Of a stretch of DNA of 33,814 nucleotides, positions 1 to 33,814 are shown piece by piece; the stretch's first letter is position 1; each line of letters starts with the position of its first letter. The translations under genes and the position numbers were made by a program. The stretch is from contig JAIPDZ010000010.1 in NCBI GenBank assembly GCA_021737425.1, positions 1-33,814 of the forward strand. The letters run 5' to 3'. The notes beneath the pieces were generated by a model. The model ran no database searches. It was not told where the DNA came from and saw nothing but the letters and a program-made list of their open reading frames with translations. Source of the stretch: Deltaproteobacteria bacterium (GTDB lineage Bacteria; Desulfobacterota; DSM-4660; Desulfatiglandales; Desulfatiglandaceae).

Positions 1-140
1 ATCCCCGGTGGACTGGCAAAGTTTACCGATTACACCAGTCCTCCGCACCGACAGCCTACACGTACTCCTCTGAAGGTGGAAGCGGGGAACTGGAAAGCAT
101 TGTAGGAGACGGTTTGGGCCGCCGTTCCATGCACGCGGGT

Positions 141-163
141 AAGCCTGAGACTTGGCTTTTTTT
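141..163 (+). terminator. weak hairpin with T-run
   Basis: AAGCC and GGCTT form a 5-bp stem around an 8-nt loop, followed by a run of seven T on the plus strand. It could end rightward transcription toward the leftward small gene that stops at 162. The stem is short, so it may be chance. The rest of positions 1-161 shows no gene I can support. Confidence 0.3.
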
Positions 164-380
164 ACGCCTCTCCCCGTTCCCGAGCAAGGGCGTCTGCCAA
201 AGATTTGGCCTCTGCCTCAGAAATGACGGATGCTTGGGATTCGATCCTAACACAACTGTCTGAATCCTCAATTTCCACCCACTTGGAAGGATCGCTCCCT
301 TTCATACGGAAAAGCGACCAGGAATCTAAATCTTTAGCAAAGGGTACATCCTCTTTTTCCAAAAATTCAAAACGTGCCAT
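162..380 (-). CDS. small acidic hypothetical protein, tandem paralog B
   Basis: This encodes a 72-aa protein of unknown function. A strong GGAGG ribosome-binding site sits 6-7 nt before the ATG, so the start is well supported. The sequence is acidic with a conserved core: DSW, a W after a DPS-type turn, an EDSD segment, then RIES, VIS and EAKSLADALARE near the end. By hand alignment with the 80-aa product upstream (427-669), about 30 of 58 aligned residues are identical, so the two arose by duplication. It is the last gene seen in a leftward run with 679-1044 and 427-669. I see no signal peptide, membrane segment or known catalytic motif. The repeated EAKxLADAL tail suggests an amphipathic helix. 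I do not recognise the family. Confidence 0.75.
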   Translation of the reverse strand: MARFEFLEKEDVPFAKDLDSWSLFRMKGSDPSKWVEIEDSDSCVRIESQASVISEAEAKSLADALARERGEA

Positions 381-426
381 AACATTTCCTCCGGTAAGCA
401 GGGGGGGACGGAGGTTGAATCACCAC

Positions 427-669
427 TCAAATCTGTTTTTCAACGCGTTCTTCAGCCTCTTCCCGGGTCAAGGCATCAGCTAAGGCCTTGGCTTCAGACG
501 CAGAGATGACACGAGAATTTGACCGAATCCTAAAGGCGGTGTCCGGGTCTTCTACCTTGGCCCATGTGGACCTGTCACCGCCACCCATTGAGAATGTCTC
601 CCAAGAATCTTTATCGAAGACAAACGGCGATTCTTCATCGTATAACAAAAATTCTAATTCTGACGACAT
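427..669 (-). CDS. small acidic hypothetical protein, tandem paralog A
   Basis: This encodes an 80-aa protein of unknown function, paralogous to the 72-aa product at 162-380. Shared blocks include EFL, PF, DSW, a W before the ED pair, RI, VIS, EAK and LADAL. The start is supported by GAGGAG six bases before the ATG. It lies 9 nt after the stop of the 679-1044 gene and 46 nt before paralog B, so the three are probably one transcript. The C-terminus is longer than in paralog B and highly charged. No transmembrane segment or cysteine pair is visible. Position at the end of a defence cargo suggests an accessory or immunity-type role, but that is inference from location only. Confidence 0.75.
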   Translation of the reverse strand: MSSELEFLLYDEESPFVFDKDSWETFSMGGGDRSTWAKVEDPDTAFRIRSNSRVISASEAKALADALTREEAEERVEKQI

Positions 670-678
670 AATTTCTCC

Positions 679-1044
679 TCATACCCTATCCAAGAAATTT
701 TCCAGGACGAAAATATTCCGCATCCTAAACCTACGCGGGCATTCTTCTTTTATGATTTCGATAAGTTTTGGGTGCTTAGTCTCCGACACAAACCACGGCT
801 CCTGACACCCGGGCACCCTGGCCAGCCACCCGGGGGGCTCCAACCCCAATTCATCACATAGGTATTCGATGGTGGACGCGAGCAGCGCGTCAAACCGTTC
901 GTGATCCAGGTCAAAGGGCTCCTGAACGATACCGAGGTCCTTGTCTTGCCTGAATTCGTCCACAAAATCCATGAAGGGAATCAACCACCACTCCCCTTCA
1001 GCCAGTATGTCACGCTTTACTTGTTTGATCGTTGTGCCGGTCAT
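679..1044 (-). CDS. hypothetical protein with conserved C-terminal RRFRMRNIFV motif
   Basis: This encodes a protein of about 121 aa with no catalytic motif I can name. I chose the ATG at 1044; a GTG at 1053 would add three residues, and neither has a convincing ribosome-binding site. The C-terminal half, with a PGW-like turn, EPWF, then PRRFRMRNIFVLENFLDRV-type residues, resembles small bacterial proteins I recall being encoded beside toxin-antitoxin or nucleotidyltransferase genes. That resemblance is from memory and weak. It is soluble and acidic. It begins a three-gene run with the two small paralogs. It is separated from the metallopeptidase gene by about 235 bases, so it probably has its own promoter. 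Confidence 0.6.
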   Translation of the reverse strand: MTGTTIKQVKRDILAEGEWWLIPFMDFVDEFRQDKDLGIVQEPFDLDHERFDALLASTIEYLCDELGLEPPGWLARVPGCQEPWFVSETKHPKLIEIIKEECPRRFRMRNIFVLENFLDRV

Positions 1045-1279
1045 GGGTTGCACCCGCGCTGAGAGATCAAGCGGGCCGAGATCCGGCCGCCGACTGTCAT
1101 TAGTTGCTTGCCACCCTCGTCACGTCCTCAAAGGCCGAAAGGCACCCGAAAGGATGAGCAAGCAATTTCTGCATTACCCTCACCATGTTGGTAACCAATT
1201 TTCTACCAATTTTCTCACCGGCCCTTAGTCCCAGCTATTTAGAAACGCCGTTCACAGAGAGGATAATAATTCAATAGAA

Positions 1280-2596
1280 CTACTCGAATGGCAAACCGCC
1301 TATCAACCTGCTGATAGCCTTCAAGAAACGGCTGAAAGGTCGAGGGTAACCATCAACAAAATCCTCAAAATAAGGATCATCATCGGGGAAAGCGTTGGAA
1401 CCAGAGCAATGAAGTGTTCTAAATTCCTGTTCTATATGAAGAGACCAGCCAGTACCGTCACAAACACCCGTTTCTTCATAATTATCCCGCCAAGCCCAGA
1501 TGCCGATCTTATTGCAGGTCTTCCAGAAGGACCTCCATGCTTTGGCAGACGGGGTGATCCGGGTTTCCTGTACCTCATCAGGCATATTTGAACTCGCGGT
1601 ATAGATAAGTGTTGTTCCCTCTAATTCAATCCCATAGGAAGGTCCGAAATATCCTCCAATGCCCACTTCAAACTTTCTTGGCAAAAAGGCCTTTTCCTCT
1701 GCCGGGTCTTTACTCAGGTCTTCGATGCCTTTCAGGGCTTTAAGAATGGTTTCAAACATGACCAGAGGAGGATTCCACCCATCTTTCAGATAGTTAGACA
1801 GATATTGCTCTGATTTTGGTTTGAAATCTCTTCTGTAACAGTAAAGATAAGACACAGCCTCCGCTTCAAACTCCAGTTCCGAATCATCTTTGCTTTGTTG
1901 TGTCTCAGGAGACCCTTCTAAATGCCCGGAAAAAATATGGGCGAGTTCATGTACTAAAGCGCCTAATTTTCCTTCCACCGGATATGCGCGATTGACTTGG
2001 ATTTCATAGTTGGTTAACCGGTTTTCTTTTGTTACCTCTTTTTTTGGAATCCGAAGTCTGTTGGAGACAAACTTGGCCTGCCCATGATGTCTTGGGTCGA
2101 GCAATGCTTCGTGAAACTTTAGGCCCAACCGCCTGCAATTGAAGACCATGATTTGATATTGGTGTTCCAGCGGCGGTATCCATCCATCAACGGGATAAAG
2201 CCTGCGGCAAACTTCTTCTGTCGGAAGATTCGGAAAATAGTCAAAAAGCCCTTCTCCTTCCGTATCTTTGATGTCGTAGACAAATTCCACAGGCCCAAAT
2301 GGCTTCATGATGACGATGGGTTGCACATTATCACGTGGTTTGCGTTGGTATTGACTTTCCCACTTGTATGCCGACAATACAAAGGTAATGTCGGACCGTT
2401 GCTGCATGGCCAAAAAGGCATTGTAGGGGGCGAGATAGCGGCTCTGTTTTATAAAAACCAGTCGGTCGTAAAACTCCATGCTGTGCCGAAAATCTTTGCT
2501 TTTATCAAGCAGTTTTTCGAGTTCGGATATCAATATGGGCCTGTCATACTCCACTGAATTGAATCTCTCCACCTGAGCACGAATAGCGTCATTCAT
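1280..2596 (-). CDS. ArdC/ImmA-IrrE-like zinc metallopeptidase
   Basis: The 438-aa product has three recognisable parts. Residues about 20-115 resemble the ArdC-type ssDNA-binding domain (PYNAFLAMQQ, then KWESQYQRK and IVIMKPFGPVEFVYD). Residues about 195-265 hold a zinc peptidase core with HELAH at 216-220 and a downstream glutamate-rich helix (FEAEAVSYL near 243-251) that should supply the third metal ligand, as in the IrrE/ImmA family. The last 150 residues form a separate domain with W-rich blocks and a GSNAFP motif. ATG start with an AAAGGA site upstream. In mobile elements, ArdC proteins protect incoming DNA from restriction and ImmA proteins cleave repressors, so either anti-restriction or derepression fits. 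It lies just after the restriction subunit gene. The substrate is unknown. Confidence 0.82.
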   Translation of the reverse strand: MNDAIRAQVERFNSVEYDRPILISELEKLLDKSKDFRHSMEFYDRLVFIKQSRYLAPYNAFLAMQQRSDITFVLSAYKWESQYQRKPRDNVQPIVIMKPFGPVEFVYDIKDTEGEGLFDYFPNLPTEEVCRRLYPVDGWIPPLEHQYQIMVFNCRRLGLKFHEALLDPRHHGQAKFVSNRLRIPKKEVTKENRLTNYEIQVNRAYPVEGKLGALVHELAHIFSGHLEGSPETQQSKDDSELEFEAEAVSYLYCYRRDFKPKSEQYLSNYLKDGWNPPLVMFETILKALKGIEDLSKDPAEEKAFLPRKFEVGIGGYFGPSYGIELEGTTLIYTASSNMPDEVQETRITPSAKAWRSFWKTCNKIGIWAWRDNYEETGVCDGTGWSLHIEQEFRTLHCSGSNAFPDDDPYFEDFVDGYPRPFSRFLKAISRLIGGLPFE

Positions 2597-2788
2597 AAAT
2601 GAATCCTTTTTACTCCTGTCTCCTTTGAGGTTCTCATTTCAAATCTTTTTGTGCGGGAAAATTTCTTATAGCCACCAAAAAGATAGATGTTTTTTTCTGT
2701 AAGCCTAAGGTGCTCAGACTGAACAGGAGCCGAATTTCTTTTTGTCCGATAAAGAAAATAAACTTATTGAAAGAATCTCTAATAGACA

Positions 2789-2834
2789 GACTCTAATCCC
2801 ATTTCCAAATGGTTCAGGAAGGATCTTTAGAGTC
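2789..2834. repeat. nested inverted repeats after the restriction gene
   Basis: GACTCTAA (2789-2796) is the exact reverse complement of TTAGAGTC (2827-2834). Between them lies a perfect palindrome CCATTTCCAAATGG (2799-2812). The structure sits a few bases past the stop of the restriction subunit gene, where a transcript end or mRNA-stabilising fold would be expected. There is no T-run, so an intrinsic terminator is not proven. The rest of 2597-2788 is AT-rich and probably holds the promoter of the metallopeptidase gene, but I cannot place it. Confidence 0.4.
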
Positions 2835-2837
2835 GTC

Positions 2838-5606
2838 TTAAGCGGTTTCCTCGCCCATATTGTCTAAAATGCCTTCCAGATCGCTTGGATCAAAGGAAAC
2901 GGCCCATTTCCATTTTCCGAAGCCGCCGTCATTATTCACCGCACGCACCCACTCATCAAGAAAGGCCCGTTTCGTTCTGTTCTGTTGATTATCCTTGCCC
3001 TTGGTTTCCAGAATAAGCTGGCTTCCGTTTTTCAGCTTGACTATAAAGTCTGGGTAATACTTTCTTATAACGCCCTGGTAATTGTAGAGCACCATGAAGT
3101 TGATATGGTCATTCTTAACCCAGGATTCGACATTATGGTGCCTATCCAGGATATAGGCTTCCGATGCTTCCCAGGTTGAATCTAAAACACAAAAATTAAT
3201 ATGTGACTTTAGGGTCCACTGGCAAGGCTTGCTTGTCTGCCAAGTTCGCATATTACCTGTTTTTCGGATCGAGTTCTCACTATCAAAAACTGGAACCAAT
3301 TTTTCAGTATTCTCAGTTCTAATGGCTTCCCAGACATGCTGTATAATCTTATTCAGGTTCAGCATAATCAATATGCGCCTGCGTAGCTCTCCCTGGGTGA
3401 AGAGGTTGCCCTTTATAGTAACTTTACCCGAAGCGAGAAATTTCTCCACAATTCGAACCAATTGAACTAACAATAATTCCTTCTGTCCCTTCCAGTTTGG
3501 TTTTTCATAATTGAAAATTCTTTTAGCAGTTTCAAATATAATAGTTTGAAGACGGAATTTCTCACCAATCTCATTGAGGTCAATTTCTGACAAAGCCGCC
3601 GGGTTCGGTTTTCCGGCAATAATTGCAGCTAACTCGGCTTCTGTTATGGATTTGGTGGGATTTAGTTCGATTTCTTCTATTTTGGTCAGATCAATGGTAA
3701 GTCGGGGCCAATAAATATGATCTACTCGGATAACATTCGGCCAAGCTATCTCATGCCTCTTTTTATCATTAACAGCTTCAATGATTGTCTTGGGTTTTTG
3801 TGGAGGGGGTGGCGGGCCTTCCTGGTTTTCATGAGGAAGGAAGGTGAACGGCACGCCGAAGACATTAACGTATTCAGCGGCAAAAAGGCCATCCGGGTTC
3901 AAATCATATGACGTTCTCCTAAGCCCTCTGCCCACAACCTGTTCACACAAAAGTTGGCTCGAAAAGGCTCGCAGCCCCATGATATGGGTCACAGTGCTTG
4001 CATCCCAGCCCTCGGAGAGCATACCCACAGAGATTACATTTTGAATTTGTTCTCCCGGTTCTCCTCTCTTCCCGACTGTATCGACCTGCTGACGCAATAA
4101 CTCAGCCTGCTGCTTCCTGGTCAATTTTTTGCCATTCTCATCTATTAAGACAGACGCATCCGCTGCTTCCGCCGCCTCTAAGACTTTGCTGTCAATCTGA
4201 AGCGTTTTTTCGATATCACACAGGTCTGGGATCAATATCTGATGGTGGTCAAAGGCATATTTAATGCGGGCAGAGGTTTCAGTTCGGTTCGCCACTGTAA
4301 TCATCACCGGCGGTATAGTGTGTCCCTCCTTTGTCCACTTGTTTTTTGTCTCCAACCAGTCTTTACCGAGAAGATAATAGGCGTTGGTAATGAGATCAGG
4401 TAATAGCTCTGTTTCACCTGCCTTGCGGTTTACATCGTCCTTTACCTCTTTGTCCATATAGATGTGATACAAACGGGATTTATAATCCTTCGTCAGCTTG
4501 CCGTCATCCCGGATAACGACACGCGGCGTCTTTACAAGTCCGGCCTCAATTGCGTCATTCAGGCCAAAATCGGAGATGATCCATTGAAAAAGTGCCTCTT
4601 CACTGCTTTTCTTTCCGGAGGGAGCAAAAGGCGTGGCCGAAAAATCAAGACATTTAAGAATACCCCTCACCTTATGAATTCTGTCGAGACCTCCAACCCA
4701 CACGGTGGATGCCTCAATCTCCTCTTTTTTAACCCCTTTGACCTTTGATTCCGCTGGTACGCGCCAGGCGTGATGAGCCTCATCATTAATCACCAGAATC
4801 TTTCTTGCCTCCGACATATCTCCCAACACATCTCGGACATATGCCTCATCGCTCTTGGCACCGCGTTTGTCGACCGTTTTCTTTTTGGCAATTCTTTCTT
4901 CGGTATCCCATTGGAGCCCGTGCCAGTTCTGGATCATAATTTTTCCCTGGCGAAGCCTGTCAAATAGCCCCCCCGGTACAATGTTGAACAATTTGTAATA
5001 GTTGTTATTATCAAAAGGATTCAGGACTTGTAATCGGCTCTTGACGGTTAGACCGGGAGCGACGATCAGAACATTTTTGGAAAACCTCGCATCCTGTCGA
5101 TTTACCACTTTGTTTAAAACATGCCAGGCGATGGCCATAGCCATTACGATGGTCTTTCCACTTCCGGTCGCCATCTTGCAGCACCAGCGAACAAATTCAC
5201 CGCCGTCAGACGAAATGTGGATGCCGATCTTTTCTGCAACTGGGGCCTCGGTGAGCCAGATAAGAGTTTCAATGGCCTCAAGCTGGCAGAAGAAAAATCG
5301 CCGGTCCTGTCGTTCATCCGGGTCCTGCCAGTGGGCGAGAAGCCGTTTAGTGATGCCCGTCACACCAGGATATCCTCTTTCCCTCCAGTCCTTGACCCGG
5401 GGCCTTATGGTGTTCACCAGCTCGATAGGGACAAATACGCCTGGATCGTCAAACCCTTTTGACTGTGGGGTGGCGATGATATATCCAGCTGGACGTCTGT
5501 CCGATTCCAGGGAAAACTCCCTGCTTTCACGTACATACTGCCAGAATCGGGTAGGCTCTTCGTAGGGAGAATTAATGATTAGTTTTTTGATCTGCTGTTT
5601 GCTCAA
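2838..5606 (-). CDS. type III-like restriction subunit: SF2 helicase with C-terminal PD-(D/E)xK nuclease
   Basis: The 922-aa product reads as the restriction/translocase partner of the methyltransferase encoded upstream. SF2 helicase motifs are in order: Walker A MATGSGKT (145-152), DEAHHAW (275-281), SAT (about 323-325), motif V GMLSEGWDA (528-536) and motif VI EQVVGRGLRR (555-564). The C-terminus carries a PD-(D/E)xK nuclease signature, PDF at 852-854 and ETKGK from 867. Its N-terminal INSPYEEPTRFW resembles the BPTD_3080-type restriction family. The start is a TTG, supported by GGAAAGG 7 nt upstream. It follows the DUF3800 gene by 131 bases, a gap containing a possible opposing small RNA. 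It looks intact. It should cut or block unmethylated invading DNA; the recognition site cannot be read from sequence. Confidence 0.9.
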   Translation of the reverse strand: MSKQQIKKLIINSPYEEPTRFWQYVRESREFSLESDRRPAGYIIATPQSKGFDDPGVFVPIELVNTIRPRVKDWRERGYPGVTGITKRLLAHWQDPDERQDRRFFFCQLEAIETLIWLTEAPVAEKIGIHISSDGGEFVRWCCKMATGSGKTIVMAMAIAWHVLNKVVNRQDARFSKNVLIVAPGLTVKSRLQVLNPFDNNNYYKLFNIVPGGLFDRLRQGKIMIQNWHGLQWDTEERIAKKKTVDKRGAKSDEAYVRDVLGDMSEARKILVINDEAHHAWRVPAESKVKGVKKEEIEASTVWVGGLDRIHKVRGILKCLDFSATPFAPSGKKSSEEALFQWIISDFGLNDAIEAGLVKTPRVVIRDDGKLTKDYKSRLYHIYMDKEVKDDVNRKAGETELLPDLITNAYYLLGKDWLETKNKWTKEGHTIPPVMITVANRTETSARIKYAFDHHQILIPDLCDIEKTLQIDSKVLEAAEAADASVLIDENGKKLTRKQQAELLRQQVDTVGKRGEPGEQIQNVISVGMLSEGWDASTVTHIMGLRAFSSQLLCEQVVGRGLRRTSYDLNPDGLFAAEYVNVFGVPFTFLPHENQEGPPPPPQKPKTIIEAVNDKKRHEIAWPNVIRVDHIYWPRLTIDLTKIEEIELNPTKSITEAELAAIIAGKPNPAALSEIDLNEIGEKFRLQTIIFETAKRIFNYEKPNWKGQKELLLVQLVRIVEKFLASGKVTIKGNLFTQGELRRRILIMLNLNKIIQHVWEAIRTENTEKLVPVFDSENSIRKTGNMRTWQTSKPCQWTLKSHINFCVLDSTWEASEAYILDRHHNVESWVKNDHINFMVLYNYQGVIRKYYPDFIVKLKNGSQLILETKGKDNQQNRTKRAFLDEWVRAVNNDGGFGKWKWAVSFDPSDLEGILDNMGEETA

Positions 5607-5645
5607 TTGATAGCCTTTCCAATGTCATTTCTTGGAAAATATTGC

Positions 5646-5673
5646 TTGACATTCCCGGCAAAATATATATTAT
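5646..5673 (+). promoter_or_regulatory. candidate sigma70-type promoter opposing the R-M operon
   Basis: TTGACA (5646-5651), a 16-nt spacer and TATTAT (5668-5673) lie on the plus strand in the gap between the restriction and DUF3800 genes. Transcription would start near 5680 and run against the operon. Confidence 0.5.
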
Positions 5674-5679
5674 TTAACA

Positions 5680-5739
5680 CGGATTGGGGATTCCCGGTCG
5701 GCAATCAGTCGCGGTGATTATCGCGGCTTTTTGTTTTTT
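5680..5739 (+). ncRNA. candidate small RNA of about 60 nt
   Basis: Downstream of the plus-strand promoter is a short stretch ending in a classical terminator. The stem is CGCGGT/ATCGCG (5710-5715 with 5720-5725, one G-U pair) with a GATT loop, followed two bases later by TTTTTGTTTTTT (5728-5739). No open reading frame of note lies between. A second small palindrome, GGGATTCCC, is in the body. The T-run overlaps the DUF3800 stop codon. Read on the minus strand, the hairpin has no trailing T-run, so it is oriented for a rightward transcript. Such an RNA would be antisense to the mRNA between DUF3800 and the restriction gene and could tune restriction expression. This is inference. Confidence 0.4.
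5708..5739 (+). terminator. Rho-independent terminator, plus strand
   Basis: A six-pair GC-rich stem with a 4-nt loop (5710-5725) is followed by a 12-base tract with eleven T residues. It lies 35 bases after the candidate promoter's -10 box. Confidence 0.6.
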
Positions 5740-6493
5740 AGGGGAAACATTTCAGCCCCCATCCATCTATTTTACCCCTTCTATCGCAGTAAAATTTGCT
5801 CTTCAAAGCCTCGAAGGCCCTATTGCTTTGACTTGGCCTTAGAATTGATAGGCCAATTGGCCTGGCTACCAAATCAGCAAACTGTAAACCACCGGAATTG
5901 GTCTTCTTGTCTGCAAAAACAATACGAAAAGGCAGATGCTTTGAGAAATAATTGCCCCCATCACAAACTCGCCTGAACTCCAGTTCCAGATCATCGTCTT
6001 CTTTCTTACCACGATTCTCAAAAACCACATGGGTGATTTTGTCGGTCTGCCCATCGCTTTGCAGAAATCGATATGCCCGTTCCAGGCCAAAGCCCAGAGC
6101 GATATGGTAAGGGTTTTCGGGTTTTACGTACCGAGCCATCAACAAATCTTTTTTAATCACCGTCGTAATAAGAGTAAACGGGGCATGTTTCACCATTTCC
6201 GTCAGCTCATTCAAGAACGCATCTTTCTTTTCTTTGTTTTTCAGGAACTTGAAATCGCCTTTATCCTTTCGTATATCATGCTCATGTAGGATGACCATAT
6301 CATGGCCAAAATACTTGAACTTGAAGCGTTGAACAGCAGAAACGACTTGGCTTGCATACTGTTCTTTGTGGAAAATGCAAAAGGCGAGAACGAAAACCGG
6401 ATAGTTGGGATCAATTGATGCCAGGCCATGATCGCCGCTTTCATCTACATATAGGATGTAGTCACTGAAATCATCTATCTCAAATTTTTTCAA
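5738..6493 (-). CDS. DUF3800 domain protein within the R-M operon
   Basis: The 251-aa product has the hallmarks of DUF3800, a family predicted to have an RNase H-like fold: YVDESGDHGL near residue 15-24, HEHDIRK in the middle, and NSGGLQFADLVARP toward the end. The acidic residues in these blocks would form the predicted metal site. The gene overlaps the 3' end of the methyltransferase gene by 14 bases, pointing to translational coupling. The start is a TTG with only a weak ribosome-binding site; the DESGD motif is so close to the N-terminus that little room exists for a later start. DUF3800 genes are often found beside restriction and other defence genes, so a nuclease or regulatory role in the same system is likely. 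The actual activity is unknown. Confidence 0.85.
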   Translation of the reverse strand: MKKFEIDDFSDYILYVDESGDHGLASIDPNYPVFVLAFCIFHKEQYASQVVSAVQRFKFKYFGHDMVILHEHDIRKDKGDFKFLKNKEKKDAFLNELTEMVKHAPFTLITTVIKKDLLMARYVKPENPYHIALGFGLERAYRFLQSDGQTDKITHVVFENRGKKEDDDLELEFRRVCDGGNYFSKHLPFRIVFADKKTNSGGLQFADLVARPIGLSILRPSQSNRAFEALKSKFYCDRRGKIDGWGLKCFP

Positions 6494-8879
6494 TTTTTAG
6501 ACTCTCAACCCCTCTTGCGTCGATAATCTTTACGGCGATCTGCATACCAGGCTTGAAAGGCAAAGACACTGTGCCTCGAAAAGCGTCCATTTTATCTTTG
6601 TCTATTTCTGCCTTCAGGCTTTTAGCAAGACGCCCCCAGCCCTCCTTGGCCCCAGCCATTGGGAAGAAAACCTGACGAGGGAATAAACTTCTCCCGTCGT
6701 AATCCGTATCCAGCATCCACATGGCGATATCGCTTTGGTTGCCGGACTCTACATTGCCGGATTTGGGATCGTAATAGTCGAATCCAGCTACCTCCACCTG
6801 GATTTTACCCTTGTCCCCACCCTCTTTGATCCTACTGATTCTCACATCAGGTTGGCCCATAAGCCAGAAGGATTCGTTCGATGCCCGTTTCTTTTTCAGG
6901 TCATCGGTGAACATATCGGCATTCATCTGCACCCTGAGGAGCATTACTCCGGGCCAGTTGGTTTCATCGATGTCTTTGGCCGCCTCTGCATCGAATTGGA
7001 AGGCCGCAAAAATAAGCATGTCCGTTTTCGGTTTTATGGACATCGCCTCTTCAATAGCAAGTTCTACCTGCCGTTGCTCCAGGGGAGCATGTTCCGGTCC
7101 AAATGAAACAAGCACCCGTTTTGGTCCATCATCCGATGTTTCGCCCTCAGCCTGAAGGTAGCGGGTGCCGGATAGAGGCTCGATTCGGGTAAACTGAATT
7201 TTCTTGCCACCCTTTGCGCGGACCCCGCTCTTGAACAGTTCATCCCGCCATTCCGTCTGGCGAAGGGTTTCCCCTGAGCGAACAATTGAAGAATCCGCGA
7301 CTGGAACTTCAGTTTCAATTTCTTCAATGGATTTCACCACCGGTGAGGGCACAGCCTCTACAGTAAAAGGTCCAGTGACCCTGGTTTTCTTCCGGTCAAT
7401 CAAGGGTTGATCATAGAGGGTTTCTTCAGTAGGGGGCTCATTATTAGCGATGGATTTGAGAGTGATATGCGGAACAGTTTTGTAAAGAAACCCTGACCCC
7501 ACGCCTTCTTCAGGATATGCCAGTTGGTAGTATTCAAAGCTGGCGGTCATCAATCTCTGTTTGGCCAGGGTCGTGGCCACCCTTGACGTATCACAGGTGA
7601 TCCACCGGCGGCCCCATTGTTCGGCTACGTATGCCGTGGTTCCCGAACCACAGGTGGGGTCAAAGACCAGATCGCCGGGATCGGTGGTCATGAGTAGGCA
7701 ACGTTGAATTACTTTTACAGAAGTCTGTACTGCGTACAACTTATCTTCCATAAAAGGTGAGAAGACTACATCGCTCCAAATGTTTCCGATTAGATGGCAA
7801 GGCCAATCCTTCTTGAATCGTTTATACCTTAGCGTATTCCCTGAAACTATTAGTCTTTGGGCTTTCTCGAGGTTTTTAAGCCCTTGAATGCTGGTCGACC
7901 AATATCTGTTCCCAGGTACAAATGTTTTCCCTTCAAAATAAAATGGCGTACGATGATATTCATGAGAGGACGTTAGATCGCTGGTGACAAAGTCGTCCTC
8001 TCCATAAGTTTCCTCTGGAAGAATATAGAGTTGATTGTATTTCGTTTTGTCGGGATTTTTTGAGTACCAAATCAAGTAATCTGAAATGCCGGACAGAAAT
8101 TTGTCAGGTTGTGGAGACCTCTTTTGGATCGTTATTAGCCGCTGAAAGCTCCCCACCCCAAACACCTCATCCATTATACACCGCACCAGATGCAAATTCT
8201 CATCACTAATCTGCACAAATATAGAACCGGACTCATGTAGCAATTCCCTGGCCAGGAGCAGCCTGTCCCTCAAGTAGGTGAGGTAAGAATGGATGCCCAG
8301 CTCCCAAGTATCCCGAAAAGCCTTGATCATCTCAGGCTCGCAGGTTAGATCTTGGTCTTTGCCGTCCTTGACATCCCGTTTGTTTACAAAGGGCTGGAAG
8401 TTTGAGCCATACTTGATCCCGTAAGGCGGGTCAAAATATACCACCTGAACCTTGCCGCCCATGCCCTCCTTTTCAAGGAGTGAATTCATCACCAGCAATG
8501 AATCCCCGGCCACCAAACGGTTTGCCCACCCGTCTCGATGCTTGTAAAACTCGATCTCTTCACGCAGAGGGCGCCTGGCCCTCTCGAAAAGAGACATTTG
8601 ACTCGGTTCGGTATCATCCTTTTTCACCGAAGTCATTATCGACTTGGGATCGATCCGCTCATGGACATGAAGCGAAACCGTGTCGATCTCAAAGGAGGTA
8701 TGTTCGGCCTTGCCCGCCCATTGCAATTCCGGGTCGAAGTGAGGATCATACTGGTAGGTTTTTTTGGTCCCGTCCTTATCCGTGTCTGGCGTCACCAATC
8801 CGACGGGCGGGTTGTTCACCCGTTTTTTGTCATCATGGGTATACTGTTTGACCTCTTTCGGAGAGAGCTTTTTGGCCAT
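6480..8879 (-). CDS. type III-like site-specific DNA (adenine-N6) methyltransferase
   Basis: The 799-aa product is an S-adenosylmethionine-dependent DNA methyltransferase. Motif IV DPPYGIKYGSNF starts at 150 and motif I FDPTCGSGTT at 406-415. That order (catalytic before SAM-binding) is the beta class used by type III Mod subunits. The region between them holds target-recognition sequence, and the 350 residues after the SAM motif are an extra C-terminal part, likely for contact with the restriction subunit. The ATG start has a modest CAGGTG site. It is the first gene of the leftward mod-DUF3800-res operon and has a strong promoter about 60 bases upstream. It should mark host DNA and, with the helicase-nuclease, form an R-M complex. 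Confidence 0.93.
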   Translation of the reverse strand: MAKKLSPKEVKQYTHDDKKRVNNPPVGLVTPDTDKDGTKKTYQYDPHFDPELQWAGKAEHTSFEIDTVSLHVHERIDPKSIMTSVKKDDTEPSQMSLFERARRPLREEIEFYKHRDGWANRLVAGDSLLVMNSLLEKEGMGGKVQVVYFDPPYGIKYGSNFQPFVNKRDVKDGKDQDLTCEPEMIKAFRDTWELGIHSYLTYLRDRLLLARELLHESGSIFVQISDENLHLVRCIMDEVFGVGSFQRLITIQKRSPQPDKFLSGISDYLIWYSKNPDKTKYNQLYILPEETYGEDDFVTSDLTSSHEYHRTPFYFEGKTFVPGNRYWSTSIQGLKNLEKAQRLIVSGNTLRYKRFKKDWPCHLIGNIWSDVVFSPFMEDKLYAVQTSVKVIQRCLLMTTDPGDLVFDPTCGSGTTAYVAEQWGRRWITCDTSRVATTLAKQRLMTASFEYYQLAYPEEGVGSGFLYKTVPHITLKSIANNEPPTEETLYDQPLIDRKKTRVTGPFTVEAVPSPVVKSIEEIETEVPVADSSIVRSGETLRQTEWRDELFKSGVRAKGGKKIQFTRIEPLSGTRYLQAEGETSDDGPKRVLVSFGPEHAPLEQRQVELAIEEAMSIKPKTDMLIFAAFQFDAEAAKDIDETNWPGVMLLRVQMNADMFTDDLKKKRASNESFWLMGQPDVRISRIKEGGDKGKIQVEVAGFDYYDPKSGNVESGNQSDIAMWMLDTDYDGRSLFPRQVFFPMAGAKEGWGRLAKSLKAEIDKDKMDAFRGTVSLPFKPGMQIAVKIIDARGVESLKIEKI

Positions 8880-8929
8880 GGCACACCTGCCTCGTAGAGG
8901 GTAATCATTGAGAAGATTTAATTATTTGA

Positions 8930-8966
8930 AATTGTGAGGACTTTTATACTCATTTGGACCACAATT
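8930..8966. repeat. inverted repeat framing the mod promoter
   Basis: AATTGTG (8930-8936) and CACAATT (8960-8966) are perfect reverse complements, 23 bases apart. They enclose the -10 box of the mod promoter; the right arm touches the first base of the -35 box, and the left arm covers the expected start point. This is a plausible operator for a dimeric repressor or controller. Confidence 0.5.
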
Positions 8967-8971
8967 GTCAA
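8943..8971 (-). promoter_or_regulatory. sigma70-type promoter of the R-M operon
   Basis: On the minus strand TTGACA (8971-8966) is followed by a 17-nt spacer and TATAAA (8948-8943). Transcription would start near 8936, giving a leader of about 57 nt before the methyltransferase ATG. Confidence 0.7.
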
Positions 8972-9046
8972 GAAATGGCTGAAAAAGGACAGAAATGGGA
9001 TTCGGACTCTTGCTGTCTTTTGAAGTATTCGTTGTAGTGCCTGCTT

Positions 9047-9961
9047 TCAGGATTTGTGGGCATCATCGGAAAATGAGTCATGGGCCTCCAGTTCCTTTTT
9101 AAGTTCCTCAATCTCCTTTTGACGGTCGGGGAGGAAGTGACTGATTTCCTTATTGATTTTCGACATGGCTTCCAAACGCCTCTGTTCGAGTTCCTCATCG
9201 GATGGAAATTCGTTTCCGCCATCCATAGGTTCCGGTGGCTCCTCTTTTCCCAAGAGAATTCTAATGGTTTCCGGTAGCGCCACGCCAATTTCCTCGCACA
9301 AGACCGCCGCTCTGGTCACGTCAAGGTCTTGTTCAACAAATCGTTTCAAGAGGTCGCGAACGGCCACAGTGCTTTCAATGTTAGAGATTGCGGGCATTAA
9401 TTTAAGGAGAGAATCAATCACCACGCTAACATTCCTGGTCAATTCCAGGCTGTCCTTGGCGGTTGCAATTCCCTTTTGGATCTCCGCGCGCTTCGCCCCG
9501 TTTTGTTCGAGATCCTGGAGGGCCTGATAGAGTGCCTGGAGGACGCGGCTATGCAGTTTCGCAATCGCGTCAGCTCCTTTCTGTTCGGCTATTGCCGCCA
9601 CGTTTTCGGCCTTGGTTCGCTCCTTGATTTCCGCCTTTTGAGCAAGCCAACCCTTTGTTTTCTTGGCGAAATAGCCTGTCGTAGAATTCAGACCTTTCGC
9701 GCGTGCAAAATGGGCAAGGGTCTCAAAATCGCCTTCGAGGAATTGAATGCGCAGGCCTTCCCATTTGGATGTCGCGTCCTTCCGGGCGGTTTTTCCGTCT
9801 TTCCCGGTTGCCATATTCCGCCTGGCAAATGCCTTCCGGGCGTTTTCGAGGGGCAGGCCTTCGCGTTCACAAAACGACATTAGTGTCATCCCTGTGTTTG
9901 CGGAGACCTCTCTCCAAACCCTGTACCAATGGTCCCACCGATCACTGCGTAGGTGTGCCAT
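9047..9961 (-). CDS. hypothetical island protein with two HTH-like segments and coiled coils
   Basis: The product is about 304 aa. I take the ATG at 9961, which has AGGGTG six bases upstream; the GTG at 9970 lies inside that site. Near the N-terminus, SFCEREGLPLENARKAF looks like a helix-turn-helix, and a second, TLAHFARAKGLNSTTGYF followed by KKTKGW, appears about 55 residues later. The second resembles HTHs of small-terminase-like phage proteins, but this is a weak call. The rest is helical, ending with a long charged coiled coil (about residues 240-295). The gene overlaps the upstream 61-aa gene and lies 76 bases before the mod promoter. It probably belongs to the island's replication or transfer module. 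No enzyme motif is visible. Confidence 0.7.
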   Translation of the reverse strand: MAHLRSDRWDHWYRVWREVSANTGMTLMSFCEREGLPLENARKAFARRNMATGKDGKTARKDATSKWEGLRIQFLEGDFETLAHFARAKGLNSTTGYFAKKTKGWLAQKAEIKERTKAENVAAIAEQKGADAIAKLHSRVLQALYQALQDLEQNGAKRAEIQKGIATAKDSLELTRNVSVVIDSLLKLMPAISNIESTVAVRDLLKRFVEQDLDVTRAAVLCEEIGVALPETIRILLGKEEPPEPMDGGNEFPSDEELEQRRLEAMSKINKEISHFLPDRQKEIEELKKELEAHDSFSDDAHKS

Positions 9962-10127
9962 CGTTTTCACCCTGTGGCTCAGCCTTGCGCAGCCTTAAAC
10001 AGGCCGGTGGCTCCACGTCACACTGTTTTTCCAGTTCTTCAAGTCTCAACTCAAGTTTGCCCAACTGCCCCGCAATGTACCTGAAGATGGCTGCTGTTTT
10101 GGGGTCCTTTTGCAATACGTTCGACAT
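9942..10127 (-). CDS. small coiled-coil protein
   Basis: This is a 61-aa product with a near-perfect AAAGGAG ribosome-binding site seven bases before its ATG, so I regard it as real. Residues about 10-40 (FRYIAGQLGKLELRLEELEKQ) form a predicted amphipathic coiled coil; the tail is polar. It overlaps the start of the 304-aa gene by about 20 bases, a sign of coupled translation. It follows the zinc-ribbon gene by 97 bases. The function is not known. Small coiled-coil proteins in such positions often oligomerise or act as adaptors. Confidence 0.7.
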   Translation of the reverse strand: MSNVLQKDPKTAAIFRYIAGQLGKLELRLEELEKQCDVEPPACLRLRKAEPQGENDGTPTQ

Positions 10128-10224
10128 AGTTAGTCTCCTTTCTTTATTCTCCTTCTTTATATTTCACGGTTGTTGTGCTTAAGCCGCTTGAGATAAAGTG
10201 CTCTGGATTTCCGGCCCCGGTTTC

Positions 10225-10563
10225 TCATTTGACCGCCTCCGGAATCCAGCATCTTTCCCAGGCCTGGAGGGTTTCTTTTGCCCTGGCAAGATCCCCATTC
10301 TTGGCCTGTTGGGTGATCTGGCTTTCCAAAACGAAGGCCTGGTGTCGTGTACTCTCAGAGTAATCCATCATCCTGACGCCCAGCCGATTGAGTTCAGCGA
10401 CTGCCAGGGTTACATGGTGCTCGAAAGAAGGTTGGCCAGAGCATGCGCTGTCAGCGCGGCCTTGAAATGACGGTCCTGCCCCTGCGTTCAATGGGGCGTC
10501 ACAACAGATGCAGTGGCCCCAATTCGGGTTGACGACGGCTTGACATTCCGGACATCTATTCAT
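10225..10563 (-). CDS. zinc-ribbon protein next to the repeat array
   Basis: The 112-aa product starts with a zinc ribbon, CPEC at 4-7 and CICC at 18-21, the latter followed by APLNAG. After a flexible stretch it has an alpha-helical region (EHHVTLAVAELNRLG, then HQAFVLESQITQQA and KETLQAWERCW). The ATG is preceded by GAAGG at good spacing. The reading frame begins immediately downstream of the GGTAAACT repeat array, so its promoter must lie in or beyond that array and it could be controlled by whatever binds there. A role in DNA or RNA binding fits the ribbon. I do not recognise a named family. Confidence 0.75.
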   Translation of the reverse strand: MNRCPECQAVVNPNWGHCICCDAPLNAGAGPSFQGRADSACSGQPSFEHHVTLAVAELNRLGVRMMDYSESTRHQAFVLESQITQQAKNGDLARAKETLQAWERCWIPEAVK

Positions 10564-10581
10564 TTTTCGACCTTCAATAAG

Positions 10582-10792
10582 AGTTTACCCCTGTCCATTT
10601 TCTGGTAAATTTTTGGTAAACTGAGAGTTTACACCCCCTGTAAACTTTCATGAACATTTACCCCCTTGGTAAACTTTTGAGTCCCTGAAATCATTGAGGA
10701 ATTATCCTAAAGTTTACTAAAATGCTGGTGTAAATTTTACACCTTAAATTTGGTAAACTTTTGCTTTTTACTGGTAAACTTTCATGTAAACT
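10582..10792. repeat. iteron-like array of about 13 GGTAAACT-type repeats
   Basis: The whole gap between the helicase gene and the zinc-ribbon gene is filled with copies of (G/T)GTAAACT(TT) in both orientations. Rightward copies start at 10604, 10615, 10639, 10668, 10729, 10752, 10773 and 10785. Leftward copies are at 10582-10589, 10626-10633, 10656-10662, 10711-10718 and 10735-10741. The pair at 10727-10743 makes a perfect 8-1-8 palindrome, GGTGTAAATTTTACACC. The segment is AT-rich. An iteron origin or a multi-site operator is the natural reading, given the neighbouring RepA/DnaB-like helicase whose C-terminus looks like a helix-turn-helix. A CRISPR is excluded by unit size and irregular spacing. 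Confidence 0.85.
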
Positions 10793-10797
10793 TCTAA

Positions 10798-12198
10798 TCA
10801 GCATTTTTCATTCTCTACCGGGTGAATCATTCTCCCTGGCAGTAGGTCACCCTGTTCAATCGCCTTCTTTTTCAGTCGGCTCACCAGGCCTTTTGATACC
10901 TTCAACTCATCTGCCATGTCTGAAACGGTGTCAATGCCGTCACGGGCGAGCGCGAGCATCCGGTCGTAAGTCGAATCCTCAATGGGCCTCCAGGTCCATG
11001 ATTCAGGGGTTCCAAGGCTTAACGAGGCCTCAAAGGGCTTAACGTCCTCACCATAGGCACCACGGCTTTTGGTGAAGGTGACCGTAAACTTGGCCCCATC
11101 CGCTACATCATTTTGCACTGAGCCAAGTTTTACGACCGTATCCAGCATGTCTTCCCGGCCACTCGTTCCCCTCTGGTCTCCACCCTTTCCGGCATGATGA
11201 ACGAGAACCACCGCAACCCCCCTCCGACGAATCGCCAGCAGCCAAGGGGTAACCTTCTCCCAGTCATCTTTAGAGGATTCTTTGATCCCCCTGAACAGGC
11301 AGCTTATATTGTCGATGATGAGCAGGCGGATCCGTTTATCGTTATCGAGTATCTTCAAAATTCCCTCTTGAGTGTCTGAGTTCACGAAATTGAGGTCTCG
11401 CTCAAATTGGGTAAACGCCACCTCGCCGCTCAGAATTTTCAGCGGTTCTACTGGCTTCCCAGGGAGAAGGGAGGTAAGCCGCTCACGGAGGTCTGCTAAG
11501 GCCATCTCTCCGTCAATCACCAGAACGCCTACCGGCTCGCTCGGTTTGCCCCACTTCATAAAAGGCCGATTACACGCCGCCGCTATGGCCAAGAAGAGAA
11601 CGAAAAAGGTTTTGCCTATCCCTCGGGGCCCGTAGAGCATTACCAGCCCGCCTTGGCAAAGCCAGGAGAATATTTTCTGGCGTTCCGGAATCTCCATCTT
11701 CTGAAGAGCGGGCAAGTCCAGCACGCACGTTTCGAGGGAGGGCCGGTATTCCCCGGCTTCGTGCGCAAACTCTTTGGCTTGTGCTAATAATTCATTCAGA
11801 ATCGTTGAAGGATCTTCAGAAAGGTCAATCAACTTGTCGGCTGATTCGAATAGGGCCAGCGAAGCCTTTCGCCGCGTAGCGAGCTCCTGGAGCTTAGCCT
11901 GGAGATTCCCTAAGCCTGCCCCGTTCACTGGCTCCTGGGCAAGTTCGGAGAGGAATTCGTGGTCAACCTGAACCTGCAACTTTTCCAACGCATCCATAAC
12001 GCTGAAAAGGGGGTCCTCACTTGGCCCCGCTTTTTCGATAGCCAAATAGAGGCGACGGTAGGTTTCATCTGTAAATGCTTCACCATCCAGTAAGTGAGTG
12101 CCTCGCGTTTGAGGGTAAGCGAGCTTAATCGCAACATACGCCCGCTCATGCTTTAGGCTCGATAAGCCCTTGACTTTTCGCGTTTCTTGTCTTATCAT
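10798..12198 (-). CDS. RepA/DnaB-like RecA-fold replicative helicase with C-terminal HTH
   Basis: The 466-aa product has a helical N-terminal region like the DnaB N-domain (first about 140 residues). A RecA-type ATPase of the RepA/AAA_25 kind follows: Walker A GPRGIGKT (190-197), VIDGEM (227-232), Walker B LLIIDNIS (292-299), and VLVHHAGKGGDQRGTSGRED (331-350), which matches the RSF1010-RepA/KaiC-like group. Residues about 421-452 (VSDMADELKVSKGLVSRLKKKA) form a winged-HTH-like end. A hexameric helicase used to replicate a mobile element is the likely role. ATG start with AGGT about 10 nt upstream. The gene follows the 52-aa ORF by 54 bases containing a hairpin, and its 3' end touches the repeat array. 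Confidence 0.85.
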   Translation of the reverse strand: MIRQETRKVKGLSSLKHERAYVAIKLAYPQTRGTHLLDGEAFTDETYRRLYLAIEKAGPSEDPLFSVMDALEKLQVQVDHEFLSELAQEPVNGAGLGNLQAKLQELATRRKASLALFESADKLIDLSEDPSTILNELLAQAKEFAHEAGEYRPSLETCVLDLPALQKMEIPERQKIFSWLCQGGLVMLYGPRGIGKTFFVLFLAIAAACNRPFMKWGKPSEPVGVLVIDGEMALADLRERLTSLLPGKPVEPLKILSGEVAFTQFERDLNFVNSDTQEGILKILDNDKRIRLLIIDNISCLFRGIKESSKDDWEKVTPWLLAIRRRGVAVVLVHHAGKGGDQRGTSGREDMLDTVVKLGSVQNDVADGAKFTVTFTKSRGAYGEDVKPFEASLSLGTPESWTWRPIEDSTYDRMLALARDGIDTVSDMADELKVSKGLVSRLKKKAIEQGDLLPGRMIHPVENEKC

Positions 12199-12223
12199 TT
12201 ATTCATACCTGACACTCATATCT

Positions 12224-12257
12224 AATAAGCCCTCCACACTGCCTCGGGGGGCTTATT
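12224..12257. terminator. hairpin before the helicase gene
   Basis: AATAAGCCC (12224-12232) and GGGCTTATT (12249-12257) are perfect 9-bp reverse complements around a 16-nt loop. The fold covers the stop codon of the 52-aa ORF and lies 26 bases before the helicase ATG. The A-rich and T-rich flanks make it terminator-like in both directions; it may attenuate the helicase mRNA. Confidence 0.55.
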
Positions 12258-12411
12258 CGTTTGCGGTAAGCTGCTCAACCACCCCATTAAAATTCCCAGC
12301 GACCATCGCCAAAAGCTCGGTTTCAGATTTATTCGGAAATTTGGACAGCAACCAGTCCCACACACCCATTGCCTCTAAAACCTCTCGAAGTTCATCATTC
12401 AACTCTGACAT
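12253..12411 (-). CDS. 52-aa hypothetical protein
   Basis: This short frame begins with an ATG only two bases after the AlpA stop codon and runs 52 codons. The product starts MSELNDELREVLEAMG, continues VWDWLLSKFPNKSETELL and ends VVEQLTANE, giving a compact acidic, helical protein. A GGGAT stretch sits 9-10 bases upstream; coupling to AlpA translation is likely. Its stop codon is inside the 12224-12257 hairpin. I do not recognise it. The tight packing between two real genes and the plausible amino-acid composition support that it is translated. Confidence 0.6.
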   Translation of the reverse strand: MSELNDELREVLEAMGVWDWLLSKFPNKSETELLAMVAGNFNGVVEQLTANE

Positions 12412-12413
12412 CC

Positions 12414-12617
12414 CTATCCCGTTTCGCTCGCGTTATCACGCATCCGCATCCTTGCTTCCGACCAGTTTGAGATCTCGTGTTCAATCCATCCGACCGACCT
12501 TGCGCCTAATTTCACGGGAGCGGGGAAAGTGCCCTCCTTGATTCGTAAGTAAATCGTCGAGCGCGATAGGCCAGTTCTCTCCTCAACTTCAGGGCGTCTC
12601 AGGAATTTGATTGCCAT
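12414..12617 (-). CDS. alpA: AlpA-family transcriptional regulator / excisionase-like
   Basis: The 67-aa product matches the AlpA family: FLRRPEVEERTGLSRSTIYLRIKEGTFPAPVKLGARSVGWIE is the typical MerR-like HTH plus wing, ending before EHEISNWSEAR. In P4 and related satellites AlpA activates the integrase gene and thereby excision. The ATG is separated from the XRE stop by two bases and the stop from the 52-aa ORF by two, so the three are translated as a block. The repeat cluster at the integrase promoter (14726-14794) is a candidate binding site. Full length for the family. Confidence 0.9.
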   Translation of the reverse strand: MAIKFLRRPEVEERTGLSRSTIYLRIKEGTFPAPVKLGARSVGWIEHEISNWSEARMRMRDNASETG

Positions 12618-12619
12618 GA

Positions 12620-12826
12620 TCAGGAGCCCCCCTCGGACGTTTCAGGGAAAATTTCTGCGACGTCACAATGTAGTGATTCTGCCCAGCGCTTCCTTTCTTT
12701 TTTTGGGAGTACTCTTCGACCACGGACCACCCGTGAAACGGTGGACTCCGGATGCCCAATTGCCTTGGCAAAATCAGCTTGAGACCCAAAAACCTCGAAA
12801 ATTTTTGCCTTCAGTCTTTTGTTCAT
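12620..12826 (-). CDS. XRE/Cro-type repressor
   Basis: The product is a 68-aa DNA-binding protein. I start it at the ATG at 12826, preceded by AAGGGGAAAGGG; an upstream ATG at 12865 would add 13 residues but overlaps an operator-like palindrome and has no such site. The HTH is FGSQADFAKAIGHPESTVSRVVRGRR, typical of Cro/XRE proteins, followed by a short tail mentioning HCDVAEIFPE. It is essentially just the DNA-binding domain, so it acts as Cro or as a small repressor. The 17-bp palindrome 12848-12864 lies 22 bases upstream of the start, and a near copy lies at the start of the next gene upstream, so autoregulation is likely. Confidence 0.88.
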   Translation of the reverse strand: MNKRLKAKIFEVFGSQADFAKAIGHPESTVSRVVRGRRVLPKKERKRWAESLHCDVAEIFPETSEGGS

Positions 12827-12847
12827 GTCCCTTTCCCCTTTATTTAT

Positions 12848-12864
12848 TGTTGAAACATTCAACA
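12848..12864. promoter_or_regulatory. operator-like palindrome upstream of the XRE gene
   Basis: TGTTGAAACATTCAACA is a perfect 7-3-7 inverted repeat. Fourteen of its 17 bases recur at 13431-13447. Position just before the XRE start suggests autoregulation. Confidence 0.6.
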
Positions 12865-12882
12865 TATCTTGTCCAAAAAAAA

Positions 12883-13419
12883 TCAGTAATCCGCGACGAC
12901 CATTTTCATCTGAGCGGTGGCCTCATCAACGATTTTTGCCATATTTAAGATTATGACCTCATCAGGTGGCCTATTTTTCACTGGCGCAATATTATTGCTA
13001 CTCGGTCGAATAATGTTTCGGAGGAAAGTCGCGCCCGGACCCGTCAAATCATCAATATCCCGGTTAACGGTGGTTGCCACCCTGATAAAAACCCCAGACT
13101 CAGAAGTCCAAATCCGAAAGACTGCAAATGAGATATCCGCCATGCCTTTAATCGAGGGGGAAAATTTTCTTATTCCACCAACATTTTCTCTCAGCTTGAA
13201 AACCAAGGACGCGGCCTTTTTCCGATTGTAGCTAAGCTGCGACACCATATTTTGGAACGCCGCTATTCCATAAAAATCGTCATCAGAAAACAGATTGGGC
13301 TCACCTTGTTTCCCGGATTTCTGGATTGACGGTTCTACCAAGCCCCTGTCCAGCCAATCTTGGAAGGTGTTCCGGTTGATTTTCAAAGCCTTTAAAATAT
13401 GCGTAGTCGTAAAGTTCAT
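12883..13419 (-). CDS. MerR-like HTH island regulator
   Basis: The product is about 178 aa. Its first 35 residues, FTTTHILKALKINRNTFQDWLDRGLVEPS, are a MerR/AlpA-like HTH. The remaining part has YNRKKAASLVFKLRENVGG and a beta-rich middle with no motif I recognise. I use the ATG at 13419: a GTG 60 bases upstream lies between the -35 and -10 boxes of a good promoter, so it cannot be on that transcript. There is no strong ribosome-binding site. It opens the leftward regulator operon (this gene, XRE, AlpA, 52-aa, helicase) and carries an operator-like site in its 5' leader. It may be the regulator of the island's lysogeny-like state. Confidence 0.72.
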   Translation of the reverse strand: MNFTTTHILKALKINRNTFQDWLDRGLVEPSIQKSGKQGEPNLFSDDDFYGIAAFQNMVSQLSYNRKKAASLVFKLRENVGGIRKFSPSIKGMADISFAVFRIWTSESGVFIRVATTVNRDIDDLTGPGATFLRNIIRPSSNNIAPVKNRPPDEVIILNMAKIVDEATAQMKMVVADY

Positions 13420-13430
13420 AGTATATTGAT

Positions 13431-13447
13431 TGTTGGAACATGTAACA
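13431..13447. promoter_or_regulatory. second copy of the operator-like site
   Basis: TGTTGGAACATGTAACA shares 14 of 17 bases with the palindrome at 12848-12864. It lies between the expected transcription start and the ATG at 13419. Confidence 0.55.
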
Positions 13448-13457
13448 TCTAAAGGAG

Positions 13458-13486
13458 AAAATAAACAATCTTGTTTCACTTGTCAA
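13458..13486 (-). promoter_or_regulatory. promoter of the regulator operon
   Basis: On the minus strand, TTGACA (13486-13481) is followed by a 17-nt spacer and TATTTT (13463-13458). Transcription would start near 13451, just above the operator-like site. Confidence 0.6.
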
Positions 13487-13508
13487 GACTTTTTTTCTGG
13501 CCAGCTTA

Positions 13509-14726
13509 TTATTTTCCTCTCGCCCTCCTCAATGGAATTACCTTACCCCCGGTCTTTAACGCGTCCAGATAATCCGCCCAGCCTTGCATCATCTTCCGCC
13601 GTTTGGGTAGATGCTCGGCATGGTTGTATGCGCTTTTCACGCTGTTCCGTTCGGCATGTGCCAACTGGCGCTCAATGACGGCCGAAGGCCAACCCTGTTC
13701 GTGGAGGCGGGTGGATGCCATTCCCCGAAACCCGTGTCCGGTCATTTCGTCTTTGGCATAGCCCATGCGTCGAAGCGCCGCGTTCACCGCGTTGTCACTC
13801 ATGGGGCGCTGGCTGGATCTCAGGGACGGGAATACATACCGTCCGCTACCTGTAATCGGTTCAATTTCCTTAAAGATGTCAACAGCTTGTCGGGCTAACG
13901 GCACAATATGGGGTAGCCCCATTTTCATTTTTTCGCCCGGGATTGTCCATGTCGCATTGTCAAGATCAATTTCCGACCATTCGGCCTTCCGCAATTCCCC
14001 AGGTCTGACAAAGACCAGCGGCGCCAGCTTCAAAGCGCATTGGGTCGCGATCTGTCCGTCATATTCATCGATGGCCCTGAGAAGCCCCCCAATTTTCTTG
14101 GGGTCTGTTAATGCAGCCATATTCATCGTTTTTATGGATACCAAAGCCCCCTTCAAATCCGCGCTTGGATCCCGGTCTGCCCTTCCTGTGGCAATGGCGT
14201 AACGGAATACCTGACCACACATCTGTTTTATCCTGTGAGCCGTGTGAAATGCGCCTCTTTTTTCGATCTTCTTAAGGACCGCCAAAAGGTCAGGGGCTGT
14301 AATCAGTTTAATAGGTCTCTTGCCAATCATGGGGAAAACATTCACTTCAAGCCGTCTTATCACCCTCGATGCATGGCCCTCACTCCATGACCGTTCCTGC
14401 TTTGCAAACCACTCTCTCGCAATGGTCTCGAAGCTGTTCTTCATCAATTCCCGCTTCATGATTTTGGCTTCTTTTTGGTGCTGGGAAGGGTCAACATCCT
14501 TTTTGAGGAGTTTCCGCGCATCGTCCCGCCTCCGCCTGGCCTCGGCCAGCGTTACATCCGGGTATACCCCCAAAGCCAGAGTCTTTCTCAATCCATAGAA
14601 ACGATAATCGAATCTGAAATACTTCCCTGATTTCCGAACCAAGACATAAAGCCCCCGCTCGTCGGACAACTTATAGGGTTTCTCCTTTGGTTTGGCATTC
14701 CTGATGGCGGTATCGGTGAGAGCCAT
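13509..14726 (-). CDS. int: P4-type tyrosine integrase
   Basis: The 405-aa product is a phage/island integrase. An N-terminal arm-binding region (LSDERGLYVLVRKSGKYFRFDYR) is followed by a SAM-like core-binding segment and the catalytic domain. Catalytic residues visible are R241 (FVRPGELR), H331 and R334 (HGFRGMAS), H357 (LAHAE) and Y367 (SAYNH). The ATG at 14726 has GGGG at 9 bases; a 23-residue upstream extension is possible but lies in the repeat region. It recombines the island at the adjacent tRNA-Glu 3' end and should work with AlpA for excision. Length and order match P4/IntS integrases. It appears intact. Confidence 0.95.
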   Translation of the reverse strand: MALTDTAIRNAKPKEKPYKLSDERGLYVLVRKSGKYFRFDYRFYGLRKTLALGVYPDVTLAEARRRRDDARKLLKKDVDPSQHQKEAKIMKRELMKNSFETIAREWFAKQERSWSEGHASRVIRRLEVNVFPMIGKRPIKLITAPDLLAVLKKIEKRGAFHTAHRIKQMCGQVFRYAIATGRADRDPSADLKGALVSIKTMNMAALTDPKKIGGLLRAIDEYDGQIATQCALKLAPLVFVRPGELRKAEWSEIDLDNATWTIPGEKMKMGLPHIVPLARQAVDIFKEIEPITGSGRYVFPSLRSSQRPMSDNAVNAALRRMGYAKDEMTGHGFRGMASTRLHEQGWPSAVIERQLAHAERNSVKSAYNHAEHLPKRRKMMQGWADYLDALKTGGKVIPLRRARGK

Positions 14727-14794
14727 GACGGTATCCCCTTTTTGACGGTATCTAAAATGACGGTTTTTGCATGTACCGTCACAGTGTACCGTCA
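14726..14794. repeat. five TGACGGTA-type repeats at the integrase start
   Basis: TGACGGTA occurs at 14726-14733 and 14743-14750, a TGACGGTT variant at 14758-14765, and the reverse complement TACCGTCA at 14774-14781 and 14787-14794. Starts are 13-17 bases apart. The first copy includes the integrase start codon. They cover the -10 box, the start point and the 5' leader, so they are probable operator or integrase-arm sites. Confidence 0.75.
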
Positions 14795-14812
14795 AATCCC
14801 CTCGGCTGTCAA
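14783..14812 (-). promoter_or_regulatory. candidate integrase promoter
   Basis: On the minus strand, TTGACA (14812-14807), an 18-nt spacer and TACACT (14788-14783). Two TACCGTCA repeats overlap its -10 region. Confidence 0.5.
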
Positions 14813-14841
14813 TAGATTTCCCTGGAACTTACTGGAATAAA

Positions 14842-14873
14842 AAACCCTAAATATAGAGTAATAATCAGGGTTT
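14842..14873. repeat. AAACCCT/AGGGTTT inverted repeat near the island end
   Basis: AAACCCT (14842-14848) and AGGGTTT (14867-14873) are perfect reverse complements 18 bases apart, between the integrase and tRNA-Glu. They may be part of the attachment region. Confidence 0.3.
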
Positions 14874-14907
14874 AATGGACTTTATTGGAAGGTGCTGGAA
14901 TGGTATA

Positions 14908-14983
14908 TGGTAGTCCCAACGGGACTCGAACCCGTGTCGCCGGCGTGAGAGGCCGGTATCCTAGACCGCTAGACGATGGGACC
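14908..14983 (-). tRNA. tRNA-Glu (anticodon CTC)
   Basis: On the minus strand a full cloverleaf is seen. The acceptor GGTCCCA pairs with TGGGACT, the anticodon stem CCGGC/GCCGG holds the loop CTCTCAC with anticodon CTC, and the T-arm is ACGGG-TTCGAGT-CCCGT. The discriminator is A and the CCA end is encoded (14908-14910). It is 2 bases downstream of tRNA-Gln. Its 3' end is the probable attachment site of the island, as the integrase lies just beyond. Confidence 0.95.
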
Positions 14984-14985
14984 GA

Positions 14986-15059
14986 TGGCTGGGGGACGAG
15001 GACTCGAACCCCGGATAACGGGACCAGAACCCGCTGTATTACCGCTATACTATCCCCCA
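14986..15059 (-). tRNA. tRNA-Gln (anticodon CTG)
   Basis: On the minus strand, the acceptor TGGGGGA pairs with TCCCCCA. The anticodon loop TTCTGGT in a GCGGG/CCCGT stem gives anticodon CTG, and the T-arm is CGGGG-TTCGAGT-CCTCG. The discriminator is G and CCA is encoded (14986-14988). It is cotranscribed with tRNA-Glu. Confidence 0.95.
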
Positions 15060-15069
15060 GTAAACCAAT

Positions 15070-15098
15070 AATATTGATCATCTCCGGTCAAAAGTCAA
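15070..15098 (-). promoter_or_regulatory. candidate tRNA promoter
   Basis: On the minus strand, TTGACT (15098-15093), a 17-nt spacer and AATATT (15075-15070). The predicted start is about 4 bases before tRNA-Gln. Confidence 0.5.
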
Positions 15099-15125
15099 GG
15101 AAAAATCGGCTTGACCCCCTTCTGC

Positions 15126-16100
15126 TCATGTCGCCTTCCAGCACCTGACCAGGTGATCCTCGCCCACCCTTGAAAAATCAATCTCTCCTTGTTTGCACCT
15201 CGGCTCAACCAAGGGGCACCGCCCCTGAAACTTGCATCCCGGCGGCGGGTCCATGGGGCTGGGAACTTCGCCTTTCAGGGTTTTTATTTTGGATGTCAAA
15301 TCCGCCTCCACCGAGGGCACGGCCGAGAGAAGGACCCGGGTATAGGGATGCCGGGGATCCTCGAACAGGGTGTCGGCCCGGGCATATTCCACCACATGTC
15401 CCAGGTACATGACCGCCACGGTGTCGCTCAGGTAGCCGACCACATTAAGGTCGTGGGAGATGAAGAGATAGCTGAGGTCCAGCCGGTCCTGAAGGTCCTT
15501 GAGCAGGTTGATGATCTGGGCCTGTATGGAGACATCCAGGGCCGAAATGGGTTCGTCGCATATGATCAGGGAGGACTCCACGCTCAGGGCCCGGGCCACC
15601 CCCACTCGTTGACGTTGCCCCCCGCTGAACTCGTGAGGGTACCGATCCGCGGTCATGGCTGAGAGACCCACCATTTCCAAAAGCTCATCCCTGCGTCCCT
15701 GACGCCTGTTCTTTGAAAGGCCCAGGATCCGCAGCCCCTCCTCAATGGACTGGCCTACGGTCATGCGGGGGTTGAGCGAGCTGAAAGGATCCTGAAAAAC
15801 GATCTGCATCTCTTTCCTGAGGGGTTTCATCTCTTTGGGGCTCAATGGGGTAATATCACGGCCTTTGTATACAATTCTCCCTGCATCCGGTTCCAAAAGC
15901 TTTAATATGACCCGGGCCACGGTGGACTTGCCGCATCCGCTTTCCCCTACCAACCCCACACTCTTGCCTTCGGCTATGGCGAAATCCACCCCGTCCACCG
16001 CCTTGATGTGGGCCGCGGTTCTCTGAAAAAACCCGCGCCTTACGGGAAAGTATTTCTTGAGGCCCTCCACTTTAAGGAGGATACGCTCCTGTGAATCCAT
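15126..16100 (-). CDS. oppF: oligopeptide/dipeptide ABC transporter ATPase (OppF/DppF type)
   Basis: The 324-aa product is the second ATPase of a peptide importer. Walker A GESGCGKS is at 52-59, a Q-loop is in MQIVFQDPFSSL, the signature SGGQRQR and Walker B LIICDE follow, and the C-terminal extension carries the oligopeptide-transporter cysteines (CKFQGRCPLVEPRC). Those cysteines are typical of OppD/F-type ATPases, some of which bind an iron-sulfur cluster. It follows the OppD gene by 4 bases and is the last gene of the leftward set binding protein-B-C-D-F. It energises uptake of peptides, or possibly nickel or sugars, since substrate cannot be read from the ATPase. Confidence 0.92.
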   Translation of the reverse strand: MDSQERILLKVEGLKKYFPVRRGFFQRTAAHIKAVDGVDFAIAEGKSVGLVGESGCGKSTVARVILKLLEPDAGRIVYKGRDITPLSPKEMKPLRKEMQIVFQDPFSSLNPRMTVGQSIEEGLRILGLSKNRRQGRRDELLEMVGLSAMTADRYPHEFSGGQRQRVGVARALSVESSLIICDEPISALDVSIQAQIINLLKDLQDRLDLSYLFISHDLNVVGYLSDTVAVMYLGHVVEYARADTLFEDPRHPYTRVLLSAVPSVEADLTSKIKTLKGEVPSPMDPPPGCKFQGRCPLVEPRCKQGEIDFSRVGEDHLVRCWKAT

Positions 16101-16104
16101 GGCG

Positions 16105-17115
16105 CTACTCCTGTCTTTCCCGGCTATACACAGGGGGGCACCGGCTCAGGTGCCCGTGGCCGTAATCACACATGCCCGGAAAATCCACGGCGCACTCCGC
16201 AATGGCCGCGGAGCACCGGGGATGAAAGGGACACCCTTTCGGTTTGAAGGCCGGGTTGGGCACGCTGCCCGGAATGCTGTAGAGCCGCTTTCCCCGTTTG
16301 CTCCGGGAGGGGAGGGAGGCCAGAAGCCCCCGGGTGTAGGGGTGTCGGGGGTGTTGGAATACCTGATCCCGGGTCCCCTGTTCCACGATCAGCCCTGCAT
16401 ACATTACGTAGACGCGGTCCGCCACCGTGGAGACCACCCCGAGATCGTGGGTGATATACAGGACAGACATGGCCGAGGCGTGTTGAATGGATTTCATGAG
16501 GTTCAGGATCTGGGCCTGAACGGTCACGTCCAAGGCCGTGGTGGGCTCATCCGCAATGATCAGGGCCGGATGGCACGCCAGGGCCATGGCAACCATGACC
16601 CGTTGCCGCTGTCCCCCGCTCAACTGATGCGGGTAGTCTTTCAGGCGGGCCTCAGGAGAAGGGATCCCCACATCCGTAAGGAGCCCTATGCAGCGACGCC
16701 GGCGTTCATTCTCGGACACCTTCTCATGGACCTGGATGGCCTCCATGATCTGATCGCCGATGGTGAAGACCGGGTTCAGTGCGGTGAGGGGTTCCTGAAA
16801 CACCATGGAGATCTGATTGCCCCGGATATCCTGCAGCCCTTCCTCTGTCAGGGTGAGGAGGTTTGTATCCCGAAGCCGGATTTTGCCGCTTGCGATTACC
16901 CCCGGAGGGATGGGGACCAGGCCCAGAATGGCCAAGGCGGTCACGGTCTTTCCGCACCCCGATTCACCCACCAGGCATACGGTCTCGCCCGTATGCACAT
17001 CAAAACTGACCCCGTCCACGGCCCGGGCCACATGGTCGTGTCCCCGGAAGTGGACCCTGAGGTCCTCCACCAAAAGCAGGGTGTCCTTATGGGGAGGCGC
17101 GTACGCTTCTTCCAT
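16105..17115 (-). CDS. oppD: oligopeptide/dipeptide ABC transporter ATPase (OppD/DppD type)
   Basis: The 336-aa product pairs with OppF. Walker A GESGCGKT (50-57), Q-loop near Q107 ([12 protein letters not shown]), LSGGQRQRV (165-173) and Walker B IIADE (187-190) are intact. The C-terminal [14 protein letters not shown] block is the OppD-family extension. The ATG is 7 bases after the OppC stop. Length matches the family. The long rightward frame opposite this gene is a shadow of high-GC codons. Confidence 0.93.
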
Positions 17116-17122
17116 CTGTTTC

Positions 17123-18265
17123 TCACCGTTCCCGTAGTTTCGGATTCATCGCGTCCCTCAAACCTTCACCGAACAGATTGAAGCACAATACCACGATCAA
17201 AATGGCAATTCCCGGAATAAAGGTGAGCCAGGGGGCATCAAATATGAATCCCTTGCCTCCGGAGAGGATATTTCCCCAGGTGGCATGCGGCGGAGGGACC
17301 CCGAAGCCCAGAAAGCTTAAGCCCGCCTCGGTCAAAATGGCGGTGGCAATGCCGATGGTGGAGGAAACCAGTACCGGTGCGATGGCGTTGGGCATCATGT
17401 GCCGGAAGATGATCCGGAAATTGCCGATACCCAAGGCCCGGGCCGCGGTCACAAAATCCTGCTCCCTGAGGGACAGAAACTCCGCCCGGACAAACCGGGT
17501 GGTCCCCATCCAGCTGGTCAATCCGATGACGATCATGATGTTGTACATGCTGGCCGGCAGGAGGGCCACCACCGTGAGGATAAGGAAGAAACTGGGAAAG
17601 CAGAGCATGATATCCACCATTCGCATGATCAGGGTATCCACGGACACGGCGTTTTTAAAGAGCCAGGCGGTGGTGAATCGCAATTTTCGGTATGGCTTTA
17701 CCAGCCTGAACAGGCTTAGGCATAGCCCCCCGGCCATAAGAAGGCCCAGAGACGTCCAGACATTCCCCATTGCCCCCATGACCGTTGCTGCCAACAGGAG
17801 CGTGACGCCCAGGATATGGTTCCAGCGCAGGTGGTGTTCTCCAAAATAACCGGCAATCCCGCCCATGAAAATACCCACCATGACCGATATGCCCACGGCC
17901 ACAAACCCCACCGTCAAAGAGACCCATGCGCCCTGGAGCATGCGCGAAAAAACGTCCCGACCCAGGTCGTCGGTCCCGAACAGGTAGCGGCCGAAGGTGG
18001 GGACCTCCTGAGGGGGCAATGCATCCACATGGGGCCGGCTCAAGGGGGGCAGGAGTTTTTCCTGGAGCCGGATCAGGGCCGGATCAAAGAGGGGGTCGCG
18101 GCCGGAGGTGAGCACGGCCCCCAAAATGGCCGTAATAAAGAACAGAACAAAGATGAACAGACCGATGATGGCCAGGCGGTTCTGCTTAAACAGTCGCCAC
18201 AGCTCCTCCAGCCGGGTCTGTTTGGGGGCTAAAGGGGCTTCCAGTATGAGCGGGCCGTTGGTCAT
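17123..18265 (-). CDS. oppC: peptide ABC transporter permease (OppC/DppC type) with extra membrane segment
   Basis: The 380-aa product is longer than the roughly 300 aa usual for OppC. The N-terminal helix (LAIIGLFIFVLFFITAILGAVL), FGTDDLGRDVFSR, and the conserved permease loop (EFLSLREQDFVTAARALG) are present. Compared with DppC, about 66 residues (143-208) are inserted between the GYFG end of one helix and the VDTLIMRMVDIM helix. The insert contains two hydrophobic stretches and would add a helical hairpin. Start supported by AAGGAGGG eight bases before the ATG. It follows OppB by 13 bases. It should form the pore with OppB. Confidence 0.9.
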   Translation of the reverse strand: MTNGPLILEAPLAPKQTRLEELWRLFKQNRLAIIGLFIFVLFFITAILGAVLTSGRDPLFDPALIRLQEKLLPPLSRPHVDALPPQEVPTFGRYLFGTDDLGRDVFSRMLQGAWVSLTVGFVAVGISVMVGIFMGGIAGYFGEHHLRWNHILGVTLLLAATVMGAMGNVWTSLGLLMAGGLCLSLFRLVKPYRKLRFTTAWLFKNAVSVDTLIMRMVDIMLCFPSFFLILTVVALLPASMYNIMIVIGLTSWMGTTRFVRAEFLSLREQDFVTAARALGIGNFRIIFRHMMPNAIAPVLVSSTIGIATAILTEAGLSFLGFGVPPPHATWGNILSGGKGFIFDAPWLTFIPGIAILIVVLCFNLFGEGLRDAMNPKLRER

Positions 18266-18278
18266 GGGCTATCCCTCC

Positions 18279-19238
18279 TTACAGTCTTATCCTGGGATCC
18301 ACCATTAGGTAGAGGAGGTCAGAGACAAAGGTGCCTATCAGGACCAGCACGGCCGACAAAAAATTCACGGTAAGAATGATGGGATAGTCCCGGGCCAGGA
18401 TCGCCTCATAGGCCATCCGCCCCATGCCCGGCCAGGAGAAAATGGATTCAATAATCACGGATCCGCCGATCAGTCCCGGAAGGATGAGACCGAACATGGT
18501 CACAAAGGGTAGCAGGGCATTCCTGAGGGCATGCTTGTAATGGACCTGATCCGGCGCAAGCCCCTTGGCCCGGGCCGTGCGCACATAATCCTGGCCTTCC
18601 ACCTCCAGCATCTGGCTGCGCACGTATCTCGAGAGCACGGCGATGCCGCCGGTGGCCCCCAATACCGAAGGGAGCAGGAGGTGCCAGACCCGGTCCATGA
18701 AGAGGTGGGGCCAGGATGCCGCGCCCATGCCGAAGGTCTCCATCCCGATCACCGGCACATGAAATACGGTCACCACAAAAATGATCAACACGTAGGCGAA
18801 GAAAAAGCCCGGGATGGAGATGAGCAGATAGGCAAAAAAGGTGGCGCTCCGGTCATAGATCCCCCCCCGAAAGATGGCCGAACGGATGCCCACCGGGAAG
18901 GAAAGGGTCCAGGTGAGCAGGGTCCCCACGATGAACAGGGGAAGGCTGTTTAAGAACCGCTCCCATATCTTGGCCAGTACCGGCTGGTTATCCTTCCAGG
19001 AAACGATCTTGCCGGTGAACAGGTCCTGGTAAAAGAGGAGATACTGGGTGTAAAGGGGCTCATTTAGATGAAACTCCTGCCTGAACCGCTCCACCATTTC
19101 AGGCGTGAACTTGGGGTTCATGGGGTCCACCTGGCTGGGCTCCCCGGGCGCCAGGTGAATGATGAGAAAGGAGATCACCGATACGAAAAACAGGGTCACG
19201 GTCTTTTGAATGATGCTTCTTCCGATAAACGAAAACAT
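18279..19238 (-). CDS. oppB: peptide ABC transporter permease (OppB/DppB type)
   Basis: The 319-aa product starts with a membrane helix (TVTLFFVSVISFLIIHLAPG) and a periplasmic segment, then has four or five more helices and the EAA-like cytoplasmic loop (MLEVEGQDYVRTARAKGL) that contacts the ATPases. The C-terminal YLMVDPRIRL is a common OppB ending. It lies 24 bases downstream of the binding-protein gene. It forms the pore with OppC. Confidence 0.92.
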   Translation of the reverse strand: MFSFIGRSIIQKTVTLFFVSVISFLIIHLAPGEPSQVDPMNPKFTPEMVERFRQEFHLNEPLYTQYLLFYQDLFTGKIVSWKDNQPVLAKIWERFLNSLPLFIVGTLLTWTLSFPVGIRSAIFRGGIYDRSATFFAYLLISIPGFFFAYVLIIFVVTVFHVPVIGMETFGMGAASWPHLFMDRVWHLLLPSVLGATGGIAVLSRYVRSQMLEVEGQDYVRTARAKGLAPDQVHYKHALRNALLPFVTMFGLILPGLIGGSVIIESIFSWPGMGRMAYEAILARDYPIILTVNFLSAVLVLIGTFVSDLLYLMVDPRIRL

Positions 19239-19262
19239 GGGTTGTTCCTCATCTAATGGACA

Positions 19263-21395
19263 TCACTCCGCTGTGAACTCCGGCATCTCAGGGACCTTGA
19301 CCCATTTATTGAAATGATAGGTGTAGTTCCCGGTCTCGGTGGGGGTGATCTTCTTGTACAGCTCCACCCCGTCCTGGTCCACATCCTTGATCACGATCCG
19401 CTTGTCCAGGATGGCGGTCCATTTTCCCACGTATAAAAAGGTATAGGGCTGTTCATGGGCAATGATCCGGTGGAGCCGGTGACAGTATTCCACCTGTCTT
19501 TCATGGTCGTAGGTCTGGCGGATCTTGATGATCAGCCGGTCCGCCTCCGGGTTCTTGAACCCTACAAAATTGAGCTGGTAAGGGTGGGTCTGGCTGGAAT
19601 GCCAGATCTGGTAGAGATCCGGTTCGATTCCCATGACCCAGCCCAAGACCAGGGCGTCAAAATCGTGCTTGTCCACCCTTTCCTGGATGAATACGGACCA
19701 TTCCAGCACATCGGTCTGTACATCGATTCCGATCTTTTTCCATGCTTCCTGCAAAATGGCCAGAATAGCCTTTCGGATCTCATTGCCGCTGTTGGTGATC
19801 AGGGTGAATTCAAACCGCTTGCCGTCCTTTTCCAGCCAGCCCTCGGGGGTGCGGGTCCATCCCGCCTGGTGAAGCAGCGAAAGCGCCTGTTTGGGATCGT
19901 AGGGGACAGGGGAAACGTCATGGTCGTAAAAATCGGTCTGCTTGACAAAAGGACCGGTGATCCGCTCCCCCTGGCCGTACAGCACGTATCGGATGATTTC
20001 ATTCACATCAATGGCCATGCCCAGGGCCAGTCGTACCCGCCGGTCATTGAAGGGGGGCCTGCGCATATTGTATCCGATGTAGGAGTAGCCGAAGGAGGTC
20101 CCGGAAAAGCTCTGGAATCTGGGATCGTTTTTGAGCCGTTTGACCTGGTGCGGCTGGACCTGATAATTGTCCAGGGTCCCTGCATAAAACTCCATCTCCT
20201 GGGTCAAAAGATCCGGAATAATCCGCATCACATACTTTTGATAATGGGGCGGTCCCTCCCAGTAATTTTCGAATCGGGTGAGGGAGATGAACTGATCCGA
20301 CTTCCATTGCGCAAACCGAAAAGGGCCGCACCCCACGGGGTGACGATTGAAGGCACTCTGGCGGATGGAAAAGTCCGCAGGGTCCTTGCCCCGCTCCAGG
20401 GCCTCTTGCTTGAGGGCCTCCGGGTTTAAAAGGTGCTCCGGAAGGATGCCCATCCCCCATGTCCCGACGGCCGGAGAGTAAAGACGTTTGTAGACCACGC
20501 GAACCGTTAACGGATCGATCACTTCCACCCGTTTGACCGGTTCATAATCGGAGATGCGGGGGGAGAGGGTCTTGGGGTCCATGAGGGTCTCATAGGTGAA
20601 CCGGACATCCTGGGCGTCAAAGGGGTGGCCGTCATGAAATTGTATCCCCGGCCTGAGATGAAACACCAGGACCGGATTGTGTTCCGTGGCGGGGAGGAGT
20701 TCCGCTGCCAGTTCAGCCAGGGTGGTTTGATCCTGGGGGGGATCGATGGTCAGACAGCCGGTGGCGTCAAAGGAGGAAAAATAGGTTTCCCCCAAGAGGG
20801 ACTTCAGGTGGGTGAACAGGTCCGGGTCCACCTGATCGAGATGGAGCCTGATCCTGGAAGGGGCCTTTACCCGTACGGTTACGGGCGATCTTGCGGCATC
20901 CTTTTCCCCCGCGTCCACCTGCTTTTCCGCTACAAATGTCCTGGGGCGGTCCACGGTGATGGCCTTTACCCGGGCCAGGGAGCGGTTCAGGGCCTTATTG
21001 GGATGATTGGCCGTCTGTTTTGTCTCCTGCAGGAGCCCGGCGGTCTCCCGGGCGTTCAGGGTTCCGTGTCCCGGTACCACGGCCTCAGGATTTACATAAA
21101 AAAATGCGGTCTCAGAGGTCTCCCATGATTCTGCCAGGCGGCCCCTGAATCGTAATTCCTCGTTTCGATCCAAGAGCCCTTCAAACACCAAGGATTCGAT
21201 CTGGCTGCTGGCGGAGTTGGCCGACAAAATGGGATTGAGTACGGTGGCATCGCCCAAAGATGCAGTGATGTATTCCTCCAGGCGTTCGGGATTGCCCCGG
21301 GTCTGCTCTTCATAGGTAGGGACCCAGAGATAGGACTGGAGTAAAAAGAGGATGATGAATGAGGGGATCAGTATCAGCAGCCGCTTAACAGTCAT
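19263..21395 (-). CDS. oppA: ABC transporter periplasmic binding protein, SBP family 5, enlarged
   Basis: The product of about 710 aa is the receptor of the importer. The N-terminus has a membrane-anchor-like hydrophobic stretch (LLILIPSFIILFLLQSYLW) with no lipobox. The family-5 fold is recognised by LNPILSANSASSQI, RPGIQFHDGHPFDAQDVRFTY, VGCGPFRFAQW and FNDRRVRLALGMAID. A segment of about 145 residues (roughly 100-244 counted from the TTG 9 bases upstream) separates the LAESW block from VFHLRPG, which are adjacent in normal SBP-5 proteins. I chose the ATG at 21395; a TTG at 21404 is also possible, and neither has a good ribosome-binding site. Substrate unknown; peptide is the default. Confidence 0.88.
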   Translation of the reverse strand: MTVKRLLILIPSFIILFLLQSYLWVPTYEEQTRGNPERLEEYITASLGDATVLNPILSANSASSQIESLVFEGLLDRNEELRFRGRLAESWETSETAFFYVNPEAVVPGHGTLNARETAGLLQETKQTANHPNKALNRSLARVKAITVDRPRTFVAEKQVDAGEKDAARSPVTVRVKAPSRIRLHLDQVDPDLFTHLKSLLGETYFSSFDATGCLTIDPPQDQTTLAELAAELLPATEHNPVLVFHLRPGIQFHDGHPFDAQDVRFTYETLMDPKTLSPRISDYEPVKRVEVIDPLTVRVVYKRLYSPAVGTWGMGILPEHLLNPEALKQEALERGKDPADFSIRQSAFNRHPVGCGPFRFAQWKSDQFISLTRFENYWEGPPHYQKYVMRIIPDLLTQEMEFYAGTLDNYQVQPHQVKRLKNDPRFQSFSGTSFGYSYIGYNMRRPPFNDRRVRLALGMAIDVNEIIRYVLYGQGERITGPFVKQTDFYDHDVSPVPYDPKQALSLLHQAGWTRTPEGWLEKDGKRFEFTLITNSGNEIRKAILAILQEAWKKIGIDVQTDVLEWSVFIQERVDKHDFDALVLGWVMGIEPDLYQIWHSSQTHPYQLNFVGFKNPEADRLIIKIRQTYDHERQVEYCHRLHRIIAHEQPYTFLYVGKWTAILDKRIVIKDVDQDGVELYKKITPTETGNYTYHFNKWVKVPEMPEFTAE

Positions 21396-21642
21396 ATCGG
21401 GCAAAGGTGAACAGGGGTAGCTGTAGGGGAATCATGTCCGGAAAATGGATACTTTTCCAAATATTTTAATAGGTTATGCGTTAAGCATACTGCATCAGGA
21501 GAAGGGAGATGTCAAGAGATTTCTTTGATATTTTTTATGGGGCGCTCAGGGCGTGAAAAGAAACCGCAACAGAGCCCCGGGCCCCGTTTGACTTGACAGC
21601 CATCCCAATGCAGGCCTACGGCCGCAACCAAATCAGTGACCA

Positions 21643-21720
21643 GTGTTCAGGTTTCAGGTTTCAGCAAACAATAAACCCTGACACCCGAAACCTGACACCC
21701 GAAACCTGACACCTGACACC
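21643..21720. repeat. short direct and inverted intergenic repeats
   Basis: CCTGACACCCGAAA occurs twice in tandem (21677-21690, 21691-21704), followed by CCTGACA and CCTGACACC. To the left, GTGTTCAGGTTTCAGGTTTCAG (21643-21664, described in parts) is the near reverse complement. This resembles dispersed intergenic palindromes seen in some genomes. Confidence 0.6.
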
Positions 21721-21884
21721 TTTATCGCAAATAATTCAAAGGCGTTAACCTCAACAAAACATCTTCGCTTTTTGCATAGAAGTTTCAATCTAAGACTCTA
21801 ATCTCACGGCAAGATTGGTCCCAAAGGCCAAAGGTGTCAAAGGGAGGATCGTGGGGTCGCAACCACAAATTGTGGCGAATTCGC

Positions 21885-21913
21885 TTGACATGGCTTATAG
21901 GGGCTATTATAAT
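21885..21913 (+). promoter_or_regulatory. perfect consensus sigma70 promoter
   Basis: TTGACA (21885-21890), a 17-nt spacer and TATAAT (21908-21913). The only downstream gene in this direction is rho, whose start is about 480 bases away, so a long leader or a separate small RNA is implied. Confidence 0.75.
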
Positions 21914-22355
21914 ACTGTTTATTCTTTAAATAATTCCTACCTCTTGGGGGATTCGGTAAAGACCGGATATCTGAAAAAGCTCCATAACAACTCTGCTGAG
22001 TAACCTTCTTTAGCTCATATACGAGAGTTCTGTAAGGTCAACAACACAGTCCACACATGGATAATGAGCCCCGGACTTATTCAGACATCTGTTTCACATG
22101 CCTATTTCAGACCCCGCCGGGCCTGAAGGAATATATGCCCCCCTTCTGTTGGGATTTTCATTGAAACCGTTTCATGCGAATTCCATTGCTTCCGAGGTAT
22201 GACAGACAGGAGATGACTCAGGGCGGACAGCTTTCCCAAATATTACGGTGAAGTTTATAAAGTTCAACAATCCACACGAGAAACCTTTACAGAATCCCTC
22301 AATTCCAGGTGGTTACCTATCAGGGAGTATCCATTCACTATTCCGGGGTGATTGT

Positions 22356-22400
22356 ATGGCAGAAATGGAAATTAGACGGATAAATGGAGACAAGTTATGA
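22356..22400 (+). CDS. candidate rho leader peptide
   Basis: A 14-codon frame, [14 protein letters not shown], has GGGGTG five bases before its ATG. Its TGA stop overlaps the rho ATG in an ATGA arrangement. The same frame stays open upstream for about 50 codons without a stop, so a longer peptide from a GTG at 22250 is also possible. Such overlap suggests coupled translation of rho. Enterobacterial rho has a leader peptide too, but the sequence is not similar. Expression is untested. Confidence 0.35.
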
Positions 22401-23644
22401 ATCTTATTGAGCTCAAAAAATTGAAAATCAGCGAATTGACCGAAATGGCCAAGAAATTCAATATTGATGGGGCCTCCGGTATGCGCAAGCAGGATCTCAC
22501 CTTCGCCCTGTTGCAGGCCCATTCAGCGCAGAACGGGCTGATATACGGCGAGGGGGTTCTGGAAATCCTCCCCGACGGCTTCGGCTTTTTAAGGGCCCCG
22601 GATGCCAATTATCTGCCGGGCCCTGACGATATCTATGTGTCGCCCTCCCAGATTCGCCGGTTTAATCTGAGAAAGGGGGATACCATCACCGGCCAGATCC
22701 GGCCCCCCAAGGAGTCGGAAAGGTATTTTGCGCTGTTAAAGGTGGAGAAGGTCAATCATGAGGACCCGGAGATTGCCAGGGAAAAGATCCTCTTTGACAA
22801 CCTGACCCCTTTGTATCCAGAGGAGAGGATCACCTTAGAGGTTGCGCCGGATAATTACTCCGCCCGAATAATGGATCTGATGACCCCCATCGGCAAGGGT
22901 CAGCGGGGGTTGATCGTGGCCCCGCCCAGAACCGGAAAGACCATGCTCCTTCAGAATATTGCCAACAGCGTGACCGCCAATAACCAGGATATTCAGAAAA
23001 TCGTCCTGCTCATCGACGAACGGCCGGAAGAGGTGACCGACATGGCCCGCTCAGTGGATGCCCAGGTCATCAGTTCCACCTTTGACGAACCGCCCCAGCG
23101 CCATGTCCAGGTGGCGGAAATGGTGATCGAGATGGCCAAGCGGCTGGTGGAACACAAACGGGATGTCCTGATCCTTTTGGACAGCATTACCCGACTGGCC
23201 AGGGCCTATAACGCCGTGGTCCCCCCCAGCGGAAAAATCCTTTCCGGCGGGCTGGATTCCAATGCCCTGCACAAACCCAAGCGGTTTTTCGGGGCCGCCA
23301 GGAACATGGAGGAGGGCGGCAGCCTGACCATCATCGCCACCGCGCTCATCGATACAGGTAGCCGGATGGATGAGGTCATCTTCGAGGAGTTCAAGGGGAC
23401 CGGTAATATGGAAATCCACCTGGATCGGAAGCTGAGCGACCGGAGGGTATTCCCATCCATAGACATCAATCTGTCGGGCACCCGAAAAGAGGAACTCCTG
23501 TTGGAAGAAGCGGATTTAAACCGCATATGGATATTGCGAAAGCTCCTGGCCCCCTTGACCCCGGTGGACAGCATGGAATTTCTGCTTGAAAAAATTAAAG
23601 GAACCGAGGATAATAAAGAATTTCTCGCTTCCATGAGCGAATGA
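22397..23644 (+). CDS. rho: transcription termination factor Rho
   Basis: The 415-aa product is full-length Rho, the hexameric RNA helicase that ends transcription. An N-terminal helical domain ([19 protein letters not shown]) is followed by the cold-shock RNA-binding domain ([16 protein letters not shown] at 51-66; [13 protein letters not shown]). The ATPase has Walker A APPRTGKT (175-182), LLIDERPEE (204-212), [11 protein letters not shown] (262-272), the Q-loop [10 protein letters not shown] (278-287) and the R-loop FKGTGNME. The ATG has GGAGA seven bases upstream. It is the first of a rightward rho-rpmE-prfA-prmC group. No insertions are seen in the primary RNA-binding domain. Confidence 0.98.
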
Positions 23645-23681
23645 TCAACGTTTACCCTGAAGACTTAGGAGAAATCAACCC

Positions 23682-23912
23682 ATGAAAGAAGGGATTCATC
23701 CAGAATACTACCGAACCAAGGTAAAGTGCGCCTGCGGAAATGAATTTGAGACCGGATCCACCATGAAGGAGATCCACATCGAAATATGCTCCAAATGTCA
23801 CCCCTTTTTTACCGGGAAACAAAAATTGGTGGATTCGGCCGGCCGGGTAGAGCGGTTCAGGAGGAAATACGCCAAGTTCAACAAGTCCCAAACCGGCGGA
23901 TCTCAAGAATGA
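23682..23912 (+). CDS. rpmE: 50S ribosomal protein L31 (bL31)
   Basis: The 76-aa product is the zinc-containing (C+) form of bL31, with KCACGNEF (C16, C18) and [11 protein letters not shown] (C36, C39) for one zinc. It ends with the typical [16 protein letters not shown] lies nine bases before the ATG. It starts 37 bases after rho, matching a very common gene order. Confidence 0.96.
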
Positions 23913-24081
23913 TACCTGTGCGCAACTTCTCTCATAATGCATTGCACCCAGCCTCCCCCTTTTCAGCCCATCATTTTTGAGGCCCTTGGCCTGTGGTCTG
24001 TGCCATGGTCCGGCCACGGAACAAGCCCGAACCCATGAGAATATCCCCTGAAAGACTGCCCCGGGAGCAAAGTGTGTGGTC

Positions 24082-25161
24082 ATGCTTGCCAAAATAAAAG
24101 AGATTGAAGATCGATATGCAGAATTGGAATCCCGGTTGAGTCGGCCTGAAATCATCCGGGATCAAAAGCAGTACCAGCGGTTTGCAAAGGAGCACAGCCA
24201 GCTTGATCCCATTGTAAAGACCTATCGAGAACATCAATCCATACAAGATGAGATTCTCAGTAACCGCTCCCTCCTGAAAGACCCTGATCCGGATCTCAGG
24301 AGACTGGCCAAAGAAGAGATTGACAAGCTGGACACTGATCTCGAGAAACTGGAGAAGGACCTTAAGCATCTCCTCTTGCCCAAGGATCCCAACGACGAAA
24401 AAAACCTCCTTTTGGAGATCAGGGCCGGTACGGGCGGAGACGAGGCTGCCCTGTTCGCCGCCGATCTCTTCAGGATGTACACCCGTTATGCTGAGTTGCA
24501 GGGATGGAAGACCGACATCCTCAGCCAAAGTGCCACCGGGATCGGGGGATTTAAGGAGGTCATCCTTTTGGTGGAGGGGCGCAACGCATTCAGCCGGCTG
24601 AAGTATGAAAGCGGGGTTCATCGGGTTCAGCGGGTTCCGGAGACCGAGACCCAGGGGCGGATCCACACCTCTGCGGTCACCGTAGCCGTCCTTCCGGAGG
24701 CAGAAGAGATTGACGTGGAGGTCAATCCTGAAGACCTTCGTATCGATGTATACCGTTCTACGGGTCACGGGGGCCAACATGTCAATACCACGGACTCCGC
24801 CGTTCGAATCACCCATCTCCCCACAGGCCTCGTGGTCACCTGTCAGGACGAGAAATCACAGCATAAGAACAAGGCCAAGGCCATGAAGGTCCTCAGGTCA
24901 CGTCTTCTGGATCTCGAGACCGCAGAGCAGCAATCCAAGATTTCCGAGGAACGAAAGACCATGGTGGGCACGGGAGACCGGAGCGAACGGATCAGGACCT
25001 ATAATTTCCCCCAGGGACGGGTGACCGACCACCGGATCGGACTCACCCTGTACAAATTGGAGGCCTTTCTTCAAGGGGAGGTGGACATGGTGGTCGATCC
25101 TCTGACCACCCATTACCAGACCCTGGCCCTGAAGGCCGCAGGCGATGATATTACGAAGTGA
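24082..25161 (+). CDS. prfA: peptide chain release factor 1
   Basis: The product is 359 aa from the ATG at 24082 (a GTG six bases earlier is less likely, as RF1 proteins usually begin MLAKL). RF1 reads UAA and UAG stops. The stop-recognition tripeptide PET is at 186-188 (RVPETETQG), as in RF1 and unlike the SPF of RF2. The catalytic GGQ motif is at 230-232 ([20 protein letters not shown]). The QHKNKAKA segment is typical. The 160 bases before the start hold no gene. The stop overlaps the prmC start by 4 bases. Confidence 0.97.
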
Positions 25162-26057
25162 CACCTAAGGGCATGCCTTCCAAAACCTGGTGCGTTCAAG
25201 AGCTCCTCAAGGTCACCACCGCCTATCTGAAAGAAAAGCACGTCGAGGCCCCCCGGCTCAATGCCGAGGTGCTCCTGGCCCACCAGCTTGACCTGGACCG
25301 CGTTACCCTGTATCTTAATTTTGACCAACCCCTGACCGAAGAAGAACTATCCGGTTACCGGTCGCTGGTAAAACGCCGGGCGGCCCGAGAGCCGCTCCAG
25401 TACATAACCGGCGTACAGGAATTCTGGTCTTTGCAGATGACCGTGGGTCCGGATGTCCTGATCCCCCGACCTGAAACCGAGATCCTGGTGGAACAGGCCC
25501 TTTCCCTTGCCACCGAGACGGCAGCGGAAAAGGAAGACCCGCTTGCCATCGCAGAACTGGGGACCGGTTGCGGCGCCATCGCCATTGTCCTGGCCCGGGA
25601 GCTGACCCGGGTCTTGATCCGGGCCACCGATGTTTCCCAGGCTGCCTTGGCGGTGGCGCGCCACAATGCAAGGACCCACGGGGTGTCGGACCGGATTGTC
25701 TTTATGAAGGGCGATCTGTGGGAACCCCTAAAGGCGGGGCCGTGGGGATTTGATCTGGTGGTATCCAATCCGCCTTATGTGGCCGCCTCGGAGATGGGGG
25801 ATCTCCCTCCTGAAGTGCGGGATCATGAGCCCCGCCGGGCCTTGGACGGCGGGCATGAGGGAATGCATTTTTTAAAGCGGATCATAAACGGCGCCCCCGG
25901 ATTTTTGAATCCGGGCGGGTGGCTGGTCCTGGAGATGGCCCCCCATCAGATGGACCGGGCCCTGGAGCTTATGGACCGGAGCAAAGCATATGATCACAAA
26001 ACCCGCCTGAAGGACTACAGCGGCCGTTACCGGGTGATCCAGGCCAGGAAAGCATAA
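25158..26057 (+). CDS. prmC: release factor glutamine N5-methyltransferase
   Basis: The product is 299 aa from the GTG at 25158, whose GTGA overlaps the prfA stop; an ATG at 25173 is an alternative start. It methylates the glutamine of GGQ in release factors, using S-adenosylmethionine. Motif I is ELGTGCGAI (133-141), and the catalytic NPPY is at 204-207 ([12 protein letters not shown]). The N-terminal helical domain ([15 protein letters not shown]) and IPRPETE are family features. Coupling to prfA places enzyme and substrate in one transcript. Confidence 0.96.
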
Positions 26058-26079
26058 GGACGAATTCAAGGGAAAGCGT

Positions 26080-26985
26080 ATGAAACCCCAAGCCGTAATG
26101 ATTTTGTTTGTGTGGGTTTTCTTTCGGGTCATTGGCTCCGGAGCCTTGGGGGCCGAGCCGGTGCAGGTCATGGTGAGCATCCCGCCCCAGGCCTATTTCG
26201 TGAATAAGATCGCCGGGGATGTGGCCGCCGTCTCCGTGATGATCCCCGGAGGTGCCAACCCTGCCACCTATGAACCCAGACCGACCCAGATGACGGCATT
26301 GACCCGGTCCAGGCTCTATTTTGCCATAGGGGTGCCTTTTGAAAACGCCTGGCTCCAAAAATTTGCGCGGATCAATCCTCACATGCGGATCGTCCATACA
26401 GACCAGGGCATCCAAAAGCGAAGCTTGCGCGTGCATCTTCAAGAAAGCGCTCCAAAATCAACCCGGCATGGCCAAAACTCGTCCATTGGGAGCGGAAAGG
26501 ATCCGCATATCTGGCTCTCTCCGCCTCTGGTGAAACAGATCGCACACCATATGACAGAGGCCCTCGTCAGTGTGGATCCCGAGCACAGGGAACCCTATGA
26601 ACGTAATTTAAAGGCCTTTGTCCTTGAACTGGACCGGGTTGATGCGCGCATCCGGGAAATACTGGACATAAAAGGCGCCAAGCGCTCTGAAATCTTGGTG
26701 TTTCATCCCAGCTGGGGGTATTTCTCCGATAGATATCACCTCAGGCAGGTCTCCATAGAGGCGGAAGGGAAAGCCCCCAGTGTCAAGGAAATGGTCCATT
26801 TGACCCGGTACGCCCGAAAGCTGGGCATAGACTGCGTGTTTGTTCAGCCCCAGTTTTCCGAAAAGAGTGCCGAGGCCATGGCCCGCCAGCTGGGTGCAAG
26901 GGTGGTCATGGTTGATCCGCTCAGTGCGGACTGGAAGGAGAACCTGCTCCAGGTGGCGGAGGCCTTTGCCCAATCCCTGAGATAG
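26080..26985 (+). CDS. metal ABC transporter substrate-binding protein, ZnuA/TroA-like
   Basis: The 301-aa product has a signal-like N-terminus (MILFVWVFFRVIGSGALGAEP). The family core is clear: VSIPPQAYFVNKIAG, PGGANPATYEPRPTQM, DPHIWLSPPLV and FHPSWGYFSD. Metal ligands H143, H209 and D279 are present. The first ligand histidine, normally in the PHxYEP loop, is A62 in NPATYEP. A His-rich loop is short. No permease or ATPase gene is near, so it is an orphan. A zinc or manganese receptor with an altered site, or a ligand change, are both possible. Confidence 0.85.
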   Translation: MKPQAVMILFVWVFFRVIGSGALGAEPVQVMVSIPPQAYFVNKIAGDVAAVSVMIPGGANPATYEPRPTQMTALTRSRLYFAIGVPFENAWLQKFARINPHMRIVHTDQGIQKRSLRVHLQESAPKSTRHGQNSSIGSGKDPHIWLSPPLVKQIAHHMTEALVSVDPEHREPYERNLKAFVLELDRVDARIREILDIKGAKRSEILVFHPSWGYFSDRYHLRQVSIEAEGKAPSVKEMVHLTRYARKLGIDCVFVQPQFSEKSAEAMARQLGARVVMVDPLSADWKENLLQVAEAFAQSLR

Positions 26986-27018
26986 CCGGAGCGTGCCCCG
27001 GAAGAAAGAGAGGGCTCA

Positions 27019-28893
27019 ATGCCTGACATAACCCCTGAAGAATGGAAAGCCAAACTGGTCCCCCCTGACACGGTCCTCTCCAAGATCCGGCCGGGCATGA
27101 GCATCTTTCTAAGTACCGGCGTGGCAGAGCCCCGCACCCTGGTCAAGGCCCTTTTGGCATCCAAAACCGGGAATCTCCGGGACCTGGAATTTATACAACT
27201 GGTCAGTTTCGGAGAGGCGGTATCCATTCCGGAAACGGATGTGAACAAATTCCGTCTCAAGACCTTTTTTGAAGGCTGGCTGGCGAGTGAGGCCATTACC
27301 GCCGGACGCATCGACCTCATCCCTACCCGGTTCTCCCGGATCCCTTCCCTGATCGAATCCGGCGCCATCACAGTGGGGGCGGCGTTTATTCAGATCACTC
27401 CCCCGGACAAGGCAGGATACTGCAGCCTGGGGCCGGCCGTTGACGCGGCCAGGCAGGCCATGGAACAGGCCACCCTGGTGGTGGGGGAGATCAATGAAAT
27501 CGCCCCCAGAACCCTGGGAGATACTTTTGTTCATGTGGACGATTTTGATTATGTTGTGGAGGCCACAGAACCACTCATCTATTTCCCCCGCTGGCAGGTG
27601 GATGCGGACATTGATAGAGTGGCCGCCAATGTGGCCTCTCTCATAGACGACGGGTCCTGCATCGCCTTTTCAGTGGGCCCTTTGTTTGATGCCCTGGCCC
27701 GCCACCTGAAGGGGAAACGGCATCTGGGTGTCCATTCTCCATTTTTTACGGATGCACTCATGGAGCTGGTCAAGAGCGGGGCCGTGAGCAACCGGCGGAA
27801 AGGCATCTTCCTGGGAAAATCGGTTTGTGCCTATGCCCTGGGCACGGAGGAGCTCATGCAATGGCTTCATCGCAATCCGCTCATCGAGTTCCAGGGCATC
27901 GATATTGTGGCCGACCCCAAGCGGATCGGGGATAACGACCGGTTTATCGTGGTGCTGCCGGCGCGAAAGGTGGATCTCACAGGCGGGATCGCGCTCCACA
28001 GCGGAAAGGGGAATGTGGGCGCCGGTCCCAGTGAGGCCCAGGAATTCTTTAAGGGGGCCGCCTTTTCCAGAGGCGGGCGGACCATATTCGCCCTTCCCAG
28101 CCGAAACCTGAAACAAGAGGCCAACATCCTCATCTCCGTAGAGGATTTCCCGAATCAGTTTTCCAACCGCGAATCGCTCGATCTGGTGGTGACAGAGTAC
28201 GGGGTGGCTGCCCTGACCGGGCGCACCATTCGGGAAAGGGCCCTGGCCTTGATCGACATCGCCCATCCGGATGACCGGGCAGAGCTGGTGCGTTTGGCCA
28301 AGCAAAAGAACATCCTATATCCGGATCAGGTCTATCTGGCGGAATCCGGGCGCCTCTACCCCCATGAACTGGCCGTAACGCATACCTTCAAAGAGGGACT
28401 GACCATTCGTTTCCGTGCCATTAAACCCTCGGATGTGGATGAGATGCGGCGGCTTTTTTATCGATTTTCCGACAAGGCCGTCTATTACCGCTATTTCTCC
28501 CCCATCAAAACCATGCCCCATTCCAAGATGCAGGAATATGTGAACATTGATTACACCAATACCATGTCCATTGTGGGAGTGCTGGGGGAGCCGGGGGAAG
28601 GGCGTATCGTGGCAGAGGGGAGGTACGTGCGTCTGCCTGAGGAACCCTACGGCGATGTGGCCTTTGTGGTGGATGAGGCCTACCAGGGAAGGGGCATCGC
28701 CACCTTTTTGTACCGCATGCTCACCAAGATCGCCAAGGACAAAGGCCTGCACGGATTCAAGGCCGATGTGTTGGCCACCAACAAGAGTATGCTCAAGGTC
28801 TTCGAGTCCGCGTCAGACGGCCCCATACGGGCTGTTTTGGACGCGGGGGTCTATGAATTGACCATACCCTTTTCGGAAAAAGAGGTGACCTAA
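27019..28893 (+). CDS. acetyl-CoA hydrolase/transferase fused to GNAT acetyltransferase
   Basis: The 624-aa product combines two enzymes. Residues 1-440 are a class-I CoA-transferase/acetyl-CoA hydrolase. It contains LSTGVAEPRTLV (31-42) and GNVGAGPSEAQEF (331-343). TEYGVAALTGRTIRERA (392-408) has the conserved glutamate at 393. Residues about 461-600 are a GNAT domain with the acetyl-CoA-binding QGRGIATFLYRML (556-568). GAGAGGG precedes the ATG. The fusion is a known architecture in anaerobes and suggests regulated acyl-CoA transfer, for example when using short acids. Substrate is not determined. Confidence 0.92.
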   Translation: MPDITPEEWKAKLVPPDTVLSKIRPGMSIFLSTGVAEPRTLVKALLASKTGNLRDLEFIQLVSFGEAVSIPETDVNKFRLKTFFEGWLASEAITAGRIDLIPTRFSRIPSLIESGAITVGAAFIQITPPDKAGYCSLGPAVDAARQAMEQATLVVGEINEIAPRTLGDTFVHVDDFDYVVEATEPLIYFPRWQVDADIDRVAANVASLIDDGSCIAFSVGPLFDALARHLKGKRHLGVHSPFFTDALMELVKSGAVSNRRKGIFLGKSVCAYALGTEELMQWLHRNPLIEFQGIDIVADPKRIGDNDRFIVVLPARKVDLTGGIALHSGKGNVGAGPSEAQEFFKGAAFSRGGRTIFALPSRNLKQEANILISVEDFPNQFSNRESLDLVVTEYGVAALTGRTIRERALALIDIAHPDDRAELVRLAKQKNILYPDQVYLAESGRLYPHELAVTHTFKEGLTIRFRAIKPSDVDEMRRLFYRFSDKAVYYRYFSPIKTMPHSKMQEYVNIDYTNTMSIVGVLGEPGEGRIVAEGRYVRLPEEPYGDVAFVVDEAYQGRGIATFLYRMLTKIAKDKGLHGFKADVLATNKSMLKVFESASDGPIRAVLDAGVYELTIPFSEKEVT

Positions 28894-29418
28894 ATGCGGC
28901 GGGTGATCGATCTGCAGGAGGAACGGGAGCTCATAGCGGTCAAACGGGCGTTCCGGAACTGGGTGAACCGCTTTCATGAGGACTTCGGGCCTGAGACCCG
29001 CCTGGGGGACATCTCCCTTGAAACCCTCTCTTTTCTGGCCCGGGGCAAGGAGAACGGTACCTTTTATCTGTATGAACTGATCATGGAAATCAAGAACCTG
29101 GGTTCCGGCTTTCAATTCAATGAACTCCCCCCCAAGCAGAAGATGGCAGTCATTGACCAGTATCTTTTTCTGCTGGACCGCATCCGTTTTGAATGCATGA
29201 AGCGGTTGGGGTGGCTGCAGGCCTACCCCGGAGAGGAGTTCCCTTTGGTGATTTTGGTAACCGAGTACGACCGCCTGGCCCCCGGACTCCAGGCCAATAT
29301 CCCCCTGCTCAGGGAGGATCACCCGGATTACCATAACTTTGCCGCCATAAGCACTTATGATAAGGAGGCCTTTGTCAGGAAGATGATCCCCAGGCTCATG
29401 AGGGCGCTGGAGGATTAG
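28894..29418 (+). CDS. conserved hypothetical protein, coupled to the CoA-transferase fusion
   Basis: The 174-aa product starts at the base after the CoA-transferase stop (TAA then ATG), so it is translated by coupling. It has a basic N-terminus and a helical middle with LGWLQAYPGEEFPLVILVTEYDRLAPG; no membrane segment or metal motif is seen. Its 3' end overlaps the 3' end of the leftward EF-like gene by 4 bases. Function unknown; context suggests a partner for acyl-CoA metabolism. Confidence 0.8.
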   Translation: MRRVIDLQEERELIAVKRAFRNWVNRFHEDFGPETRLGDISLETLSFLARGKENGTFYLYELIMEIKNLGSGFQFNELPPKQKMAVIDQYLFLLDRIRFECMKRLGWLQAYPGEEFPLVILVTEYDRLAPGLQANIPLLREDHPDYHNFAAISTYDKEAFVRKMIPRLMRALED

Positions 29419-29672
29419 GCCACGACCTTGTAGACCTTGTCCCCTTCTCTGACCCGTTCCTTGACCTGAATTCCCACCAGGTCACCGGCCTTGGCCTCCT
29501 GGACGGGCTCATTATCCACCTCCATGCTGGAAATGGCCTCCTCAAAGTCGGTGGTGTGGCCCTGATATTTGAGGACGTCGCCGGGTTTGATGCTTCCGTT
29601 GGTCACTTCCAGGGCGGCAACACTCGGTTTGGCGAAAAACTTGACGATGACCCCGATCTCTTCTTCAGGCAT
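29415..29672 (-). CDS. EF-Tu domain 2-like small protein
   Basis: The 85-aa product resembles the beta-barrel second domain of translation factors: VAALEVTNGSIKPGDVLKYQGHTTDFEEAISSMEVDNEPVQ and GDLVGIQVKERVREGDKVYKV, described in parts. It lacks a GTPase domain. The ATG has a GGAGGAG site seven bases upstream. Proteins of this kind are annotated as translation elongation factor-like and often occur with U32 peptidases; none is here. Role unclear. Confidence 0.85.
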   Translation of the reverse strand: MPEEEIGVIVKFFAKPSVAALEVTNGSIKPGDVLKYQGHTTDFEEAISSMEVDNEPVQEAKAGDLVGIQVKERVREGDKVYKVVA

Positions 29673-29720
29673 GATATCTCCTCCTGAGCAAAAACGTGAT
29701 TTCCACCCTTTTTTGAAGAA

Positions 29721-29740
29721 CCCTGTAGCAAGCTACAGGG
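29721..29740. repeat. 8-bp hairpin
   Basis: CCCTGTAG and CTACAGGG pair around a CAAG loop. It is in the gap between the enoyl-CoA hydratase and EF-like genes, with no T-run on either side. Confidence 0.5.
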
Positions 29741-29789
29741 AATCTCCCAAATGTAAGGAGTTTTTACCTTTTTTATTTCGCTCGCTAAC

Positions 29790-29841
29790 CCCCGCTGCCC
29801 CGCAAGTGGGGATTTCCGTTTCGCTCCAACAAGCAGCGGGG
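29790..29841. repeat. structured REP-like palindromic element
   Basis: CCCCGCTGC (29790-29798) and GCAGCGGGG (29833-29841) are perfect reverse complements, with an inner CCCC/GGGG hairpin (29798-29801 with 29808-29811). CGCTCGCT repeats lie nearby. It looks like a REP-type intergenic element, but copy number cannot be seen. Confidence 0.5.
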
Positions 29842-29947
29842 AATGCGCTCGCTGAGCATTTTCAAATAGCTTCTTTTACAGGGGTTGTCAAGGGGGTGCA
29901 TCGGATAACCCGGAAAACAGCTTCATGGGCAGGGTTCAGCAGGCGGC

Positions 29948-30661
29948 TTACACATAAAAGACGCCGGAATCGATCACCGGCGGGTCCTCCACCTCAATGG
30001 CATGGACCACGGCAGTGTGCATGCGCCGTTTCATCTCAGCCAGGACGCTCCGCCGCTTTTTTTGTTCCCCTGCAAAGGCCAAGGCCTCCTTCATGAGATC
30101 CTGCTGGTGGCAGGCCTTCACCACAATGTGATGGGCCTCACACTCCTCGGCCGTGATCCGTTTGCCGGTGAGGTGCAACTCCTCCATTTTGTACGGGGGG
30201 ATGGCCTTTCGAATGAGGGCGATCATGCCGGGGAGAAAAGGGATGCCCAGGTCCACTTCCGGAAAACAAAAAAACCCCCTGTCGCTGCGCATGAACCGAA
30301 AATCAAAGGCACAGCTCAGAATGGCACCGCCCGCAAAGGCGTGGCCGGATATGGCGGCCACCGTTACCATGGGGTAGAGGAGGAGGCGCTTAAAGAGACG
30401 GTCCAGGGTATGAAAGAAAAGAGCTGCGGTTTTTGTATCCTGTTCCTGAAGGATGGGCAGGAGCCAGTCCAGATCGATCCCGTTTGAAAAAATCTTCTCA
30501 TGCGAGGCGGTCACCACCAATGCGTGGGCATCGGTGTCCTGCTCAATCCCATCCAGCACCTTTAGAAAGGCGTTTAAAAAATTCAGGTTCAATCGGTTCT
30601 CCCCGTCGTTCATGAAGAGGATGGCCACGCCTTGGTCCAATTCATATTCGATTATGGCCAT
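29948..30661 (-). CDS. enoyl-CoA hydratase/isomerase family protein
   Basis: The 237-aa product has the crotonase fold: NRLNLNFLNAFLKVLD, FSNGIDLDWL, the oxyanion-hole region GHAFAGGAILSCAFDFRFM and FPEVDLGIPFLPGM. Length and FPEVDLGIP fit the Delta3,Delta2-enoyl-CoA isomerase-like group, but the acidic catalytic residue is not certain. It overlaps the end of the anti-sigma kinase gene by 10 bases, an unusual link between fatty-acid metabolism and partner-switch regulation. Confidence 0.86.
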   Translation of the reverse strand: MAIIEYELDQGVAILFMNDGENRLNLNFLNAFLKVLDGIEQDTDAHALVVTASHEKIFSNGIDLDWLLPILQEQDTKTAALFFHTLDRLFKRLLLYPMVTVAAISGHAFAGGAILSCAFDFRFMRSDRGFFCFPEVDLGIPFLPGMIALIRKAIPPYKMEELHLTGKRITAEECEAHHIVVKACHQQDLMKEALAFAGEQKKRRSVLAEMKRRMHTAVVHAIEVEDPPVIDSGVFYV

Positions 30662-31128
30662 GATTCACTCCGGTCAAAGGGTTCGCTCTGGGCCGTATCT
30701 CCGATCCGGTCTTTCCCGGACCCTGGTTTATCAAATACCAGGGTGAGGATGTTCTGGTTTCCCTCCCGGCGATATTGACGATCATCTGTCAGTTTCTTCA
30801 TCAAAAAGACGCCGAGCCCTCCCGTGTGGCGGTCCTCCAGGCCGGCGCCCACGTCCGGATCCGGAAAATCGAGGCTGTTGAAAGGGATTCCATAATCCGC
30901 TATGGCCACTGCCAGCCGGGAATCATTCACCATCCGGCAATCGATCCGCACCTTACCCATGACGTCAGGGTAGGCATATTGAAATATGTTCACCAGGGCT
31001 TCTTCTGTGGCCAGCTCTATCTCCCGGATCCGGTCGGGGACAAACCCGGCAGATTGGGCCGCCTGCCGGACGAATGCGATAAGATCGGCCAACTGGCTTA
31101 GCTCGGCTGTCAAGGTGATTGCGGACAT
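30652..31128 (-). CDS. RsbW-like anti-sigma kinase / HATPase protein
   Basis: The 158-aa product is a GHKL ATPase of the RsbW/SpoIIAB type. The N-box is ELATEEALVNIFQYAY, the G1-like box IADYGIPFN, and the G2 part GGLGVFLMKKL. In partner-switching it phosphorylates a STAS antagonist, here encoded just upstream (17 bases). No sigma factor or PP2C phosphatase gene is in the window, so the target is unknown. Confidence 0.9.
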   Translation of the reverse strand: MSAITLTAELSQLADLIAFVRQAAQSAGFVPDRIREIELATEEALVNIFQYAYPDVMGKVRIDCRMVNDSRLAVAIADYGIPFNSLDFPDPDVGAGLEDRHTGGLGVFLMKKLTDDRQYRREGNQNILTLVFDKPGSGKDRIGDTAQSEPFDRSESWP

Positions 31129-31144
31129 GGCAACTGGAGTGACC

Positions 31145-31480
31145 CTATCTCTTCTTCAGAGCGGCTTCTGGAGAATCATAAATGGGGATAATGGTACTGA
31201 AGCCGGAGATATCAAATACCTCCTTTACCGTATCCCTGAGGGAACAGAGCATCAGGGCCCTGCCGTCTTTTTTGAGTTTCTTGGTAATGCCCAGTATGCT
31301 CCTTAACCCGGCACTGCTGATATAATCCAGACCGTTCAAGTCCATGAGAAGATCAGCAGTGCCCTGTGACACCCATTGGTTTAGCTCCGCTTCAAATTCC
31401 GGCGCAGTGACCGCATCAATCCGGCCCTTCACGGCCACCCTGACGCAATTGTCCTTTTCCTCGAGTTTAACAATTTCCAT
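31145..31480 (-). CDS. STAS-domain anti-sigma factor antagonist
   Basis: The 111-aa product, from the ATG at 31480 with GGGAG eight bases upstream, is a SpoIIAA/RsbV-like STAS protein. The conserved phospho-serine loop is DLNGLDYISSAGLRSIL, with the serine pair in ISSAG. It pairs with the downstream kinase. A longer frame to 31549 adds a poorly conserved 23-residue end with no ribosome-binding site. Confidence 0.9.
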   Translation of the reverse strand: MEIVKLEEKDNCVRVAVKGRIDAVTAPEFEAELNQWVSQGTADLLMDLNGLDYISSAGLRSILGITKKLKKDGRALMLCSLRDTVKEVFDISGFSTIIPIYDSPEAALKKR

Positions 31481-31682
31481 GGGCAATCTCCCGCTGTTGT
31501 CTGTGATGAGGCTCATATTAGGACAAGACGGCTCACATGTCAAAGCCACAGGTTTCCATTTTTCCTGGATATCCTTATTTTTTTAGGTGTTTTGTGCTAT
31601 AGGATATCTGATAACAGTTCAATCTCCTGCAATCTTAGAAACTCTTTTCAGAGTTCGTCTTAGGTACCATTCAGTGAATAAG

Positions 31683-32165
31683 ATGAGATCTATCACGCTC
31701 ATAACGGTACTGATCGCCATTGCACTCATCACCACTCTTTTGTATCGTATCATTAATCCGGATTGGATTTTATTCCGCAAGGGAGAGGACTATTTTTCCA
31801 GAAAAGCATATTCTGAGGCCATTCCTTGTTATGTGACGTTGGTAAATGAGGGTTTTGTGACCCCAACGCTCTTAAAACACCTGGGAACGGCCTATTTGGC
31901 CACCGGTGATCTCAAAAAGTCCGTAAAGGTCTTTGCAGAATTCCGTAAACGAAACCCGGATACGCAATCGGCCGTCCAGGAGGTGGCCAATATCTATGTC
32001 GCTTTCGGCCAATTTGCCAGGGCCGCGATCCTTTATAGACGCCTGGTTCAAAATGATCCGGATAATAAGACAGCGCGTATCCTTCTGGCGAGGTCTTTAT
32101 CCTGGGCCGGTCATCTGGATGAGGCCATTTTGGAATATAAGAAAGCCTTGGGGGAGGAAAAATGA
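31683..32165 (+). CDS. membrane-anchored TPR protein
   Basis: The 160-aa product has an N-terminal membrane helix (ITLITVLIAIALITTLLY) and then TPR-like repeats (FRKGEDYFSRKAYSEAIPCY; LGTAYLATGDLKKSVKVF; VANIYVAFGQFARAAILYRRLV; LARSLSWAGHLDEAILEYKKAL). I use the ATG at 31683; an earlier start at 31587 adds 32 residues. The stop overlaps the next start in ATGA. Function probably a scaffold in a cell-envelope complex. Confidence 0.82.
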   Translation: MRSITLITVLIAIALITTLLYRIINPDWILFRKGEDYFSRKAYSEAIPCYVTLVNEGFVTPTLLKHLGTAYLATGDLKKSVKVFAEFRKRNPDTQSAVQEVANIYVAFGQFARAAILYRRLVQNDPDNKTARILLARSLSWAGHLDEAILEYKKALGEEK

Positions 32166-32854
32166 AACATCTATGGATCAAATGTCTGCTCTGTGCGTGT
32201 CTCTCATTCTTTTGTATCTCTTTTCTAAGAACGGGGATGGGCCACTCACAGGAAAAGGGCGATAAATTCTCTATTCCGCCTTTGAAGCAGGGGGTGACAT
32301 CTCCCAAACGCGGGGGTGTCCAGGTGGTGCCGGTGAAGCCCGGGGATGAAATTCCGGACTGGGTCGCCCGTTGGGAGCTGGCCAGGGTCTTGAGCTACGT
32401 AAAGCAATATGATGAGTCCATAAGCGAATATGAAAAGGTCTTGAGAAAGAAACCGGATCTTACGGAAGCCAAGCTGGAGATGGCCAGGGTCCTTTTCTGG
32501 AAAGGGGATCAAAAGAGGGCCCTTCAGGTTTTGGAAGCGGTCCCGCCCCAGGCCATAGAAGGGGATACTCAGGTCCTGATGGCGGATCTCTTTGTAGCGC
32601 AGAAGGAGTACCAAAAGGCGGAGCCGCTCTACCGGGAGTACCTGGCGCATCATCCCCAGGACCAGGCGGTCCGGCTCAAGTTGGCTGAGATGCTGAGCTG
32701 GGAGAAGAAATACGAGGCCTCCCTCAGCGAGTACCGGAAAATCTTAGAGGTCTCTCCCCATGACATCCAGGTGAGGCGGCGGTACGCCTTTGTCCTCATC
32801 TGGGCCGGCAAACCTGAACAGGCCGCGTCAGAATTGAAAAAGACACTGGATTAA
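32162..32854 (+). CDS. secreted TPR protein
   Basis: The 230-aa product has a signal-like segment (WIKCLLCACLSFFCISFL) and four or so TPR repeats (ARWELARVLSYVKQYDESISEYEKVL; LEMARVLFWKGDQKRALQVL; LFVAQKEYQKAEPLYREYL; LKLAEMLSWEKKYEASLSEYRKIL), each cited in part. GGGGGAGG precedes the ATG. It overlaps the previous TPR gene by 4 bases. The W-containing repeats resemble those of outer-membrane polysaccharide or cytochrome-assembly scaffolds. Confidence 0.85.
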   Translation: MKHLWIKCLLCACLSFFCISFLRTGMGHSQEKGDKFSIPPLKQGVTSPKRGGVQVVPVKPGDEIPDWVARWELARVLSYVKQYDESISEYEKVLRKKPDLTEAKLEMARVLFWKGDQKRALQVLEAVPPQAIEGDTQVLMADLFVAQKEYQKAEPLYREYLAHHPQDQAVRLKLAEMLSWEKKYEASLSEYRKILEVSPHDIQVRRRYAFVLIWAGKPEQAASELKKTLD

Positions 32855-32902
32855 AGGGGTTATGGAGACATTGCAGGTAATGGGCAAAGGGATCTCTTGC
32901 TG

Positions 32903-33814
32903 ATGGCTCAGGAAAAGATTTTATATCCGGTCCCATCCGGCCGTCCGAGTCCCTACGGCCCTGTCCTCCTTATGGTCCTCCTGTGGGGCTTATTGGCACC
33001 CTCCTGGAGTGTGGCCGCGAAAATGCCCCCGCCTACTGCAGGGACAACCCTCCGTGTTCTGTCCCTGAGCGTGGTAGGGTTTGTGTCCCGGAATCCGTCT
33101 CAAAGCCTGGTTCCCTTACAGGCTCACATCTCCGATTTTGAAGCCCGGTGGGCCCTGGCGAGATTGCTTGCCTATGACGCGAACACCTTGCAGGAGGCGC
33201 TTGATGCATACCGGATGCTCCTCGATCAAGACCCTGACAACCTGCTGATCCGCTTGGAGATGGCCCGGGTCCTGGTTCGCCTGGGGCACATGGACGGGGC
33301 GGGTTCGTTGATCCGGGGCATTGCCCAAAGGGTGGAGAGTGACCCGGAAAAGCTCGTTGCCCTGGCTGATGTAAAAGGGAGCCTGGGTCATGCATCCGAA
33401 TGCAGGGATCTGTACACCAAGGCCATTGAGGTGAGTGATCACCCCCAAAAAATCAGACTCAAACTGGCGGATCAGATGAACCGGTGGGGGGATTTTTACG
33501 GGGCCGAGACCATCTATCGGGCGTATCTGGCCCACCACCCCGGGGACAGGACCGTGTCCCTGAAGTTGGCGGCGGTTCTGCGAAGCTCGGAGCGATCTGC
33601 CGAGGCAGAAGGGATCTACAGGGCGGTTCTGTTGGATGCGCCGGATTCCGAAAAGGCCCTTTTGGGGCTTGCCGGGGTCAAGCGGGCAGAGAAACAACAT
33701 GATGCGGCTTTACGCCTCGTGAACCGGGCTCTGGAATTGGCGCCCCAGAACCCAAAAGCCCTTTTAATAAAAGCAGATCTTTTGCGGCACCAGAAAAAAT
33801 ATGATTCGGCAGTG
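32903..33814 (+). CDS. TPR protein, partial at window end
   Basis: An open frame of 304 codons runs from the ATG at 32903 to the end of the window. It begins MAQEKILYPVPSG, has a signal-like stretch (LLMVLLWGLLAPSWSVAA), then TPR repeats (ARLLAYDANTLQEALDAY; LEMARVLVRLGHMDGAGSL; LADQMNRWGDFYGAETIYRAYL; LAAVLRSSERSAEAEGIYRAVL; ALRLVNRALELAPQNPKALL). It is the third consecutive TPR gene. The ribosome-binding site is weak. The C-terminus is not seen. Confidence 0.85.
   Translation, partial: MAQEKILYPVPSGRPSPYGPVLLMVLLWGLLAPSWSVAAKMPPPTAGTTLRVLSLSVVGFVSRNPSQSLVPLQAHISDFEARWALARLLAYDANTLQEALDAYRMLLDQDPDNLLIRLEMARVLVRLGHMDGAGSLIRGIAQRVESDPEKLVALADVKGSLGHASECRDLYTKAIEVSDHPQKIRLKLADQMNRWGDFYGAETIYRAYLAHHPGDRTVSLKLAAVLRSSERSAEAEGIYRAVLLDAPDSEKALLGLAGVKRAEKQHDAALRLVNRALELAPQNPKALLIKADLLRHQKKYDSAV

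What the first reader, a model, noticed from the sequence alone, without database searches (positions are those of the whole stretch)
10582..10792. Iteron-like array of about 13 GGTAAACT repeats beside a RepA-like helicase
The whole gap between the helicase and the zinc-ribbon gene is packed with the same 8-10 bp unit in both orientations, including one perfect 17-bp palindrome. Plasmid and satellite origins use iterons read by Rep proteins, and the adjacent ATPase has a possible C-terminal HTH. This may be the replication origin of an integrated element, or an operator array for the zinc-ribbon gene. No conventional Rep initiator is evident, so helicase-iteron pairing would be unusual.
Basis: partly seen in the sequence, partly recalled or inferred. 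Interest (0 to 1): 0.75.

Follow-up and report, generated by a model that had tools for sequence, protein, structure and literature searches.

The report
Origin read by its own helicase
The repeat cluster is very probably the replication origin of an integrated mobile element, recognised by a DNA-reading tail on the neighbouring helicase; the same pairing occurs beside most relatives that have such a tail, and the repeat sequence changes in step with the tail's recognition helix.

Summary
About 13 GTAAA-core repeats (consensus AAAGTTTACC/GGTAAACTTT) in both orientations fill 10582-10792, immediately 3' of the helicase stop, with a perfect 17-bp palindrome. Ten lie within one mismatch of GGTAAACT; shuffles give 0.5.

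The missing initiator is probably the helicase itself: a RecA-fold RepA/DnaB-like ATPase (Pfam AAA_25) with a confidently predicted C-terminal helix-turn-helix (HTH).

In other species, 70 of 101 non-redundant relatives with this HTH have a dense array right after the helicase gene, against 3/97 upstream of the same genes and 19/535 at other gene ends. Relatives that stop after the ATPase core have arrays in 1/12; relatives with any C-terminal domain, in 77/115. The repeat word varies (GTTTACC, GTTTCC, GTTGCG, TGTCCC) and follows the recognition helix beyond helicase ancestry (partial Mantel r 0.33, p<=0.0005). Held-out loci confirmed some residue-base rules and broke others, including the one covering the window's own repeat.

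SaPIs, Gram-negative PICIs and SCCmec already use helicases that read iterons just downstream of their own gene. This is the same design on a different helicase fold: a new variant of a known kind. Binding and replication are untested.

The parts
10582..10792 (.). Iteron array, about 13 copies of AAAGTTTACC / GGTAAACTTT in both orientations; proposed replication origin
   Evidence: same position in relatives
10727..10743 (.). Perfect 17-bp palindrome GGTGTAAATTTTACACC (two back-to-back iterons); counterpart in L011
10798..12198 (-). 466-aa RepA/DnaB-like ATPase (AAA_25) with C-terminal HTH; proposed initiator helicase
   Evidence: Pfam AAA_25 E=4e-26; AlphaFold mean pLDDT 83.5; Foldseek to DnaB, RadA and RSF1010 RepA
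10855..10983 (-). C-terminal three-helix HTH (residues 406-448), pLDDT about 96; proposed iteron-reading domain
   Evidence: HTH_23/HTH_7-type hits in relatives
10870..10899 (-). Recognition-helix segment VSKGLVSRLK (residues 434-443), whose residues covary with the iteron
10225..10563 (-). 112-aa zinc-ribbon protein just after the array; related gene after the array in L012 and L016 (similar ribbon start also in L014)
12414..12617 (-). AlpA-family regulator/excisionase
   Evidence: Pfam PF05930 E=4e-21
12620..12865 (-). Xre-like small HTH regulator
13509..14795 (-). Tyrosine integrase of the element
14908..15059 (-). tRNA-Glu(ctc) and tRNA-Gln(ctg) beside the integrase: likely attachment site
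   Evidence: no matching repeat of 14 bp or more found in the window left of the integrase
9047..9970 (-). 307-aa protein with weak N-terminal similarity to terminase small subunits
   Evidence: phrog_370 E=0.0017; no clear Pfam, NCBIfam or PDB support

Best explanation
The array is the replication origin of an integrated mobile element, and the adjacent helicase is its initiator. Proposed mechanism: the C-terminal HTH of the RepA/DnaB-like ATPase binds the GTTTACC iterons, many copies gather hexamers on the origin, and the RecA-fold motor opens the DNA and starts a fork, with priming by the host's (here) or a fused (many relatives) DnaG-type primase. Shown computationally: the array, its place in relatives, its dependence on a C-terminal domain, and its covariation with the recognition helix. 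Inferred: physical binding, origin melting, self-loading, and replication after excision.
For: (1) Position: among relatives under 80% core identity with the HTH, 70/101 have at least 5 copies of one 7-mer in 300 bp at the helicase 3' end, against 3/97 upstream and 19/535 at other ORF 3' ends in the same loci. (2) Natural deletion: relatives ending after the ATPase core, 1/12 arrays (the one is a low-complexity tandem run); with a C-terminal domain, 77/115; Fisher p=1e-4. (3) Covariation: motif similarity follows the recognition helix after removing core and rest-of-HTH similarity, partial r=0.333, largest of 2000 permutations 0.138, p<=0.0005, n=70. (4) Residue-base links: helix +7 K with GTTTCC (17 of 17), R/Q with GTTTA (7 of 9 non-K); +1 N/H/D with GTTG (20/22); independent pairs on the tree agree and on average none oppose, though too few for significance alone. 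(5) Rules frozen, on new loci: K rule 4/5, N/H/D rule 5/5, +4 N rule 2/2. (6) The predicted fold has a confident C-terminal HTH on a RepA/DnaB-like core. (7) Context: integrase beside tRNAs, AlpA, Xre. (8) Experimental precedent for the design (PMC7581432, PMC6092414).
Against: No binding, copy-number or excision data. 31 of 101 HTH relatives did not reach 5 copies of one word, though many have 3-4 copies of the expected word. Several frozen rules failed: R/Q to GTTTAC 0 exact of 4 with arrays, T at +4 to GTTGCA 0/1, TGTMCC about 1/3, so the code is partial, and the rule covering the window's own repeat was not confirmed out of sample. No clear AT-rich melting block: the largest gap is no richer in A+T than the rest of the array. 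The other end of the element was not found.
Confidence: 0.85

Rival explanations
1. The array is an operator cluster for the zinc-ribbon gene or the downstream operon, bound by AlpA, Xre or another regulator of the element.
For: The array ends 19 bp before the zinc-ribbon start codon, and a related gene follows the array in a few relatives.
Against: The repeat word follows the helicase's recognition helix. The downstream gene differs between loci, is on the opposite strand in 6 of 68, and in about 16 the longest downstream frame runs through the array. A dozen binding sites is many for an operator. The helicase might also repress that gene, so the two roles need not exclude each other.
Confidence: 0.05
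2. The helicase HTH does bind the repeats, but the array is an incompatibility, copy-control or partition (centromere-like) site, with the true origin elsewhere.
For: P4 has a second iteron cluster (crr) and iterons also act in copy control (recalled, not tested). The HTH shows very weak profile similarity to ParB.
Against: Only one array per locus was seen; no ParA-like ATPase was found among the window proteins that were scanned; in SaPI and Gram-negative PICI the site in this position is the origin (PMC6092414, PMC7581432).
Confidence: 0.08
3. A chance or mutational repeat cluster without function.
For: The region is AT-rich (33% G+C), which favours some words.
Against: 20-fold over shuffles, recurrent at the same position in many species with different words.
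Confidence: 0.01

Closest known systems
SaPI Rep/ori and SCCmec Cch2 (PMC7581432)
   Same: Helicase whose C-terminal domain recognises iterons directly downstream of its own gene; integrated element; described as self-loading initiators.
   Different: Their helicases are DUF927 or Primase_Cterm/D5-type; here a RecA-fold AAA_25 helicase. Different hosts; Cch2 has three iterons, this array about thirteen.
Gram-negative PICI pri-rep-ori (PMC6092414)
   Same: int, AlpA, Rep, origin immediately 3' of rep with iterons; genes transcribed in one direction.
   Different: No helper phage, packaging or size evidence here. Their iterons form two sets around an AT-rich block, not clearly seen here.
Phage P4 alpha protein with ori/crr
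   Same: One protein with origin-binding winged helix and helicase (primase fused in P4 and in many relatives here); iterons (description in PMC4234260).
   Different: No match to its solved origin-binding domain in the PDB profile search; window protein has no fused primase.
IncQ/RSF1010 RepA-RepC replicon
   Same: RepA core: fold match to 1nlf (TM 0.73 by target length) and profile hit to 1g8y.

Membership tests
Self-loading iteron-reading helicase replicon (SaPI/PICI/SCC-type design) | Iteron array immediately 3' of the helicase gene | tested here: met
Self-loading iteron-reading helicase replicon (SaPI/PICI/SCC-type design) | C-terminal DNA-binding domain on the helicase | tested here: met
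   predicted, not assayed
Self-loading iteron-reading helicase replicon (SaPI/PICI/SCC-type design) | That domain binds the iterons | tested here: inconclusive
   strong indirect support by covariation and natural deletion; no binding assay
Self-loading iteron-reading helicase replicon (SaPI/PICI/SCC-type design) | Helicase plus array drives autonomous replication | not testable with these tools
   needs a cloning experiment
PICI (phage-inducible chromosomal island) | int, AlpA and rep-ori in one transcription direction | tested here: met
   all on the - strand
PICI (phage-inducible chromosomal island) | Rep of a PICI/SaPI helicase family (DUF927, D5/Primase_Cterm) | tested here: not met
   AAA_25 instead
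PICI (phage-inducible chromosomal island) | Packaging gene or site, helper-phage induction | tested here: inconclusive
   only a weak TerS-like hit, E=0.0017, unsupported elsewhere; induction not testable
IncQ/RSF1010-type replicon | RepA-type hexameric helicase fold | tested here: met
   fold only, oligomeric state not tested
IncQ/RSF1010-type replicon | Separate RepC-type iteron-binding initiator | not tested
   no specific search for a RepC homologue was run; none appeared among the window proteins scanned
P4-type replicon | Alpha-type origin-binding winged helix | tested here: not met
   no hit to that structure among PDB matches up to E=1; sequence-profile test only

The most novel reading that the evidence does not exclude
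A widespread, apparently undescribed replicon family in which a DnaB/RepA-type (RecA-fold) helicase carries its own origin-recognition domain, needing neither a separate initiator nor a loader, with a partly readable amino-acid-to-base code that lets new elements carry private origins through a few recognition-helix changes.
Probability: 0.6. Interest if true: 0.8.

Novelty: new variant of a known kind. Interest (0 to 1): 0.68.

Why it matters
Replicative helicases of the DnaB/RepA fold normally depend on other proteins to find and open the origin. A family in which the helicase finds its own origin would be a compact replication starter, with a large set of natural helicase-origin pairs for studying how HTH specificity changes and how mobile elements avoid incompatibility. 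It also gives a simple way to annotate origins in integrated elements: look just after an AAA_25 helicase that has a C-terminal HTH.

Tried and rejected
A single-protein scan of viral contigs found no relatives; alignment-based scans did. Plasmid and phage record collections hold almost no relatives. Element end: no direct or inverted copy of 14 bp or more of the tRNA end was found left of the integrase in the window. A central AT-rich melting block flanked by two iteron sets was looked for and not supported: the largest gap was central in 49/70 against 41 expected, and not richer in A+T. Three of the frozen sequence rules did not survive held-out loci. Papers: no description of AAA_25 helicases with downstream iterons was found in the held library, which lacks most subscription journals. 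The idea that AlpA reads the array was not tested by covariation, because AlpA was detected in only 7 array loci.

Full report
OBSERVATION. The gap between the helicase (10798-12198, -) and the zinc-ribbon gene (10225-10563, -) is filled with about 13 copies of a GTAAA-core word in both orientations. Ten 8-mers are within one mismatch of GGTAAACT, against 0.49 expected in dinucleotide shuffles (maximum 4 of 2000), and the region is 33% G+C in a 52% window. A 17-bp palindrome lies at 10727-10743. In the whole genome exact GGTAAACTTT occurs 8 times, 3 of them here, and otherwise only singly. It is a downstream array: it begins just after the helicase stop codon.

CONTEXT. The helicase matches AAA_25 (E=4e-26), with an AlpA regulator, an Xre-like protein and a tyrosine integrase behind it, all on the - strand. 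The integrase abuts tRNA-Glu and tRNA-Gln. Farther left are a type III restriction-modification cluster and a 307-aa protein with a weak terminase-small-subunit hit. The other end of the element was not found, so its size is unknown.

THE HELICASE. A model built on 60 aligned relatives has mean pLDDT 83.5, with a confident RecA-like core and a confident C-terminal three-helix HTH (helices 406-419, 425-432, 436-448). The first 100 residues or so are poorly predicted. Foldseek finds DnaB, RadA and RSF1010 RepA. In relatives the C-terminal segment matches HTH_23, HTH_29 or HTH_7, and many relatives carry a fused DnaG-type zinc finger and Toprim primase. The window protein has no fused primase domain in these searches.

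RELATIVES HAVE ARRAYS IN THE SAME PLACE, WITH OTHER WORDS. The first relatives examined had TGGGACA (L002) or AGGAAAC (L003, L004, L006) arrays at the helicase 3' end. A scan of 183 relatives, reduced to sequences under 80% core identity, gave 70/101 with at least five copies of one 7-mer in 300 bp, against 3/97 upstream of the same genes and 19/535 at 3' ends of other ORFs in the same loci. Arrays typically span about 200 bp, and the commonest spacing between sites is 11-12 bp. They are modestly richer in A+T than the gene, but a dedicated melting block was not supported.

A NATURAL DELETION. Some relatives end right after the ATPase core. Of 12 such, one has a repeat, a low-complexity tandem run; of 115 with a C-terminal domain, 77 have arrays (Fisher p=1e-4). 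Relatives whose C-terminal domain is of another kind also have arrays, with yet other words (L141-L145, L147, L166-L169).

COVARIATION. Repeat-motif similarity correlates with recognition-helix identity after removing the helicase core and the rest of the HTH (partial r=0.333, permutation maximum 0.138, p<=0.0005, n=70). The most informative helix columns are +6, +2 and +7. Taking +0 as V434 of the window: among GTTT-type arrays, K at +7 goes with GTTTCC in 17/17 and R/Q with GTTTA in 7/9 non-K cases; N/H/D at +1 goes with GTTG in 20/22; N at +4 goes with GTTGCG. The motif of the window (L001) was read in the opposite register by the script and was set by hand to AGTTTACC. On a tree of the core domain, independent pairs agreed and on average none opposed, but there are too few supported pairs for significance on their own. 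These rules were chosen after seeing the table, so they were written down before new loci were examined. Held-out results: K to GTTTCC 4/5; N/H/D to GTTG 5/5; N at +4 to GTTGCG 2/2; but T at +4 to GTTGCA 0/1, R/Q to GTTTAC 0 exact of 4 with arrays (one half right, GTTTAG), and the TGTMCC rule about 1/3. The association between helix and repeat is real; a complete code is not in hand, and the rule for the window's own class rests on the discovery set (window, L011, L012, L070, L081, L101).

MECHANISM. The simplest account is that the helicase reads the array through its C-terminal HTH, gathers as hexamers, and opens the origin. The operator alternative is weakened, because the downstream gene varies and in about 16 loci the longest downstream reading frame runs through the array. 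A copy-control or partition role for the same binding sites is not excluded.

COMPARISON. SaPI Rep and SCCmec Cch2 recognise iterons directly downstream of their genes through a C-terminal domain (PMC7581432), and Gram-negative PICIs have int, AlpA, rep and an origin immediately 3' of rep (PMC6092414). The design is therefore known. What differs is the motor: AAA_25/RecA fold instead of the DUF927 or D5-type helicases. The element cannot be filed as a PICI on this evidence. RSF1010 shares the helicase fold but, from general knowledge, uses a separate iteron reader. No paper describing this helicase-array family was found in the held library, which is incomplete.

VERDICT. A real feature, very probably a replication origin with its own helicase as initiator: a new variant of a known kind. 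The general statement about the family is better supported than any single biochemical step in this element.

Noticed in passing
L046, L002, L028, L039, L086, L022, L040 and others, about +70 to +220 from the helicase stop: In 21 of 134 non-redundant loci a frame in or near the array encodes a conserved peptide like SLKALAxKVL; in several the frame starts overlapping the helicase stop (ATGA), so iterons lie inside a reading frame.
   Followed up: partly
window 9047-9970: 307-aa protein with a weak terminase-small-subunit hit (phrog_370 E=0.0017); a distant relative lies upstream of the helicase in L011.
   Followed up: partly
window 2838-8879: Type III restriction-modification cluster: Mod, a DUF3800 protein, and a BPTD_3080-family restriction enzyme as cargo.
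   Followed up: no
L141-L145, L147, L149-L154, L166-L169: AAA_25 helicases with a different C-terminal domain also have arrays with other words (for example GCGAGACA, CTGGAGCAC): further possible reader-origin pairs.
   Followed up: no
L176 (and its copy L364): Iteron GGTGAAC, resembling the P4 type I iteron as recalled from memory.
   Followed up: no
L003 2623-2641, also L004 and L006: A C-run/G-run hairpin (CACCCCC TTA GGGGGGG) inside the arrays; the window has C-runs but no such hairpin.
   Followed up: no
L005: A relative whose helicase is cut near its C-terminus next to an IS21-type IstB gene; it has no array.
   Followed up: no
plasmid and phage record collections: Relatives are almost absent from 72,556 plasmid and 50,697 phage records although found in many chromosomes, which suggests integrated elements are their main home.
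   Followed up: partly
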